This document shows positions 1-64,000 of a DNA stretch of 64,000 nt, in pieces. A program made the position numbers and the translations under genes. The DNA is from Piscinibacter gummiphilus (lineage in GTDB: Bacteria; Pseudomonadota; Gammaproteobacteria; Burkholderiales; Burkholderiaceae_C). Position 1 is the stretch's first letter. Each line of letters begins with the position of its first letter. The DNA lies in assembly GCF_032681285.1 (NCBI RefSeq), contig NZ_CP136336.1:5257001-5321000 (forward strand), written 5' to 3'. The notes beneath the pieces were generated by a model. The model saw only the letters and a program-made list of their open reading frames with translations, was not told the DNA's origin and did not search any database.

Positions 1-115
1 TCATGGCAGTTTCCAGTGGGTCGGTGACGGGCCCGCCTACGCGCCTGCGCAGGCTCTCCCCCTACGACGATCCACACACCGCCAAATCGACAGGCTCGCA
101 TCAGCGCTGCCAAAC
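1..115. other. Window edge, no gene supported
   Basis: No convincing coding region or RNA is visible in these bases. A CAT at 2-4 could be the start codon of a minus-strand gene continuing off the left edge, but only the codon itself would lie in the window, so this cannot be judged. Confidence 0.3.
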
Positions 116-150
116 AAAAAAGCACTTAGCAGAGTGAACCTGCTAAGTGC
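116..150 (-). terminator. Rho-independent terminator of tRNA-Phe
   Basis: On the minus strand an 11-bp perfect stem (GCACTTAGCAG at 150-140 pairing with 132-122) has a 7-nt loop and is followed directly by six T (121-116). It lies about 20 bases downstream of the tRNA 3' end, as expected for a monocistronic tRNA transcript. Confidence 0.85.
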
Positions 151-170
151 CTGTCCCCGTTAGGGATGTT

Positions 171-246
171 TGGTGGCCAAGGGCGGAATCGAACCACCGA
201 CACGCGGATTTTCAATCCGCTGCTCTACCAACTGAGCTACTTGGCC
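171..246 (-). tRNA. tRNA-Phe (anticodon GAA)
   Basis: Read on the minus strand this is a complete 76-nt cloverleaf. The acceptor stem begins GGCCAAG and ends CTTGGCC with an encoded CCA. The D-arm is GCTC AGTTGGTAGA GC, the anticodon stem-loop is CGGATT-GAA-AATCCG, and the T-arm contains GGTTCGATTCC. The anticodon GAA reads both Phe codons. It stands alone between its own terminator and the ntrX-like gene, with a perfect TATAAT about 25 bases upstream. Confidence 0.97.
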
Positions 247-270
247 GAAATTCTTGTAAGCGAGCCGGCG

Positions 271-276
271 ATTATA
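271..276 (-). promoter_or_regulatory. -10 box of tRNA-Phe promoter
   Basis: A perfect TATAAT (minus strand) lies 25 bases upstream of the tRNA 5' end and predicts a short 5' leader of about 18 nt. The matching -35 region overlaps the end of the ntrX-like gene and is not recognisable, so only the -10 element is called. Confidence 0.55.
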
Positions 277-283
277 GCCAAAC

Positions 284-991
284 TCAGTTGCCCCCGGCAC
301 CGCGCTTGTTGCGGCTCAGGTCGACGCCCAGCTGCTTCAACTTGCGATAGAGGTGCGTGCGCTCGAGGCCGGTCTTTTCGGCCACGCGCGTCATGCTGCC
401 GTTTTCCTTGGCCAGGTGAAATTCGAAGTAGCTTTTCTCGAACGCATCGCGCGCCTCGCGCAGGGGGCGGTCGAGCTCGAAGAGCTGCTCGGGTTGTGGG
501 CCCAACACCAGCGGCACCGGCGGCAGCATCGGCGCCACGCCCGACACCGCGCCTTCGATCGCGAGCCCGATCTCCACGCGGGCAGGGGCCAGGGCATTGT
601 GGTGGTTGGCCCCCGCAGCGCGTGCGGCCGGCTTGGCCAGGGCCTGCTCGACGGCACGCAGCAGTTTTTGCAACGTGATGGGCTTTTCGAGGAAGGCGAT
701 CGCGCCGACCTTGGTGGCCTCGACGGCGGTGTCGATGGTGCCGTGGCCCGACATCATGATCACCGGCATCGTCAGCAGCGACGACGCCCCCCACTCCTTG
801 AGGAGCGTGATGCCATCGACATCGGGCATCCAGATGTCGAGCAGCACGAGGTCGGGGCGCACCCGCTCGCGGATGGCCCGGGCCTGCGCCGCGTTCTCGG
901 CCAGCTCGACGCTGTGGCCTTCATCGCTCAGGATTTCGGACAGCAGGGCGCGGATGCCCAGTTCGTCGTCGACAACAAGAATGGTGGCCAT
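284..991 (-). CDS. NtrX-like response regulator lacking the AAA+ domain
   Basis: A 235-residue two-domain regulator. Residues 1-120 form a receiver domain: acidic pair VDDE near 8, phospho-acceptor Asp in LLDIWMPD near 52, and lysine in EKPI near 103. The last 60 residues are a Fis-type helix-turn-helix (VAEKTGLERTHLYRKLKQLG), as at the C-terminus of NtrC/NtrX regulators. The middle is a low-complexity linker of about 60 residues where NtrC-family proteins have an approximately 240-residue sigma-54 ATPase. It therefore cannot activate sigma-54 by the usual mechanism and probably binds DNA as an ordinary activator or repressor. The NtrY-like kinase gene ends 6 bases upstream, so they are presumably a cognate pair. 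Confidence 0.9.
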   Translation of the reverse strand: MATILVVDDELGIRALLSEILSDEGHSVELAENAAQARAIRERVRPDLVLLDIWMPDVDGITLLKEWGASSLLTMPVIMMSGHGTIDTAVEATKVGAIAFLEKPITLQKLLRAVEQALAKPAARAAGANHHNALAPARVEIGLAIEGAVSGVAPMLPPVPLVLGPQPEQLFELDRPLREARDAFEKSYFEFHLAKENGSMTRVAEKTGLERTHLYRKLKQLGVDLSRNKRGAGGN

Positions 992-997
992 GAATCC

Positions 998-3298
998 TCA
1001 GTGCGCACTGGCCTCGGGAGGTGCTGGAACAGCGGTGGTGCTGTCGGCCGGCGCAAATTTCGAAAATGATAGCGAAACTTGCGCGCCCGCCACCTCGGCG
1101 CCGCCCGGGCCCGTGTAGGTGAGGTTGGCCAAGCGGATGCGGGCGCCGTGCTCGTCGGCAATTTTCTTGACCACCGCGAGGCCAAGGCCGGTGCCGCGGG
1201 TCTTGGTGGTGACGTAGGGCTCGAAGGCGCGCTTGAGCACCTTCTCCGAGAAACCCGGGCCGTTGTCGAGCACCTGCAGGCGCACGGCGCGCAGCTCGCC
1301 CTGCTCGGTGCGGGCGATCTCGGTGCGCAGGCGCACGCAGCCATCGGGACGGTCGGCGATGGCGTCGAGCGCGTTCTGCACGAGGTTGTGGATGACCTGG
1401 CGCAGCTGTGAGGCGTCGCCGAGGATCGGAGGCAGCCCGGGGGTCAGCTCAGGCCTGAGCCGCCCGGCTTCCTGCGGGGTGGCGTAGAGGGCGAGCACTT
1501 CGGTGACGAGCGCGTTGAGGTCGAGCGCCTGCGGCTTGGAAGCCGGCAGGCGGGCGTAGTCGCGGAACTCGTTGACGAGCTGCTTCATCGCCTGCACCTG
1601 GTTGACGATGGTGCCGACCGAGCGCGCGAGCATCGCCTGGTCGAGCCCTTCGAGCTTGGACTCGAGCTTGTGCTGCAGGCGCTCGGCCGATAGCTGGATG
1701 GGGGTGAGCGGGTTCTTGATCTCGTGCGCCAGGCGGCGCGCGACTTCGCTCCACGCTTCGGCGCGCTGGGCCGACACCACCTCCGTGATGTCGTCGAACA
1801 CCATCAGGCGCCCTGCGTGCGGCATGGCGGCGCCGCGCACGAGCAGGGTGATCTTGTCGCCGTCGTTGCCGCCGCTCTTTTCGCTGGCGCGGCGGTCGAC
1901 CATCTGCAGGTCGAAGGCGTCCTGCCAGTGGTCGCGCTCGCCGGCTTCGGGGCTGTCCTGGTGCTGCTCGAAGCGCTGCCGCACCGCGGCGGCGAACTCC
2001 TGCAGGCCGGGCACTTCGTCGAGCGTGCGGCCGCGGTAGGCCGAGACCGGCTGGCGCAGGATGCGCGTGGCGCCGGGGTTCACGGTGTCGATGTGGCCCT
2101 CGCGGTCGAACACGATCACACCGGCCGTGAGGTTGTCGAGGATGGTCTGCAGGTTGCTGCGCGCGGCTTCGAGCTGCGCCAGGCTGCGCTGCACCAGCGA
2201 GCGCGCTTCGGAAAGTTGCTCGGTCATGTCGGCGAACGATCGTGTGAGGCCGCTCAGCTCGTCTTTCGAGGCGAACACCGGCTTGCGCGTGAGGTCTCCT
2301 CGCGCCACCTGGCGCACACCTTCGGCGAGCACGAGCAGCGGGCGCGCGAGCTGGTTGCCGAGCGTCACCGCGAGCAGCAGCGCACCGAACACCGCAAGGA
2401 TCAGCGTGAGCGTGAGCGTGCCGATGTACATGCGGCGCAGGCCCTCGCGCGCCAGCGCCCGCTGCTGGTATTCGCGGTAGGCCGCCTGCACCGCCAGCGC
2501 CTGCGTGACCATCGCGCTCGGCAGCAACTGCGTGACCATGAGAAAGCGGTCTTGTGGCCCGAGCGAGAGGCTGTTGCTCGGCATGTGGGCCAGCGTGCGG
2601 ATACGCGCACTGCCCGATTGCGCGGCGGCGTCTTCGTCCAGCCCTTCGAGCTGGCCGGTGATGCGCGCACTGCGCGCCTGCCGCAGCAGCAGGGGGCTCG
2701 GCCGCTCGGGCGCCAGCGCCCCCGTCAGCCCCCCAGCGGTGACGAGCACCTGCCCATTGGAGCCGAGCAAGGTGACCTCCTGCGCAAAGAGCTGCTCGCG
2801 CAGGCGCTCGAGCACCAGCGGCGGCACCGGGTTGGGTGTGTCGGCCAGGCGCTCGGCGGCGAGCCGGGTCTTGGTCGTGAGGTCGTTGAGCTGCGCGTCG
2901 AGCGTGCCGCGGCCGAGGCTCAGGCCGGCGTCGAGCGCACCTTCCACCTTCACGTCGAACCAGCTCTCGATGCTGCGCGAGACGAACTGGTAGGACACCA
3001 CGTAGATCAGGAGGCCCGGCACCACGCCCACCATCGCGAACACCGCCGCCAGCCGCAGCAGCAGGCGGCTGCCGAACTTGCCGCGCCGCACGCGCACCAT
3101 CAGGCGCACGCCGGCAATGCCGATCACGAGCACGAGCAGCGAGGCCACCACCACGTTGACCCAGAACAGCCACACGTAGTGGCGCTCGTAGAGGCCGCGG
3201 CTGTTGGTGGCGAGCGACAGCAGGAAGACGAGCACCAGGCCGGCGCCCGTCACCGCGACCAGGGAGATGATCCAGGCCCAGCGGGTCGCTTTCTTCAT
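998..3298 (-). CDS. NtrY-like membrane sensor histidine kinase
   Basis: A 766-residue kinase of the NtrY type. Transmembrane segments lie near residues 8-30, 42-65 and 75-100, followed by a long periplasmic loop and a further TM near 295-315. Then come HAMP (about 315-370), PAS (about 390-480) and the kinase core. The phospho-acceptor motif is HEIKNPLTP near residue 524, the N-box is HNLVQNALDAI near 635, and the glycine boxes are DNGPGF and GTGLGLAVVKKI. NtrYX systems are linked to nitrogen and redox/respiratory control in Proteobacteria; the signal here is unknown. It is followed by the receiver gene and preceded by DUF4390 and rsmB, a conserved betaproteobacterial order. Confidence 0.93.
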   Translation of the reverse strand: MKKATRWAWIISLVAVTGAGLVLVFLLSLATNSRGLYERHYVWLFWVNVVVASLLVLVIGIAGVRLMVRVRRGKFGSRLLLRLAAVFAMVGVVPGLLIYVVSYQFVSRSIESWFDVKVEGALDAGLSLGRGTLDAQLNDLTTKTRLAAERLADTPNPVPPLVLERLREQLFAQEVTLLGSNGQVLVTAGGLTGALAPERPSPLLLRQARSARITGQLEGLDEDAAAQSGSARIRTLAHMPSNSLSLGPQDRFLMVTQLLPSAMVTQALAVQAAYREYQQRALAREGLRRMYIGTLTLTLILAVFGALLLAVTLGNQLARPLLVLAEGVRQVARGDLTRKPVFASKDELSGLTRSFADMTEQLSEARSLVQRSLAQLEAARSNLQTILDNLTAGVIVFDREGHIDTVNPGATRILRQPVSAYRGRTLDEVPGLQEFAAAVRQRFEQHQDSPEAGERDHWQDAFDLQMVDRRASEKSGGNDGDKITLLVRGAAMPHAGRLMVFDDITEVVSAQRAEAWSEVARRLAHEIKNPLTPIQLSAERLQHKLESKLEGLDQAMLARSVGTIVNQVQAMKQLVNEFRDYARLPASKPQALDLNALVTEVLALYATPQEAGRLRPELTPGLPPILGDASQLRQVIHNLVQNALDAIADRPDGCVRLRTEIARTEQGELRAVRLQVLDNGPGFSEKVLKRAFEPYVTTKTRGTGLGLAVVKKIADEHGARIRLANLTYTGPGGAEVAGAQVSLSFSKFAPADSTTAVPAPPEASAH

Positions 3299-3308
3299 GG
3301 CGTGGAGA

Positions 3309-3923
3309 CTAGTTCAAGCGCCGGGTGCGCTCGACCTTGAACGACCAGTCGGACTGGCCGCCGATGCCGATCTGCATCGGCCGCGGCAGCTGGGTGGTGT
3401 CGAGCTGGTAGCTGAACTCGACATAGTGCTTGCCATCGTCGAGCTGGGAGGCATCGACCAGCTTCCAGTTCACGCTGCGCGTGACGGCGGTCAGCGCGTC
3501 GGGCAGGCTGTCGTAGTGCTGGCTCAGGCCGCCATAGGTGACGCGGTACTTGCGCGTCAGCGGCTGGAAGGCGAGGCGCCAGGTGCGCGTGGCCTGCGCC
3601 AGGCGCTTGTCGGCCCAGTACCAGCGGTCACGGAACACCTCGGCCTGTGCGACGAAGAAGAGCGGCACGCCTTTTTGCAACGCTTCCTCGATGGGCTTGG
3701 AGAGCTCGAAGCGGGCCGCGAAGCTCAGCGCCAAGCCTTCGTCGCTGCGGGTCAGCTCGAAGCTGTCGAGGGTGACGGGCTCGGCCTGGGCACTGCCCAC
3801 CGCCAGGCTCAGGGCCAGCGCGGCCAGCACCGCGCCGCCCGCATGGCGCACCCAGCCGACGAGCGACCGGATCCAGGCAGGCAACGGCGAAGAAACGGTG
3901 CGGGAAGGTCGTGCGCAGAGCAA
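3309..3923 (-). CDS. DUF4390 domain exported protein
   Basis: About 204 residues, opening with a hydrophobic stretch ending GSAQA that looks like a signal peptide. The mature part matches the DUF4390 pattern seen between rsmB and ntrY in Burkholderiales (for example EALQKGVPLFFVAQAEV, YRVTYGGLSQHYDSLPDAL). Its function is unknown; position suggests envelope input to the NtrY kinase, which is inference. The start is uncertain. The frame opens with TTG at 3923, but a GTG at 3851 would begin directly at the signal peptide (VRHAGGAVLAALALSLAVG). Confidence 0.8.
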   Translation of the reverse strand: MLCARPSRTVSSPLPAWIRSLVGWVRHAGGAVLAALALSLAVGSAQAEPVTLDSFELTRSDEGLALSFAARFELSKPIEEALQKGVPLFFVAQAEVFRDRWYWADKRLAQATRTWRLAFQPLTRKYRVTYGGLSQHYDSLPDALTAVTRSVNWKLVDASQLDDGKHYVEFSYQLDTTQLPRPMQIGIGGQSDWSFKVERTRRLN

Positions 3924-3940
3924 AAGTCAGGAAGCCTCGG

Positions 3941-5257
3941 TCAGGAAGCTTTGGCCAGCAGAGCGTAGAAAAAGCCGTCTGGCGATGCACCTGAAGCGGG
4001 CGCCGCGCCGTTGCCCGAATTGTCGGGCAGCGGCAGCAGGTGGCCGGGTGCGGTGGGCTGCAGCGAGGCTTCTGCGGGGCCTCGGCGTTGCAAAAAAGCG
4101 TCGATCACCTGCTGGCCTTCGGCCTTGAACACCGAGCATGTGCAGTAAAGCAAGCGCCCACTCGGCTTGAGCAGCGGCCACAGCGCGTCGAGCAACTCGC
4201 CCTGGGTGCGGGCCAGGGCGGGGATGTCGCTGTCGCGGCGCAGCCAGCGCACGTCGGGGTGGCGGCGCACGATGCCGGACGCGCTGCAGGGGGCATCGAG
4301 CAGGATCGCGTCGAAGGGTCGGCCGTCCCACCAGTCGGCGGGGCGGCGGGCGTCGGCGGCGACGCTGCGGGCCTGGAGGCCAAGGCGGCGCAGGGTGTCG
4401 TGGACACGCTCCAGGCGCACCGGGTCGGCGTCGAGCGCGAGCACGTCGAGGTCGGCCAACTCCAGCAGGTGCGCCGTCTTGCCGCCGGGGGCCGCACAGG
4501 CGTCGAGCACACGCGCGCCGGGCGGCAGTCCGTCGCCAATCAGCAGCGGCGCGGCGAGCTGGGCGGCGGTGTCTTGCACCGACACGTCGCCCTCGGCAAA
4601 GCCGGGCAACTGCTGCACCGGCACCGGCGAGGCCAGCACCAGGCCCTGCGCTCCGGCCGGTTGCGACGCGATGCCCGCCTGCCGCAGACGCTCGCGGTAG
4701 GCCTCGACCGACCCGCGGCGGGTGTTGACCCGAAGCGCCATCGGCGGGTGGTGGTTGTTGGCGTCGAGCACCGCCTGCCAGTGCTCAGGCCAGTCGGCGC
4801 GCAGCCGGTCGATCCACCAGCGCGGGTGGTTGTGGTGGGCCACCGGGTCGGCCTGGGCGGCGGCCACGAGCGTGTCGCGCTCACGCAGGAACCGCCGCAG
4901 CACCGCATTGATGAAGGGCGCGCTGGACTGCGAGCGGCGCTTGGCCGCCTCCACCGCCTGGTCGACCACCGTGTGGGGCTCGTAGCGGGCGCCGTCTTGC
5001 GCGTCGGGCCACAGGAGCGCGAGCGCGGTCAGCAGCAGCGCATCGACCGGCGGCGAAGGCGTCTTCGGCGCCAGCCGAGCGCGGATCGCCTGCGCCGCAC
5101 CGAGCCGGCGCAGCACTTCGAACGACAAAGCCTGCACGCCGGGCCGGGCCTCGTGGGGGCAGCGCGCCAAGGCGTCGTTGAGGGAGCGGCCGGCACGCAC
5201 GGCCTGCACCGCGTCGGCCGTGTGGGAGATGAGCTGGGAGAGTGGGAGGGACTTCAC
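3941..5257 (-). CDS. rsmB: 16S rRNA (cytosine-967-C5)-methyltransferase RsmB
   Basis: 438 residues, the usual RsmB length. The N-terminal third is a NusB-like RNA-binding domain. The C-terminal part is a class I SAM methyltransferase: SAM loop DACAAPGGKTAHLLEL near residue 252, catalytic motif DAPCSASGIVRRHPD near 324, and the second Cys motif TCSVFKAEGQQ near 375. It methylates C967 of 16S rRNA using S-adenosylmethionine in the cytoplasm. It leads the run into DUF4390, ntrY and ntrX, with an 18-base gap to the next frame. Confidence 0.96.
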   Translation of the reverse strand: MKSLPLSQLISHTADAVQAVRAGRSLNDALARCPHEARPGVQALSFEVLRRLGAAQAIRARLAPKTPSPPVDALLLTALALLWPDAQDGARYEPHTVVDQAVEAAKRRSQSSAPFINAVLRRFLRERDTLVAAAQADPVAHHNHPRWWIDRLRADWPEHWQAVLDANNHHPPMALRVNTRRGSVEAYRERLRQAGIASQPAGAQGLVLASPVPVQQLPGFAEGDVSVQDTAAQLAAPLLIGDGLPPGARVLDACAAPGGKTAHLLELADLDVLALDADPVRLERVHDTLRRLGLQARSVAADARRPADWWDGRPFDAILLDAPCSASGIVRRHPDVRWLRRDSDIPALARTQGELLDALWPLLKPSGRLLYCTCSVFKAEGQQVIDAFLQRRGPAEASLQPTAPGHLLPLPDNSGNGAAPASGASPDGFFYALLAKAS

Positions 5258-5288
5258 CCGCCGAGTCTACGGGCGGGGTTTGGCTCTG

Positions 5289-6707
5289 CTAACTGAAGAT
5301 CTTTCCAGGGTTCATGATGTTCTTCGGGTCGAGTGCGCGCTTCAGCGTCTTCATCATCGAGACAGCGCCCTCGCCCGTTTCCTCGACCAGGAAGCCCATC
5401 TTGTGCAGGCCCACGCCGTGCTCGCCGGTGCAGGTGCCACCCACCTTCAGCGCACGCTGCACGAGCTGATGGTTCAGCTGCTCGGCCAGCTCACGTTCCG
5501 CCGGCACGTTCGGGTCGACGAGGTAACCCATGTGGAAGTTGCCATCGCCCACGTGGCCGACGAGGAAGTACGACAGGCCGCTCGCGTCGACCTCGGCCAC
5601 GCTCTCGTTGATGCAATCGGCCAGCCGCGAGATGGGCACGCAGGTGTCGGTGGTGACGGCGCGGCAACCCGGCTTGGTCTGCAAGGCCGAGAGGTAGGCG
5701 TGGTGGCGCGCCGCCCACAGCCGTGTGCGCGCCTCCGGCGTCGTGGCCCATTCGAAACCCTGGCCACCCAGCTCGTCGGCAATCGCCTGCACGGTGGCCG
5801 ACTGCTCGGCGACGCCGGCCTCGCTGCCGTGGAACTCCATCAGCAGCATCGGCGCTTCGGTGAGGCCGAGCTTGTCGCGCAGGTTGACGGCGCGCACCGT
5901 GTTCGCATCGAGCAACTCGCAGCGCGCGATGGGCACGCCGAGCTGGATGATCTGGATCGTGGTGCGCACGGCCGCGTCCACGCTCGGGAAGGTGCACACC
6001 GCCGCCAGCACCGCCTCGGGCAGCGGGTACAGGCGCAGCGTGATCTCGGTCATCACCCCGAGCGTGCCTTCGCTGCCCACCATCAGCCGCGTGAGGTCGT
6101 AGCCGGCGCTCGACTTGCGCGCACGCGTGCCGGCGCGGATCACCTCGCCCTGCGGCGTGACGACGGTCAGGCCCAGCACGTTCTCGCGCATCGTGCCGTA
6201 GCGCACGGCGTTGGTGCCGCTGGCGCGTGTGGCGGTCATGCCGCCGAGGCTCGCATCGGCGCCGGGGTCGATGGGGAAGAACAGGCCGCTGTGGCGGATC
6301 TCGTTGTTGAGCTGAGTGCGGGTCACGCCCGGCTGCACGGTGACCGTGAGGTCGTCGGGCTCGAGCGACACGATCTTCTGCATGCGCGACAGGTCGATGC
6401 TCACCCCGCCTTGCACCGCCAGCAGATGCCCTTCGAGCGAAGAGCCCACGCCGAACGGAATGACCGGCACCGCATGCGCATCGGCCTGCTGCACGACGAA
6501 GGCCACGTCTTCCGTGCTCTCGCAATAGACGACGAGGTCGGGCGGCGCCACGTCGAACGGCGACTCGTCGCGGCCGTGCTGCTCGCGCACCGCGAGCGCC
6601 GCCGAACAACGCTCGCCGAAACGCGCTTTCAGGGCCTCGTGCATCGCCGCGGGCACCGGACGCCGCTCCATCGGGGGCAGCACATGGGAAGGAAGCGGGG
6701 CGTTCAC
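5289..6707 (-). CDS. FAD-binding oxidase, GlcD / D-lactate dehydrogenase family
   Basis: 472 residues from a GTG start at 6707, chosen because GGAG lies 7 bases upstream and an earlier start would run into the divergent RDD gene. An N-terminal PCMH-type FAD domain shows PFGVGSSLEGHLLAVQGGVSI near residue 80, and the FAD-oxidase C-terminal domain ends in the typical NPGKIF. It also shows the GEHGVG motif near 435. Members oxidise 2-hydroxy acids such as D-lactate, glycolate or D-2-hydroxyglutarate and pass electrons to the respiratory chain; the exact substrate cannot be told. No partner glcE or glcF is adjacent. Confidence 0.9.
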   Translation of the reverse strand: MNAPLPSHVLPPMERRPVPAAMHEALKARFGERCSAALAVREQHGRDESPFDVAPPDLVVYCESTEDVAFVVQQADAHAVPVIPFGVGSSLEGHLLAVQGGVSIDLSRMQKIVSLEPDDLTVTVQPGVTRTQLNNEIRHSGLFFPIDPGADASLGGMTATRASGTNAVRYGTMRENVLGLTVVTPQGEVIRAGTRARKSSAGYDLTRLMVGSEGTLGVMTEITLRLYPLPEAVLAAVCTFPSVDAAVRTTIQIIQLGVPIARCELLDANTVRAVNLRDKLGLTEAPMLLMEFHGSEAGVAEQSATVQAIADELGGQGFEWATTPEARTRLWAARHHAYLSALQTKPGCRAVTTDTCVPISRLADCINESVAEVDASGLSYFLVGHVGDGNFHMGYLVDPNVPAERELAEQLNHQLVQRALKVGGTCTGEHGVGLHKMGFLVEETGEGAVSMMKTLKRALDPKNIMNPGKIFS

Positions 6708-6722
6708 AGGCAGGCTCCAACG

Positions 6723-6766
6723 GCAGATCGAACACGATCGGATCTGCAATTCTGCGCTTCCGCAGA
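6723..6766. promoter_or_regulatory. Dyads in the oxidase/RDD divergent intergenic region
   Basis: A perfect inverted repeat GCAGATC-N11-GATCTGC (6723-6747) is followed by a second, TCTGCG-CTTC-CGCAGA (6751-6766). They lie upstream of both the GTG of the FAD oxidase (6707) and the GTG of the RDD gene (6829). The first has the size and spacing of a dimeric regulator site; no cognate regulator is adjacent. Confidence 0.4.
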
Positions 6767-6828
6767 AAAAGCGACCCCTAGAATCCGCCCGCAAACCAAT
6801 GCCATGCGCGGGGAGGCGCTGACGCAAC

Positions 6829-7563
6829 GTGGCTGCTGAGCACCAGGCCGTGTCACTCGACACGCTGTACACCGCCGAAACACCCGAGGGCATCGCGCTG
6901 TCGCTGCGCCCTGCCGGCGCCGCCGCCCGGGCGCTGGCCTACATGGTCGACCTGGGCGTGCGCTTCGGTCTCTTCATGGTGGTGTCGATCGCCGCCATCC
7001 CGCTCGGCGGCATGGGCCAGGGCTTGCTGCTCGTGAGCTACTTCCTGCTGGAGTGGTTCTACCCGGTGTTCTTCGAGCTCACCGGCTCGGGCGCGACGCC
7101 GGGCAAGCGCATGTTCGGCCTGCAGGTGGTGATGGACTCGGGCCTGCCCGTCACACCCGCCGCCGCCCTCACGCGCAACCTGCTGCGCGCGGCCGACTTC
7201 TTCCCCTTCCTCTACGCGAGCGGCTTGCTCACGATGCTGCTGCGGCGCGACTTCAAGCGCATGGGCGACCTCGCCGCCGGCACGCTGGTGGTCTACGCCG
7301 ACACCGTGGCCCTGCACGGCCAACTGCCCGATGCCGCCGCCACCGCCCCGACCCGCGCCCTGGCCCCGCGCGAGCAGGCCGCCATCGTGGCCTGGGCCGG
7401 GCGCGCCAAGCGGCTGACCCCGGCCCGGCTCGACGAGCTGGCGCAACTCGCGCGCTCGGTCACACCCGGCCAGGGCGGCGACGCCACCGGCCGGCTGCTG
7501 GGCGTGGCGCAGTGGCTGGTCGGCAACCGCCACGACCCGCGCCGCACCGGAGAGCGCCCATGA
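6829..7563 (+). CDS. RDD family membrane protein
   Basis: 244 residues beginning at GTG (GGGAGG upstream). The RDD hallmarks are present: Arg in LRPAGAAARALAYMVDLGVR near residue 25-45, an Asp in the first membrane helix, and a second Asp in RNLLRAADFFPFLY. Three or four hydrophobic helices span residues 40-150, and FKRMGDLAAGTLVVY closes the domain. The remaining 90 residues are a cytoplasmic tail. RDD proteins are poorly characterised, some being linked to ion transport. It is first in a seven-gene overlapping operon ending in MoxR and DUF58, so it probably serves the same envelope system. Confidence 0.88.
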   Translation: MAAEHQAVSLDTLYTAETPEGIALSLRPAGAAARALAYMVDLGVRFGLFMVVSIAAIPLGGMGQGLLLVSYFLLEWFYPVFFELTGSGATPGKRMFGLQVVMDSGLPVTPAAALTRNLLRAADFFPFLYASGLLTMLLRRDFKRMGDLAAGTLVVYADTVALHGQLPDAAATAPTRALAPREQAAIVAWAGRAKRLTPARLDELAQLARSVTPGQGGDATGRLLGVAQWLVGNRHDPRRTGERP

Positions 7564-8612
7564 CCCCCCGCCTCTTCGAAGCGCAGAACGGCCCGCTGTG
7601 GGACGAGCTCGAGCAAGCGCTCGACCGCGCCGAAAAGCGCCCTCGCGACAAGAGCCAGGACAAGGAGAAGAAGGCCGCCAAGCCCGCCGGCAAACCCAAG
7701 CCGCTCGACGGCGCGCGCCTGGCCGAGTTGTACCGCCGCGCGTGCGAGCACCTGGCGCTGTCGCAGGCGCGCGCCTACCCGATCCACCTCACGCAGCGGC
7801 TGGAGTCGCTCACGCAGCGCGCGCACCGCCTCATCTACCGCCGCCACGACTACGGCGTGGCGCGCCTGCGCCAGCTGGTGTTGATCGACTTCCCGCAGGC
7901 CGTGCGGCAGCAGCGCTGGTACCTGCTCGCCGCCACCCTGCTCTTCGTGGTGCCGGCGATCGCGATGGGGCTGGCCTGCTACTTCGACCCGGGTTTCATC
8001 CTGCACATCGCCAGCGCCGAGCAGGCGCAGGAGTTCGACCAGATGTACAGCGGCAGCGAGCGCGCCCTCGGCCGCACCCGCACCGCGTCGACCGACTGGC
8101 AGATGTTCGGCTACTACGTGATGCACAACATCGGCATCGGCTTCCAGTGTTTTGCGGGCGGACTCTTCCTCGGCATCGGCAGCGTGTTCTTCATCCTCTT
8201 CAACGGGGTCTTCCTCGGCGCGGTGGCCGGCTACCTCACCGGGCGCGGGCACGTCGAGAACTTCTGGTCCTTCGTCGTCACGCACGGCGCGTTCGAACTC
8301 ACCGCCATCGTGCTCGCGGGGGCCGCCGGCCTGCAACTCGGCCACGCGCTGCTCGCACCCGGCCGCCACACGCGGCTGCAGGCGCTGCGCCGGGCGGCGT
8401 CGGAGGCCATCGTGATCGTCTACGGCGTGATCGGCATGCTGGTCATCGCGGCGGCGATCGAGGCCTTCTGGTCGTCGGCCCGCTGGGTGCTGCCCGAGGT
8501 GAAGTACGGCGTGGGTGGGGCGTGCTGGCTCTTCGTCTTCGCGTACCTCGGCTGGCAAGGCCGCCCGGCACGCGTGTCGCCGTCGCCCGCGAGGAGCGTG
8601 CATGCGGGTTGA
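7560..8612 (+). CDS. SpoIIM-like (stage II sporulation M family) membrane protein
   Basis: 350 residues; its ATG overlaps the stop of the RDD gene (ATGA). An N-terminal soluble part with a lysine-rich stretch (about residues 25-55) and the pattern YRRACEHLALSQAR...HRLIYRRHDYG leads into five or six membrane helices from about residue 120. FFILFNGVFLGAVAGYLTGRG and SFVVTHGAFELTAIVLAGAAGLQLG match the SpoIIM/DUF95 family. The organism shows no sign of sporulation, and in Gram-negative bacteria the family occurs beside MoxR and DUF58 genes, as here. The molecular role is unknown. Confidence 0.88.
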   Translation: MTPRLFEAQNGPLWDELEQALDRAEKRPRDKSQDKEKKAAKPAGKPKPLDGARLAELYRRACEHLALSQARAYPIHLTQRLESLTQRAHRLIYRRHDYGVARLRQLVLIDFPQAVRQQRWYLLAATLLFVVPAIAMGLACYFDPGFILHIASAEQAQEFDQMYSGSERALGRTRTASTDWQMFGYYVMHNIGIGFQCFAGGLFLGIGSVFFILFNGVFLGAVAGYLTGRGHVENFWSFVVTHGAFELTAIVLAGAAGLQLGHALLAPGRHTRLQALRRAASEAIVIVYGVIGMLVIAAAIEAFWSSARWVLPEVKYGVGGACWLFVFAYLGWQGRPARVSPSPARSVHAG

Positions 8613-9339
8613 CGCGATCGCGGTCGAGCTGCGGCCGCGCCCCATGTGGGAAGCGACCGACCTCGGCGTGCGCCTGGTGCAGGCGAACGCCCGCTCCATC
8701 TGGCGCACCTGGGCGCCGGTGTACGCCGTCTTCGCAATCCTCGCGCTGGCGACGGTGGAGATCTCGCCCTGGCTGCCCAGCTTCCTCATCTTCTGGTTCA
8801 AGCCCTGGATGGACCGCAGCATCCTCTTCGTGCTGTCGCGCGCGGTCTTCGGGCAGCCGACGCGTTTCGCCGACCTGTGGGCCGAGCGGCGCAGCGTGTG
8901 GGGCGGGCAGCTCCTCACCACGCTGCTGTGGCGCCGCTTCTCGCCGTGGCGCGCCTTCACGCAGCCGATCTACCAACTCGAAGGCCAGCGCGGCAAGGCA
9001 CGGCGCCAGCGCCGCAAGCAGCTGCTGCGGCAGCAGCAGGGGGCGGCCGGCGGCATGCACTTCGCCTTCGCCAACATCGAAGCCTCGCTCACCTTCGGCG
9101 CCCTCGCGCTGGCGCTCTGGTTCGCGCCCGAGCAGATGCGTGGCGACATCTTCGACTGGCTCGTCGGCCGCGGCGAAGGCAGCGAGGTGCTGGCCTCGCT
9201 GTGCACCGCGAGCGTCTACGCCGGCATCGTCTTGCTGCTGGAGCCGTTCTACGTGGGGGCGGGCTTCGCGATGTACCTGAACCGGCGTGTGCAGCTCGAA
9301 GCGTGGGACATCGAGCAGGAGTTCCGCCGTGCGTTCTGA
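8602..9339 (+). CDS. Membrane protein of the MoxR/DUF58 operon, unknown function
   Basis: 245 residues. ATG at 8602 is preceded by GAGGAG and overlaps the end of the upstream gene by 11 bases. Hydrophobic segments lie near residues 35-60, 150-170 and 195-225, with a basic stretch KARRQRRKQLLRQQQ near 130 that should be cytoplasmic. I do not recognise a named domain, but a protein of this type sits between the SpoIIM-like and DUF4129 genes in related operons. It is probably a structural membrane component of the same system (inference from position). Confidence 0.8.
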   Translation: MRVDAIAVELRPRPMWEATDLGVRLVQANARSIWRTWAPVYAVFAILALATVEISPWLPSFLIFWFKPWMDRSILFVLSRAVFGQPTRFADLWAERRSVWGGQLLTTLLWRRFSPWRAFTQPIYQLEGQRGKARRQRRKQLLRQQQGAAGGMHFAFANIEASLTFGALALALWFAPEQMRGDIFDWLVGRGEGSEVLASLCTASVYAGIVLLLEPFYVGAGFAMYLNRRVQLEAWDIEQEFRRAF

Positions 9340-10087
9340 GGCCGCTACCCTGCTCGTGAGCCTCGCGCTGCTGGCTGGCCCGGCGCAGGCCGCCGCCGAG
9401 GCCGCGTCCGCCCCGGCCCAGCCCGTCACCCGCGAGCAGGTGAACCGCGAGGTCGAGGCGCTGCGGCAAGACCCGAACCTCGCGGGCAAGCGCAAGGAAA
9501 AAACCCTGCGCTTCAAGGACCGCGGCGACGCGAAGAAGAAGCCACCCGACGCGAAGAACGACGGCACCTGGGCCTGGCTGCGTGACTTCGCCCGCTGGCT
9601 GACCGAAGCCGGCCGGGTGGCGGTGTGGGTGGTGGCGGCGGTGCTGGTGGCGCTCTTGCTGGTCGGCCTGCGGCACTGGATGCGGGTGCGCGCCGGGGCG
9701 GTGAAGGGCAGCACCGCCGGGCCCTTGCCCAGCCATGTGCGCGACCTCGACATCCGCCCCGAGAGCTTGCCCGAGCGCATCGGCGAGGCCGCGGCCGCGT
9801 TGTGGCAGAAGGGTGAACACCGCGCCGCGCTCTCGCTGCTGTACCGCGGCGCCTTGTCGCGGCTGGTGCACCAGCACCAGGTGCCGATCCGCGCCGCCAG
9901 CACCGAGGGCGAATGCCTGGCGCTGGCCGCACGCCGGCTCCCGCCGGAGCGCAGTGCGTATTTCGGCCGCCTGGTGCAGGCCTGGCAGGTTGCCGTCTAT
10001 GGCGCGCGGCTGCCGGAGGACGCGAGCGTGATCGCGCTGTGCCGCGAGTTCGACGAGCAGCTGCGCCGCACGGGGGCGCCGGCATGA
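9329..10087 (+). CDS. DUF4129 domain membrane protein
   Basis: 252 residues from GTG at 9329 (AGGAG 7 bases upstream), overlapping the preceding gene by 11 bases. An N-terminal signal-like hydrophobic segment ends in GPAQA, a charged periplasmic stretch follows, and one TM helix lies near residues 90-115 (VAVWVVAAVLVALLLVGL). The C-terminal DUF4129 region contains ALSLLYRGALSRLVHQHQVPI and TEGECL. DUF4129 proteins accompany MoxR/DUF58 pairs and some are fused to transglutaminase-like domains; this one is not. Confidence 0.87.
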   Translation: MRSEAATLLVSLALLAGPAQAAAEAASAPAQPVTREQVNREVEALRQDPNLAGKRKEKTLRFKDRGDAKKKPPDAKNDGTWAWLRDFARWLTEAGRVAVWVVAAVLVALLLVGLRHWMRVRAGAVKGSTAGPLPSHVRDLDIRPESLPERIGEAAAALWQKGEHRAALSLLYRGALSRLVHQHQVPIRAASTEGECLALAARRLPPERSAYFGRLVQAWQVAVYGARLPEDASVIALCREFDEQLRRTGAPA

Positions 10088-11379
10088 CCGAGAACCAGCG
10101 CACCTGGGTTTTGCGTGGCCTGATGGCGGCCATGCTGCTGGGGCTCGTCGCCTGGCTGGCCTCGTGCACCGAGTGGGCCGAGGTCGAAGTGCCCACACCA
10201 CCGCGCGGCGAGGCAGCGCGCAACCGCCACTACGCCGCGCAGGAGCTGCTGCGCCGTGTGGGCGCCACGGTGGCGAAGCCGGCGAACCTGTCGCAACTGC
10301 CGCCCGCAGGCGCCACGCTGCTGTTGACCTCGTGGCACTGGGACATCTTCCCCGAGCGTGCGCAGCGCCTGCGGCAGTGGGTGGAAGCGGGCGGGCACCT
10401 CGTGATCTTCAGCGACAACCTCCAGCAGAAACAGCTCAAGGGCTGGCTGCCGGTGAAGCCGCTGGAGCCGCCGCGGCGCAAGAAGCGGGACGAAGACGCA
10501 CAAGACGATGCGGACGCTGACGCCCCGGACGACGACGATGACCGCGACGACAGCGAAGAAGAGACCGCCGAGCCGATCCAGAAGGCGGTGCTGCAGCGGC
10601 TCAAGATGCCCTGCCACGACACCGCGGAGCCGGCCTCCGTCGCACCCCACTACCCCGGCAGCGCACGCCACTACAAGCTCTGCGGCTTCGTCTACTCGGG
10701 CTGGAAGTTGGAGCCGGCGGGGCCGGCGCTGTGGTCCATCGACGGGCGCGACGGCCCGCTGCTGCTGCGCGTGGCCAAGGGCCGCGGCACGGTGACCGTC
10801 ATCAAGCCGATGGGCCTGCTCGACAACGAACGGGTGCTGCAATCCGACAACGGCCTGGCCACCGTGGCCACGCTGCAGGCGCGGCCCGGCGCGGTGGTGT
10901 GGTTCGTCACCGAAGAAGCGCGCCCGTCGCTGCTGGCCTGGCTGTGGCAGGAGGCGGCCGCGGTGCTGCTCTTCGCCGCGGCAGCGCTCGTCTTCGCCCT
11001 CTGGCGTGGCGCCCGCCGCTTCGGCCCGCTGGCCGCCATCGCCGCCCACAGCCGCCGCTCGATGGCCGAGCAGATCTCGGGCACCGCGCAATTCCTGCGC
11101 AAGCAAGGGCCCGACGCGCTGCTCGCGGCGCAGATCCGTGCGCTCGATGCCGCCGCGCGCAACCACATCCGCCTCTACGACACGCTCGACCGCGGCCAGC
11201 GCGCCGCCGCCATTGCGAAGCACACCGGCCAGGACGCCGCCGCGCTCACCTCGGCGCTCGACAAGAGCCTCGCCCGCAAGCGCCACGACCTGCCCGCCAC
11301 GCTCGAACTGCTCGAAACCGCACGCCGCCTGCTCGTGCAGAAGAAGACTCCCGTTCCACGCTCATCGAAGAAAGACTGA
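10084..11379 (+). CDS. DUF4350 domain membrane protein
   Basis: 431 residues; its ATG overlaps the stop of the DUF4129 gene. An N-terminal TM or lipoprotein-like helix (GLVAWLASC) is followed by a periplasmic domain with the DUF4350 pattern YAAQELLRRVGATV and WVEAGGHLVIFSDN. A second TM near residues 290-310 leads to a cytoplasmic helical tail. Between about residues 135 and 165 lies an extreme charge block, a short RRKKR patch followed by about 20 Asp/Glu, inside the periplasmic domain. The GldG-like fold with a glutamine-amidotransferase-type core is typical of the family. Function is unknown. Confidence 0.86.
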   Translation: MTENQRTWVLRGLMAAMLLGLVAWLASCTEWAEVEVPTPPRGEAARNRHYAAQELLRRVGATVAKPANLSQLPPAGATLLLTSWHWDIFPERAQRLRQWVEAGGHLVIFSDNLQQKQLKGWLPVKPLEPPRRKKRDEDAQDDADADAPDDDDDRDDSEEETAEPIQKAVLQRLKMPCHDTAEPASVAPHYPGSARHYKLCGFVYSGWKLEPAGPALWSIDGRDGPLLLRVAKGRGTVTVIKPMGLLDNERVLQSDNGLATVATLQARPGAVVWFVTEEARPSLLAWLWQEAAAVLLFAAAALVFALWRGARRFGPLAAIAAHSRRSMAEQISGTAQFLRKQGPDALLAAQIRALDAAARNHIRLYDTLDRGQRAAAIAKHTGQDAAALTSALDKSLARKRHDLPATLELLETARRLLVQKKTPVPRSSKKD

Positions 11380-11387
11380 GGACCTCC

Positions 11388-12389
<1,002 letters not shown>

Positions 12390-12394
12390 GCTCC

Positions 12395-13762
12395 ATGCTC
12401 GCCCTGATCCCCAGCCGCGCGTCGGTGCTGGCCCTGGCCGGCGCCGCGATCGTGGGCGCGGCGGCCTTGCTGCTCGGCGCCCCGCTCGCGGCGGTGAGCC
12501 TCGCCTGCGGCGCGCTCGCGCTGGCGGCGGTGCTGTGGGTCGCAGCCGACCTTGCGCTCACGCTGCGCGCCTGGCGGCGCACGCCATTGCGCACGGCGCG
12601 AGCGCTGCCCGACGCGCTCGCACTCGGCGTGCCGCGCGTGCTCAAGCTCACGCTGGTGAATGACAGCGCGCTGCGCTGGAAGGTGGCGGTGTTCGACGAA
12701 GTCGACCCGCAGCTGAGCTTCGATGGCCTGCCGCAGCAGGTGAGCCTGCCGGCGAAGAAAAAACTCGAGCTGCAGTACAGCGTGACACCGCAGCGGCGCG
12801 GCCCGGTGCACCTGGGCGCCACCCAGCTGCGGCTGCGCTCGCGCGGCGGCAGCTTCGAGCTGCTGCGCACCGTGGGCGAAGCGCAGCGCCTGCACGTCTA
12901 CCCCAACTTCGCCGCCGTGGCGCGCTACGCCTGGCTGGCCGGCGACCGGCGCCTGGCGAGCATCGGCATCAAGACCTACCCCAAGCGCGGCATGGGGACG
13001 GACTTCAAGCAGCTGGCCGACTACCGCCCCGGCGACCCGATCCGCCACATCGACTGGAAAGCCACCATGAGGCACGGCAAGCCCATCGTGCGCGAGTTCC
13101 AGGACGAACGCGACCAGCGTGTGATCTTCCTGCTCGACTGCGGCCGGCGCATGCGTGCCGACGAAGGCGCGTCGCTTGAGCACCGCAGCCGCGACGGCAG
13201 CCACTTCGACCAGGCGCTCAACGCGCTGATGCTGCTGAGCTACGTGGCCCTGAAGGAAGGCGACGAGGTGGGCGCCATCACCTTCGGCCATGCGCCGGGC
13301 CAGGGCCGCCGCTTCGCGCCGCGCAAGGGCAGCGCCACGCTCAACGCGCTGATGGCACGCCTCTACGACGTAGAGCCGAGCGCCACCCACTCCGACTACC
13401 TCGCGGCAGCCGAAGAGCTGCTCAAGGTGCAGCCCAAGCGGGCCCTGGTCATCATGCTCACCAACTTCCGCGACGAAGACGCCGCCGAGCTGACGCCTGC
13501 GCTCAAGCTGCTGCGCAGCCGCCACCTCGTGCTGGTGGCCAGCCTGCGCGAGCGGGTGTTGCGCAAGCTGGCCACCCAGCCCATCGTGGCCGACCAGCAC
13601 GCCATCGAGGTGGCCACCGCGCACCTCTTCACCCAGGCGCGCGGCGATGCGTTTGCGCGCACGACCGGGCACGATGCGCTGTCGGTCGACGTGGAGCCCG
13701 ATGCGCTGGCGGTGGCGCTCGTCAACCGTTACCACGCGGTCAAACGCGCCGGGTTGCTGTAG
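12395..13762 (+). CDS. DUF58 domain protein, MoxR partner
   Basis: 455 residues. Two N-terminal TM helices (about residues 8-30 and 35-55) precede a beta-rich region and the DUF58 signature YRPGDPIRHIDWKATMR near residue 215. A VWA-like core follows with VIFLLDCGRRM, in which the Asp corresponds to a metal-site residue, though the full MIDAS triad is not obvious. It is the last gene of the operon, and hairpins without a T-run follow the stop. DUF58/MoxR pairs have been linked to envelope stress tolerance in some bacteria; the role here is not known. Confidence 0.93.
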   Translation: MLALIPSRASVLALAGAAIVGAAALLLGAPLAAVSLACGALALAAVLWVAADLALTLRAWRRTPLRTARALPDALALGVPRVLKLTLVNDSALRWKVAVFDEVDPQLSFDGLPQQVSLPAKKKLELQYSVTPQRRGPVHLGATQLRLRSRGGSFELLRTVGEAQRLHVYPNFAAVARYAWLAGDRRLASIGIKTYPKRGMGTDFKQLADYRPGDPIRHIDWKATMRHGKPIVREFQDERDQRVIFLLDCGRRMRADEGASLEHRSRDGSHFDQALNALMLLSYVALKEGDEVGAITFGHAPGQGRRFAPRKGSATLNALMARLYDVEPSATHSDYLAAAEELLKVQPKRALVIMLTNFRDEDAAELTPALKLLRSRHLVLVASLRERVLRKLATQPIVADQHAIEVATAHLFTQARGDAFARTTGHDALSVDVEPDALAVALVNRYHAVKRAGLL

Positions 13763-13836
13763 CCACGCGCGCTGGCTACGATGCGCCGGCACCGCCCTCG
13801 CGGTGCATCCAATCACACATCAAGGAGGGAGAGCCC

Positions 13837-14406
13837 ATGTCAGCCGTCAACCCATTCAACCCGCCGCTCGCCGAGGTCGCCGACGTCGCCCCGGCCACCA
13901 CCGGGTATTCCACCCCCAAGGCCTGGTCGGCCAGCGGCCGCCTGGGGCGGTTGCGCTACCTCGCCTACATCAGCGTGGCGACCCTGGTGCTCTACGCCGC
14001 GCTCGGCGTGATGGGCCTCCTGATCGCCACCGGCTCGATGGTCGCGGGGGTCGTGCTCGCCGTGGTGGCCTACGTCGCCTACATCGTGCTGACCGTGCTG
14101 CTGCTCATCCAGCGCTCGCACGACATGGACTGGAGCGGCTGGAGCGTGCTGCTGGCGTTCATTCCGCTGGCGGCGCTGATCTGGCTCTTCAAGGCCGGCA
14201 GCCCCGGCGCCAACCGCTTCGGCAACCCGCCGCCGCCCAACCCGACGAGCGTGAAGGTGCTGGGCCTCGGTTTCCCGGTGATCGGCATCGTGGTCGGCAT
14301 CCTCGCGGCCATCGCCATGCCGGCTTACCAGGACTACACCGAGCGCGCGAAGGCCGCCCAGCAGCAGATGCAGCAACAGGCCGCACCGGCCGGCCAGCAG
14401 CAGTAA
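13837..14406 (+). CDS. DUF805 membrane protein with C-terminal type IV pilin-like helix
   Basis: 189 residues behind a strong ribosome site (AGGAGG). Residues 30-135 are a DUF805 domain: GRLGRLRYLAY at the start, two or three TM helices, and QRSHDMDWSGW with LFKAGSPGANRFG near the end. After a proline-rich linker, residues 145-172 form a fourth hydrophobic helix ending GILAAIAMPAYQDYTERAK. This is nearly identical to the conserved N-terminal helix of type IV pilins, but without the Glu5 or a clear prepilin-peptidase site. A short Gln-rich tail ends the protein. It may be a scrambled pilin/DUF805 fusion or a convergent membrane segment. Confidence 0.88.
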   Translation: MSAVNPFNPPLAEVADVAPATTGYSTPKAWSASGRLGRLRYLAYISVATLVLYAALGVMGLLIATGSMVAGVVLAVVAYVAYIVLTVLLLIQRSHDMDWSGWSVLLAFIPLAALIWLFKAGSPGANRFGNPPPPNPTSVKVLGLGFPVIGIVVGILAAIAMPAYQDYTERAKAAQQQMQQQAAPAGQQQ

Positions 14407-14408
14407 GC

Positions 14409-14984
14409 ATGGCCAACCGCCTCTCGCAGATCGCCACCCGCACCGGCGACGACGGCACCACCGGCCTCGGCGACGGCACGCGGGTGCCCAAGAGCCACGG
14501 GCGCATCGCCGCACTCGGCGACGTCGACGAGCTCAACTCGCACATCGGCGTGCTGCTGGCGGAGCCGCTGCCCGACGACGTGCGCGAGCTGCTGGTGGTG
14601 ATTCAGCACGAGCTCTTCAACCTGGGCGGCGAGATGTCGATCCCAGGCTACGAGCTTTTGAAAGCCGAGGCGGTGCTGCGGCTCGACGAGGCGCTGGCGC
14701 ACTACAACGCGACGCTGCCGCGCCTGAAGGAGTTCATCCTCCCGGCCGGCACGCGCAGCGCGGCCATCGCGCATGTGTGCCGCACGGTGGCGCGGCGCGC
14801 CGAGCGCTCGGTGGTCACGTTGGCGGCGAGCGAGACGGTGCGCCCCGAGCCGCGCCAGTACCTCAATCGTTTGAGCGACCTGCTCTTCGTGCTCGCCCGT
14901 GTGCTCAACCGCGCCAACCTCGATGGGTTGGGCGGGGACGACGTCTACTGGAAGAGCGAGCGCTTGGCTCGCGATTCCGAGTAG
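14409..14984 (+). CDS. Cob(I)alamin adenosyltransferase, PduO type
   Basis: 191 residues, typical of PduO-type ATP:corrinoid adenosyltransferases. The N-terminal ATP-binding motif TRTGDDGTTGLGDGTRVPKS, the central GDVDELNSHIG, and the C-terminal RRAERSVVTL with LNRLSDLLFVLAR are all present. It transfers the adenosyl group of ATP to cob(I)alamin to make coenzyme B12. It starts 3 bases after the DUF805 stop, so it may be co-transcribed, although no functional link is evident. No other cobalamin genes are in the window. Confidence 0.95.
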   Translation: MANRLSQIATRTGDDGTTGLGDGTRVPKSHGRIAALGDVDELNSHIGVLLAEPLPDDVRELLVVIQHELFNLGGEMSIPGYELLKAEAVLRLDEALAHYNATLPRLKEFILPAGTRSAAIAHVCRTVARRAERSVVTLAASETVRPEPRQYLNRLSDLLFVLARVLNRANLDGLGGDDVYWKSERLARDSE

Positions 14985-14996
14985 ACGCTGTCTTTC

Positions 14997-16115
14997 TCAG
15001 CCCCGGCGCGCTTTCACCGCGCTGCTGAGCACGTTCAGCACTTCGAGCGAATCGTCCCAGCCGATGCATGCATCGGTGATGCTCTGGCCGTAGGCGAGCT
15101 TGGACGGATCGTCCTTGCCCGCGCTGAACTTCTGCGCGCCGGCCTTGAGGTGGCTCTCGACCATCACGCCGAAGATGCGGCGTGAGCCGTGCGCGATCTG
15201 CGAGGCGATGTCTTTCGCCACGTCGATCTGGCGCTCGTGCTGCTTGCTGCTGTTGGCGTGCGAGCAGTCGACCATCAGCGTGCCGGGCAGCTTGGCCGCT
15301 TCGAGGTCCTTGCAGGCGGCCTCGACGCTCGCCGCGTCGTAGTTGGGCGCCTTGCCGCCACGCAGGATCACGTGGCAGTCCTTGTTGCCCTTGGTCTCGA
15401 CGATGGCGACCTGTCCGTTCTTGTGCACCGACAGGAAGTGGTGCGGGCGGGCGGCGGCCTGGATGGCGTCTGTTGCGATGCGGATGTTGCCGTCGGTGCC
15501 GTTCTTGAAGCCGATGGGCGCCGAGATGCCCGAGGCCAGCTCGCGGTGCACCTGGCTCTCGGTGGTGCGGGCGCCGATGGCGCCCCAGCTGATGAGGTCG
15601 CCGATGTACTGCGGCGAGATCACGTCGAGGAACTCGCTGCCAGCCGGCACGCCCAGGCGGTTGATCTCGGTCAGCAACTGGCGCGCGATGCGCAGGCCTT
15701 CATCGATGCGGTAGCTCTCGTCGAGGTACGGGTCGTTGATCAAGCCCTTCCAGCCAACAGTGGTGCGCGGCTTCTCGAAGTAGACGCGCATCACGACTTC
15801 CAGCGTGTCGGCGTACTTCTCACGCTGCTCCTTCAGGCGGCGGGCGTAGTCGACGGCGGCGGCCGGGTCGTGGATGGAGCAGGGGCCGATGATGACGAGC
15901 AGGCGGTCGTCCTGGCCCGACATGATGTTGCGCACGCGCTGGCGCGTCTCGGCGATCAGCGATTCGGCGGCCGTGCCACGGATGGGGAAGAAGCGCACCA
16001 GGTGCTCGGGGGGCGGAAGGGGCATCACGTCCTTGATCCTTTCATCGTCGGTCTGGCCGGTCTTGTCGACGGGCGCATACCAACCCTCCGCGGCGCTGCT
16101 GGACTTGGCGTTCAT
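14997..16115 (-). CDS. aroG: 3-deoxy-7-phosphoheptulonate (DAHP) synthase, class I
   Basis: 372 residues of the AroF/AroG/AroH type. Motifs include IIGPCSIHDP near residue 75, RVYFEKPRTTVGWKGLINDP near 110, SWGAIGARTTESQVHRELASG near 180 and VDCSHANSSK near 285. It condenses phosphoenolpyruvate and erythrose 4-phosphate, the first step of the shikimate pathway. The start is fixed by GAGGAG 8 bases upstream of ATG. Upstream lie a Phe-rich leader peptide, a GC-rich hairpin and nine T, a complete transcription attenuator. This implies feedback by charged tRNA-Phe (and perhaps Tyr/Trp) on top of allosteric control. Confidence 0.96.
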   Translation of the reverse strand: MNAKSSSAAEGWYAPVDKTGQTDDERIKDVMPLPPPEHLVRFFPIRGTAAESLIAETRQRVRNIMSGQDDRLLVIIGPCSIHDPAAAVDYARRLKEQREKYADTLEVVMRVYFEKPRTTVGWKGLINDPYLDESYRIDEGLRIARQLLTEINRLGVPAGSEFLDVISPQYIGDLISWGAIGARTTESQVHRELASGISAPIGFKNGTDGNIRIATDAIQAAARPHHFLSVHKNGQVAIVETKGNKDCHVILRGGKAPNYDAASVEAACKDLEAAKLPGTLMVDCSHANSSKQHERQIDVAKDIASQIAHGSRRIFGVMVESHLKAGAQKFSAGKDDPSKLAYGQSITDACIGWDDSLEVLNVLSSAVKARRG

Positions 16116-16153
16116 TCGAGTTCTCCTCGTTCGTGGTGGCTGTGTGGCAGGGG

Positions 16154-16185
16154 CAAAAAAAAACCGCCGGAGTCTCCGGCGGTTT
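16154..16185 (-). terminator. aroG leader attenuator terminator
   Basis: On the minus strand AAACCGCCGG (16185-16176) pairs with CCGGCGGTTT around a 5-nt loop, and nine T run through about 16155. This strong intrinsic terminator lies about 39 bases upstream of the aroG ATG, inside the leader transcript. The segment CCGGCGG also occurs inside the leader-peptide gene (16237-16231). It can pair with CCGCCGG of the terminator's 5' arm (16182-16176), giving a mutually exclusive antiterminator. A 7-bp pairing UUUGGUU (16255-16249) with AACCAAA (16206-16200) overlaps the Phe/Trp codons and the region after the leader stop. Confidence 0.88.
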
Positions 16186-16211
16186 GGTGAGCGGTTGCGT
16201 TTGGTTTTGAC

Positions 16212-16286
16212 CTACGCGCTTGCCTCTCCTCCGCCGGTGCGGTGCGAGAACCAAAAGTAGGCAAAGAAAAAGCTGGCGAAACGCAT
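16212..16286 (-). CDS. aroG leader peptide, Phe-rich (attenuator)
   Basis: A 24-codon frame on the minus strand starting MRFASFFFAYFWFSHRTG, with the remaining residues GGEASA, then TAG. It holds six Phe plus one Tyr and one Trp within 13 residues, all end products of the pathway begun by aroG. The control codons sit just before the antiterminator segment, as in the pheA and trp leader systems. There is no Shine-Dalgarno upstream, but a promoter places the transcript start on or beside the AUG, so translation may be leaderless as reported for trpL of Sinorhizobium meliloti. The start and function are inferred from sequence alone. Confidence 0.82.
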   Translation of the reverse strand: MRFASFFFAYFWFSHRTGGGEASA

Positions 16287-16293
16287 GGGCCGC

Positions 16294-16324
16294 AATGTAG
16301 CACGGGGCTCACTGGATCCGTCAA
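16294..16324 (-). promoter_or_regulatory. Extended -10 promoter of the aroG leader
   Basis: Minus strand: -35 TTGACG (16324-16319, 5 of 6 consensus) and extended -10 TGCTACATT (16302-16294, TGn plus TACATT), spacer 19 bases. The predicted +1 is 16287-16286, coinciding with the A of the leader AUG at 16286. The long spacer is partly offset by the TGn element. Confidence 0.55.
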
Positions 16325-16505
16325 GCGCGCAGTTTTCGACGACTTGCGCTGCGTCATGCAGGTGAGCGAGCAGTAACGAATTGTGAACCGTGCGCTAGTT
16401 CCTATCCCGTGAACCAGGGGGTCCATAGCATGGTTTCACCTGATGGCGCACCCGATGGTGCCGCCGCCCGGCCACAACAGCTCTACCCAACACGAGGGAA
16501 CCGAC

Positions 16506-16907
16506 ATGAACCGCACCGCCTTCTTCCGCCGTTTCAGCATGGCCCTGGCAACGCTCACCATCGCCTCCGCCAGCATCGCGAGCGAAGACGCTCAGCTGAC
16601 CTCCGCCCGCGAAGCCGCCGCCTCTGATGCCCAAGTCGCCGTGCAACTGCAGAACTGGCTCGACCAGCGCGACATCGCCCTCACCGCCCAGGCCGATGGC
16701 CTGATCACCAACGACATGCGCGCCGCGGCAGCCGAGTACGCGGTGACCCAATTGGTCGAGGCCGATGGCCTCGTCAGCGCCCAGCTGCAGGAATCGGTGG
16801 CGGCACAACTCGCCGCCGCCGACGGCCTGGTGGTCGACCACGCCGAATTCGCGGTCAACCTGCCGGCCGCACGCCCTGCCCCGATCGTGGTGGCCGGCGG
16901 TCGCTGA
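16506..16907 (+). CDS. Small exported protein with three ADGL repeats
   Basis: 133 residues; ATG at 16506 with GAGGGAA upstream. Residues 1-26 look like a signal peptide (MNRTAFFRRF, hydrophobic core, ASIAS). The mature part is Ala/Gln-rich and helical with three copies of ADGL (residues 63-66, 86-89, 105-108). Each is followed by a short amphipathic stretch, so the region looks like degenerate repeats of about 20-23 residues. I do not recognise a family. It runs divergently from the aroG leader and convergently to tldD, without operon partners. Confidence 0.7.
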   Translation: MNRTAFFRRFSMALATLTIASASIASEDAQLTSAREAAASDAQVAVQLQNWLDQRDIALTAQADGLITNDMRAAAAEYAVTQLVEADGLVSAQLQESVAAQLAAADGLVVDHAEFAVNLPAARPAPIVVAGGR

Positions 16908-16925
16908 CTGCCCTGGGGCGGGGCT

Positions 16926-18401
16926 TTACTCGGTCCCGCCCACCGTCAGCCGGTCGATGCGCAGCGTCGGCTGGCCGACGCCCACCGGCACGCTCTGCCC
17001 TTCCTTGCCGCAGACGCCCACGCCGGTGTCGAGCTTCATGTCGTTGCCGATGGCGCTGACGCGGGTGAGCGCGTCGGGTCCGTTGCCGATGATGGTCGCG
17101 CCCTTCACCGGGTACTGGATCTTGCCGTTCTCGACCCAGAAGGCTTCCGACGCCGAGAACACGAACTTCCCGCTCGTGATGTCGACCTGACCACCGCCGA
17201 AGTTGGTGGCATAGAGGCCGCGCTTGAGGCCGGCGATGATTTCTTCCTTCGTCTTGTCGCCACCCAGCATGTAGGTGTTGGTCATGCGCGGCATCGGGAC
17301 AGCGGCGTAGCTCTCGCGCCGGCCGTTGCCCGTGGGCGCGACTCCCATGAGCCGCGCGTTCATCGAGTCCTGGATGTAGCCCTTCAGGATGCCGTCTTCG
17401 ATCAGCACGTTGCGCTGGCTCGGGTTGCCTTCGTCGTCGACGTTGAGCGAGCCACGGCGGTCGGGAATGGTGCCGTCGTCCAGCACCGTCACACCCTTGG
17501 CGGCCACCCGCTGGCCGATGCGGCCGCTGAAGGCGCTCGAGCCCTTGCGGTTGAAGTCGCCCTCCAGCCCGTGGCCCACCGCTTCGTGCAAGAGCACGCC
17601 GGGCCAGCCGGGCCCGAGCACCACGCTCATCTCGCCCGCCTTGGCCGGGCGGGCTTCGAGGTTGGTGAGCGCGGCCTTGACGGCTTCGTTCACATAACTT
17701 TCGATGATGCTGTCGTGGAAGTAGCCGAGGCCGAAGCGCCCGCCACCGCCACCGCTGCCGACTTCGCGCCGCACCTTGCCGTCGATGGTCTGCTCGGCGA
17801 TCACAGTGACCGACAGGCGCACCAGCGGGCGCACGTCGGCGGCGAGCGTGCCGTCGGCGCGTGCAACCAGCACCACGTCGTATTCGGCAGCCACGCCGGC
17901 CATCACCTGCTTGATGCGCGGGTCCTTGGCGCGGGCCAGCTTTTCCACCTTCTCCAGCAGCGCGACCTTTTGCGTGCTGTCGAGCGTGGCGATCGGGTCC
18001 ATCGGCGCGTAGAGCTTGCGGCTCTCGGCGATGCGGTGGTGGCCGGTGATCTTCACCGTCTTGCTCTGCCCGGCCGCGGCGATGGTGCGCACGGTCTGCG
18101 CGGCGTCGAGCAGCGCGGCTTCGGAGATGTCATCGGAGTAGGCGAAGGCGGTCTTCTCGCCCGCCACCGCCCGCACGCCCACGCCCTGGTCGATGCCGAA
18201 GCTGCCGGATTTGACGATGCCCTCTTCCAGGCTCCAGCCTTCGCTGCGCGTGTACTGGAAGTAGAGGTCGGCGTCGTCGATGCGGTGCCTGGCGATCGTC
18301 GCGAGCGCCTTCGACAGCGTTGCATCGGTGAGCCCGAAGGGTTCCAGCAACAAGGACCTGGCCGTGGCCAGGCGCTCCAGGGTGGGTTCGCGCGAGATCA
18401 T
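16926..18401 (-). CDS. tldD: Metalloprotease TldD
   Basis: 491 residues from ATG at 18401. A longer frame from TTG at 18443 exists but adds 14 unlike residues. The zinc-binding HEAVGHGLEGD motif (HExxxH) is near residue 270, and the C-terminal PMPRMTNTYMLGG and SASEAFWVENGKIQYPVKGATIIGNG are typical of TldD. TldD acts with TldE/PmbA as a cytoplasmic protease that matures or degrades peptides (microcin B17, CcdA). No tldE is in the window; the two genes are usually unlinked. Confidence 0.95.
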   Translation of the reverse strand: MISREPTLERLATARSLLLEPFGLTDATLSKALATIARHRIDDADLYFQYTRSEGWSLEEGIVKSGSFGIDQGVGVRAVAGEKTAFAYSDDISEAALLDAAQTVRTIAAAGQSKTVKITGHHRIAESRKLYAPMDPIATLDSTQKVALLEKVEKLARAKDPRIKQVMAGVAAEYDVVLVARADGTLAADVRPLVRLSVTVIAEQTIDGKVRREVGSGGGGGRFGLGYFHDSIIESYVNEAVKAALTNLEARPAKAGEMSVVLGPGWPGVLLHEAVGHGLEGDFNRKGSSAFSGRIGQRVAAKGVTVLDDGTIPDRRGSLNVDDEGNPSQRNVLIEDGILKGYIQDSMNARLMGVAPTGNGRRESYAAVPMPRMTNTYMLGGDKTKEEIIAGLKRGLYATNFGGGQVDITSGKFVFSASEAFWVENGKIQYPVKGATIIGNGPDALTRVSAIGNDMKLDTGVGVCGKEGQSVPVGVGQPTLRIDRLTVGGTE

Positions 18402-18568
18402 GAACTCATTGTAGGAGTCGCCCCTCGCTACGGTGTTGGGCAAAGACCCTGTCTCGTCCTCGTCGTTTCACAGTTCTTTACCTGATCGCTTGTCGGCCGC
18501 GCCGGGTGGGCGCCCGTTGTGAGCCACGTGCCGCACAACTTCCTTCAACAACCCTTCAGGAGTTCCCC

Positions 18569-18907
18569 ATGATCAAGTTCAAGCCCGCGGCGCTGGCCGC
18601 TGCCCTCGCCATCACCAGCCTCGGTGCCTTCGCCCAAGGCGCCTCGGCTCCCGCCACCCCGCGCGTCGACAAGCGCGAAGCGAACCAGGACACCCGCATC
18701 CAGAACGGCGTGGCCTCGGGCCAGCTCAATGCGAAGGAAACCTATCGCCTGGAGCAGCAGCAAGCCCGAATCAACACCGCCGAGTCGAATGCGAAGGCCG
18801 ACGGCAAGGTGACGAAGGCGGAGCGCGCCAAGCTGCACCGCATGCAGGACCGCGCCAGCGCCAACATCGCCAAGCAAAAGCACGACGGCCAAACGGCCAA
18901 GCCGTGA
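18569..18907 (+). CDS. Small periplasmic protein with EF-hand-like loops
   Basis: 112 residues, CAGGAG before ATG 18569. A signal peptide ends near ITSLGAFAQ (residue 22). The mature protein is charged and helical with two calcium-loop-like 12-mers, NGVASGQLNAKE and NAKADGKVTKAE. These have the Asp/Ser-Gly and Glu12 positions of an EF-hand but lack acidic residues at positions 1 and 3, so calcium binding is doubtful. Similar small exported proteins are common in Burkholderiales; function is unknown. It stands alone between tldD and rsmI. Confidence 0.75.
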   Translation: MIKFKPAALAAALAITSLGAFAQGASAPATPRVDKREANQDTRIQNGVASGQLNAKETYRLEQQQARINTAESNAKADGKVTKAERAKLHRMQDRASANIAKQKHDGQTAKP

Positions 18908-18927
18908 CATGCGGGCGCGGCGGCGCC

Positions 18928-19833
18928 TCAGCCGCCCGCCTGCGCCTTCAGCGCCAGCGCACGCGCGTAGAGCGCGTTGCGCGGGGCGCCGGTGAGTTCG
19001 GCCGCCAGGGCCACGGCCTGCTTGAGTGGCAGGTCGGCCATCAGCACGCGCAAGGTCTTGTCGTGCTGCGCTTCGTCGGCGCTTTCGTGGCTCGGTGCGA
19101 GCGCGTGCAGCACCAGCACGAATTCGCCGCGTGAGCGGTTCGCATCCTCCGCCAGCCAGGCTGGCAGTTCGGCCGCCGAGCGCGTGTCGACCGCTTCGAA
19201 CTGCTTCGTGAGTTCGCGGCACACCGTGACACGCCGCCCGGGGCATTGCATCGCCAGCCCTTGCAACAGGGCCTCGATGCGATGCGGCGCCTCGAAGAGC
19301 ACCTGCGTGTCGGCCCGCGCCGCCACCGCCTCCAGCGCCTGCGCGCGCTCGCCGCCCTTGGCCGGCAGGAAGCCGACGAAGACGAACCCCTGCCCCAGCA
19401 CGTCACCGGCCACGCACACCGCCGCCAGCGCACTGCTCGCGCCCGGCAGCGGAATGCAACGCCGGCCCGCCGCGCTCACCGCGGCCACCAACGCCGCCCC
19501 CGGGTCGCTCACGGCCGGCGTGCCGGCATCGCTCACATACGCCACACGCTCGCCACGCTCCAGCCGCACCAGCACCTCGCCCGCGGCTTCACGCTCGTTG
19601 TGCTCGTGCACGGCGAGCAAGGGCTTGTCGATGCCCAGGTGGCGCAACAAGGCGGCGCTGTGGCGGGTGTCTTCACAGGCCACCGCGTCGACGAGCGACA
19701 GCACATGGATGGCACGCAGGCTCATGTCGGCCAGGTTGCCGATCGGCGTGGCCACGACGTACAGCGCCCCTGCGGGATACTGCTGCGCGCCTGCCGCGGC
19801 CTGGGCCGCCTGCAGCATCAAAGAGGGAGCCAT
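18928..19833 (-). CDS. rsmI: 16S rRNA (cytidine-1402-2'-O)-methyltransferase RsmI
   Basis: 301 residues, tetrapyrrole-methylase fold. Motifs are LYVVATPIGNLADMSLRAI near residue 20, ACEDTRH near 50, YVSDAGTPAVSDPGA near 90, and PLPGASSALAAVCVAG near 115. It methylates the ribose of C1402 in the ribosomal decoding centre, with RsmH doing the base. The start ATG (19833-19831) shares a CATG palindrome with the yraN start on the other strand; an alternative ATG lies at 19818. Confidence 0.95.
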   Translation of the reverse strand: MAPSLMLQAAQAAAGAQQYPAGALYVVATPIGNLADMSLRAIHVLSLVDAVACEDTRHSAALLRHLGIDKPLLAVHEHNEREAAGEVLVRLERGERVAYVSDAGTPAVSDPGAALVAAVSAAGRRCIPLPGASSALAAVCVAGDVLGQGFVFVGFLPAKGGERAQALEAVAARADTQVLFEAPHRIEALLQGLAMQCPGRRVTVCRELTKQFEAVDTRSAAELPAWLAEDANRSRGEFVLVLHALAPSHESADEAQHDKTLRVLMADLPLKQAVALAAELTGAPRNALYARALALKAQAGG

Positions 19834-20212
19834 GGTCACGGTGGAGAAGAGCAGGAAGGGCGTGGGGGACGACGCCGAAGCGCGTGCGCTGCAACACCTG
19901 TTGCGGCAAGGGCTGCGGCTGGTTGAGCGCAATTATCGAGTGGCCGCCGGCCCACGGGCGCGCGGCGGCGAGGTGGACCTCATCATGCTCGATCGCGACG
20001 GCACGCTGGTGTTCGTGGAAGTGCGCGCCCGGAGCAGCCGAAGCCACGGCGGCGCCGCCGCCAGCGTGACCCACGGCAAGCAGCGTCGTGTCATCTACGC
20101 CGCGCAGCACTACCTGCAACGGCGCGCCACACCGCCGCCCTGCCGCTTCGACGTGGTGGCCCTCGACGGCGACACCCTCGAATGGTTGCGCGGCGCGTTC
20201 TTCGCCGAGTGA
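19832..20212 (+). CDS. yraN: YraN family endonuclease-like protein
   Basis: 126 residues (UPF0102). Restriction-endonuclease-like core: GDDAEARALQHLLRQGLRLVERNYR, then GGEVDLIMLDRDGTLVFVEVRAR with the D...ExR pattern (Asp and Glu of a PD-(D/E)xK-like site) near residues 50-65, and KQRRVIYAAQHYL. The biological role is unproven; it often lies with rsmI and the DnaA-initiator-associating SIS protein, as here. GAGGGA precedes ATG 19832. Confidence 0.92.
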   Translation: MVTVEKSRKGVGDDAEARALQHLLRQGLRLVERNYRVAAGPRARGGEVDLIMLDRDGTLVFVEVRARSSRSHGGAAASVTHGKQRRVIYAAQHYLQRRATPPPCRFDVVALDGDTLEWLRGAFFAE

Positions 20213-20275
20213 TCGCACGGCACGCACACCTTTTGGAACCGGGCGTGCAAAACCCGTGTCATATCATCGGTGACC

Positions 20276-20872
20276 ATGCTGGAACAACGCATCCAACAGC
20301 AATTCTTCGACAGCGCCGACCTCAAGTACGCGGCGGCCGAGATCCTGTCGCGCCCGATCGCCGATGCGGTCAACGCGGTCGTCGGCTGCATCACCGCCGG
20401 CGGCAAGGTGCTCGCCTGCGGCAACGGCGGCTCGGCGAGCGACGCCCAGCACTTCGCCGCCGAGTTCATCGGCCGCTTCGAGCGTGAACGGCCCGGCCTT
20501 GCGGCCATCGCGCTCACCACCGACAGCTCCATCCTCACCGCCGTCGGCAACGACTACAGCTTCACCGACATCTTCTCCAAGCAGGTGCAGGCGCTCGGCG
20601 CGCCCGGCGACGTGCTGCTCGCCATCACCACCAGCGGCAACTCGGCCAACGTGCTGGCGGCGGTGGAAGCGGCGCATGCGAAGGAGATGACGGTGGTGGC
20701 GCTCACCGGCCGCGGCGGCGGCAAGATGAACGAGCTGCTGACCGAAACCGATGTCCACATCTGCGTGCCGCACGACCGCACTGCGCGCGTCCAGGAAGTG
20801 CACATCCTCGCGCTGCATTGCCTGTGCGATGCGGTAGACCTGCAATTGCTCGGAGAACAGGAAAACACATGA
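20276..20872 (+). CDS. SIS domain phosphosugar isomerase-like protein (DiaA/GmhA type)
   Basis: 198 residues, a single SIS domain. [22 protein letters not shown] near residue 50 and [16 protein letters not shown] near 120 bind the sugar phosphate, and [28 protein letters not shown] is the C-terminal signature. Sequence alone does not separate sedoheptulose-7-phosphate isomerase (GmhA) from DnaA-initiator-associating DiaA. The neighbourhood rsmI-yraN-SIS-BON mirrors E. coli yraL-yraN-diaA-yraP and favours DiaA. A GTG at 20270 is an alternative start. Confidence 0.9.
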
Positions 20873-21510
20873 TCCGTCAGCCCATCCGGACCACCCTCGT
20901 CGTCAGCCTGCTGGCCGCCACCACCGCCCTCTCGGGCTGCGCCGCGCTGCTGGTGGGAGGGGCCGTCGTCGGCGGCTCGCTGCTGGCCACCGACCGCCGC
21001 AGCTCGGGCACGCAGCTCGACGACCAGGCCATCGAGTTCAAGGCCAACAGCCGCATCCGCGACCTGCTGGGCGACAAAGGCCACGTCAACGCGACGAGCT
21101 ACAACCGCCTGCTGCTCCTGACCGGCGAAGTGCCCACCGAAGCCGATCGCACCAACCTCGAACAGGCGCTCTCGCGCATCGACAACGTGAAGTCGGTGGT
21201 CAACGAACTCGCGCCGATGTTTGCGAGCTCGCTGAGCCAGCGCTCCAACGACGCGCTCGTCACGAGCAAGGTCAAGGCCACGCTGGTGGACGCCGGCGAC
21301 ATCAGCTCCAACGCCTTCAAGGTGGTCACCGAGCGCGGGGTCGTCTACCTGATGGGCCGCGTGACCGAGCGCGAAGCCGATCGCGCCGTCGACCTCACCC
21401 GCAGCATCAGCGGCGTGCAGAAGGTGGTGAAGGTGCTCGAGGTCGTGTCGGAGGCCGAGCTCGCGGAGATCGACCCCAAGGCGGTCCCGAAGTCCGCCGC
21501 GGCCAAATAA
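20869..21510 (+). CDS. BON domain outer-membrane lipoprotein (DolP/YraP-like)
   Basis: 213 residues; its ATG overlaps the SIS gene stop. The lipobox LSGC near residue 24 marks a lipoprotein. Two BON domains follow, about residues 55-120 ([29 protein letters not shown]) and 130-200 ([31 protein letters not shown]). DolP supports outer-membrane integrity near division sites in E. coli. The Asp after the lipid Cys position is absent, consistent with outer-membrane sorting. Confidence 0.93.
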
Positions 21511-21511
21511 G

Positions 21512-21570
21512 GCCCCCCCAAGTCGCTTCGCTCCTGCCCCCGAGGGGCGTGAGCATCGCGTTGCTCGCTG
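21512..21570 (-). repeat. Comamonadaceae-type intergenic repeat / hairpin
   Basis: The segment holds GCCCC-CGA-GGGGC (21536-21548) and GAGCA-N6-TGCTC (21551-21566), preceded by CCAAGTCGCTTCGCTCC. On the minus strand this reads GGAGCGAAGCGACTTGG, a sequence I recall as a frequent intergenic element in Comamonadaceae and relatives. It lies between convergent dolP and the dehydrogenase gene and may terminate both. Confidence 0.4.
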
Positions 21571-22464
21571 TCAGGTCAGGCGCTTGATGAGGCTGGAGGT
21601 GTCCCAGCGCTGGCCGCCCTGCGCCTGAACATCCGCATAGAACTGATCGACCAGTGCCGTGACCGGAAGCCGGGCGCCGTTGCGCTTGGCCTCGTCGAGC
21701 ACCAGCCCCAGGTCCTTGCGCATCCAGTCGACGGCGAAGCCGAAGTCGAACTTGCCCTCGATCATCGTCGGGCCGCGGTTGTCCATCTGCCAGCTCTGCG
21801 CGGCGCCCTTGCCGATCACGCCGAGCACAACCTTCATGTCGAGGCCGGCCTTCTGGCCGAAGGCAATCGCCTCCGCCAGGCCTTGCACCAGGCCGGCGAT
21901 GCAGATCTGGTTGACCATCTTCGCAAGCTGACCTGACCCGCTCTCACCCAGCAGCGTGACCGCCTTCGAGAATGCCATCGCCACGGGCTGGATGGTGGCG
22001 AAGGCCTTGGCATCGCCACCGCACATCACCGTGAGCGCGCCGTTGATGGCGCCGAGGTTGCCGCCCGACACGGGCGCATCGATGAACTGCAGGCCGCGCG
22101 ATTTCGCTTCGGCACTCAGCTCGCGTGCGACCTCGGCCGACGCCGTGGTGTGGTCGACGAAGATCGCGCCTTCCTTCATGCCGCCGAAGGCACCCCGCTC
22201 GCCCACCGTCACGGCACGCAGGTCGTCATCGTTGCCCACGCAGGCGAACACGATGTCGGCACCCTTGGCGGCCGCTTCGGGTGTCGAATCGCTCGCGCCG
22301 CCGTACTCGCCCACCCACTGCGAGGCTTTCGCCGCGGTGCGGTTGTAGACCACCACGTCATGGCCGGCGCGCTTCAGGTGACCCGCCATCGGGTAGCCCA
22401 TCACACCCAGGCCGAGGAATGCCACCTTCTGCGGCTTGATGGGGTCGTAGCTTCTTGTGCTCAT
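21571..22464 (-). CDS. NAD(P)-dependent 3-hydroxyisobutyrate dehydrogenase-family enzyme
   Basis: 297 residues. The N-terminal Rossmann motif is VAFLGLGVMGYPMAGHL near residue 15. The substrate-binding motif DAPVSGGNLGAINGALTVMCGG is near 120, and the catalytic lysine lies in GSGQLAKMVNQI near 170. The family reduces or oxidises beta-hydroxy acids (3-hydroxyisobutyrate, tartronate semialdehyde, glyoxylate/succinic semialdehyde); the substrate is not determinable. Starts at 22464 or 22479 are both possible; AAGGACC lies just upstream of the former. Confidence 0.92.
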   Translation of the reverse strand: MSTRSYDPIKPQKVAFLGLGVMGYPMAGHLKRAGHDVVVYNRTAAKASQWVGEYGGASDSTPEAAAKGADIVFACVGNDDDLRAVTVGERGAFGGMKEGAIFVDHTTASAEVARELSAEAKSRGLQFIDAPVSGGNLGAINGALTVMCGGDAKAFATIQPVAMAFSKAVTLLGESGSGQLAKMVNQICIAGLVQGLAEAIAFGQKAGLDMKVVLGVIGKGAAQSWQMDNRGPTMIEGKFDFGFAVDWMRKDLGLVLDEAKRNGARLPVTALVDQFYADVQAQGGQRWDTSSLIKRLT

Positions 22465-22527
22465 GGGTCGGTCCTTCAAACGAAAACGGCCTCGAAGTAT
22501 CGAGGCCGTTGGATGCGGGAAGCAAGG

Positions 22528-23664
22528 TCAAACAATGGTCAGGTGTTCGGTGCCGGCCGACAGATCGGAGCTGCGCGCCCGGTTGCTGTGCAGCTTGATC
22601 TGCAGGCGCAGGTCGTTCACCGAGTCGGCGTTGCGCAGTGCGTCTTCGTAGGTCACGAGGTGGTTCTCGTAGAGGTCGAAGAGCGCCTGGTCGAAGGTCT
22701 GCATGCCGAGCTCGCGGCTCTTCTTCATGATTTCCTTGATCTCGGCCACCTCGCCCTTGAAGATCAGGTCGCTGATCAACGGCGTGTTGAGCAGGATCTC
22801 GACCGCGGCAATGCGGCCTCGCCCTTCCTGGCGCGGCAAGAGGCGCTGCGAGATCAGGCCCTTCAGGTTGAGCGACAGGTCCATCAGCAGCTGGGCGCGG
22901 CGCTCTTCGGGGAAGAAGTTGATGATGCGGTCGAGCGCCTGGTTGGCGCTGTTGGCGTGCAGCGTGGCCATGCACAGGTGGCCGGTTTCGGCGAAGGCCA
23001 CTGCGTGCTCCATGGTCTCGCGGTCGCGGATTTCACCCATCAGGATCACGTCGGGCGCCTGGCGCAGGGTGTTCTTCAGGGCCGAGAACCAGTCTTCGGT
23101 GTCGAGGCCGACCTCGCGCTGCGTCACGATGCAGTTCTTGTGCGGGTGCACGAACTCCACCGGGTCTTCGATGGTGATGATGTGGCCGTAGGAGTTCTCG
23201 TTGCGGTAGTCGATCATGGCCGCGAGCGAGGTGCTCTTGCCGGAGCCGGTGGCACCCACGAAGATAACCAGCCCGCGCTTGGTCATCGTCACGTCTTTCA
23301 GGATCTGCGGCAGGTTGAGGCTGTCGATGGTGGGGAGCGTCTGCGGAATCGTCCGCAGCACGAGGCCCACATGGCCCTGCTGCACGAAGGCGTTGACGCG
23401 GAAGCGGCCGATGCCCTGCGGCGAGATCGCGAAGTTGCATTCCTTCGTCTTCTCGAACTCGGCGGCCTGCTTGTCGTTCATCACCGAGCGGGTGAGGGCC
23501 AGCGTGTGCTGGCTCGTCAGCGGCTGCGGCGACACCTTGGTGATCTTGCCGTCGACCTTGATGGCCGGCGGGAAGTCGGCCGTGAGGAAGAGGTCGGAGC
23601 CGTTGCGGGAGATCATCAGCCGCAGCAGGTCGTTGACGAATTTCGATGCCTGGTCTCTTTCCAT
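22528..23664 (-). CDS. pilU: Type IV pilus retraction ATPase PilU
   Basis: 378 residues. Walker A is GATGSGKST near residue 136, the Asp box EDPVEFVH near 165, Walker B APDVILMGEIRD near 200, and the His box TGHLCMATLHANSANQALDRI near 225. The extended tail and N-terminal RLMISRNGSDLFLTADFPP distinguish PilU from PilT. It is a hexameric motor that helps PilT retract pili. The order pilT, cNMP-binding gene, pilU on one strand suggests one transcript. Confidence 0.95.
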   Translation of the reverse strand: MERDQASKFVNDLLRLMISRNGSDLFLTADFPPAIKVDGKITKVSPQPLTSQHTLALTRSVMNDKQAAEFEKTKECNFAISPQGIGRFRVNAFVQQGHVGLVLRTIPQTLPTIDSLNLPQILKDVTMTKRGLVIFVGATGSGKSTSLAAMIDYRNENSYGHIITIEDPVEFVHPHKNCIVTQREVGLDTEDWFSALKNTLRQAPDVILMGEIRDRETMEHAVAFAETGHLCMATLHANSANQALDRIINFFPEERRAQLLMDLSLNLKGLISQRLLPRQEGRGRIAAVEILLNTPLISDLIFKGEVAEIKEIMKKSRELGMQTFDQALFDLYENHLVTYEDALRNADSVNDLRLQIKLHSNRARSSDLSAGTEHLTIV

Positions 23665-23693
23665 GGTGTCTCTTCCTCTCTTACTGCTAGCGG

Positions 23694-24344
23694 TCAGTTG
23701 CTCGACAACAGAGCACTCAGGCGGGCACTCACCTGCCGCAGGCGCAGCGACAGGCGCCGCGACAGCGAGGCCAGCAGGGCCAGGCCGAGCCGCGGCTCGA
23801 ACATGATCATCTCATCCAGACGCTGCGCGTCGACCACCGCCAGCGTGCACGGCGTGAGCGTGGTGCAGGCGGAAAAGCGGGTGCCGGCGTCGAGCAGCGA
23901 CATCTCGCCGAGCATGTCACCGGCGCGCGCTTCCGCCAAGCGGGCACGCCCGCCCCAGGGTTGCACGCGGTCGACCGCCAACGTGCCTTCGAGCACGATC
24001 AGCATGTAATCACCCTGCTCGTCTTGCCCGATCACCTCCTGGTTGACCGGCACGGTCACGAACTGGAGGTAGTGGCTCATGCGCAGCAGCTCGTCGGCGC
24101 TCAGCGCGGCGACATAACGGTCGGCTCCCCACAGCTTGGCGAAGAGCGGCTCGGCCTGCTTGCGATCGAGCGGCTGCGCGCCCACCTGCTTGGCGCGCTC
24201 GGCCCAGGTGGCGAGCTGCACGTCGTCGCCACGGTCGTTGAACTGGGTGGAGAAGTAGCCGTCGTCGGTGGCCGGCCCTTCGTCGGACAGGCGCGCCGAG
24301 GCGGCGCCACTGCTTCGCTTGAGTCGATCCAGGAGTTTCTTCAA
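23694..24344 (-). CDS. Cyclic nucleotide-binding domain protein between pilT and pilU
   Basis: About 216 residues from a TTG at 24344 (LKKLLDRLKRS), chosen because no ATG or GTG lies between the pilT stop and the conserved part. Residues 75-200 are a CNB domain: VNQEVIGQDEQGDYMLIVLEGTLAV, then ARAGDMLGEMSLLDAGTRFSACTTLTPCTLAVV, which contains a GEMSLL..RSA-like phosphate-binding cassette. There is no DNA-binding domain. It may couple a nucleotide signal to pilus retraction, an inference from its place between the two motors. Confidence 0.85.
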   Translation of the reverse strand: MKKLLDRLKRSSGAASARLSDEGPATDDGYFSTQFNDRGDDVQLATWAERAKQVGAQPLDRKQAEPLFAKLWGADRYVAALSADELLRMSHYLQFVTVPVNQEVIGQDEQGDYMLIVLEGTLAVDRVQPWGGRARLAEARAGDMLGEMSLLDAGTRFSACTTLTPCTLAVVDAQRLDEMIMFEPRLGLALLASLSRRLSLRLRQVSARLSALLSSN

Positions 24345-24379
24345 GGCTCGCTCGCGTGGAAAGACAGGGCCGGGTCCGA

Positions 24380-25423
24380 TCAGCCGGGGAAGTTTTCGGG
24401 GAACTTGGCCTTGTTGCGCGCTTCGGCCGGCGCAATGATGTTGCGGCGGACGAGGTCGGACAGGTTCTGGTCGAGCGTCTGCATGCCCACCGTGTTGCCG
24501 GTCTGGATCGACGAGTACATCTGTGCGATCTTGTTTTCGCGGATGAGATTTCGGATGGCCGCAGTGCCCAACATGATCTCGTGCGCGGCGACACGGCCGC
24601 TGCCGTCCTTCAGCTTGCACAGGGTCTGCGAGATCACGGCGACGAGCGACTCGGAGAGCATCGCGCGCACCATTTCCTTTTCTGCCGCCGGGAACACGTC
24701 GACCACGCGGTCGATGGTCTTGGCAGCGGAGCTCGTGTGCAGCGTGCCGAACACCAGGTGGCCCGTTTCAGCGGCGGTCAGCGCGAGGCGGATGGTCTCC
24801 AGGTCGCGCATTTCGCCGACCAGGATGGCGTCGGGGTCTTCGCGCAGCGCGGAGCGCAGCGCGTTCGAGAAGCTCAGGGTGTGCGGGCCGACCTCACGCT
24901 GGTTGACCAGGCACTTCTTCGACTCGTGCACGAACTCGATCGGGTCTTCGACCGTCAGCACGTGACCGTATTCGTTTTCGTTCAGGTGGTTGACCATCGC
25001 GGCGAGCGTGGTCGACTTGCCCGAGCCCGTCGGCCCCGTCACGAGCACCAGGCCGCGTGGCTTGAGTGCGAGTTCGGCGAATACCTTGGGCGTGTTGAGC
25101 TGCTCGAGCGTGAGGATCTTCGAGGGAATCGTCCGGAACACGGCGCCCGCGCCGCGGTTCTGGTTGAAGGCGTTGACGCGGAAACGCGCGAGGCCCTGGA
25201 TCTCGAACGAGAAGTCGCACTCGAGCGTTTCTTCATACGCCTTGCGCTGCGAGTCGTTCATGATGTCGTAGACCATCTCGTGCACCTGCTTGTGCTCGAG
25301 CGGGTCGACGTTGATGCGCCGCACGTCGCCGTGCACACGGATCATCGGAGGCAGGCCGGCAGAGAGGTGCAAGTCGGACGCTTTGTTCTTGACCGAGAAC
25401 GCCAACAGTTGGGTGATGTCCAT
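24380..25423 (-). CDS. pilT: Type IV pilus retraction ATPase PilT
   Basis: 347 residues from ATG 25423. Walker A is GPTGSGKST near residue 128, the Asp box VEDPIEFVHE, Walker B DPDAILVGEMRD, the His box TGHLVFGTLHTSSAAKTIDRVVD, and the AIRNLIRE motif needed for retraction near 290. It drives pilus disassembly and twitching motility at the inner membrane. It diverges from yggS across an 84-base gap, an arrangement shared with many Proteobacteria. Confidence 0.96.
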   Translation of the reverse strand: MDITQLLAFSVKNKASDLHLSAGLPPMIRVHGDVRRINVDPLEHKQVHEMVYDIMNDSQRKAYEETLECDFSFEIQGLARFRVNAFNQNRGAGAVFRTIPSKILTLEQLNTPKVFAELALKPRGLVLVTGPTGSGKSTTLAAMVNHLNENEYGHVLTVEDPIEFVHESKKCLVNQREVGPHTLSFSNALRSALREDPDAILVGEMRDLETIRLALTAAETGHLVFGTLHTSSAAKTIDRVVDVFPAAEKEMVRAMLSESLVAVISQTLCKLKDGSGRVAAHEIMLGTAAIRNLIRENKIAQMYSSIQTGNTVGMQTLDQNLSDLVRRNIIAPAEARNKAKFPENFPG

Positions 25424-25507
25424 GTGTCTTCGACTTGGGGGTTGAAGCCCTGTGGTGCTGACGGCCAAGGCCGTGGGGCTGCGCCTCTGCGATAGGCTCG
25501 CGGGATT

Positions 25508-26194
25508 ATGGCGACGATTGCAGCGAACATACAACAAGTGCGCGAGCGCATCGCGAGGGCCTGTGCGGCTGCGCAACGCCCCGTGCAAAGTGTCACGCTG
25601 CTAACCGTAAGCAAAACTTTCGGTGCCGATGAAGTGCGCGAGGCCGCGGCGGCCGGCGAGCGCCGCTTCGGCGAGAACTACGTGCAGGAAGCGATCGAGA
25701 AGATCGAGGTGCTGGCCGACCTGCGCGCGCAGATCGAGTGGCACTTGATCGGGCCCTTGCAAAGCAACAAGACGCGCGTGGCCGCGAAGTACTTCGATTG
25801 GGTGCACAGCGTCGACCGCTTGAAGATCGCTGAGCGGCTGAGCGAGCAACGCGGCCCCGAGCAGCCCCCGCTCAACCTGTGCCTGCAGGTGAACGTGAGC
25901 GGCGAAGCGAGCAAGAGCGGTGTCGCGCCCGATGACCTGCCGGCACTTGCACACGCGGTGGCCGCGCTGCCCCGCGTCCGGCTGCGCGGCCTGATGTCGA
26001 TTCCCGAGCCGAGCGATGACCCCGCTCAGCAGGCCGCGCCCCATCGCCAGTTGCGCCAGCTCTTCCATCGGCTGCAGCAGGAAGGGCTCGACCTCGACAC
26101 CCTCTCGATGGGCATGAGCGCCGATCTGGAAGCAGCCATCGCCGAGGGTTCGACGATGGTTCGTGTGGGCACCGCAATCTTCGGTCGGCGCTGA
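25508..26194 (+). CDS. yggS: Pyridoxal phosphate homeostasis protein YggS
   Basis: 228 residues, an alanine-racemase-like TIM barrel alone. The PLP lysine lies in LLTVSKTF near residue 36; FGENYVQEA, WHLIGPLQSNKT, NVSGEASKSG and the C-terminal SMGMSADLEAAIAEGSTMVRVGTAIFG are diagnostic. It binds PLP and keeps B6 vitamers and amino-acid pools balanced, with no known catalysis. Confidence 0.96.
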   Translation: MATIAANIQQVRERIARACAAAQRPVQSVTLLTVSKTFGADEVREAAAAGERRFGENYVQEAIEKIEVLADLRAQIEWHLIGPLQSNKTRVAAKYFDWVHSVDRLKIAERLSEQRGPEQPPLNLCLQVNVSGEASKSGVAPDDLPALAHAVAALPRVRLRGLMSIPEPSDDPAQQAAPHRQLRQLFHRLQQEGLDLDTLSMGMSADLEAAIAEGSTMVRVGTAIFGRR

Positions 26195-26199
26195 GACAG

Positions 26200-26245
26200 C
26201 CGGATTTCATCCAGTCGACAGCTTGCGGTTTGGATAAATATCCGG
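26200..26245. promoter_or_regulatory. Inverted repeat between yggS and putA
   Basis: CCGGATTTCATCCA (26200-26213) and TGGATAAATATCCGG (26231-26245) are inverted repeats with one base inserted, 17 bases apart. There is no T-run, so an operator for putA is likelier than a terminator, but a terminator for yggS cannot be excluded. It ends 48 bases before the putA ATG. Confidence 0.4.
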
Positions 26246-26293
26246 CCGCTTGATGGGTATCTTGGCGACATCCTCACCTCTCGTGTCGCCACC

Positions 26294-29290
26294 ATGCCGC
26301 CCGACTTCCCGCCTCCCCCCACCTTCGAGCCGCGCCTGCCAACCCCTTTCCGGCGTGAGGCCGAGCTGCTGTCGGGCCTGCTGCCCACGCTCGCCCGTTC
26401 GCTCGACTGGCCCCGTGTGATCGACACCGCATCGCCCTGGGTGCAGGCGGTACGCGACAAGCCGGCGCCCTTCTGGGCGATGGAGTCGCTGCTGCGCGAG
26501 TACCCGATCTCCAGTGCCGAAGGCCTTGCGCTGATGCGGCTGGCCGAAGCGCTGCTGCGGGTGCCCGACACCGAGACCGCCATCGCCCTCACCGCCGACC
26601 AGCTCGGCCGCGCCGCATTCGACTCGCAGGCCGAGGGCCCGCACAAGATGCTGGCCACGCTGTCGGCCAGCGCGATCGGCTTGTCGAAGAAATTCCTGCC
26701 CGATGGCCACGGCGAGCATGGCCTCATCAAACGCCTGGGCGCGCAGACGGTGGTCGCGGCCACCGTGCGCGCCATCCAGCTGCTGGGCCGCCAGTTCGTG
26801 CTCGGCCGCTCGATCCGCGAAGCGATGAACGAAGCCGCGCAGGCGCGCGAGCACCAGCCCGGCCTGCGCTTCAGTTACGACATGCTGGGCGAAGGCGCGC
26901 GCACCGAGGCCGATGCACGGCGTTACCTCGCCGCCTACCTGAACGCGCTCGACGCGATCGCCGCCCAGCGTGCCACCGGCGACCCCACCACCGCCGATGG
27001 CATCTCCATCAAGCTTTCGGCCCTCTTCTCGCGCTACGAAGAACTGCAGCGCGAGCGTGTCTTCGCCGAACTTCTGCCGCGCGTGTGGCAGCTGGTGGAG
27101 CGCGCGGCCCGGGCGAACCTCAACCTGACCATCGATGCCGAAGAGAGCGAGCGCCTCGAACTCTCGCTCGACGTGCTCGACAGCCTCGCCGCACGCATCG
27201 CCGGCACCCACCCGCAATGGCGCGGCTTCGGCCTCGCGGTGCAGGCCTACCAGACACGCGCGCTCGACACGGTCAACGAAGTCGCCCGCATCGCGCGCCG
27301 GCACGGCCTCCGGTTCATGGTGCGGCTGGTGAAGGGCGCGTACTGGGACGGCGAGGTCAAGCGTGCGCAGGAGCTGGGCCTGCCCGGCTACCCGGTCTTC
27401 ACGCACAAACACCACACCGACATCTCCTACCTCGCCTGCGCGCAGGCGCTGCTGTCGCATGCCGACGTGGTCTACCCACAGTTCGCCACGCACAACGCCG
27501 GCACCATCGCCGCCATCCTGCAGATGGCGCGCAAGGCCAACGCACCCTTCGAGATGCAGCGCCTGCACGGCATGGGCGAAGGCATCTACCGCGAGGTGAT
27601 GAAGGACCCGTCGGTGGCCGTGCGGGTCTACGCGCCGGTCGGCGAGCACCGCGACCTGCTCGCCTACCTCGTGCGCCGCCTGCTGGAGAACGGCGCGAAT
27701 TCGTCCTTCGTGCACCAGCTGGCCGACGACGAGGTTCACCCCGACGAGCTGCTCGCCTCGCCGCTCGTGCCCTCGGCCTCCCCCGGCCTGCCGCTGCCGG
27801 CAAACCTCTACGGCGCGCAGCGGCCCAATTCGAAAGGCGCCGACCCGACCCACCGCGACGAACGCGCGAGCTTCGAAGCCGCGCTCGCCTCGGCCCGCCC
27901 GCAGCCGATCGCGCTCGCGAACGTGGCCGACATCGCCCCCACGATGGCCCGCCTGCAACACGGCCAGCACCCGTGGACGCGCACGCCACTCTCGGCCCGC
28001 GCCAACACCCTGCGGCGCGCCGCCGACATGCTCGAAGCGCGCCTGCCCGAGTTCTGCGGCCTGCTGGTGCGTGAGGCGCACAAGACGCTGGGCGATGCGA
28101 TCGCCGAAGTGCGCGAAGCGGTGGACTTCTGCCGCTACTACGCCGAGCAGGCCGAGGAGCGGCTCGCACCCCAATCGCTGCCGGGGCCGACCGGCGAGAG
28201 CAACGAACTTTCCTTGCACGGCCGCGGCGTCTTCGTCTGCATCAGCCCGTGGAACTTCCCGCTCGCGATCTTCACCGGCCAGGTGGTGGCCGCCCTCGTC
28301 GCCGGCAACTGCGTGGCCGCCAAGCCGGCCGAGCAGACACCGGCCGTCGCGCAGCGCATGGTCGCGCTGCTGCACGACGCGGGCGTGCCGCGCGACACCC
28401 TCGCGCTGCTGCACGGCCCCGGTGAGACCATCGGTGCCGGCCTGGTCGCCGACGAACGCACCGCCGGCGTCTGCTTCACCGGGTCCACCGCCGTCGCCAA
28501 AGCCATCAACCGCGCGCTTGCCGCCAAAGACGGCCCCATCGTGCCGCTGATCGCCGAGACCGGCGGCATCAACGCGATGGTGGTCGACAGCACCGCCCTG
28601 CCCGAGCAGGTGATCGACGCCGTCGTGCAGAGCGCCTTCCGCTCGGCCGGACAGCGCTGCTCGGCGCTGCGGCTGCTGTGCGTGCACGAGAGCGTGGCCG
28701 ACCCGGTGATCGAGATGCTGCGCGGCGCAATGGCCGAATTGACGCTCGGCGACCCGGCCCGACTCGAGACCGACGTCGGCCCCGTCATCGACGACGAAGC
28801 CTTCGAGACCCTGCAACGCCACATCGCCCGCCTGCGCCGCGAGGCGATGCTGATCGGCGAGACGCCGTTGCACAGCACGCTGCCCCGCCTCGTCGCCCCC
28901 ATCGCCTTCGAACTGCCGCGCATCGCCGACGTGAAGCAGGAAATCTTCGGCCCGGTACTGCACGTGGTGCGCTGGCGCGGCGCGCCCGAGGCGGTGATCG
29001 CCGAGGTCAACGCGCTCGGCTACGGCCTCACGCTGGGCCTGCAGACGCGCATCGACGGCCGTGCCCACCAGCTCGCCGACGCGGCGCACATCGGCAACGT
29101 CTACGTCAACCGCAACATGATCGGCGCGGTGGTCGGCGTGCAGCCCTTCGGGGGCGAAGGCCTGTCGGGCACCGGCCCGAAGGCCGGGGGCCCCCACTAC
29201 CTCTACCGCTTCTGCGCCGAACGCACGCTGACGATCAACACCGCAGCGGCCGGCGGCAACGCCGCGCTGCTCGCGGGCTTGCGCAACTAG
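26294..29290 (+). CDS. putA: Bifunctional proline dehydrogenase / glutamate-semialdehyde dehydrogenase PutA (type A)
   Basis: 998 residues. The proline dehydrogenase barrel covers about residues 100-470 (RLVKGAYWDGEVKRAQE, FATHNAGTIAAIL, YAPVGEHRDLLAYLVRRLLENG). The aldehyde dehydrogenase covers about 500-990: Glu in AETGGINAMVV near 758, catalytic Cys in SAGQRCSALRL near 790, and PFGGEGLSGTGPKAGGPHYL near the end. It converts proline to glutamate with FAD and NAD. Length and the lack of an N-terminal ribbon-helix-helix make it a type A enzyme, unable to repress its own gene. Its stop overlaps that of the convergent GFA gene at CTAG. Confidence 0.97.
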   Translation: MPPDFPPPPTFEPRLPTPFRREAELLSGLLPTLARSLDWPRVIDTASPWVQAVRDKPAPFWAMESLLREYPISSAEGLALMRLAEALLRVPDTETAIALTADQLGRAAFDSQAEGPHKMLATLSASAIGLSKKFLPDGHGEHGLIKRLGAQTVVAATVRAIQLLGRQFVLGRSIREAMNEAAQAREHQPGLRFSYDMLGEGARTEADARRYLAAYLNALDAIAAQRATGDPTTADGISIKLSALFSRYEELQRERVFAELLPRVWQLVERAARANLNLTIDAEESERLELSLDVLDSLAARIAGTHPQWRGFGLAVQAYQTRALDTVNEVARIARRHGLRFMVRLVKGAYWDGEVKRAQELGLPGYPVFTHKHHTDISYLACAQALLSHADVVYPQFATHNAGTIAAILQMARKANAPFEMQRLHGMGEGIYREVMKDPSVAVRVYAPVGEHRDLLAYLVRRLLENGANSSFVHQLADDEVHPDELLASPLVPSASPGLPLPANLYGAQRPNSKGADPTHRDERASFEAALASARPQPIALANVADIAPTMARLQHGQHPWTRTPLSARANTLRRAADMLEARLPEFCGLLVREAHKTLGDAIAEVREAVDFCRYYAEQAEERLAPQSLPGPTGESNELSLHGRGVFVCISPWNFPLAIFTGQVVAALVAGNCVAAKPAEQTPAVAQRMVALLHDAGVPRDTLALLHGPGETIGAGLVADERTAGVCFTGSTAVAKAINRALAAKDGPIVPLIAETGGINAMVVDSTALPEQVIDAVVQSAFRSAGQRCSALRLLCVHESVADPVIEMLRGAMAELTLGDPARLETDVGPVIDDEAFETLQRHIARLRREAMLIGETPLHSTLPRLVAPIAFELPRIADVKQEIFGPVLHVVRWRGAPEAVIAEVNALGYGLTLGLQTRIDGRAHQLADAAHIGNVYVNRNMIGAVVGVQPFGGEGLSGTGPKAGGPHYLYRFCAERTLTINTAAAGGNAALLAGLRN

Positions 29291-29775
29291 ACGCTCTCGA
29301 CACCGTGCCGCTGGTGCCATTCGCGCAGCGATTCGCTCGGCCAGGTCTGGCAATGCACATGGCCCCGCCCCTTGGGCACGTCGACCCAGGGCGCGACCCA
29401 CTGCAGCGCCGCCTCGACCACCTCCTTCGGTTTGGGCAGCGGCGTGTCGATGGCCGACGCATGCGGGTGCACGAGCTCGGGCCAGCGCGGGTCCCACAAC
29501 CACAACGCGCTGCCGCACAGCTTGCAGAAATGGCGGCCGGCTTTCGAACGGGTCGCGCGTTTGCCCGGTTCGCGCATGACCGCGTGGTAGATGGAGACGT
29601 TCCTCTGCCCCGACACGCGCAGCGTGGTGGCATCGCCGCCGATGTTGATCGCATACCCGCCACCGCCCGCCGTCTTGCGGCAGATCGAGCAGTGGCAGTG
29701 CATGAACGGCTGCGGGCTGTGCGATTCGAGGCTGAAGCGCACGGCGCCGCAATGGCAGGAACCTTCCAGGTGCAT
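29287..29775 (-). CDS. GFA family zinc-binding enzyme
   Basis: 162 residues from ATG 29775 (GGAG upstream). The Cys clusters of the glutathione-dependent formaldehyde-activating (GFA/Gfa-like) fold are present: SCHCGAVRF near residue 8, HCHCSICRKT near 30 and CKLCGSALWLWD near 85. Most GFA proteins outside methylotrophs have unproven substrates, so formaldehyde should not be assumed. It overlaps the putA stop by 4 bases on the opposite strand. Confidence 0.88.
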   Translation of the reverse strand: MHLEGSCHCGAVRFSLESHSPQPFMHCHCSICRKTAGGGGYAINIGGDATTLRVSGQRNVSIYHAVMREPGKRATRSKAGRHFCKLCGSALWLWDPRWPELVHPHASAIDTPLPKPKEVVEAALQWVAPWVDVPKGRGHVHCQTWPSESLREWHQRHGVESV

Positions 29776-29840
29776 GGGCGTCTCCGGCTGTGTGGCTGCC
29801 GCATGGTGCGGCAGGCGGCTTGCCGAGACGGCAACAGGGT

Positions 29841-30233
29841 TCAACCGTGCTGGTAGCGGTGTTCCTGCGTGCGCCCGGCGAAGCCATAGGCGCTGCCACG
29901 CAGGTCGGCCACGTGCGCATACGAATGCTCCGCCGCACCGCCCAGCAGCTCGTCCATCGCCTGGTGCACGGCAGCGAGGTAGTCGGCCTTCTCGCGCTTG
30001 GTGTTGGTCTCGTCGGTGATGCTCACCATCCAGTGGTAGCTGCGCTTCGGCGCTCCCACGAGCGGCCGGCCGGCGATGAACCAGCGCGAAGGCGCGATGA
30101 AGTCGACCACCACCGCCGTGTGCTCGCGGTTCTTGCCGAGCAGCTTCGAGGTGAGTGCGGTGCCCGTCTCGGCCACACGCTGGGCCAGGGTGTCGTCTTG
30201 CGGGCCGGAGATCTGGATGTGCAGGTAAGGCAT
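29841..30233 (-). CDS. Tautomerase family protein
   Basis: 130 residues from MPYLHIQISG; after Met removal Pro1 would be the catalytic base, as in 4-oxalocrotonate tautomerase. Its length, TAVVVDFIAPSRWFIAG and the C-terminal extension fit the longer single-chain tautomerases. Substrate unknown. It is divergent from a LysR-type gene 98 bases away, which probably controls it. Confidence 0.85.
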   Translation of the reverse strand: MPYLHIQISGPQDDTLAQRVAETGTALTSKLLGKNREHTAVVVDFIAPSRWFIAGRPLVGAPKRSYHWMVSITDETNTKREKADYLAAVHQAMDELLGGAAEHSYAHVADLRGSAYGFAGRTQEHRYQHG

Positions 30234-30303
30234 GTGTCGCTCCTGGGTTGTTGAACTTGACAGCTTCACTCTAGGAGCCGAGCATTCATCCGAGAAGCAG
30301 TTT

Positions 30304-30333
30304 GATTTTGTGATATTCATCAGAATCTCAGAT
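30304..30333. promoter_or_regulatory. LysR-type operator candidates
   Basis: The AT-rich stretch in the tautomerase/LysR intergenic region contains TGAT-N4-ATCA (30311-30322) within a wider GATT...AATC dyad (30304-30327). It also contains an ATC-N9-GAT box (30319-30333) touching the regulator's start codon. Such boxes are typical LTTR autoregulatory sites. Confidence 0.4.
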
Positions 30334-31168
30334 GAACGACCTGGACCCACTCTGGCTGCGCAGCTTCATCGCCGTGGCCGACACCGGCTCGGTGACCCGC
30401 GCTGCGCAGCAGGTGCACCGCACGCAGTCGGCCGTGAGCACGCATCTGCAGCAGCTCGAAGCCTCGCTCGGCGTGCGCCTGGCCGAGCGCAGCACGCGTG
30501 CGCTCGCGCTCACGGCCGAGGGCGAACGTTTCCTGCCGCACGCCCGCCGCCTGCTCGACTGGCAGGCCGACGCCCGCGCGGCGGTGCAGCCCGCGGCCGA
30601 CGAAGAAGTGCGCCGCATCGGCATCAGCGAGTACTTCATGCCGGCCCGCCTCGGCGAGCTGCTGGCACTCTTGCACGACAGCACGCCCGGCGTGCGCTTC
30701 GAGCTGCTGTGGGCGAGCTCCGCGTCGCTGCAGCAGCTGTGGCAGGCCGGCACGATGGACCTGGCCGTGGTCACGAGCGACGAGCCGCTGCCCGGTGCCA
30801 AGCTCATCAAGCGCGAGCCGCTCGCCTGGGTGCACGCCGAGCGCTACGCCGTGCCCAGCGCCGGCCCCGCGCCGCTCGTGCTGCTCGGGCCCGAGTGCCC
30901 GGTGCGTCGCATGGCGCTCGAGGCCCTGGCCCGCGCCGGCCGGGCGCACCACCTCCGCCTGAGCTGCACCGGCGCCCACGGTGCGATGGCCGCGCTGCGC
31001 GCCGGCTGGGGCATCGGCTGCCTGAACCACTCGGCGATTCCTGCCGACCTGGTCTCCCTCTCGGCTTCGCAGCGCTGGCCCGCGCCAGGCCGACTATCCT
31101 TCTATTCCCTCACCCGCCCCGCGCTGCAGGCCACCGAACGTGAGCTGCGGCGCTGGGCCCAAGCTTGA
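30332..31168 (+). CDS. LysR family transcriptional regulator
   Basis: 278 residues. The N-terminal winged helix reads LWLRSFIAVADTGSVTRAAQQVHRTQSAVSTHLQQLEASLGVRLAER (residues 7-55). The C-terminal effector domain (about 90-275) is the two-lobed periplasmic-binding fold with GAHGAMAALRAGWGIGCL near its end. It is divergent from the tautomerase gene and only 10 bases upstream of proC. It could therefore also be co-transcribed with proC. Confidence 0.93.
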   Translation: MNDLDPLWLRSFIAVADTGSVTRAAQQVHRTQSAVSTHLQQLEASLGVRLAERSTRALALTAEGERFLPHARRLLDWQADARAAVQPAADEEVRRIGISEYFMPARLGELLALLHDSTPGVRFELLWASSASLQQLWQAGTMDLAVVTSDEPLPGAKLIKREPLAWVHAERYAVPSAGPAPLVLLGPECPVRRMALEALARAGRAHHLRLSCTGAHGAMAALRAGWGIGCLNHSAIPADLVSLSASQRWPAPGRLSFYSLTRPALQATERELRRWAQA

Positions 31169-31178
31169 AGAACACCAC

Positions 31179-31988
31179 ATGACCACCATTGCATTCATCG
31201 GCGGCGGCAACATGGCCAGCGCCATCATCGGCGGCCTGCTCAAGAGCGGCCGTGCGCCCGGCGACATCCTCGTGCTGGAGCCCAACGCCGACCAGCGCTC
31301 CCGCCTGCAGCGCGAGCTGCAGGTGATCACGCTCGAAGCCCCGGGCTCGGTGCTGCAGCGCGCCGCCACCGTGGTGTGGGCGATCAAACCGCAGAACTTC
31401 AAGGCCGCGGCCGAGGCGAGCCTGCCGCACATCGACAAGGCCCTGCAGTTCAGCGTGATGGCGGGCATCCGCAGCGACGACATGGCCCGCGCGCTCGGCA
31501 CCGAGCGCATCGTGCGTTCCATGCCCAACACGCCGGCCTTGATCGGCCAGGGCATCGCCGGTCTCTACGCACGCCCGGCCGTGACGGCCCTCGAACGCAA
31601 GGAGGTCGAGCGCATGCTCGCCCCCACCGGCCGCACGCTGTGGGTGAACGCCGAGCACGACCTCGATGCGGTCACCGCGCTGTCGGGTTCGGGCCCGGCC
31701 TACGTCTTCTACTTCGTCGAAGCCATGATGGACGCGGCGGTGGAGATGGGCCTGAGCGCAGAGCAAGGCAAGACGCTGGCGCTCGCGACCTTCCAGGGCG
31801 CCAGCGCGCTCGCGCAAGCCTCGCCGGAAACGCCCGCCGTGCTGCGCGAGCGTGTCACCTCCAAGGGCGGCACCACCTACGCGGCACTCACCTCGATGGA
31901 AGGCAGCGGCGTCAAACCCGCCATCGTGAAGGCGCTGAAGGCGGCGCAGCGCCGCGCCGCCGAGCTGGGCGACGAATTCGGCCGCTGA
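31179..31988 (+). CDS. proC: Pyrroline-5-carboxylate reductase
   Basis: 269 residues. NADP-binding IAFIGGGNMASAIIGGLL at the start; IKPQNF near 70; SMPNTPALIGQG near 118; the ProC signature ALSGSGPAYVFYFVEAMMDAA near 165; and ERVTSKGGTTYAAL near 225. It performs the last step of proline synthesis using NAD(P)H. With putA and gdhA nearby it marks a proline/glutamate metabolism segment. Confidence 0.97.
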   Translation: MTTIAFIGGGNMASAIIGGLLKSGRAPGDILVLEPNADQRSRLQRELQVITLEAPGSVLQRAATVVWAIKPQNFKAAAEASLPHIDKALQFSVMAGIRSDDMARALGTERIVRSMPNTPALIGQGIAGLYARPAVTALERKEVERMLAPTGRTLWVNAEHDLDAVTALSGSGPAYVFYFVEAMMDAAVEMGLSAEQGKTLALATFQGASALAQASPETPAVLRERVTSKGGTTYAALTSMEGSGVKPAIVKALKAAQRRAAELGDEFGR

Positions 31989-32135
31989 GACCACTTGTGC
32001 ACGGCCGCGCTATGCCCGTGCTCATGCAAAGGCAGCATGGCCTAACAGGGGCAGCAGGCCTACAGTCGCCGTCAGCCGGCCGGGCGCATCACGAGTGCGC
32101 CGGAACCGTGCACCACATCAACACGGAGACCCGTC

Positions 32136-33407
<1,272 letters not shown>

Positions 33408-33411
33408 TCGC

Positions 33412-34509
33412 TCAGTACTCGAGCGCCAGCTCGCGCTGCGTGGCGGGCGTGTCGTCGGGGGCGTCACCCACGCAGCGGTTGCGGCCCTCGACCTTGCCGC
33501 GGTACATGGCCCCGTCGGCGCGCGCGATGGCCTGCGACAGCGACTCCATCGTGTGCAGCGTGCTCACGCCGAGGGTGATGGTCACGCCCAGCGTCTCGCC
33601 GCCGTGCGGCACCTGGGCGCGCTGCACCGCCGCTCGCACACGCTCGGCGACCTGCAACGCTTCGGCCGGGCCGGTGTCGGGCAGCACGATCAGGAACTCC
33701 TCGCCGCCCCAGCGGCACACCGTGTCGGCCTCGCGCGTGGCGACCTGCATCGCCTGCGCCACCGCGATCAGCACCTGGTCGCCCACCTCGTGGCCGTGGC
33801 GGTCGTTGACCGACTTGAAGTGGTCCACGTCGCCGAGGATCAGGCTCATCGGCGCGCCATCGCGGCGCCGGCGCGCGAGGTGCAGGTCGGCCACGTCGAG
33901 CGCGCGGCGTCGGTTGGCCAGGCCGGTGAGCGGGTCGGTCGTCGCCAGGTCGTGCAGGCGGGTCTCGGCGCGCATCACCGCGCGCAGGTAGAAGTTGGCC
34001 AGGTGGGCCAGCAGCGCCAGCGTGGCGACGATGTTGACGGTGCGCACGGCGTCGAGCGCCCCCGGGGTGAGCACCACCAGCGGCGCGTGGTGATGGGCCA
34101 GCAGGTCGAGGCCGAGGTAGAAGGCGGCGAGCGCAACGCCCAGCAGCACCTTGCTGCGCGCACGGCGCACCGGGCTCATGAACACCATCGGCATCATCAG
34201 CAGCACGTAGTAGTGGAAGCCGCTCTCCCACCCGAGCGCGCGTGTGGCCACCAGCGCATGCACCAGCAGCTCGGCCCACACCAGCACCAGGGCGGCGCGG
34301 TTCCTGCGCTGGCGCAGCAGCGTGTAGGCCGCGCCGTACAGCGCGACGCTGGCGACGTTCACCCAGCCCATCAGCGGGGCCGACAGCGCGAAGAAGAGGC
34401 CGGCGAACGCCGTATGCACCAGCGCGGCGGCCACGACGGCCCGCACCAGCACCTGCCAGTACGAACGGCCGGTGTGGCCGGTGCGCCGGGCAGCAGACGA
34501 ATCAGGCAT
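33412..34509 (-). CDS. Membrane diguanylate cyclase (GGDEF)
   Basis: 365 residues from ATG 34509; an upstream ATG at 34569 would overlap ubiA. About six hydrophobic helices (residues 15-185) form a simple membrane module. A GGDEF domain follows (about 190-355): TTDPLTGLANRRRALDVA, GDVDHFKSVNDRHGHEVGD and the active-site CRWGGEEFLIVLPDT. The GGEEF loop is intact, so c-di-GMP synthesis is expected. No RxxD inhibitory site is evident just before it. Confidence 0.92.
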   Translation of the reverse strand: MPDSSAARRTGHTGRSYWQVLVRAVVAAALVHTAFAGLFFALSAPLMGWVNVASVALYGAAYTLLRQRRNRAALVLVWAELLVHALVATRALGWESGFHYYVLLMMPMVFMSPVRRARSKVLLGVALAAFYLGLDLLAHHHAPLVVLTPGALDAVRTVNIVATLALLAHLANFYLRAVMRAETRLHDLATTDPLTGLANRRRALDVADLHLARRRRDGAPMSLILGDVDHFKSVNDRHGHEVGDQVLIAVAQAMQVATREADTVCRWGGEEFLIVLPDTGPAEALQVAERVRAAVQRAQVPHGGETLGVTITLGVSTLHTMESLSQAIARADGAMYRGKVEGRNRCVGDAPDDTPATQRELALEY

Positions 34510-34568
34510 CCGCCGATTTTCGGGCGCGATCGGTGCTTGCGCGCGCGGCAACACGCCGCGGCTGCGCA

Positions 34569-35444
34569 CTAGCGCACGGCGAAGTCGATCATCACGCCGA
34601 CGAAGACCACGAACCCCAGCCAGTGGTTGAGACGGAAGGCCTTGAAGCAGCCGTCGCGGGTGCGCGTGCGGATGAGGGTGTAGTGCCAGCCGGCCAGACC
34701 GGCGGCGACCACGAGGCCGGCGAAGTAGGCCGGGCCCATGCCGAGCCCGAGGCCGATCGCCGCCCAGATGGCCACGAACGCCGCATAGAACAGCATCACC
34801 CCCGCCACGTCGAAGCGGCCGAGGGTGATCGCCGAGGTGCGGATGCCGATCTTCAGGTCGTCGTCGCGGTCGACCATCGCGTATTCGGTGTCATAGGCCA
34901 GCACCCAGAAAAGGTTGCCCAGGAGCAGCGCCCACGCCACCGCAGGCACGGCACCCTGCACCGCCGAGAACGCCATCGGGATGCCGAAGCTGAAGGCCAC
35001 GCCCAGCACCGCCTGCGGCATCGAGAAGAAGCGCTTGGTGAAGGGGTAGAAGATGCTCACGGCCAGCGCCGCGAAACTCCAGGCGATGGTGGGCGCATTG
35101 GTGGTGAGCACGAGGCCGAAGGCCAGGAGCGCGAGCGCCGCGCCGAAGATGAGCGCTTGCCTGACGCCGATCGCCCCGCTTGTGACGGGGCGCTGCGCGG
35201 TGCGTTTCACATGCCGGTCGAAATCGCGGTCGGCCACGTCGTTGACGGCGCAGCCGGCACTGCGCATGAGGAAGGTGCCGAGCACGAACACCGCCAGCAG
35301 GTGCCAGCCCGGAAAGCCCTCTGCGGCAATCCACAGCGCCGACAGCGTGGGCCACAGCAGCAGGTAGGTGCCCGCCGGGCGGTCCCAGCGGATGAGGTCG
35401 AGGTAGAGCGAGAGGCGGGAAGGCGTGGGCGCGGTGGTAGCCAT
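34569..35444 (-). CDS. ubiA: 4-hydroxybenzoate octaprenyltransferase UbiA
   Basis: 291 residues with eight or nine TM helices. The two Asp-rich prenyl-diphosphate sites are [22 protein letters not shown] near residue 68 and [22 protein letters not shown] near 188. It prenylates 4-hydroxybenzoate in the inner membrane during ubiquinone synthesis. It ends where the GGDEF frame could begin and starts 9 bases after the nucleosidase stop, so it could share its transcript. Confidence 0.96.
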
Positions 35445-35453
35445 CCGCGAAGT

Positions 35454-36461
35454 CTAGGGCCGCTTCTTCTTCGGGCGGGCCGCCCAGGCCTCGAGGAAGG
35501 CGAGCGTCACCGCCGCTTCGTTGGCCTCGGCCAGGCCGCTCATGAAGAGCGCGCCCACGTCGGCGTTGAACTCGGTCGCCCCCGCGAGGTCGCTGATGCT
35601 GCGAAAGGCGATGTAGGGCACGCCGTTGGCACGGGCCACATGGGCGAGCGCGGCGGTCTCCATCTCGAAGGTGTCGGCCTTCAACGTGTCGAAGAGGTAC
35701 TGGCGGTAGGCCGCGTTGGCGAGGAAGACCGGGGCCGACACGCCCAGGCCGCCCACTCGCAGCGTCGGTTGCTCGCGCACGCATTGCTTCGCATCGAGTT
35801 CACCGGAAGGCAGGCGGGCCTTCGGGCCGCAGCGTTCGAGCCGCGGTGCGATGGTGCGGGCCACCGCCAGCATGTCGGCATCGACCGGGTAGTCGAAGCG
35901 GAACTCGCCGTGCGGCGCGTTGGCCGCGCTCAGCACATGGGTCTCGCGCATGAAGAGGCCGGGCGCATAGGGCGGCAGCGGCTGGCCGTCGGCGCCTGTC
36001 GCGAGCTTCAGGCCGAGGCAGCCCACGTCGGCCGACTTGCCACAAGGCGCGGGCACCTGCGTGTCGGCGTTCCAGTAGACCTCCATCGGCATCGCCCAAC
36101 GCTCGGGCACGGTCACGTCGCCGACGTGCTGCGCAGGGTTCAGGCCACCGGCGATGCCGCTCATGATGAGCCGCTCGATGTGGAAGTGGTCGAGCATCTG
36201 CTGCGTGACCATCGCCGAATTGACCATGCTCACGCCGCTCAGCACGATCACCACCCGCAGGCCGCGCAGGGTGCCGGTGGTGTAGCGCTTGCCGGCGAGC
36301 GTCCAGGTGCGCTTGCGGGTCGTCTCGGCGATCAACAGGTCGGCTTCGGCGCCGAAGGCCGAGACGATGCCGATGCGTGGCGTGCACTCGCTGAGACAGC
36401 GGGGGGCCGCTTGAACGCTGGCGCTGAGCGCCAGCAAGATCAAAGCCCAGAGCGCGCGCAT
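35454..36461 (-). CDS. Exported phosphorylase/nucleosidase-family protein
   Basis: 335 residues with a signal peptide (MRALWALILLALSASVQA). The mature protein is a PNP/UDP-phosphorylase superfamily member: RIGIVSAFGAEADLL, GVSMVNSAMVTQQML, SGIAGGLNPAQHVGDV and the nucleoside-binding DTFEMETAALAHVARANGVPYIAFRSISDLAG near residue 275. The Glu-Met-Glu and Ser-Asp residues typical of MTA/SAH nucleosidases are present. Export is unusual for this fold and suggests nucleoside scavenging in the periplasm. Its ATG overlaps the DUF2214 stop (TGATG). Confidence 0.88.
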   Translation of the reverse strand: MRALWALILLALSASVQAAPRCLSECTPRIGIVSAFGAEADLLIAETTRKRTWTLAGKRYTTGTLRGLRVVIVLSGVSMVNSAMVTQQMLDHFHIERLIMSGIAGGLNPAQHVGDVTVPERWAMPMEVYWNADTQVPAPCGKSADVGCLGLKLATGADGQPLPPYAPGLFMRETHVLSAANAPHGEFRFDYPVDADMLAVARTIAPRLERCGPKARLPSGELDAKQCVREQPTLRVGGLGVSAPVFLANAAYRQYLFDTLKADTFEMETAALAHVARANGVPYIAFRSISDLAGATEFNADVGALFMSGLAEANEAAVTLAFLEAWAARPKKKRP

Positions 36462-36913
36462 CAGAAGCGCAGGCCCTTGGCCATCAGCGAGGCGCTCAGC
36501 AGCAGCGGCACCAGCAGCAGCATCTGCAGGCCGAGCAGCCGCGAGATGCGCTGGTACTGCGCTTCGGGGATCTGCGGCGCTTGCCCGGCCTTGAGCGACG
36601 ACTTCCAGCGGGCGAAGCTGATCGTCGGGTAGATCGACAGCAGGCCGATCGCGACGAAGAGCGTGAGCTTCAGGTGGAAGAAGGGCATGGCCTTGTAGAA
36701 CTCCCAGCCCTTCTCGAAATAGAAGACCCGCAGAAGGCCCACCGCGAGCAGGCCACCGGCAAACGCGCCGTACCAGCGGTCGGCTGCCGCCAGTTGCTGC
36801 GCCTCACGCAAGGTGGGCGTGCGGCTGAAGGTGAACCACTCGAAGAACAGCGTGGCGACGATGCCGAACGCGAAGACGAAATGCAGGAAGGCGATGAACG
36901 AGCTGGCGAGCAT
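36461..36913 (-). CDS. DUF2214 family membrane protein
   Basis: 150 residues with four TM helices (near 5-25, 50-65, 82-97 and 126-145). FIAFLHFVFAFGIVATLFFEWF at the start and LRVFYFEKGWEFYKAMPFFHLKLTLF in the middle are characteristic of DUF2214 proteins. Function unknown. It is translationally coupled to the exported nucleosidase. Confidence 0.85.
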   Translation of the reverse strand: MLASSFIAFLHFVFAFGIVATLFFEWFTFSRTPTLREAQQLAAADRWYGAFAGGLLAVGLLRVFYFEKGWEFYKAMPFFHLKLTLFVAIGLLSIYPTISFARWKSSLKAGQAPQIPEAQYQRISRLLGLQMLLLVPLLLSASLMAKGLRF

Positions 36914-37024
36914 GGGCGTGGCGCGTCGTGGACAAGGCCCCGACTGTGCCGCGCCCGCCTGCCGCGCTGCAAGCCCATGCGACGAAACGGTGAATTCCGG
37001 CGGTGAGTCGCCGGCTGCGCGCCG

Positions 37025-38650
<1,626 letters not shown>

Positions 38651-38737
38651 GGGGTTGCGGCGCGGGGACTGAAGGTGCGCCGCCTCGTGGAAACCCGTGA
38701 TTATCGGGGCCGGCGGATTTCCGTGACACTCGATCCC

Positions 38738-39619
38738 ATGCCGGAGCTGCCCGATATCACGGTCTACGTCGACCGCCTGGCCGACAAGGTCCAGGGCCGG
38801 GTGCTTCGGCGCGTGAAAGTGCTCAACCCCTTCCTGCTGCGCACCGCACTGCCGCCACTCGGCGAGGCCGAAGGCCGCACCGTCACCGGCGTGGAGCGCC
38901 TGGGCAAGCGCGTGGTGCTGGCACTCGACAGCGGGCTCTTCCTCGTCATCCACCTGATGATCGCCGGCCGCTTGCGCTGGCTGCTGCCGGGCGGCAAGCC
39001 GCCGGGCAAGATCTCGCTGGCGGTGTTCGAGTTCGACCACGGCGGCGTGGTGCTGACCGAAGCCGGCAGCAAGCGCCGCGCCTCGCTCCATGTGCTGGCC
39101 GACCGCGCCGCCCTCGACGCGATGGACCCGGGCGGCATCGACGTGATGAGCGCTTCGCTCGACGATTTCAGCGAACGCCTCACGCGCGAGAACCACACGC
39201 TGAAACGCGTGCTGACCGACCCGCGGCTCTTCAGCGGCATCGGCAACGCGTACTCCGACGAGATCCTCTTCCGCGCACAGCTGTCGCCGATCCAGCTGTC
39301 GCAGAAGCTCGCGCCCGAGCAGATCGAGCGGCTGTACCACGCGACGCAAACGGTGCTGGCGGAATGGATCGCGCGCCTCGACAAAGAAGCGGGCGACTGG
39401 CCGGAAAAGGTCACCGCCTTCCACCCGCAGATGGCGGTGCACGGCAAGTACGACCAGCCCTGCCCGGTGTGCGGCACGCCGGTGCAGCGCATCGTCTATG
39501 CCGACAACGAGACCAACTACTGCGCGCGCTGCCAGACCGGCGGCAAGCTGCTGGCCGACCGGGCACTCTCCACACTGCTGCACAGGAGCTGGCCGAAGAA
39601 CATCGATGAGCTTCCCTAG
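38738..39619 (+). CDS. Fpg/Nei family DNA glycosylase
   Basis: 293 residues. The mature N-terminus PELPDITVYVD gives catalytic Pro1 and Glu2. RLFSGIGNAYSDEILFRAQLSP is the helix-two-turn-helix, and the C-terminal zinc finger has CPVCG...CARC near residues 250-275. It differs from canonical MutM: PELPDI rather than PELPEV, and VKVLNPFLLRT after it. It belongs to the Nei-like branch whose lesion range is poorly defined. It diverges from prfC. Confidence 0.92.
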   Translation: MPELPDITVYVDRLADKVQGRVLRRVKVLNPFLLRTALPPLGEAEGRTVTGVERLGKRVVLALDSGLFLVIHLMIAGRLRWLLPGGKPPGKISLAVFEFDHGGVVLTEAGSKRRASLHVLADRAALDAMDPGGIDVMSASLDDFSERLTRENHTLKRVLTDPRLFSGIGNAYSDEILFRAQLSPIQLSQKLAPEQIERLYHATQTVLAEWIARLDKEAGDWPEKVTAFHPQMAVHGKYDQPCPVCGTPVQRIVYADNETNYCARCQTGGKLLADRALSTLLHRSWPKNIDELP

Positions 39620-39696
39620 CGTTTCTTGACCCAACTCAGCAAGCCTTAAGACAGAGGCCGCACAGTGGCCCCATGCTGCTGAGGAGACGCCCATCC

Positions 39697-41319
39697 ATGC
39701 GCCCGATCCTGCTGGCCCTGGGGGTGTCGGCAGCCGGCATCGCGGGCGCACAGGCGCCGCAGACCCCGCCCCCACCACCCGAGTGCCAGCGCATCGGCGA
39801 AGTGCACATCGTGCGCACCGACGTGTTCGACACGCGCATCCCGCAGGAGGACCGGGCGCTCTTCCGCTTGGCCAACACGCTGCACCTCGACACGCGCGAA
39901 TCGACGGTGAAGCAGCTGCTGCTCGTCAAGCCCGGCGACCCCTACGAGCCGCGGCTGCTGCGCGAAAGCGAGCGCCTGATGCGCGCCACCGGCTACCTGC
40001 ACGACGCCACCATCCGCGTGCTGGGCTGCGCCGATGGCAACGCCGACCTCGAAGTGGCCGTGCAGGACGTGTGGACGCTCAAGCCCTCGCTGTCGCTGGG
40101 CCGCAAGGGCGGCGCCAACAGCTCGGCCTTCGGCATCGAGGAAAGCAACCTCTTCGGGCTGGGCACCCAGCTCGGACTGGACTTCCGCTCGGGCGTCGAC
40201 CGCAGCTCGCGCATGCTGTCGTACCACGACCCGCTGCTGGGCGGTCGCCGCCTCGACCTCACGGCGAGCTATGCCGACAACAGCGACGGCACGCAGACGC
40301 GCCTCGGCCTCGACCGGCCCTTCTACAGCCTCGACACGCCCTGGGCCGCCGGGGTGTCGAGCCGGCGTGAGACCCGCATCGACTCGGTCTACGAGCTCGG
40401 CCAGGTGGTCGGCCAGTATCAGGTGAGCGAGCGCCACGCCACCGCCTATGCCGGGCGATCGAGCGGCTGGCGCGACGGCTGGGTCACCCGCTGGACGGCC
40501 GGCTGGACGCAGGACGAGCACCTGGCCCGCCCGACCTCGGCGCCCGGCATCCCGGCGGCCGGCGTGTCGGCTGACCGGCGGCTCAACCGCCCCTGGGTCG
40601 GTGTCGAATGGCTGCAGGACGACTTCCGCGAGACCCGCAACTTCGACCAGATCGGCAAGACCGAAGACCTGGCGCTCGGCTGGCAGATGAGCCTGCAACT
40701 GGGCCTGGCGCGGCAGGCCTTCGGCGCCGACCGCAATGCCACCGTGTTCTCGTTCAAGGTCAACAAGGGCTGGCAACCGGCGCGAGCGCACACGCTGCTC
40801 GTCGAAGGCAGCGCCGAAGGCCGCTACGAGTCGCAAAGCCTCGCCGGCACGCTCTTCAGCGGCAGCGTGCGTTATCACCTGCGGCAGTCCGACCGGCGCA
40901 GCTTCTTCGTCGGCCTGAGCGCCGACCGCAGCGTCCACCCCGACCCCGACCAGCAGGTGCTGATCGGCGGCGACTCGGGCCTGCGCGGCTACCCCATGCG
41001 CTACCAGAGTGGCAAGGGGCGCTGGCTGGCCACCGCCGAGCAGCGCTGGTTCACCGACTGGTACCCGTGGCGGGTCTTCAACGTGGGCGGCGCCGTCTTC
41101 TACGACATGGGCCGCACCTGGGACCAGACCGCCACGACCAGCACCGCCGGCACCCCGCCACGCCTGGGTCTGCTGCGCGACTGGGGCTTCGGCCTGCGCT
41201 TGGGCAACAGCCGTTCGGCCATCGGCAGCGTGGTGCACATCGACTTCGCCTTCCCCCTCGATGGGGACCCGTCCATCAAGAAGGTGCAGTTTCTCGTGGA
41301 AGCCAAGCGCAGCTTCTGA
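39697..41319 (+). CDS. BamA/TamA-like outer-membrane barrel protein
   Basis: 540 residues from ATG 39697, chosen for GAGGAG 10 bases upstream; an ATG at 39673 is also possible. A signal peptide ends in GAQA. A single POTRA-like segment (residues 35-120: IGEVHIVRTDVFDT...LLLVKPGDPYEPRLLRESERLMRATGYL) precedes the barrel. GGDSGLRGYPMRYQ near 430 is the conserved (V/I)RG(F/Y) motif of Omp85 loop 6. The last residue is Phe, as in barrel proteins. With only one POTRA it is not BamA; its substrate is unknown. Confidence 0.88.
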   Translation: MRPILLALGVSAAGIAGAQAPQTPPPPPECQRIGEVHIVRTDVFDTRIPQEDRALFRLANTLHLDTRESTVKQLLLVKPGDPYEPRLLRESERLMRATGYLHDATIRVLGCADGNADLEVAVQDVWTLKPSLSLGRKGGANSSAFGIEESNLFGLGTQLGLDFRSGVDRSSRMLSYHDPLLGGRRLDLTASYADNSDGTQTRLGLDRPFYSLDTPWAAGVSSRRETRIDSVYELGQVVGQYQVSERHATAYAGRSSGWRDGWVTRWTAGWTQDEHLARPTSAPGIPAAGVSADRRLNRPWVGVEWLQDDFRETRNFDQIGKTEDLALGWQMSLQLGLARQAFGADRNATVFSFKVNKGWQPARAHTLLVEGSAEGRYESQSLAGTLFSGSVRYHLRQSDRRSFFVGLSADRSVHPDPDQQVLIGGDSGLRGYPMRYQSGKGRWLATAEQRWFTDWYPWRVFNVGGAVFYDMGRTWDQTATTSTAGTPPRLGLLRDWGFGLRLGNSRSAIGSVVHIDFAFPLDGDPSIKKVQFLVEAKRSF

Positions 41320-41356
41320 ACATCGGGTCATGATGCGGCCTGCAAGGAGCCCGACC

Positions 41357-41953
41357 ATGACCACCTCCATCAGTCGCTACCCCGTGCCCGAGATCGCCGA
41401 CCTGCCCGAGGACATCCGCACCCGCATCCTCGACGTGCAGCAGAAGACGGGCTTCATCCCCAACGTCTTCCTCGGCTTCGCGCACCGGCCCGACGAGGCG
41501 CGCGCCTTCTTCGCGTACCACGATGCGCTGCTGCTGAAGGAAGGCGGGAACCTCACCAAGGGCGAACGCGAGATGATCATCGTCGCCACCTCGGGCGCAA
41601 ACCGCTGCCTCTACTGCGTGGTGGCGCACGGCGCGATCCTGCGCATCTACGCGAAGAAGCCGCTCATCGCCGATCAGGTGGCGGTCAACCACCGCAAGGC
41701 CGACATCACCGAGCGCCAGAAGGCGATGCTCGATTTCGCGCTCAAGGTGAGCCACGCGGCCGACGAGATCGTCGAGGCCGACTTCGAGGCGCTGCGCGCC
41801 CACGGCTTCGACGACGAGGACATCTGGGACATCGGTGCGATCACGGCGCTCTTCGGGCTGTCGAACCGCATGGCCAACCTGATGAGCCTGCGGCCGAACG
41901 ACGAGTTCTACCTGCTCGGGCGTGTGCCGCGCGAGAAGAAGCCGAGCGCTTAA
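41357..41953 (+). CDS. AhpD-like peroxidase-related protein
   Basis: 198 residues, AAGGAG before ATG. A carboxymuconolactone-decarboxylase/AhpD fold with the redox motif CLYCVVAHG near residue 88-96 (CxxC plus His), and EREMIIVATSGANRC before it. Proteins of this 'peroxidase-related' group are thought to act in alkylhydroperoxide defence, but partners are unknown here. It overlaps the bufC stop by 4 bases on the other strand. Confidence 0.9.
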   Translation: MTTSISRYPVPEIADLPEDIRTRILDVQQKTGFIPNVFLGFAHRPDEARAFFAYHDALLLKEGGNLTKGEREMIIVATSGANRCLYCVVAHGAILRIYAKKPLIADQVAVNHRKADITERQKAMLDFALKVSHAADEIVEADFEALRAHGFDDEDIWDIGAITALFGLSNRMANLMSLRPNDEFYLLGRVPREKKPSA

Positions 41954-42720
41954 GCCGCCAGCAGCCCTTCGTCCACCCACTGCTGCAGCAAGCCCACCAC
42001 CTGCGGCACTGCGGCGGCGTCGCCCACCGCACTGGCCGCGCGCTCGCACAGCACGCTGAAGGGCTCGCCCTGTTGCACGGCCTCGAGCAGCACCGCCTCC
42101 AAGGCGCTGCCCGCCGAGCGCCAGCGGGTGTCGAGCCGCGGTCGCCACACGATCAGCGCATGCGGAAGGGCTTGCGGCTCGGGCAGGTCGGGGTCGTCGG
42201 CCGCTTCGTCCTGCAGGGCCTTCCACGCGGGCTCCACCGCCCAGTCCATCTGCAGCCGCTGCACCGACGGGTGCAAACGCAGCCGCAGGCCGGGCCAGTC
42301 GTCGGGCGGCAAGGCGGCCAAGGTGTCGCGCGACAGCAGCGGCGCATCGGCCGCATCGAAGGCACCTCGCAAGGCCCACTCCATGCGCGCAAGGTCGATG
42401 AAGGCGGGGTGCGGCACGAGCTCGTCGTGCTCCTGCATGAAGTCGGCCAGCCGGTCGCCGAACCAGCGGATCGACGGGTGGCGCGACGGGTGTGCGTCGA
42501 GGTAGGCCGACGCGAGCGCATCGAAGGCCTCGTCGCCCATCGCGCGTGGCAGCGTGCCGAAGTTGTCACGCAGCGCGGCGAGGAGGCGAGCGCGGTAGGC
42601 ATGCCGGTAGACCCGCAGCAGCGAGCCACCGGCCCGCGCGCGCAGCAGGCCCTTGGCCGCGTCGGGCTCGCCGACGATCGCCCGGCGCAGCTGGTGCTGG
42701 AGCTCGATCAGCGCCGTCAT
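41950..42720 (-). CDS. bufC: BufC / DUF2063 protein, partner of the bufferin maturase
   Basis: 256 residues. The N-terminal DUF2063 domain reads [52 protein letters not shown] (residues 33-95), then a helical C-terminal domain. This protein partners the multinuclear iron oxidase BufB, where it recognises the precursor peptide. Its start overlaps the bufB stop (ATGA), as expected for subunits of one enzyme. Confidence 0.88.
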
Positions 42721-43544
42721 CGCGCGAGCACCTCATGCTGGATGGCCCGCGCCCGGTCCAGCTCGGCCAGCAGGTCGGCCAGCGGCGGGATGTGGTCGTC
42801 GCGCTCGATCATGGTGGGCACGGCCCCAAGGCGCCCCACGGTGTAGGCGTACAGCTCCCACACCGCTTCGCACACCGGGTGGTCGTGCGTATCGATCAGA
42901 TGGTCGCCGTGGTCTTCATGGCCCGCGAGGTGGATCTGGCGCACCCGCTCGCGCGGCATCGCATCGATGAAGCGGCGCGCGTCGAAACCATGGTTGCGGC
43001 TGCTGACGTAGACGTTGTTGACGTCGAGCAGCAGCTCGCAGTCGGCGCGGCGGGCGAGTTCGGCGATGAACTCCCACTCGCTCATCTCGTCGCCGTCGAA
43101 GCTCACATAGCTCGACACGTTTTCGAGCAGCAGCCGTCGGCCAAGTGCCTCCTGCACCTGCAGCACCCGCTCGCTCACGTGGCGCAGCGCTTCTTCGGTG
43201 CAGGGCAGCGGCAGCAGGTCGTGCAGGTGGTGGTGGTCCACACCCGTCCAGCAGAGGTGGTCCGACACCCACGCCGGCTCGATGCGGCGCGTGAGCGCCT
43301 TCAGCTCGCGCAGGTAGTGGCGGTCGAGCGGGTCGGTGCTGCCGATGGAAAGCGACACGCCGTGCATGGCCATCGGGTACTCGGCGCGGATGCGCTCCAG
43401 GTGCGCGAGCGGCTTGCCGCCGGGCACGAGGTAGTTCTCGGAGATGACTTCGAGCCAGTCCACGGCCGGACGGCCGTCGAGGAAATCGGCGTAGTGCTCG
43501 ACCCGCAGGCCGAGGCCGAAGCCGCTGAGAGGTGGGGGACTCAT
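42717..43544 (-). CDS. bufB: BufB / DUF692 multinuclear iron-dependent oxidase (MNIO)
   Basis: 275 residues, the DUF692/MNIO barrel. Candidate iron ligands lie in [10 protein letters not shown] near residue 60, WVSDHLCW near 93, [11 protein letters not shown] near 140, [18 protein letters not shown] near 172 and [20 protein letters not shown] near 205. The family modifies Cys residues of ribosomally made peptides (methanobactin, bufferins). No Shine-Dalgarno is visible before ATG 43544. The preceding bases are a hairpin and T-run, so expression is presumably low or structure-dependent. Confidence 0.92.
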
Positions 43545-43549
43545 GTGTC

Positions 43550-43588
43550 AAAAAAACCGGCGTGAGGCGATGAGCACCGTCACGCCGG
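43550..43588 (-). terminator. Hairpin terminator/attenuator between bufA and bufB
   Basis: Minus strand: CCGGCGTGA (43588-43580) pairs perfectly with TCACGCCGG (43565-43557) around a 14-nt loop, followed by seven T (43556-43550). It ends 6 bases before the bufB ATG. Readthrough would be needed for bufB-bufC, giving more precursor than enzyme transcript. Confidence 0.8.
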
Positions 43589-43613
43589 AATCCTGGTCGC
43601 TACAGGAGGAGAC

Positions 43614-43874
43614 TCACTTGAGGACGGTGCCGCCTTCCTTGGTGCACTCGGCCGCGCTCTTCTTGCTGACCCAGCCCTGGCCCTTGCAGCCGTTCTGGCC
43701 CTTGCATTCGCTCTTGGCGGTCTTGCACTCCGAGGTGCCCTTGCAGCTGTTGACGCCCGAACACTTGACGCTCATCTCGCCGCCGGCGTGGCTGGCCGCC
43801 AGCACGGGGGCGGTCATGGTGGAGAACAGCGCAGCAGCGGTGGTGGCCATGGCGAGGCCGGATTTGATGTTCAT
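43614..43874 (-). CDS. BufA2-type bufferin precursor (periplasmic metallophore)
   Basis: 86 residues from ATG 43874 (GGAAGGAAA upstream). A signal peptide ends near residue 26 (TAPVLAA). The mature region has six Cys (38, 44, 50, 57, 63, 77) in the pattern KCSGVNSCKGTSECKTAK followed by SECKGQNGCKGQGW, the BufA2 signature. In bufferins, Cys residues are converted to thiooxazole-type heterocycles by the MNIO enzyme so that the exported peptide binds copper. The core region here is unusually short and Lys-rich. Confidence 0.9.
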   Translation of the reverse strand: MNIKSGLAMATTAAALFSTMTAPVLAASHAGGEMSVKCSGVNSCKGTSECKTAKSECKGQNGCKGQGWVSKKSAAECTKEGGTVLK

Positions 43875-43954
43875 GTCGATTTCCTTCCGAGGTGTTGACG
43901 AGGGGTGCAGCGCACCGGACCGGCCGGGCCGCAACGGCGCGCTTGCCGGGCTCT

Positions 43955-43980
43955 GTCGGGGCGGTCTGCGGCTTCTTACA
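43955..43980 (-). promoter_or_regulatory. Candidate ECF-type promoter of bufA
   Basis: Minus strand TGTAAG (43980-43975) and CGAC (43958-43955) give an AAG-N16-CGA layout like the AAC-N16-CG format of extracytoplasmic-function sigma promoters, 81 bases before the bufA ATG. Bufferin operons in Caulobacter are under an ECF sigma factor. No sigma gene is in the window. Confidence 0.3.
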
Positions 43981-43983
43981 CAC

Positions 43984-44023
43984 CGGCGTGCAACGGGCAG
44001 GAACGACGATCGGCGTGCAAACG
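43984..44023. repeat. Direct repeat CGGCGTGCAA upstream of bufA
   Basis: CGGCGTGCAACG (43984-43995) and CGGCGTGCAAACG (44011-44023) are near-identical direct repeats 27 bases apart, immediately upstream of the candidate bufA promoter. They could be paired regulator sites; alternatively chance in GC-rich DNA. Confidence 0.3.
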
Positions 44024-44106
44024 AGCAGTTCTGCCTGCTTGCGCGTCACTGAGGTGCCACCCCTAGCGCCACCGAGCCAGGACAATCCTGGGTTGGCCTG
44101 CACCGC

Positions 44107-45927
44107 ATGCCTTTTTCCATCTTGCCGACGCCCCTGCCGTCTTCGGGAATGCGCCTGCCTCTGTTTCCGTTTCACATGGCCTGCCGCTTGTGCCTGCTGG
44201 CCCTCGCCTGGCTGCTGCTGCACACGAGCGCCACCGCCGCGCCCTTGCGCCTCGACGAAGGCCAGCGGGTGGTCGACGCCTGGCCGGCGGTGACGCTGCT
44301 GGCCGACCCCGGCCGCGAGCTCTCGCTGGAACAGGTGCTCGCGCAGCGCGAGCGCTTCGCGCCACCGCCCTCGCCGCACGCCACGCTGGGCGTGCGCGAC
44401 GAGGTGGTGTGGCTGCGCATCCCGGTCGAGTCTTCTGCGCGGGCCACACCGCGTTGGGTGCTCGACATCGACTACCCCGCCCTGCACCGCGTCGACGCCT
44501 ACGTGCTGGTGCAAGGCCGCGTGGTGCGCCAGGCCGTGCTCGGCAGCCACCAGCCGTATTCGCAGCGGCCGCTGGCGAGCCGCTCGCACGCACTGCCGGT
44601 GGAGCTGGCCCCGGGCAGCACGGGCGAAGTGCTGCTGCGGGTGCAGACGGGCGGGGCGATGATCCTGCCGATCACCTTCAACACGCCGCAGGCCTTCCAT
44701 GAGCGGGCGCTGGCCGAGCAGACGCTGCAGGGCGCGCTCGGGGGCCTGGGCATCGCGCTGCTGGTCTACAGCCTGGGGCGCTTCTTCACGCTGCGCGAGA
44801 CGCTCTCGCTCAAGTACGCGCTGCTGGCGGCCGGCAGCATCTTCTTCTCGCTGTTCCAGTTCGGCATCGGCGCGCAGTACCTCTGGCGCGACTGGATGTG
44901 GTTGGAGCAGCACGCGGGTGGACTCTTTTCGCTGATGGCGCTGTGCGGCTCCTTCCTCTTCATCGAGCATGCACTCACGCGGCCGATCGGCACGCGCGCC
45001 GTCTCGCTCGTGAACACGCGCTACACCGGACCCGGCTTCAGCCGGCTGATGCGCGGTGGTGCCTTGGGGGTGAGCGCGCTGGCCGTGGCCTACGCGCTCG
45101 GGCTCTTCGACACCCGCGTGGTGACCGCCGTCGTGAGCGTGCTCGGCCCGGTGCCCGCGCTGCTGGGGCTGCCGGGGGCGCTGTCGCGCGCACGCCAGCG
45201 CGACCCGGTGGGCACCGGCTTCCTCGTCGCCTGGGGCATCTACGCGCTCGCCACCGCCACGCTGATCGGCGTGATCCAGGGTGCGCTGCCCGTGAACTTC
45301 TGGACGCTGCACTCCTTCGAGTTCGGCGCCACCGTCGACATGATCTTCTACCTGCGGGTGCTGAGCCTGAGCACGCAGGCCATGCATGCCGCCGCGCAGA
45401 GCGCCAGCCGCGAGCGCGACGTGTTCCGCTTCCTCGCCCACAGCGACCCGTTGACCGGCCTGCACAACCGGCGCGGGCTGCAGGCGCAGATCAAGGCCGC
45501 GCTGCAAAAGCGCGAGCCCGAAGGCCGGGTGGCGATGTACCTGCTCGACCTCGACGGCTTCAAGGCGGTCAACGACCAACACGGCCACGAGGTGGGCGAC
45601 CAGTTGCTGCGGCTCCTGTCACGTCGACTGCAGGCGGCCACGCGCGTGCAAGACACCGTGGGCCGCCTCGGCGGCGACGAGTTCGTGATCCTCACGAGCG
45701 GGCTCAGCGGGCCAGCGCAGGCCGAGTCGCTCGCGCAGAAGCTGCTCGACACGGTGCGTGAGCCCTTCCAGGTCGGCGAACACCTCTGCGAGCTGGGCTT
45801 GAGCATCGGCTACACCCTGGCCCCCGCCGACGGCACTGACGCGGCCGAGCTGCTGCGCCGCGCCGACGCGGCCATGTACGCCAGCAAGCAGGCGGGCAAG
45901 GGCGTGGCGCGGCGCTGGTCAAGCTGA
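44107..45927 (+). CDS. 7TMR-DISM diguanylate cyclase (GGDEF)
   Basis: Up to 606 residues. A signal peptide is followed by a periplasmic 7TMR-DISM extracellular sensor (about residues 50-190: VVWLRIPVESSARATPRWVLDIDYPALHRVDAYV). Seven TM helices span about 200-420 and a GGDEF domain 440-605 (HSDPLTGLHNRRGLQAQ, LLDLDGFKAVNDQHGHEVGD, GRLGGDEFVILTSG). The active site is intact. DISM domains sense small extracellular ligands, often carbohydrates. The start is uncertain: ATG 44107, 44149 or 44176 (MACRLCLLAL) would all retain the signal peptide. Confidence 0.92.
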   Translation: MPFSILPTPLPSSGMRLPLFPFHMACRLCLLALAWLLLHTSATAAPLRLDEGQRVVDAWPAVTLLADPGRELSLEQVLAQRERFAPPPSPHATLGVRDEVVWLRIPVESSARATPRWVLDIDYPALHRVDAYVLVQGRVVRQAVLGSHQPYSQRPLASRSHALPVELAPGSTGEVLLRVQTGGAMILPITFNTPQAFHERALAEQTLQGALGGLGIALLVYSLGRFFTLRETLSLKYALLAAGSIFFSLFQFGIGAQYLWRDWMWLEQHAGGLFSLMALCGSFLFIEHALTRPIGTRAVSLVNTRYTGPGFSRLMRGGALGVSALAVAYALGLFDTRVVTAVVSVLGPVPALLGLPGALSRARQRDPVGTGFLVAWGIYALATATLIGVIQGALPVNFWTLHSFEFGATVDMIFYLRVLSLSTQAMHAAAQSASRERDVFRFLAHSDPLTGLHNRRGLQAQIKAALQKREPEGRVAMYLLDLDGFKAVNDQHGHEVGDQLLRLLSRRLQAATRVQDTVGRLGGDEFVILTSGLSGPAQAESLAQKLLDTVREPFQVGEHLCELGLSIGYTLAPADGTDAAELLRRADAAMYASKQAGKGVARRWSS

Positions 45928-46749
45928 GGCGCCCCGCACCAGCCGGGGCACGATCTCGGCGGTGAACGGGTCGGCGGGCAGGAAGATCTCCATCGACAGC
46001 TCGGAGAGCGTGATGTCGAAGGCCGAGCCGAAGATGGTGGTCGCGGTGAGGAAGCTCAGCACCCCCTCGTCGCAGCGGATCTGGAACGGCACCGCCACGC
46101 CCTCGTGCTCGCTCGTCAGCGGGGTGACCGACGGGTCCTCCGCCGGCTCGGGATAGGACAGCAACTCCTTCAGCAGGGCGGACAGCCCGGGGTCGCCGCT
46201 GGCCTCGATCTGCTGGCGCAAGCGCTGCACGTGGGCGGCCCGCATCCGGCGCACGTTGACCAGCCGCGACACCAGCCCCGCCGGGTGGTAGCAGCCGCGG
46301 ATGATGTTGGCCCGCTCGGGCAGCGGTCGGCCCGGCTGGCCGAGGATCACGGGCACCGCACCGTTGGCCGCCACGATGTTCCAGTGCCGGTCGAGCGCCA
46401 TGGCGGGAAAGGGCTCGTGCGCCGTCAGCAAGCGCTGCACGGCCTGCCGCGCCGCCGCCAGCTCGTCATCCGCCAAGGCCCGCTCGCGGTACATCGGCGC
46501 AAAGCCTGCCGCCAGCAGCCATTGGTTGCGCTCGCGCAGCGGCACCTGCAGGCACTCCGACAGGCGCAGCACCATCTCGCGGCTGGGGGCCGATCGGCCC
46601 GTCTCCACAAAGCTCAGGTGCCGCACCGACACCTCGGCCTGCACCGCGAGGTCGATCTGCGTCATGCGGCGCTGCTGGCGCCAGCGCTTCAGGGATGCGC
46701 CGAAGCTCGGCGCGGCCGCCGGCGGCCGGGGGGTCGGAGACGGGTGCAT
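45919..46749 (-). CDS. XRE-type regulator with MmyB-like ligand-binding domain
   Basis: 276 residues from ATG 46749. The HTH (about residues 15-75) reads LKRWRQQRRMTQIDLAVQAEVSVRHLSFVETGRSAPSREMVLRL. The C-terminal MmyB/PAS-like domain (about 100-260) includes PAMALDRHWNIVAANGAV and VRRMRAAHVQRLRQQ, typical of this actinobacterial and proteobacterial family that binds fatty-acid-like ligands. It is divergent from an NTF2-like gene with a perfect palindrome between them. Its 3' end overlaps the GGDEF gene by 9 bases. Confidence 0.92.
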   Translation of the reverse strand: MHPSPTPRPPAAAPSFGASLKRWRQQRRMTQIDLAVQAEVSVRHLSFVETGRSAPSREMVLRLSECLQVPLRERNQWLLAAGFAPMYRERALADDELAAARQAVQRLLTAHEPFPAMALDRHWNIVAANGAVPVILGQPGRPLPERANIIRGCYHPAGLVSRLVNVRRMRAAHVQRLRQQIEASGDPGLSALLKELLSYPEPAEDPSVTPLTSEHEGVAVPFQIRCDEGVLSFLTATTIFGSAFDITLSELSMEIFLPADPFTAEIVPRLVRGASA

Positions 46750-46784
46750 GCCGGCATCGTAGGCAGGAACCGGCGGCCGGAGGT

Positions 46785-46799
46785 TTACCTGCCAGGTAA
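46785..46799. promoter_or_regulatory. Perfect palindrome, likely XRE operator
   Basis: TTACCTGCCAGGTAA is a 15-base palindrome of two perfect 7-base arms about a central C. It lies 35 bases upstream of the XRE gene start and 132 bases upstream of the NTF2-like gene. Its size fits an HTH_XRE dimer, and autoregulation plus control of the divergent gene is the simplest reading. Confidence 0.65.
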
Positions 46800-46931
46800 T
46801 CGACAAGCTGCACCCCGGCCGGCACCATGCCCTCACAACAAGGGTTCAGGGAGGGCCCACGCCGGCAGCGCTCGCCGGCCATTCAACCCGCACCGCGTCG
46901 AGCACGCACCAGACCGCCGAGGAGGATCCCC

Positions 46932-47336
46932 GTGTCAGCCGCTCGCTCCATCGCGCCCGCCGAAGCGCCGCCCGGCGCCGCCGAGCCGGCCTTGCCGCCG
47001 GACATCGCCCGCGTGGTGGCCGACTACGTGCTGGTGCACTTCGAGCCGACGAGGGCGCGCGTCGAATCGCTCTTCACGCCGGGCCTGCGCGTCTACGGCA
47101 ACAGCCTGCCGCCCCACGGGCTGGATCGCGAGGCGTACCTCAACCACCTGCGCAAGCGCTACGGCATGGTGTTCAGCCAGGCGCCCCACACACGCGTCGT
47201 GCTGACGCACGACAAGCGTGTGGTGCTGCGCTGGACGCTCAGCAGCGGCGCGCGGCGCCTCGCGTTCGGCCTCGACTACCTGTCGGTCGCCCACGAGCGC
47301 ATCAGCAGGATCGTGGGGCTGTCGTGGCCCGCCTGA
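46932..47336 (+). CDS. NTF2/SnoaL-like small protein
   Basis: 134 residues from GTG 46932 (AGGAGG 6-7 bases upstream). The pattern of an N-terminal helix (ARVVADYVLVHFEPTRARVESLFTPGLRVYG) followed by four beta strands (HTRVVLTHDKRVVLRWTLSSG, RLAFGLDYLSVAHERISRIVGLSW) resembles NTF2/SnoaL-like folds, which serve as isomerases or binding proteins. No catalytic residues can be assigned. It is probably regulated by the divergent XRE protein. Confidence 0.7.
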   Translation: MSAARSIAPAEAPPGAAEPALPPDIARVVADYVLVHFEPTRARVESLFTPGLRVYGNSLPPHGLDREAYLNHLRKRYGMVFSQAPHTRVVLTHDKRVVLRWTLSSGARRLAFGLDYLSVAHERISRIVGLSWPA

Positions 47337-47362
47337 AACAGGCCATGGCCTGATCCGAGGCC

Positions 47363-48559
47363 TCAGCCGGCCAGCACGGCCGCCATCGCCACCGCGGTCG
47401 CCTCGACGTTCGACGAGTTGAGCCCCGCCACGCACATGCGGCCCGAGCGCACGAGGTACACCGCGTGCTCTTCGCGCAGGCGGTCGACCTGCTCGGGCGT
47501 GAGACCGGTGTAGCTGAACATGCCGCGCTGGGTGATGAAGTAGTCGAAGTTGCGACCGGGGAGCTTCGCGCTGATGACGGCGTGCAGCTTCTGGCGCATG
47601 GCCTGGATGCGCTTGCGCATCGCATCGAGCTCGTCGGCCCACTGCTGGCGCAGCTCGGGCGTGCCGAGCACACGCGCGACGATCTGGCCGCCGTGGGTGG
47701 GCGGACTGCTGTAGTTCTTGCGCACGGTGGCCTTCATCTGGCCGAGCACCAGATCGGCTTCGGCCTTGCTGGGGCACACGACGCTCAGGCCGCCGCAACG
47801 CTCGCCATAGAGCGAGAAGCTCTTCGAGAAGCTGCTCGCGCAGAAGAAGCTCACGCCCGCATCGGCGAGCGCGCGCACGGCCCAGGCGTCTTCGTCGATG
47901 CCGTCGCCGAAGCCCTGGTAGGCGATGTCGACATACGGGATCAGCTTGCGCGCCTTGAGCACCGGGATCAGCTCGGCCCACTGCGCGTGCGAGAGGTCCA
48001 CGCCCGTCGGGTTGTGGCAGCAGGCGTGCAGCAGCACGATGCTCTGCTCGGGCAGCGCCTGGATGGCCGCCAGCATCTCGGGGAAGCGCAGGCCGCCGGT
48101 CTTGGCGTCGTAGTACGGGTAGGTGTTCACCGTGAAGCCGGCGCCTTCGAACATGGCGCGGTGGTTGTCCCAGGTGGGGTCGCTGACCCACACGTTGCTC
48201 TTCGGGAAGTAGCGCTTGAGGAAGTCGCCGCCGACCTTCAGGCCGCCCGAGCCGCCCAGCGTCTGGATGGTCGCGATGCGGCCGCTCTTCACCGCTTCAT
48301 GGCCGGCGCCGAAGAGCAGGTGCTGCACCGCCTGGCGGTAGTTGGGCGCGCCTTCCATCGGCTGGTAGGGGCGTGCGCCGATGGTCTGCAGCATGGCCGA
48401 TTCGGCCGTCTTCACCGCCTTCATCACCGGCAGGTTGCCGGCGTCGTCGAAGTAGATACCGATGGAGAGGTTGATCTTGTTCGGCCGCGGGTCCTTGCCG
48501 AAGGATTCGTTGAGGGTGAGGATGGGGTCGCCAGCGTAGGCGTCGACGTGCTCGAACAT
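47363..48559 (-). CDS. Aromatic/aspartate amino acid aminotransferase (class Ia)
   Basis: 398 residues. The AspC/TyrB family features are [30 protein letters not shown] at the start, [13 protein letters not shown] near 187, [13 protein letters not shown] near 215, and the PLP lysine in [16 protein letters not shown] near 247. [11 protein letters not shown] near the end holds the substrate-carboxylate Arg. It transfers amino groups between tyrosine/phenylalanine/aspartate and 2-oxoglutarate. TyrB and AspC cannot be separated by eye; the sequence looks TyrB-like. Confidence 0.93.
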
Positions 48560-48610
48560 GGAAGGCTCCTGCAGGGGAGCGGCGATTATCCGGCCAGCTC
48601 CGGCAAGGGC

Positions 48611-49693
48611 CTATGCGCCCACCCACTCGGCCCAGCGGCCATGCGCGTGGGAACGGGCCAGCGCCTCGAAGCGCAGCTCGCCCCCAACGCGGTGGCACAG
48701 GGTCCACACGCTGTGGGCTTTCGGCAGGTCGGGCCGGGGCGGCGGCAGCTCGACCGGGCCGACCCGTAAGGCGCTCGATTCGGCCGAGAGCCACATGGCG
48801 CCGGTGCGGCGCACGAGCTCCGTCACCGTCTCGATGTGGCGTTGCAAGGCCGGCCGCTCGAAGTAGGTCAGCACCCAGCTGTTGAAGATCACCGGCCGCA
48901 CGCCGGACGGGAGCGAGGCCACCCACGGCTCGACGGCGGCGGTGCAGTCGGCCTCGCGGCGCACCGGCCAGCGGCGCGCGCGGGCCATCTGCACCGCCTG
49001 CTCGAAGCGGGTGGCGCGGGCAGTGTCGCTCGGCCACAGGCAGGCGCGCAGCCAGCGCACCGCCCGCTCGTCGTCGACCGTGACCGGGGCGGGGTCGAGG
49101 CCGAGGCGCTGCACGAGCTTCGGTGTCGGCGTGGTGGGTGCGCGTCGCTCGCCTTGCCACTCGCAGCTCAGCAGCGGCACACCGGGGCGGGCGTCGGCCG
49201 CGTCGTATCGGTAGACGTCGACCCCGAGGTTGAGGCCGGCGCTGGTGCCCACGTCGAGCAAGGCCAGCTCGGCGCGGCCGCTGCGGGCGGCGAGCGCATG
49301 CAGTGCGGGCCACAGCACGGCGCAGCGGCCGATCTCGTTGGTCTGGGTGCTGCGGGTGCGCATCAACTCGCGCAGCGCGGCCGCGTGCTGCGCGGCGAAT
49401 TCGCGCACGCAGCTGGCCAGCGCCGCATCGGGCGCACGGTCACCGCCGCAGCTCGGGTAGTAGGCGGCCAGCGGGTGCGTCACACCCGACAGCAGCGAAT
49501 CGTGCACCGCGGCCAGCCAGAGGTTGGGGCGTTGCTGCTCGGGGCTTGCGCCGCTCAGCAGGCCGAGCAGCGCGGGGTCGTCGGCCACGATGCGGCACAG
49601 CGCTTCGTAGAGCGGCTCCTCGGGGCACTCCACGTTCGCAAAGTGGCGGAACAGCGCGGCCAGGCGCCCGGTGTCGGCAGGGGTGAGGTCCAT
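48611..49693 (-). CDS. DUF2332 family protein
   Basis: 360 residues from ATG 49693. The DUF2332 pattern is visible: NVECPEEPLYEALCRIVADDPALLGLL near the start, NEIGRCAVLWPALHALAARSGRAELALLDVGTSAGLNLGVDVYRY near 150 (a SAM-methyltransferase-like strand and glycine loop), and RPVIFNSWVLTYF near 275. Function unknown, perhaps methyltransferase-like. It runs divergently from a Crp/Fnr regulator that probably controls it. Confidence 0.85.
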   Translation of the reverse strand: MDLTPADTGRLAALFRHFANVECPEEPLYEALCRIVADDPALLGLLSGASPEQQRPNLWLAAVHDSLLSGVTHPLAAYYPSCGGDRAPDAALASCVREFAAQHAAALRELMRTRSTQTNEIGRCAVLWPALHALAARSGRAELALLDVGTSAGLNLGVDVYRYDAADARPGVPLLSCEWQGERRAPTTPTPKLVQRLGLDPAPVTVDDERAVRWLRACLWPSDTARATRFEQAVQMARARRWPVRREADCTAAVEPWVASLPSGVRPVIFNSWVLTYFERPALQRHIETVTELVRRTGAMWLSAESSALRVGPVELPPPRPDLPKAHSVWTLCHRVGGELRFEALARSHAHGRWAEWVGA

Positions 49694-49726
49694 GCACGCA
49701 GCGTAGCCCCGGGCTTGCGGCTCAAA

Positions 49727-49742
49727 TGTCGGGCATCCGACA
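49727..49742. promoter_or_regulatory. Crp/Fnr-type palindrome TGTCGG-N4-CCGACA
   Basis: A perfect inverted repeat of 6-base arms separated by GCAT, lying between DUF2332 (start 34 bases away) and the Crp/Fnr gene (start 9 bases away). The N4 spacing matches FNR/DNR-type sites (TTGAT-N4-ATCAA), but the half-site differs. It sits where bound protein would block transcription of its own gene. Confidence 0.6.
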
Positions 49743-49751
49743 ATCGGGTCC

Positions 49752-50417
49752 ATGCAAGACGACGTGGCCCGCGTGCTGGGCACGAGCCTCCCGGAGCTGA
49801 CGCTGACCGATGCGCACTGGCACGGCCTGCTGCCGCTGTGCCGCCTGCACCGCGTGGGCCGCAGCCAGGTGCTGCTGCGCCAGGGTGACGCCACGCCCGC
49901 ACTTTTCGGCCTGGCGAGCGGCGAGATGGAGATCCGCTTCCTGACGGTGGACGGCGAAGCCTCGGTGATCGAGCGCGTGCCGCCGGGGCGGCTCTTCGGC
50001 CTGTCGTCGTTCGCGAGCGGCGAAGTCTCGACCTTCGAGGTGCAGGGCGGCGCCAAGGCCTCGCGCGTCGTGGCGTTCGGGTCGGCCGCCTACGAGTACC
50101 TGATGGACATGGTGCCGGGCTTTGCGCGGGCGCTGATGCGAGAGTACGCGCGCCGCTACCACGGCACGCTGCGCCTGCTCGAAGCCTCGCGCCACCGCAG
50201 CGCCGACGAACGCCTGCGCCTGGCCCTCGAACAATTGGCCCGCACCGACCGTGCGGGACCGCCCGATGCGCAGGGCTGGCGCCACATCCGCACCACGCAG
50301 GCCGAACTGGCGGCGCTGGCCAGCCTGTCGCGCCAGACGGTCAACGAGCTGGTGCGGCAGCTTGCCGCGCAGAAGCGGCTGCGCGTGGCCTATGGCGGGC
50401 TGTGGGTGCCCGCGTGA
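49752..50417 (+). CDS. Crp/Fnr family transcriptional regulator
   Basis: 221 residues. The N-terminal CNB-like barrel (about residues 20-130) includes HRVGRSQVLLRQGDATPALFGLASGEMEIRFL. A long helix follows, then a winged HTH (about 165-218: TTQAELAALASLSRQTVNELVRQLAAQKRLRVAYGGLWV). No FNR-type Cys cluster is present, so it is not an iron-sulfur oxygen sensor; the ligand is unknown. A palindrome lies just before its start. Confidence 0.93.
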   Translation: MQDDVARVLGTSLPELTLTDAHWHGLLPLCRLHRVGRSQVLLRQGDATPALFGLASGEMEIRFLTVDGEASVIERVPPGRLFGLSSFASGEVSTFEVQGGAKASRVVAFGSAAYEYLMDMVPGFARALMREYARRYHGTLRLLEASRHRSADERLRLALEQLARTDRAGPPDAQGWRHIRTTQAELAALASLSRQTVNELVRQLAAQKRLRVAYGGLWVPA

Positions 50418-50420
50418 CGA

Positions 50421-50906
50421 TCAGGCCGCCAGTGCGGCCTCGATGTCTTTGGTGATCGACTCGGGCGCGTCGTTCGGCGCATAGCGCTTGATCACCTGCC
50501 CGTCTTTCCCGACGAGGAACTTGGTGAAGTTCCACTTGATGCCCTTGGTGCCGAGGATGCCCGGGGCCTCGCTCGTGAGCCATTTCCACAGCGGATGGGC
50601 GTCGGCGCCATTGACCTTCACCTTCTCCATCATCGGGAAGCTCACGCCGTAGTTGAGCTGGCAGAAGGAGGCGATCTCGTCGTTGCTGCCCGGGTCCTGC
50701 CCGCCGAACTCGTTGCTGGGGAAGCCGACGACGACCAGGCCCTTGTCCTTGTAGCGCTCCCACAGCTTCTCGAGGCCGCCGAACTGCGGCGTGAAACCGC
50801 AGGCGCTCGCCGTGTTCACGATCAGCAGCACCTTGCCGCGCTGGGTGGACAGCTGCGCGGGCTGGCCATCGATGGAAACAGCCTCGAAGTCGTAAACGCT
50901 GGTCAT
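50421..50906 (-). CDS. Glutathione peroxidase
   Basis: 161 residues from ATG 50906. The three GPx motifs are present: VNTASACGFTPQFGGLEKL with the peroxidatic Cys (not selenocysteine) near residue 36, GFPSNEFGGQDPGSNDEI near 62, and WNFTKFLVGKDGQV near 125. It reduces peroxides with thiol reductant; bacterial Cys-GPx enzymes commonly use thioredoxin. The Gln, Trp and Asn that support the Cys are all visible. Confidence 0.95.
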   Translation of the reverse strand: MTSVYDFEAVSIDGQPAQLSTQRGKVLLIVNTASACGFTPQFGGLEKLWERYKDKGLVVVGFPSNEFGGQDPGSNDEIASFCQLNYGVSFPMMEKVKVNGADAHPLWKWLTSEAPGILGTKGIKWNFTKFLVGKDGQVIKRYAPNDAPESITKDIEAALAA

Positions 50907-51034
50907 GAACCCTCCTGCCGGGTGTGACAAATGTGGGTGCCGATCGTAGCGCCGCCGCCCATCCGGCGCTGAGCAGGGTTGACGCCCCTTCGGCCGGCGC
51001 CGAACATGGGCCACCGCCACGACCGAAAGTCCCC

Positions 51035-51826
51035 ATGCCCCAGCGCATCCCCATGCGCTACACCGTTGCGCTGCAAGGCTTCAGCGACTTCGAGCGCAGC
51101 ACGCTGGCGTCGCTGTTCCGCCTGGAGCAGCAGCGCGCCCCCGCCTACGTGCAGGGCAGCTCGCTCGTGGAAAGCGACTTCGTCATCGCCGACGCCGACA
51201 GCCCGTCGGCGCTGAACGCCGTCAACGACGCCCACCGGGTGCAAGACGCCATCTTCATCGGCTCGCACCCGCCCGCGGGTGCGGCGGCCCACCTGCCGCG
51301 GCCCATCGAACCCAAGCGCCTCCTGCGCGAGCTCGACCTGCTACTCGAAGCGCGCCTCGCGCTGCTCGACGAGCCGCCGCTGACCGACTGGGTGGTGTCG
51401 TCGCCCGACGCCCTGCGCAGCGACGACAGCCCGCCCGCGCTCGACGTGCTGGTGCTCGACGACAGCCGCATCGCACTCAAGTTCCTGCAGTCCCGGCTGC
51501 AGGGCCTGGGCTACCGCGTGCATGCGGTGCAGACCGCCGACGAAGCGCTGGCCCTGCTCGACACCCAGCCCTTTTCCATCGTCTTTGTCGACATCGACCT
51601 CGGCGCAGGCCCGCTCGACGGCCTGGCGGTGTGCCAGCACCTGAAGCGGCGCCGCACGCACCCGGGCGACATCGCGCCCGCGGTGGTCGTCGTGACCGGC
51701 AGCACCCGCTCGACCGACCGCGTGCGCGGCGACCTCGCCGGCTGCGACGCCTACCTCACCAAGCCGCTGATGGAAGAAGAATTCATGGCGGCCCTGCGGC
51801 AGGTCGACCCCGCCCGGGCGGGCTGA
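51035..51826 (+). CDS. Response regulator, receiver domain with degenerate N-terminal half
   Basis: 263 residues from ATG 51035 (51053 is an alternative). The C-terminal half (about 130-263) is a receiver: VLVLDDSRIALKFLQSRL, phospho-acceptor in FVDIDLGAGPLDG, Thr in VVTGSTRS and Lys in YLTKPLMEEEF. The N-terminal half resembles another receiver-like fold without phosphorylation residues. There is no output domain, so it acts by protein contact. No kinase is adjacent. Confidence 0.88.
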   Translation: MPQRIPMRYTVALQGFSDFERSTLASLFRLEQQRAPAYVQGSSLVESDFVIADADSPSALNAVNDAHRVQDAIFIGSHPPAGAAAHLPRPIEPKRLLRELDLLLEARLALLDEPPLTDWVVSSPDALRSDDSPPALDVLVLDDSRIALKFLQSRLQGLGYRVHAVQTADEALALLDTQPFSIVFVDIDLGAGPLDGLAVCQHLKRRRTHPGDIAPAVVVVTGSTRSTDRVRGDLAGCDAYLTKPLMEEEFMAALRQVDPARAG

Positions 51827-51827
51827 G

Positions 51828-52715
51828 TCAGTGGGCGCTGTGGCTGTCGAGTGTCGACAGCAGTGCGGCCAGCAGGATCAGGCCGCCGCCCATGGCCAGC
51901 GCCGGGGTCATGCTGCCGCCGCCCAGCAGCAGGGCCGACACCGAGGCGAACAAGACCTCGGTCAGCATCACCACCGAAGCCACGTTGGCCGGCAGGCGCG
52001 CGGCACCGTACTGCAGCGCCACGTTGCTGAGCAGGAAGAAGCCGGAGAGCACCAGTGCGAGCGGCACCCAGCTCATCGCCGGGGCCGGCGGCCACGCCAC
52101 CTGGCCCTGCGTCGCGAGCGTGGCGGCCAGCGTGCCGGCCACCAGCACCCCGCCGAGGAACATCGCCAGCGCCCGGCTCTCCTCGGGCTGCGCCGCCTCG
52201 CGGCGCAGCATCACGTTGTTGAGTGCGAACGAGAAGCCGCCGCACACGCCAAGCCAGTCGGGCAACGAGCGCGGCAGCGGGAACGAGCCGCCCCCTTCCG
52301 GCCACAGCACGATGGCCGCACCACCCAGCGCCAGCAACACCCGCGCCCCCGCAAGCCAGGTGAGCTTCTCATGCAGCAGCACGCGGGCGAGGAGCACCAC
52401 CCACAGCGGCATCAGGTAGAAGAGCAGGACCACGCGCACCACGTCGCCGATGGCCACGCCCCAGTTGAAGGCCGCATTCGTGCTGCCCGAGGCGAACACC
52501 AGCACCCACAGCACCGGCCGGCGCAGCACCTGGCCGAAGGCGTGCGGCCGGGCGATGACGATCACCGCCACGGCCACGAGGTACACCAGCACGGTGGCCC
52601 ACAGCGGGTGCAGGCCGGCTGACTGAAGCTGGCGAAACGGCCACCACGACACGCCCCACACGAAGGCGTTGACCATCAAGGCCAGCGCGGGCCACAACCG
52701 GGACGAAGACCGCAT
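51828..52715 (-). CDS. EamA/DMT family transporter
   Basis: 295 residues with ten TM helices in two EamA repeats (AFVWGVSWWPFRQLQSAGLHPLWATVLVYL in the first; GVCGGFSFALNNVMLRREAAQP in the second). Such permeases export amino acids, metabolites or drugs; no substrate can be named. Its start is 5 bases from the lplT stop, so the two are probably one transcript. Confidence 0.9.
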   Translation of the reverse strand: MRSSSRLWPALALMVNAFVWGVSWWPFRQLQSAGLHPLWATVLVYLVAVAVIVIARPHAFGQVLRRPVLWVLVFASGSTNAAFNWGVAIGDVVRVVLLFYLMPLWVVLLARVLLHEKLTWLAGARVLLALGGAAIVLWPEGGGSFPLPRSLPDWLGVCGGFSFALNNVMLRREAAQPEESRALAMFLGGVLVAGTLAATLATQGQVAWPPAPAMSWVPLALVLSGFFLLSNVALQYGAARLPANVASVVMLTEVLFASVSALLLGGGSMTPALAMGGGLILLAALLSTLDSHSAH

Positions 52716-52720
52716 GGCGG

Positions 52721-53998
52721 TCAGTGCTTGTCGGAGCGCGCCAGCGCGAGCAGGTGGTCGACTTCGTCCTTGAAGCGCACGCAGTTGGTCGAGTGCCAGC
52801 GCCCGATCACCCACATCGCACCCGCCACCACGAGGCCGAAGGCGGTGATGGCGGCAAACGCCGACAGGCCGAATTTCGTCATGCCGGTGTAGAACGCGCC
52901 GAGCGCGAGGATGCAGGCCTGCTCGTTGAAGTTCTGCACGGCAATCGAGCGGCCGGCGCCCATGAGGTTGTGGCCGCGGTGCTGCAGGAGCGCGTTCATC
53001 GGCACCACCATGAAGCCGCCGATGGCGCCCAGCACCAGCAGGAAGGGTGCGGCCGTCCAGACGTTGCTGATGAAGTTCATCGCGATCACGAGCAAGCCCA
53101 TCGCGATGCCCATCGGGATCACCTTGGTGGCCTGGTCGAGGCGCATGCGCATCGAGGCCACCACCGCGCCAACCGCGGTGCCGATCGCGACCACGCCGAC
53201 GAGTGCCGAGGCCTGCGTGGTGCCGTAGCCGAGGGCCGCGGCGGCCCAGGCGAGCACGATGTAGCGGAAGTTGCCCGACACGCCCCAGATCAGCGTGGTC
53301 GTGGCCAGCGAGATCTGGCCCAGCTTGTCGCCCCAGAGGCGCGCATTGCAGCTGGAGAAGTCGCGCACCAACGTGACGACGTTGCCGGTCATCGGCTGCA
53401 GCGGGGCTTCGGTGCGCGGGATCTTGAGGTTGAAGAGCGCCGCGATGGCATAGAGCACGATCAGCGCCGAGATGGCCGCCTCGGGCGCGGTGTCGATGCC
53501 GGTGTCGATCATCGGCACGTCGATGCCGAGCATCATGCGCGACACCGCCTGCCCCACCAGCTGCCCGCCCAGCAGCACGCCGAGGATGATGGAGGCGATG
53601 GTGAGGCCCTCGATCCAGCCGTTGGCCTTGACCAGCTGCGAGTTGGGCAGCAGCTCGGTGAGGATGCCGTACTTGGCCGGCGAGTAGGCCGCCGCGCCGA
53701 GGCCGACGATGGCGTAGGCGAGCAGCGGGTGGGTGCCGAAGAGCATCATCAGGCAGCCCACCACCTTGATGAGGTTCGAGACGAACATCACCCGGCCTTT
53801 CGGTACCGCATCGGCGAAGGCCCCCACCAGCGGGGCGAGGATCACGTAGAACAACGCGAACATTGGCACCAGGGCGGCACGCTGCCACTCGGGCTGACCG
53901 GAGGTTCTGAGCAGTTCGACGGCGGCGACGAAGAGCGCGTTATCAGCCAGCGAGCTGAAGAACTGCGCCGACATGATCGTGTAGAAGCCTTTTTTCAT
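52721..53998 (-). CDS. lplT: Lysophospholipid transporter LplT
   Basis: 425 residues, 12 TM MFS transporter. The opening MKKGFYTIMSAQFFSSLADNALFVAAVELL and the PLVGAFADAVPKGRVMFVSNLIKVVGC loop are characteristic of LplT, which flips lysophospholipids inward for re-acylation. The partner acyltransferase gene (aas) is not adjacent. It diverges from alr across 109 bases, a pairing common in Burkholderiales. Confidence 0.92.
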   Translation of the reverse strand: MKKGFYTIMSAQFFSSLADNALFVAAVELLRTSGQPEWQRAALVPMFALFYVILAPLVGAFADAVPKGRVMFVSNLIKVVGCLMMLFGTHPLLAYAIVGLGAAAYSPAKYGILTELLPNSQLVKANGWIEGLTIASIILGVLLGGQLVGQAVSRMMLGIDVPMIDTGIDTAPEAAISALIVLYAIAALFNLKIPRTEAPLQPMTGNVVTLVRDFSSCNARLWGDKLGQISLATTTLIWGVSGNFRYIVLAWAAAALGYGTTQASALVGVVAIGTAVGAVVASMRMRLDQATKVIPMGIAMGLLVIAMNFISNVWTAAPFLLVLGAIGGFMVVPMNALLQHRGHNLMGAGRSIAVQNFNEQACILALGAFYTGMTKFGLSAFAAITAFGLVVAGAMWVIGRWHSTNCVRFKDEVDHLLALARSDKH

Positions 53999-54107
53999 TC
54001 GGCGGGGAAACAGGTCGTACTGCGGAGTCGTACTGCGAGGGGCCGCGTGGGGTGCGGCGGGGTTATAGCACGCAGGCACGACAGGGCCCGCTGGCAGAAT
54101 CCCCGCC

Positions 54108-55217
54108 ATGCCGCGCCCCATTGAAGCCCTGGTTCACGCCGACGCGCTGGCCCACAACCTGGGCACCGCGCGCCGCCACGCGCCCGACGCGAAGGTTTGG
54201 GCGGTGGTGAAAGCGAATGCCTACGGCCACGGCATCGAGCGCGCCTACCCGGGCCTGCAAGCGGCCGACGGCTTCGCGCTGCTCGACCTCGCCGAGGCCG
54301 AACGCGTCCGGGCGCTGGGCTGGCGCGGGCCGATCCTGCTGCTCGAAGGCTGCTTCGAAGCGCGCGACCTCGAACTCTGCTCGCGCCTGAACCTCTGGCA
54401 TGTGGTGCACCACGAGGCGCAGATCGATTGGCTCGCCACGCACAAGACCACCTGGCCGCACCACGTCTACCTGAAGATGAACAGCGGCATGAACCGGCTC
54501 GGCTTCACGCCGTCCGCCTTCCGCAACGCCTGGCAGCGGCTCTCGGGCCTGACGCAGGTGGACGAGATCACGCTGATGACGCACCTGTCGGACGCCGATG
54601 CCGACCCGGCGTCGAAGCGCGGCATCGCCCACCAGATCGAGACCTTCGAGGCCGCCACGCACGACCTGGCCGGTGAACGCTCGCTCAGCAACAGCGCGGC
54701 AACGCTCCGCTATGCACCCGACCGGGCCGGCGTCCGCGGCGACTGGGTGCGCCCGGGGATCATGCTCTACGGCTCGTCGCCCGACTTCCCGCAGCACAGC
54801 ATCGCGCAGTGGGACCTGCAGCCCACGATGACGCTGCGCTCGCGCCTGATCGGCACGCAGCAGTTGCAGGCAGGCGACTCGGTGGGCTACGGCAGCAGCT
54901 TCACGGCCGACCAGCCGATGCGCATCGGCATCGTGGCCTGTGGGTATGCCGATGGCTACCCGCGCCATGCGGGCACCGGCACGCCAGTGCTGGTGAACGG
55001 CGTGCGCACGCGCACCGTGGGCCGTGTGTCGATGGACATGCTGGCCGTCGACCTGACGCCGGTGCGCGAGGCCGCGCTTGGCAGCGAAGTCACGCTGTGG
55101 GGCCGCGGCCCGCACGGCGCGCAACTGCCGATCGACGAGGTGGCGCAGGCGGCGGGCACCATCGGCTATGAGTTGATGTGCGCCGTGGCGCCGCGGGTGC
55201 CCATTCACGCTGCATGA
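54108..55217 (+). CDS. alr: Alanine racemase
   Basis: 369 residues. The PLP lysine lies in [12 protein letters not shown] near residue 35, the second catalytic base Tyr in DSVGYGSSF near 265, and GRVSMDML is near 300. It makes D-alanine for peptidoglycan in the cytoplasm. The last base overlap with the following membrane protein (ATGA) suggests co-translation. Confidence 0.96.
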
Positions 55218-55882
55218 GCCTTCGCGAGCTGCACCCGCGCACACGGCGCCGCTTGCGCTGGCATGGGTGGTTGTTGACGACGTGGTGCCTGCTGGTCGGC
55301 CTGGCCAGCAGCTGGACGCTGCTGCACGTGTTCGACGTCACCCTGCCCGCCGCGCGCTACGCGATGAGCGCGCTCCTGATGTACGCGCTCGGCCTAGTGC
55401 TCGGCGTGCAGGTGTGGCTCAAGCATTTCGCCGCCTCGGTGCGCGTCGACCCGACGCTCGGCGAACGTGTCGCCCCCGTCGCGCCGGTGCGGCGCAGCGA
55501 GGCCGCGCAGAAATCCTTCGACTGGGGCGACGTGCTCGGCAGCGCGGCCGACTTGCTGAGCTTCGACGAGGCCGGCTTGCTGCTGCTCATCCCTGCCCTC
55601 ATGCTGATGCTGCTGGGCCTGCTCATCGTCACCGGGCTCCTGCCGGTGATGCTCGTCGACGGCCTGGCCGGCCTGCTGGCCGAGGTGGCGGTGCAGTTCG
55701 TCTTCGGCACGCTGATCGCACGCCGGGTGCTGCGCCCGAAGTCGGAAGACGAGGCCTTCGTGCACATCCTGGCCAAGACCTGGCTGATCGGCGTGCTGAT
55801 GGTGCTCGCGAGTGCGGCGCTCGGCTGGGGCCTTCGCGAGTGGCAGCCGGGCCTGGTGTCCATCGCGCAGCTGTGGCGCTGA
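55214..55882 (+). CDS. Membrane protein between alr and arfB, unknown function
   Basis: 222 residues with four TM helices (near 20-40, 50-70, 125-165 and 185-205). The N-terminus is basic ([25 protein letters not shown]). I do not recognise a family. Its start overlaps alr by 4 bases and its stop overlaps arfB, so it belongs to the alr operon; a role in the envelope is inference. Confidence 0.75.
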
Positions 55883-56283
55883 TGAGAGTTCACCTCAACC
55901 CGGCCGAGGTGGAGATCACCGCGATCCGCGCGCAAGGCGCGGGTGGGCAGAACGTCAACAAGGTGTCGAGCGCGGTACACCTGCGCTTCGACATCCGCGC
56001 CTCATCGCTGCCCGAGCCGGTGAAGGAGCGCATGCTGGCCTTGCGCGACCACCGCATCACCGACGAGGGCGTGGTCGTCATCAAGGCCCAGACCTCGCGC
56101 AGCCGCGAGGCCAATCGCGAAGAGGCCTTGCAGCGCCTGCAGGAGCTGGTCGACAGCGTGGCCACGCCGCCGCGCCCGCGCAAGCCGACCAAGCCGACCT
56201 TCGCCTCCAAGCAGCGGCGCCTGCAGACCAAGGGCCAGCGCAGCCTGCTCAAGGCAGGGCGCACCAAGCCACACGACGGCTAG
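55882..56283 (+). CDS. arfB: Alternative ribosome-rescue factor ArfB (peptidyl-tRNA hydrolase)
   Basis: 133 residues. The release-factor-like GGQ loop is at [24 protein letters not shown] near residue 17-30, and the C-terminal basic tail ([24 protein letters not shown]) enters the empty mRNA channel of stalled ribosomes. It hydrolyses peptidyl-tRNA on non-stop complexes. Confidence 0.95.
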
Positions 56284-56326
56284 TGTCCGGTCACCGTGTG
56301 GGCCTGATGCGCCGTGCCCTGAACGG

Positions 56327-57583
56327 TCAGGCCCCGAGTTGTTCCCCGAGGACCATCAGACTTTGCAGATCACCCGCCGGCAGCTTGCCGGCGCGCAGCA
56401 GCGTCGCGCTGCGGATCGCGCGCAGGCGGAACAGCAGCTCCTGCTCCACCGCTTCGATCTCGGCAGCGTCTTGCACCGCCAGCTCGCCACCGCTCCACAG
56501 CCCGCTCGCGGCCCAGCCCTTGCGCAGGCGGGCCAGCAGGGCTTGCGACAGCGTCAGCGCATCCATCAGGGCCTGCGATCTCGCAGTCGACGCCAGCGCC
56601 ACGATGCCGGCGTGCGCGGTGTGCAGTGCCGCGTCGAGCAGCGACAGGCGCACACGCATCTCGTCGGGCGTGAGCGACGACGCCGGGAGCGGCTGCTGGC
56701 GCGCCGCCTGTGCGATGGGGCCGACCACGCTCAGGTCGAACTCGCCGGGCACCACGCGCAGCGCGACGCTCGCGCGGGCGAGCTCGGGGCACTCGCTGCG
56801 CAGCACGGCAAGCACCGCTTCGGTGACGGCAAGCTGGCGACCCTGCGGCGAGAGTTGTTCGCGCTGCAGGCAATGCGGATAGCCCGAGCCGTCGAGCCGC
56901 TCGTGGTGCTCGGCGACGGCACGCGCCACGATGGGCGGGTAGTCGGTGAGCTGCTGCAGCAGGAGCTTGCCGACGTGCGGGTGCACCACCAGGTGCTGGT
57001 AGCTCTCGAACTTGAGCATGTGCTCGACGTCGGCCTCGCCGTGCTCGGGGGCGATGTACATCTCGCCCAGGTCATGCAGCAGGCCACCGAGCATGGCCAG
57101 GCGCACGTCGCCGCGGCTTGCGTCGTGGGCAATGGCGAGGGCGCCGTTGAGGGCCATCGCTTCGACGGCGTGCTCGAAGGCTTCGGGGCGCGAGGCCTGG
57201 CTGGCGGTGAGCAGCAGTTGCGCCACCGGGTGCAGCGGCAGGTGCGGCGCTTCGCGCAGCAGCTTGGTCGCGTGCGGCATGAGGAGCGGCGTGAGACCGC
57301 CGTCGCGCGAGAGCAGCGTTTCGAGCGAGTGCACCAGCGCATGCGCCGTCACGCCGTCTTCGGCCAGCAGGCAGGCTTCGAGCGGGTGGCGCAGCTGGCG
57401 GTCCATCAGCTTGCGCTGCAGTGCCTGCGACACCGGCTGGTCGCGCGCCCAGAGCTTGGTGCCGGAGATGTCGAAGATGTCGCGCGAGGCAATGATCGAG
57501 CGGGTCTGCGCCGCGTCGAGGATGACGGCCAGCGCGTGCGGGTTGGCGGTCTGGAAGGCAGGTGAAGAGGCGGGTGCGTTCAT
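56327..57583 (-). CDS. HD-GYP domain protein (c-di-GMP phosphodiesterase-like)
   Basis: 418 residues from ATG 57583. The HD motif is GGLLHDLGEMYIAPEHGEADVEHMLKFE near residue 170, and HHERLDGSGYPHCLQREQLSPQGRQL near 230 holds the GYP loop. The usual HDIGK reads HDLGE, so the metal site may differ. N-terminal residues 1-130 lack a recognised sensor. The C-terminal helical region is long. Confidence 0.88.
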   Translation of the reverse strand: MNAPASSPAFQTANPHALAVILDAAQTRSIIASRDIFDISGTKLWARDQPVSQALQRKLMDRQLRHPLEACLLAEDGVTAHALVHSLETLLSRDGGLTPLLMPHATKLLREAPHLPLHPVAQLLLTASQASRPEAFEHAVEAMALNGALAIAHDASRGDVRLAMLGGLLHDLGEMYIAPEHGEADVEHMLKFESYQHLVVHPHVGKLLLQQLTDYPPIVARAVAEHHERLDGSGYPHCLQREQLSPQGRQLAVTEAVLAVLRSECPELARASVALRVVPGEFDLSVVGPIAQAARQQPLPASSLTPDEMRVRLSLLDAALHTAHAGIVALASTARSQALMDALTLSQALLARLRKGWAASGLWSGGELAVQDAAEIEAVEQELLFRLRAIRSATLLRAGKLPAGDLQSLMVLGEQLGA

Positions 57584-57678
57584 GGGCAAGCTCCGACAGG
57601 CCGTGGCTACGGTTTGTTGTCGGCTGAACGCCCGCCCCGCTTGATGGTGATCGGAGCCGAGGTTGTGACCAGTCGTGT

Positions 57679-58308
57679 CTAGGCGCGTTTGAAGAACGCG
57701 AGCAGGCCACCGGCGGCGACGAAGAGACTGCCGAAGGTGCGGTTCATCAGGCGCAACTGCCGCGCCGACTTCAGCAGGCGCAGCACCCGCGCCGCGAGGA
57801 GCGTGTACACACCCATCACCACCAGGTCGGTGAAGCCGAGGGTGGCGGCGATCACCGCGTACTGGCCGGCGAGCGGCCGGGCCAGGTCGAGGAACTGCGG
57901 CACCACGGCCAGCAGGAAGACCGTGCCCTTGGGGTTCACCGCGTTCACCATCCAGCCGCGCAGCACCAGGGTGCGGCGCGGCACGAGGCCGGCACCACCG
58001 TCGACCTCGGCCACCATCGGCTCGGCCGGCGCACGCCACTGCTTGATGCCCAGGTACACGAGGTAGGCGACACCCAGCCATTTGACGATGGCAAACGCGA
58101 GGCTCGACGTCGCAATCAGCGCGCCCAGGCCGAGCCCGACCACCAGCACCTGCGTCCAGATGCCAAGCACGAGGCCGAGCGTCATGAAGTAGCCGCGCGC
58201 AAAGCCGTGGTTGAGGCCGGCGCTCATGGCGGCCACCGCGCCCGCGCCGGGCGAGATGCTGATGGCCCACGAGGCGGCGAAGAAGGCGAGCCAGGTGCTC
58301 AGTTCCAT
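57679..58308 (-). CDS. LysE/RhtB family exporter
   Basis: 209 residues, six TM helices. The signature WAISISPGAGAVAAMSAGLNHGFARGYFMTLGLVLG near residue 13 and GWMVNAVNPKGTVFLLAVVPQF near 118 define the family, which exports amino acids such as homoserine, threonine or lysine. It starts 21 bases after the MocR stop on the same strand and is probably one of its targets. Confidence 0.92.
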   Translation of the reverse strand: MELSTWLAFFAASWAISISPGAGAVAAMSAGLNHGFARGYFMTLGLVLGIWTQVLVVGLGLGALIATSSLAFAIVKWLGVAYLVYLGIKQWRAPAEPMVAEVDGGAGLVPRRTLVLRGWMVNAVNPKGTVFLLAVVPQFLDLARPLAGQYAVIAATLGFTDLVVMGVYTLLAARVLRLLKSARQLRLMNRTFGSLFVAAGGLLAFFKRA

Positions 58309-58329
58309 GTGAAGGTCTTTCGATGAAGG

Positions 58330-59784
58330 TCAGGCGGCGGCACGGCCACGTTCGGCCTCTTCGGCCACGATCTGGCCGAGGCGGCGGATGTGCGCCTCGT
58401 GGCGAGCCGACCAGGGCTCGCCGTAGTGCAGGCGCAGGAAGTGGTTGAAACGGGTGCTGTTGCTGAAGGTCGCACCGGGCGCGCAGCCGATGTGCTCGTG
58501 GCGCGCCCGCTCGAAGACCTTGCGCGAGTCGACGCTCCGGGGCATCTCGATCCACAGCATCAGCCCGCCCTGCGGCACGCTCAGGCGGCAGCCATCGGGG
58601 AAGAGGCGCGTCACCGCATCGACCATCTGCGCGCACTGCTGCTTGAGCGACGCGCGCAGCTTGCGCATGTGGTGGTCGTAGCCGCCGTCGCGGATGAACT
58701 CGGCGATCACCTCCTGCGGCAGCATCGCGCCGGTGATGGAGGTGTGGAACTTGTGCGACTGCGCCGTCTTGAAATGGCGGCCGGGCGCGATCCAGCCGAC
58801 GCGATAGCCCGGCGCCACCGTTTTCGTGAAGGCGGAGCAGAGGATCACGTCGTCGTGCGTGTCGAAGGCCTTGAGCACCGGCGGGCGCTCGTCGCCGAAA
58901 TAGGTCTCGCCGTAGATGTCGGTCTCGATCAGCGTGAAACCACGCTCGCGTGCGAGCGCGACGAGCCGGCGCTTGTTGGCCAGCGGCATCAGGCTGCCCA
59001 GCGGGTTGTGGAAGTTGGGCACCACCACGCAGGCCTGCACGGCGCCGGGACGTTGTGTCGCGAGATCGAGCGCTTCGACCGAGATGCCTTCGCGCGGATG
59101 CGTGGGGATCTCGATCGACTTCATGCCCAACGTGCGGATGATCTCCAGCAGCATCCAGTAGGTGGGCGATTCGAGCGCCACCGTGTCGCCGGCCTGCGCG
59201 GCCGAGCGCAGCGCGAGGAAGACGGCCTCGCTGCCGCCGTTGGTGAGGATGATCTCCTCCGGCCGCAGGCGCACACCGGCGCTCACGCTGCGGCGGGCGA
59301 TCTCCTGGCGCAGGTTCAAGCTGCCGGTGATGCTGTAGCGCGAGGCGTATTCCGGGTGCAGGCGGTTGAGCTTGGCGGTGAGCTGGCGCAGCTTGGCCTC
59401 GGGCAGGATCTCGCGCGCCGGCAAGGGGCAGAACGAGGGCGCGGCATCCGGGTCGTCGTTGCCGAAGAGGAACTGGCGCGTGAGGTCGTCGGGCGTCACG
59501 AAGCCGGCGCGGCTCATGCGGGTGTCGAGCTCGGGTTCAGGCAGTGGCGCGTGGCGGGCCGCCACGAAGTAGCCCGACTTCGGTCGTGCTTCGACCAGGC
59601 GCTGGTTCTCCAGCCAACGATAGGCCTGCGTCACGGTGGAGGCACTCACGCCATGTTGCTGGCACAACATCCGCACGGAGGGCAGCCGGTCGCCGGGGCG
59701 CAGGCTGCCGGCCTGGATGGCCTGCGCCAGCTCACCCGCCACGCGGGTGTAGAGCGGCAATCCAGAGTCGGCGGGCGCGTTCAT
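58330..59784 (-). CDS. MocR/PdxR-type GntR regulator with aminotransferase domain
   Basis: 484 residues from ATG 59784. The N-terminal GntR winged HTH (residues 8-78) reads LYTRVAGELAQAIQAGSLRPGDRLPSVRMLCQQHGVSASTVTQAYRWLENQRL. The fold-type-I aminotransferase domain (about 120-470) has NGGSEAVFLALRSAAQ, VPNFHNPLGSLMPLANKRRL, and the PLP lysine in CSAFTKTVAPGYRVGW near 318. MocR proteins sense PLP or amino-acid adducts and often control B6 or amino-acid transport genes. Here LysE is downstream and a DUF2917 gene divergent. Confidence 0.93.
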   Translation of the reverse strand: MNAPADSGLPLYTRVAGELAQAIQAGSLRPGDRLPSVRMLCQQHGVSASTVTQAYRWLENQRLVEARPKSGYFVAARHAPLPEPELDTRMSRAGFVTPDDLTRQFLFGNDDPDAAPSFCPLPAREILPEAKLRQLTAKLNRLHPEYASRYSITGSLNLRQEIARRSVSAGVRLRPEEIILTNGGSEAVFLALRSAAQAGDTVALESPTYWMLLEIIRTLGMKSIEIPTHPREGISVEALDLATQRPGAVQACVVVPNFHNPLGSLMPLANKRRLVALARERGFTLIETDIYGETYFGDERPPVLKAFDTHDDVILCSAFTKTVAPGYRVGWIAPGRHFKTAQSHKFHTSITGAMLPQEVIAEFIRDGGYDHHMRKLRASLKQQCAQMVDAVTRLFPDGCRLSVPQGGLMLWIEMPRSVDSRKVFERARHEHIGCAPGATFSNSTRFNHFLRLHYGEPWSARHEAHIRRLGQIVAEEAERGRAAA

Positions 59785-59813
59785 GGGGCCATTCTGACGA
59801 CGGAGCCTGTGCC

Positions 59814-59871
59814 GTGACAGATACAGAGCCCTCCAGTTGTCACCAATACAGATGCCCGGCGTGACATCTGT
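59814..59871. promoter_or_regulatory. MocR operator candidates (inverted and direct repeats)
   Basis: A perfect inverted repeat ACAGATG-N10-CATCTGT (59848-59854 and 59865-59871), direct repeats ATACAGA (59821-59827 and 59846-59852), and two GTGACA copies (59814, 59861) fill the space between the MocR gene and DUF2917. Paired direct repeats are the known binding pattern of GabR and PdxR. Confidence 0.55.
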
Positions 59872-59955
59872 GCTGCCGAAGTTCGTGCAGCGCTGGATAT
59901 GGCGGCGCGCCACGCGGCTGCGCACACTGAATGCCCACGAGACAGGAGAAACGCC

Positions 59956-60279
59956 ATGGTCCGCTTCACACCCCCCGTCACCCTTCGCCTGCATGCCGGC
60001 GAGGTGCTCGCCTGGCAACAAGCCCCGGCACGGATGCGCGTGGTCGGCGGCGGGCGTGTCTGGATCACCCAGCACGGCGACCTGGAAGACCATTTCCTGT
60101 ACCACGGCGAGTGCTTCGAGCTGCGGCGCGAGCGGCGCACGCTGATCCAGGCCGACCACGAGGTCTGGCTGCGCTTCGAGCGCGATGCGGCGTGGCACCA
60201 GCGCTTCGGGCAATGGCTGCGACGAGGCCTTCGCAGGCTCACGAGGCGAGCCACCCGGGCGGCTACAGTGCCCGGGTGA
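59956..60279 (+). CDS. DUF2917 family protein
   Basis: 107 residues, AGGAGA before ATG. The DUF2917 core HAGEVLAWQQAPARMRVVGGGRVWITQHGDLEDHFLYHGECFELRRERRTLIQAD has the short beta-strand pattern of this family. The C-terminus is basic (RRGLRRLTRRATR). Function unknown; members often lie beside MocR regulators and may bind a metabolite. Its stop overlaps the radA GTG (GTGA). Confidence 0.82.
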   Translation: MVRFTPPVTLRLHAGEVLAWQQAPARMRVVGGGRVWITQHGDLEDHFLYHGECFELRRERRTLIQADHEVWLRFERDAAWHQRFGQWLRRGLRRLTRRATRAATVPG

Positions 60280-61634
60280 GCAAAACCAAATCCGTCTATA
60301 CCTGTAGCGAATGCGGGGGCACGAGCCCCAAGTGGCTGGGCAAGTGCCCGCATTGCAATGCCTGGAACACGCTGGTCGAAGGCGTGGCCGAGGGCACATC
60401 CAAGCAGCACCGCTTCCAGTCGCTGGCCGCGCCGCAGCCGGTGGCCACGCTGTCGGAGATCGAGGCGACCGACGTCGACCGGCGGGCCACGGGCATCGAG
60501 GAGCTCGACCGCGTGCTCGGCGGCGGCATCGTTGCCGGTGGCGTGGTGCTGATCGGCGGCGACCCTGGCATCGGCAAGTCGACGCTGCTGCTGCAGGCGC
60601 TCGATGCGCTTTCGCAGACCGTGCCGACGTTGTACGTGACGGGCGAGGAGTCGGGCGCGCAAGTCGCCCTGCGCTCGCGCCGCCTCGGGCTCGACGGCTC
60701 GCAGGTGCGCGTGGTCGCCGAGATCAACCTCGAGAAGATCAGCGCCACGCTGGAAGCCGAGCAGCCCACCGTCTGCGTGATCGACTCGATCCAGACCATG
60801 TACAGCGAGGAGCTCACCTCGGCCCCCGGCTCGGTGGCGCAGGTGCGTGAATGTGCGGCGCAACTGGTGCGCATCGCCAAGAGCAGTGGCACGGCCATCG
60901 TGCTGGTGGGCCACGTCACGAAGGAAGGCGCGCTCGCCGGCCCGCGCGTGCTGGAGCACATCGTCGACACGGTGCTGTATTTCGAGGGCGACACGCATTC
61001 GAGCTTCCGCCTGGTGCGCGCCATCAAGAACCGCTTCGGCGCGGTCAATGAGATCGGCGTGTTCGCGATGACGGAAAAGGGCCTGAAGGGCGTGGCGAAC
61101 CCGAGCGCGATCTTCTTGTCGACGCACGGCGAGCCGGTGGCGGGCTCGTGCGTGCTCGTCACGCTGGAAGGCACGCGGCCGATGCTGGTGGAGATCCAGG
61201 CGTTGGTCGACTCCGGTGGGCCCAGCCCGCGCCGCCTCTCGGTCGGCCTCGACCGCGACCGCCTGGCGATGATGCTGGCGGTGATGCACCGCCATGCGGG
61301 TGTCGCCTTCATGGACCAGGACGTCTTCGTCAACGCGGTGGGCGGCGTGCGCATCAGCGAGCCGGCCGCCGACCTCGCGGTGATGCTGGCCATCCAGAGC
61401 AGCCTGCGCGGCAAGCCGCTGCCGCGCGGCTTCATCACCTTCGGCGAAGTGGGCCTGGCCGGCGAGGTGCGCCCGGCACCGCGCGGGCAGGAGCGGCTGA
61501 AGGAAGCCGCCAAGCTCGGCTTCAGCGTGGCCATCGTGCCCAAGGCCAATGCGCCGAAGAAGCCGATCGAGGGGCTCACCGTGCACGCGGTCGAGCGCAT
61601 CGAGCAGGCCCTCGACTTGGTGCGGACCCTCTGA
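60276..61634 (+). CDS. radA: DNA repair protein RadA
   Basis: 452 residues from GTG 60276. The N-terminal zinc finger is CSECGGTSPKWLGKCPHC near residues 10-27, Walker A GGDPGIGKST near 94, Walker B TVCVIDSIQTM near 165, and the RadA-specific KNRFG near 250. The C-terminal Lon-like domain includes FGEVGLAGEVRPAPRGQERLKEAAKLGF. It is a RecA-like branch-migration ATPase in recombination. Confidence 0.97.
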   Translation: MSKTKSVYTCSECGGTSPKWLGKCPHCNAWNTLVEGVAEGTSKQHRFQSLAAPQPVATLSEIEATDVDRRATGIEELDRVLGGGIVAGGVVLIGGDPGIGKSTLLLQALDALSQTVPTLYVTGEESGAQVALRSRRLGLDGSQVRVVAEINLEKISATLEAEQPTVCVIDSIQTMYSEELTSAPGSVAQVRECAAQLVRIAKSSGTAIVLVGHVTKEGALAGPRVLEHIVDTVLYFEGDTHSSFRLVRAIKNRFGAVNEIGVFAMTEKGLKGVANPSAIFLSTHGEPVAGSCVLVTLEGTRPMLVEIQALVDSGGPSPRRLSVGLDRDRLAMMLAVMHRHAGVAFMDQDVFVNAVGGVRISEPAADLAVMLAIQSSLRGKPLPRGFITFGEVGLAGEVRPAPRGQERLKEAAKLGFSVAIVPKANAPKKPIEGLTVHAVERIEQALDLVRTL

Positions 61635-61691
61635 TGGCCGGCTCACCGGCGCGGCAGAATCGCCGCCCACACCGCTGACGACGGAGAAAGC

Positions 61692-62036
61692 ATGACGATC
61701 ACCCGCCTTGCCGCGGCCGTTCTGGTTGCCAGCCAGCTGGCCGGCTGCGCTTCGACCCCGATCACCATCGCCCCGATGCCACCGGCCAAGTACCAGGTGC
61801 TCGGCCGGGCCGAAGGCAAGGCCTGCGGCTCGCTGGGCTTCCTGGCGACCCTTTTCTACGTCGCCCCGCTGGGCCTGAACAGCCGTGTCGAACGGGCCTA
61901 TCAGGAGGCCCTGGCCAGCGTGCCGGGCGCCACCAGCCTCGTGAACGTGGACATCGTCGAAGACTGGCAGTGGCTGCTGCTCGTGACGATGCGCTGCACC
62001 ACCATCACCGGCGACGCCGTCAAGGAGGTCGCATGA
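61692..62036 (+). CDS. Small lipoprotein, unknown function (first of tandem pair)
   Basis: 114 residues with a lipobox LAGC near residue 19. The mature part reads ACGSLGFLATLFYVAPLGLNSRVERAYQEALASVPGATSLVNVDIVEDWQWLLLVTMRCTTITGDAVK. The pattern resembles TRL-type lipoproteins. It overlaps the next gene (ATGA), which encodes a distant homologue; the pair likely arose by duplication. Confidence 0.78.
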   Translation: MTITRLAAAVLVASQLAGCASTPITIAPMPPAKYQVLGRAEGKACGSLGFLATLFYVAPLGLNSRVERAYQEALASVPGATSLVNVDIVEDWQWLLLVTMRCTTITGDAVKEVA

Positions 62037-62422
62037 CGACGCTCCGAGTCGTCCGACGTCTCGCGAGCGCGGTGCTGGCCGGCGCGCTGCTGGTGGGGTG
62101 CCAGGGCATGCCGCTCGACCTGTCCAAGCGGACCGTGACCGACCGGGCGCAGATCGACGCCTACAAGGGCCGCCGCATCGTGGGCGAAGCCACCGGCTTC
62201 CAGTTGCTGCTGTTCATTCCGATCGCCATCAACAATCGCTATCAAACGGCCTACAACGATTTGCTTCGCCAAGCCGGCGACGACCTGCTGAGCGACGTCA
62301 CCGTCACCGAGTCGTGGCAATGGGCCGCCGTCGGGACGCTCTACACGACACGGATCGAAGCGACGGCCTACCCGCGCAAGGCGCCCGCCCCCACCCAGGA
62401 CGGCGGCTCGACGCGGCGGTAA
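62033..62422 (+). CDS. Small lipoprotein, unknown function (second of tandem pair)
   Basis: 129 residues, lipobox LVGC near residue 23. The segment FQLLLFIPIAINNRYQTAYNDLLRQAGDDLLSDVTVTESWQWAAVGTLYTTRIEATAYP parallels its upstream neighbour (hydrophobic strand, N-R-x-x-x-A-Y helix, E-x-WQW strand). Function unknown. GGAGG lies 8 bases upstream of ATG. Confidence 0.75.
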   Translation: MTTLRVVRRLASAVLAGALLVGCQGMPLDLSKRTVTDRAQIDAYKGRRIVGEATGFQLLLFIPIAINNRYQTAYNDLLRQAGDDLLSDVTVTESWQWAAVGTLYTTRIEATAYPRKAPAPTQDGGSTRR

Positions 62423-62455
62423 GCCCCGGGGGCAAGGCCCCGCCCCCTCAATCTA

Positions 62456-62477
62456 GATAAGATCGATTATCATTTGC
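62456..62477. promoter_or_regulatory. Fur box upstream of feoAB
   Basis: GATAAGATCGATTATC (62456-62471) extended by ATTTGC matches the Fur consensus; the reverse complement contains AATGATAATC. GATAA and TTATC form the dyad. It ends about 26 bases before the feoA start. Confidence 0.8.
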
Positions 62478-62502
62478 ATCTCGCTTTCCCGCGGATGCCG
62501 TG

Positions 62503-62754
62503 ATGTCTTCTCCCCGCCTGTCCGACCTGCCCAACGGGGCCCGCAGCACCGTCACGGCCTTGAGCGCACACGCCCCGCAAGCCGATGACGCGATGCTGCG
62601 CCGCCTGGCCGAGCTGGGCTTCCTGCCGGGCGAGCCGGTGGAGGTGCTGCGCCGGGGGCCGGGTGGCCGTGAGCCCCTGGCCGTGCAGATCGGCGAGACA
62701 CTGTTCGCCTTGCGCCTGGTCGAAGCGCAGTGCGTGGAGGTTGCGGCGCCATGA
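62503..62754 (+). CDS. feoA: Ferrous iron transport protein A
   Basis: 83 residues, an SH3-like FeoA: DDAMLRRLAELGFLPGEPVEVLRRGPGGREPLAVQIGETLFALRLVEAQCVEV. A GTG at 62500 directly precedes the ATG and may also serve. It is a cytoplasmic partner of FeoB. Its stop overlaps feoB (ATGA). Confidence 0.93.
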   Translation: MSSPRLSDLPNGARSTVTALSAHAPQADDAMLRRLAELGFLPGEPVEVLRRGPGGREPLAVQIGETLFALRLVEAQCVEVAAP

Positions 62755-64000
62755 GCAACACCACGGCGCTGAAGGTCGCGCTGGTCGGCAACCCGAACTG
62801 CGGCAAGACCGCGCTCTTCAACCTGCTCACCGGCGCCCGCCAGAAGGTCGCCAACTACGCGGGCGTGACGGTCGAGCGCAAGGTCGGCACCGCCACGCTG
62901 AAGAGCGGCCGCACCGTCTCGGTGGTCGACCTGCCCGGCGCCTACAGCCTGACGCCATCGACGCCCGATGAAGCGGTGACGCGCGACGTGGTGCTCGGCC
63001 GGCGCGCCGACGAAGCGGCGCCCGATGCCATCGTCGCCGTGGTCGACGCGACCAACCTGCCGATGAACCTGCGCCTGGTGCTCGAACTCAAGCGCCTGGG
63101 CCGGCCGATGCTGCTCTCGCTCAACATGGCCGACGTGGCCCGCGCGCGCGGCCTGCAGATCGACGTGGCGCGCCTGAGCGCCGAGCTGGGCATGCCGGTG
63201 GTGGAGACGGTGGCGGTGCAGAGCCAGGGCCACGCCGCCCTGCTGGCCCAGCTCGAACAGCAGTCGCAATGGCCCACGGCACCGGCCGTCACCAGCGAAG
63301 CGCCGAGCCCGATCGAGCTGCAGCGCGAGGTGCGGCGCATCCTCGCCGTGGCCGCGCCCACGGCGATGCAGTTCAAGCGCTTCAACCACCGGCTCGACGC
63401 GGTGGTGATGCACCCGGTGGCCGGTCTCGCCTTGCTCGCGCTCTTGCTGTTCCTGATGTTCCAGGCAGTGTTCTCCTGGGCCGCGCTGCCGATGGACGCC
63501 ATCAAGGCCGCCACCGAAGCGGCCGGCGCGTGGCTCACCACGCACATGGCCGACGGGCCGCTGCGCAGCCTGCTCGTCGACGGCGTGATCGCCGGGGCAG
63601 GCGGCGTGCTGGTGTTCCTGCCGCAGATCCTGATCCTCTTCTTCTTCATCCTCCTCCTCGAGGACTCGGGCTACCTGCCGCGTGCCGCTTTCCTGCTCGA
63701 CACGGTGATGGGCAAGGTGGGGCTCTCGGGGCGGGCGTTCATCCCGCTGCTCTCCAGCTTCGCGTGTGCGATCCCCGGGATCATGGCCACGCGCACCATC
63801 CCCAACTGGCGCGACCGGCTAGCGACCATCATGGTGGCACCGCTGATGACCTGCTCGGCGCGGCTGCCGGTCTACGCACTGCTCATCAGCGCCTTCATCC
63901 CCGAGCGCCACATCGGCCCGTTCAACCTGCAGGGGCTCACGCTTTTCGGGCTCTACGTGGCGGGCGTGCTGTCGGCGATGGTGGTGGCCTGGGCGCTCAA
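62751..64000 (+). CDS. feoB: Ferrous iron transporter FeoB (partial, runs off window)
   Basis: The first 416 codons are present. The N-terminal GTPase domain shows G1 GNPNCGKTALFN near residue 13, G2 Thr in NYAGVTVE, G3 DLPGAYSL near 60, and G4 NMAD near 125. The membrane part begins about residue 220, with the core gate region ACAIPGIMATRTI near 340 and MTCSARLPVY near 370. It imports Fe2+ across the inner membrane under Fur control. The remaining approximately 200 residues lie beyond the edge. Confidence 0.95.
   Translation, partial: MSNTTALKVALVGNPNCGKTALFNLLTGARQKVANYAGVTVERKVGTATLKSGRTVSVVDLPGAYSLTPSTPDEAVTRDVVLGRRADEAAPDAIVAVVDATNLPMNLRLVLELKRLGRPMLLSLNMADVARARGLQIDVARLSAELGMPVVETVAVQSQGHAALLAQLEQQSQWPTAPAVTSEAPSPIELQREVRRILAVAAPTAMQFKRFNHRLDAVVMHPVAGLALLALLLFLMFQAVFSWAALPMDAIKAATEAAGAWLTTHMADGPLRSLLVDGVIAGAGGVLVFLPQILILFFFILLLEDSGYLPRAAFLLDTVMGKVGLSGRAFIPLLSSFACAIPGIMATRTIPNWRDRLATIMVAPLMTCSARLPVYALLISAFIPERHIGPFNLQGLTLFGLYVAGVLSAMVVAWAL

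Follow-up and report, generated by a model that had tools for sequence, protein, structure and literature searches.

We identified, directly upstream of the aroG gene of Piscinibacter gummiphilus, a short aromatic-rich leader whose sequence features point with high confidence to a classical ribosome-mediated transcription attenuator sensing aromatic aminoacyl-tRNAs. We propose that it represents an attenuator family, widespread in Pseudomonadota and hitherto undescribed, whose leaderless mini-mRNA would let a ribosome initiating on the first codon monitor the charging of Phe-, Tyr- and Trp-tRNA jointly and would thereby gate the entry enzyme of the shikimate pathway; we assign this reading a probability of roughly 0.5. 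DAHP synthase, the aroG product, is the first enzyme of the route and commits carbon to all aromatic amino acids. As a putative attenuator of the classical type, the element forms a broad new family, with a leader that is probably leaderless and a single sensor for the three aromatic amino acids.

Organization of the aroG leader

The locus lies on the minus strand of the window, that is, the whole 64,000-nucleotide stretch of DNA that was analysed. Its features, in window coordinates, are as follows.

16319..16324, minus strand: -35-like hexamer TTGACG, with a 19-nt spacer; weakly conserved
16294..16302, minus strand: extended -10 box TGCTACATT, seven bases upstream of the leader ATG
16286..16287, minus strand: predicted (leaderless) start of transcription, on the A of the leader ATG or adjacent to it, from the -10 spacing and the lack of a Shine-Dalgarno sequence
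16212..16286, minus strand: leader peptide ORF, 24 codons and the stop codon TAG
16248..16271, minus strand: control codons 6-13 (F F F A Y F W F)
16239..16250, minus strand: segment 1 (UUCUC and CCGC), partner of segment 2
16224..16237, minus strand: segment 2 (CCGGCGG and GAGAG)
16176..16182, minus strand: segment 3, the terminator 5' arm CCGCCGG
16164..16170, minus strand: segment 4, the terminator 3' arm CCGGCGG
16155..16163, minus strand: T-tract of nine T of the intrinsic terminator
16123..16128, minus strand: Shine-Dalgarno sequence GAGGAG of aroG (duplex energy -8.9, versus -1.7 at the leader)
14997..16115, minus strand: aroG, DAHP synthase of the AroFGH family, start ATG at 16115

The leader frame (MRFASFFFAYFWFSHRTGGGEASA) runs from an ATG at 16286-16284 to a TAG at 16214-16212. 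Its 24 residues include six Phe, one Tyr and one Trp, exactly as a first-pass annotation of this DNA had counted them. At least eight F, Y or W residues, the number held by the leader, occur in one of the 245 ATG-initiated ORFs of 15-35 aa in the window. The strong terminator with nine T that had been placed before aroG was recovered as well: its stem has 11 pairs, seven of them G-C, around a core at 16182-16176 / 16170-16164, and it is followed by the T-tract. The CCGGCGG at 16237-16231, inside the leader frame, indeed repeats the terminator 3' arm exactly and can pair with the 5' arm, as had been noticed. Folding of the leader region gave -18.7 kcal/mol for the terminator (z -5.4), -26.7 for the antiterminator (z -4.1), and a z of -3.7 for the whole leader. 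The promoter is an extended -10 box, which is conserved; a scan for a consensus sigma-70 promoter found none.

Upstream of the leader lies a divergent frame on the plus strand (16443-16907) of up to 154 aa, with an internal signal-peptide-like start MNRTAFFRRFSMALATL and without a Pfam match. Beyond it stands a PmbA/TldD metallopeptidase gene (16926-18443, minus strand).

The downstream gene and the DAHP synthase complement

The aroG protein matches PF00793 and TIGR00034 (539.3 bits, cut-off 173.2), stays below the cut-off of the AroG equivalog (548.3 versus 568), and has the Phe-sensitive AroG of E. coli among its matches as the closest solved chains. Its own genome, which is 99.77% complete, yielded one AroFGH match and no match to a type II DAHP synthase. 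One further PF00793 match, downstream of a pyrG-like frame, reads like KdsA. By these sequence searches, aroG is the only DAHP synthase found in the genome, and a single switch can thus cover the three end products.

Having only one DAHP synthase is not general, since three genomes of the window's family (G049, G093 and G133) carry a second AroFGH paralog, with 59% identity and without a leader of the aroG pattern (loci L145, L146 and L147). In these three genomes, regulation seems to be divided between paralogs. At the paralog loci we also observed an unrelated Trp-rich frame (L146) and a hairpin with a T-tract (L147).

Conservation within the family

A hairpin scan is weak evidence by itself, with 0.6 hairpins followed by a T-tract expected by chance in the stretch; conservation settles that the leader is real. 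We took the best 80 of at least 588 relatives and dropped two (L013 and L080) whose contigs end inside the region. In all 78 usable relatives, an aromatic-rich leader precedes aroG. Together with the window they form a set of 79 family loci, and every one of the 79 has a CCGCC/GGCGG hairpin with at least five T. The automatic terminator finder chose wrong hairpins at about 20 loci with interrupted stems; refolding of 21 loci returned the CCGCC/GGCGG stem and T-tract in 21 of 21. With 28 leaders from the rest of the order, the collection comprised 107 leaders. Phe, Tyr and Trp occur together in 75 of the 79 family leaders, so that in the family all three tRNAs could in principle be sensed, and in 17 of the 28 others.

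A covariance model, R1, was built from 56 of the 107 leaders; its E-values are rough, owing to a short calibration. At E <= 1e-6 it matched 194 of 200 family genomes, 176 of the 179 of good quality, and 137 of 141 genera, each genome having one match except G628, with two. In the window's own genome, the next match elsewhere had an E-value of 0.11. A lack of conservation of the leader frame or pairing among relatives, which had been named as grounds for refutation, was not observed: both the aromatic-rich frame and the alternative pairings are kept in the family and beyond it.

Four Acidovorax loci (L044, L068, L076 and L077) have leaders that stop right after GGCGGA, at a TGA. Past this stop, GAGAGG remains conserved, suggesting that the stretch has a function as RNA.

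Conservation beyond the family

Among 150 genomes of the order, 115 had an AroG-like match, and only 34 of these a strong leader match, defined as full-length with E <= 4.2e-10. All 34 lie directly upstream of the AroG place and on the same strand. They comprise the window, 24 training leaders, four that had been seen by eye and left unused, and five previously unnoticed (G019, G066, G069, G088 and G113). The next match followed at E 5.4e-6. At E <= 0.1, at least 100 of the 150 genomes had a hit among the matches listed, mostly covering the terminator part, with some full-length from 2e-5. By eye, a leader was recognized in 28 of the 80 upstream stretches fetched (80 of about 147 AroG places listed), and the leader of G088 (L155), missed by the filter and found by R1, is the 29th.

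In a class-level sample, R1 matched seven of 321 genomes, four of them outside the order and from two families. In a phylum-level sample it matched 19 of 200, eleven of them outside the class, from only three genera (three families). By inspection, all four and all eleven of these leaders precede an AroFGH-type frame. The distant leaders keep the design while their letters differ, for example MIHLTASFWYFYYSSLAAGGLRSI and MITVATSYFWYFSYDSLLAAGGSRSI.

In the AroG tree, the proteins of four leader-bearing genomes from other orders (L171-L174) are nested among the AroG rows of the window's order, beside G098 and G138, on a starred branch of seven rows; judged by these sequences, it looks as if aroG and its leader had moved together between lineages. 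Two genomes of 1.7-1.9 Mb (G031 and G076) have a close AroG (76-77%) and no leader upstream of aroG (L088 and L089), probably through leader loss.

Alternative pairings and selection on RNA and peptide

The leader RNA can form three mutually exclusive pairings, 1:2, 2:3 and 3:4. The 1:2 hairpin (16250-16223) folds at -11.3 kcal/mol. Taken alone, its 25 nt fold no better than shuffled sequences (z -1.2; 25 of 200 shuffles as good), and the longer antiterminator stretch (16250-16175) has a z of -2.1. RNAalifold on the whole alignment returned the terminator only, with no compensatory change, and we therefore tested the 1:2 hairpin as a named structure. In the alignment, 81.5% of its cells are paired, compared with 75.9 in shuffles; the cells changed on both sides number 45, compared with 27.1; and the covariation score is 0.169 (shuffled 0.106, 0 of 500 as high; slid versions at most 0.085). 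These three measures exceed all 500 shuffles and all slid versions. Two others do not stand out from shuffles: there were 5 pairs changed on both sides, versus 3.9, with 98 of the 500 shuffles reaching this count, and 14 further pair types, versus 14.0, a count reached by 343 of the 500. Columns 52-67 of the hairpin illustrate the variation, with 28 G-C, 19 C-G, 6 G-U and 2 A-U pairs and 23 unpaired.

Segments 2, 3 and 4 read C-G-C in 81 of the 107 loci and T-A-T in 11, the remaining 15 showing other combinations. Fisher's test of the switch between segments 2 and 3, which ignores kinship, gave a p of 1.8e-9 (102 rows with C/T and G/A). We repeated the test with kinship, on an AroG tree of 95 rows that includes 31 of the 79 family loci. 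There, six independent pairs on starred branches remained, in which segment 3 on average followed in 1.4, opposed in 0.1 and was unchanged in 4.5, and the sign test was not significant (median p 1). Of the compensatory 2:3 versus 3:4 pairings that had been anticipated, the complementarity is thus kept and the C-G-C/T-A-T switch is seen, but the switch is not significant given kinship.

The GGCGG of segment 2 has one mismatch in seven of the 107 loci. Leaders differ in the frame in which they translate it, three being in use (...GGRE; ...PAEER or PLAEG; ...LRRRK), but its position in the RNA is kept: it is conserved as RNA. The aromatic run behaves differently and is conserved as peptide: synonymous codons interchange (312 TTT and 177 TTC for Phe; 116 TAC and 64 TAT for Tyr) and Trp is kept at a varying distance. 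The last aromatic codon lies 0-18 nt (median 11) before GGCGG, the stop codon 1-26 nt after it, and segments 2 and 3 are 36-61 nt apart. For a ribosome footprint of the usual size, these distances would allow a stalled ribosome to mask segment 1 and leave segment 2 free, as the attenuation mechanism requires.

In the fold of the full leader (16222-16286), about 14 bp form between the run of Phe codons and GGCGGAGGAGAGGC, the purine-rich segment 2. The control codons and segment 2 may therefore exclude each other directly.

A predicted leaderless start

In 77 of the 79 family loci, a TAnnnT box lies 6-9 nt upstream of the leader start, compared with a mean of 3.0 loci and a maximum of 8 in shuffled sequences; in 76 of the 79 it is accompanied by TGn (shuffled mean 0.2). 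TTGACA, with at most one mismatch and a spacer of 15-20, was found 13 times over the 77 loci with TAnnnT. For such a -10 spacing, the A of the ATG is the usual start position of sigma-70 promoters. A Shine-Dalgarno sequence is absent: over the 20 upstream bases, the median duplex with the anti-Shine-Dalgarno was 0.4 for the 79 leaders, -1.7 for shuffled sequence, and -5.95 for 68 aroG starts, these being only the rows with an ATG at the expected place. Duplexes of -4.5 or lower occur at one of the 79 leaders, in 6.8% of 395 sets of shuffled upstream bases, and at 60 of the 68 aroG starts.

For nine leaders, the start had been moved to the in-frame ATG adjoining the -10 box, farther upstream in eight and farther downstream in L075, so in those nine the choice itself favors a leaderless start. 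Of the 28 leaders from elsewhere in the order, 14 keep the -10 spacing (shuffled mean 1.4) and 14 do not; at the phylum-level loci, a box containing TA was seen by eye about 7 nt upstream of the leader start. From the -10 spacing and the absent Shine-Dalgarno sequence, we predict with fair confidence that the leader mRNA is leaderless in the window's family, and that this is not universal. The first-pass annotation had missed this probable leaderless start.

Proposed mechanism

We propose that the transcript begins on the leader AUG or immediately beside it and that a ribosome translates MRFASFFFAYFWFS... behind RNA polymerase. When Phe-, Tyr- and Trp-tRNA are charged, the ribosome would clear the aromatic run and reach the stop codon; segment 2 would then be covered or held by segment 1, the 3:4 terminator would form, and transcription would stop before aroG. 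When Phe, Tyr or Trp is short, the ribosome would stall in codons 6-13, cover segment 1 and free segment 2, which would capture segment 3, so that no terminator forms and aroG is read. The first-pass interpretation of the locus as an attenuator is supported by the conserved aromatic-rich frame and alternative pairings; the response to starvation is a prediction.

If the predicted start is correct, leaderless initiation would be part of the design, a ribosome being loaded at the first base with no interfering 5' UTR. Lineages that kept and lineages that lost the adjacent -10 box offer a ready comparison.

Alternative explanations

The amino acid response could be narrower than proposed above. 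The leader might attenuate and sense mainly Phe, together with Tyr, its Trp codon being either tolerated or retained for the sake of the RNA structure, in which case it would not sense three amino acids; we consider this less likely than not. Phe codons dominate the 107 leaders (489 F, 180 Y and 98 W), Trp is missing from 10 of the 28 leaders elsewhere in the order, and the aroR leader of Corynebacterium glutamicum has F-Y-F and yet, according to a review, Tyr availability is without effect (PMC11802643). Set against this, Trp is present in 77 of the 79 family leaders despite a distance to segment 2 that ranges from 12 to 24 nt, and the eleven phylum-level leaders, from three genera, all hold Trp and Tyr besides Phe. 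The predicted start is open to a different challenge, namely that the transcript has an ordinary 5' UTR and comes from a promoter farther upstream, the -10-like box being a protein site or a secondary promoter. That half of the rest-of-order leaders (14 of 28) lack TAnnnT at 5-9 nt, some having one 22-34 nt upstream, and that a good -35 is missing at most family loci would fit such a promoter. We nevertheless consider it unlikely, given the TAnnnT and TGn counts in the family (77 and 76 of 79, versus 3.0 and 0.2 in shuffles), the rarity of Shine-Dalgarno pairing at leader starts as compared with aroG, and the TA-box seen by eye about 7 nt before the start at phylum-level loci.

Two further explanations dispense with attenuation as the conserved function. 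The terminated leader RNA, or the peptide, could act in trans, as rnTrpL and peTrpL are reported to do in Sinorhizobium meliloti, and be conserved for that. A terminated RNA of about 132 nt would indeed arise, and the S. meliloti precedent is likewise leaderless (PMC7298713); but the strong matches whose place was determined stand in cis to aroG, and the peptide tail is read in three frames and so is not conserved as peptide, for which reason we rejected a trans-acting peptide as the main function. Overall, we regard action in trans as very improbable. The hairpin could also be a constitutive terminator of an upstream transcript next to a short frame that arose by chance, as hairpins with T-tracts are not rare at the rate given above. 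Conservation contradicts this explanation, which we rejected and give a negligible chance: relatives retain the frame, the terminator and the -10 box as a set upstream of aroG, and the strongest genome-wide matches occur only there.

Comparison with known systems

The classical counterparts of the proposed aroG attenuator are the pheA and pheST leaders of enterics, which are Phe-rich and have a terminator and an antiterminator; they differ from the aroG leader in the genes downstream. Membership in the Rfam family Phe_leader (RF01859) was rejected, since the window scores 20.4 bits (E 0.43) and the gathering score is 55. The aroG leader, present in almost every genome of its family (194 of 200) and reaching other classes, is absent from Rfam 15: neither the leader of the window nor those of nine relatives had an Rfam match at gathering score. 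Neshat et al., in the abstract of their 2014 study of C. glutamicum aroR, reportedly call the attenuators that they analysed leaderless.

Attenuators at DAHP synthase genes have been reported or predicted in other lineages. The aroR leader of C. glutamicum, before aroF, is one, with the aromatic codons F-Y-F (PMC4046766, PMC11802643). Its transcription rises under Phe limitation, Tyr limitation being said not to matter (PMC11802643), and the organism has two DAHP synthases (PMC4046766). Compared by description, aroR belongs to another phylum, has another leader, and contains no Trp in its motif. The uORFC-13-1 motif at aroF of Acholeplasma is likewise a predicted uORF with Phe codon(s) and a terminator at a DAHP synthase gene; it differs in having a ribosome-binding site in the published model, a requirement of at least one Phe residue, another phylum, and 24 examples (PMC8632094). 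In two Vibrio species, attenuators are predicted before a DAHP synthase operon, aroA-I-alpha-Y > tyrA (PMC1173090 Table 7, from Merino's database). These are bicistronic with tyrA, belong to another lineage, and are known there without sequences (PMC1173090). Within Burkholderiales, an attenuator is predicted in Bordetella parapertussis before gyrA > serC > aroQ-pheA > tyrA (PMC1173090 Table 7), which is another operon, with no DAHP synthase gene.

Leaderless attenuation, too, has precedents. The trpL leader of S. meliloti is a proteobacterial ribosome-dependent attenuator whose RNA likewise starts with the leader ATG, and its translation was seen by Ribo-seq (PMC7298713, PMC10117765). It differs in sensing Trp only, in preceding trpE(G), in its 14-aa leader, and in belonging to Alphaproteobacteria. 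If our prediction is true, leaderless attenuation would extend beyond S. meliloti trpL to a second amino acid system, over a wide range. In Streptomyces lividans, the leader ORFs LeuL1, IlvL and TrpL2 are similarly reported to be transcribed leaderless; these belong to Actinobacteria and concern other amino acids and genes (PMC8079986). In B. cenocepacia, 82 short 5' UTRs are reported, some with attenuation (PMC5688073).

In E. coli, the control of DAHP synthase is shared among three isoenzymes, with TyrR and TrpR (PMC5343134); here, a single gene appears to be under one RNA switch, which could integrate all three amino acids. A regulon survey places aroG under TrpR in Pasteurellales and under TyrR in Vibrionales (PMC5343134). 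A term search of the main text of a premature-terminator survey gave no DAHP match (PMC2965389). The excerpts of four further papers (PMC1262725, PMC11878033, PMC6321483 and PMC4117421) name no aroG attenuator, the last of them naming the trpS and ilvL leaders of Caulobacter. Across our literature search, which lay mostly outside subscription papers, the portions retrieved described no aroG attenuator for Burkholderiales or Xanthomonas.

The first-pass suggestion of a new arrangement combining three end products is supported by sequence as regards the three amino acids, present together in 75 of 79 family leaders; the attenuation of a DAHP synthase gene is not new in kind, being known from C. 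glutamicum and proposed in Acholeplasma. DAHP-synthase attenuators and leaderless attenuation each have precedents, and all main features of the aroG leader are known in kind.
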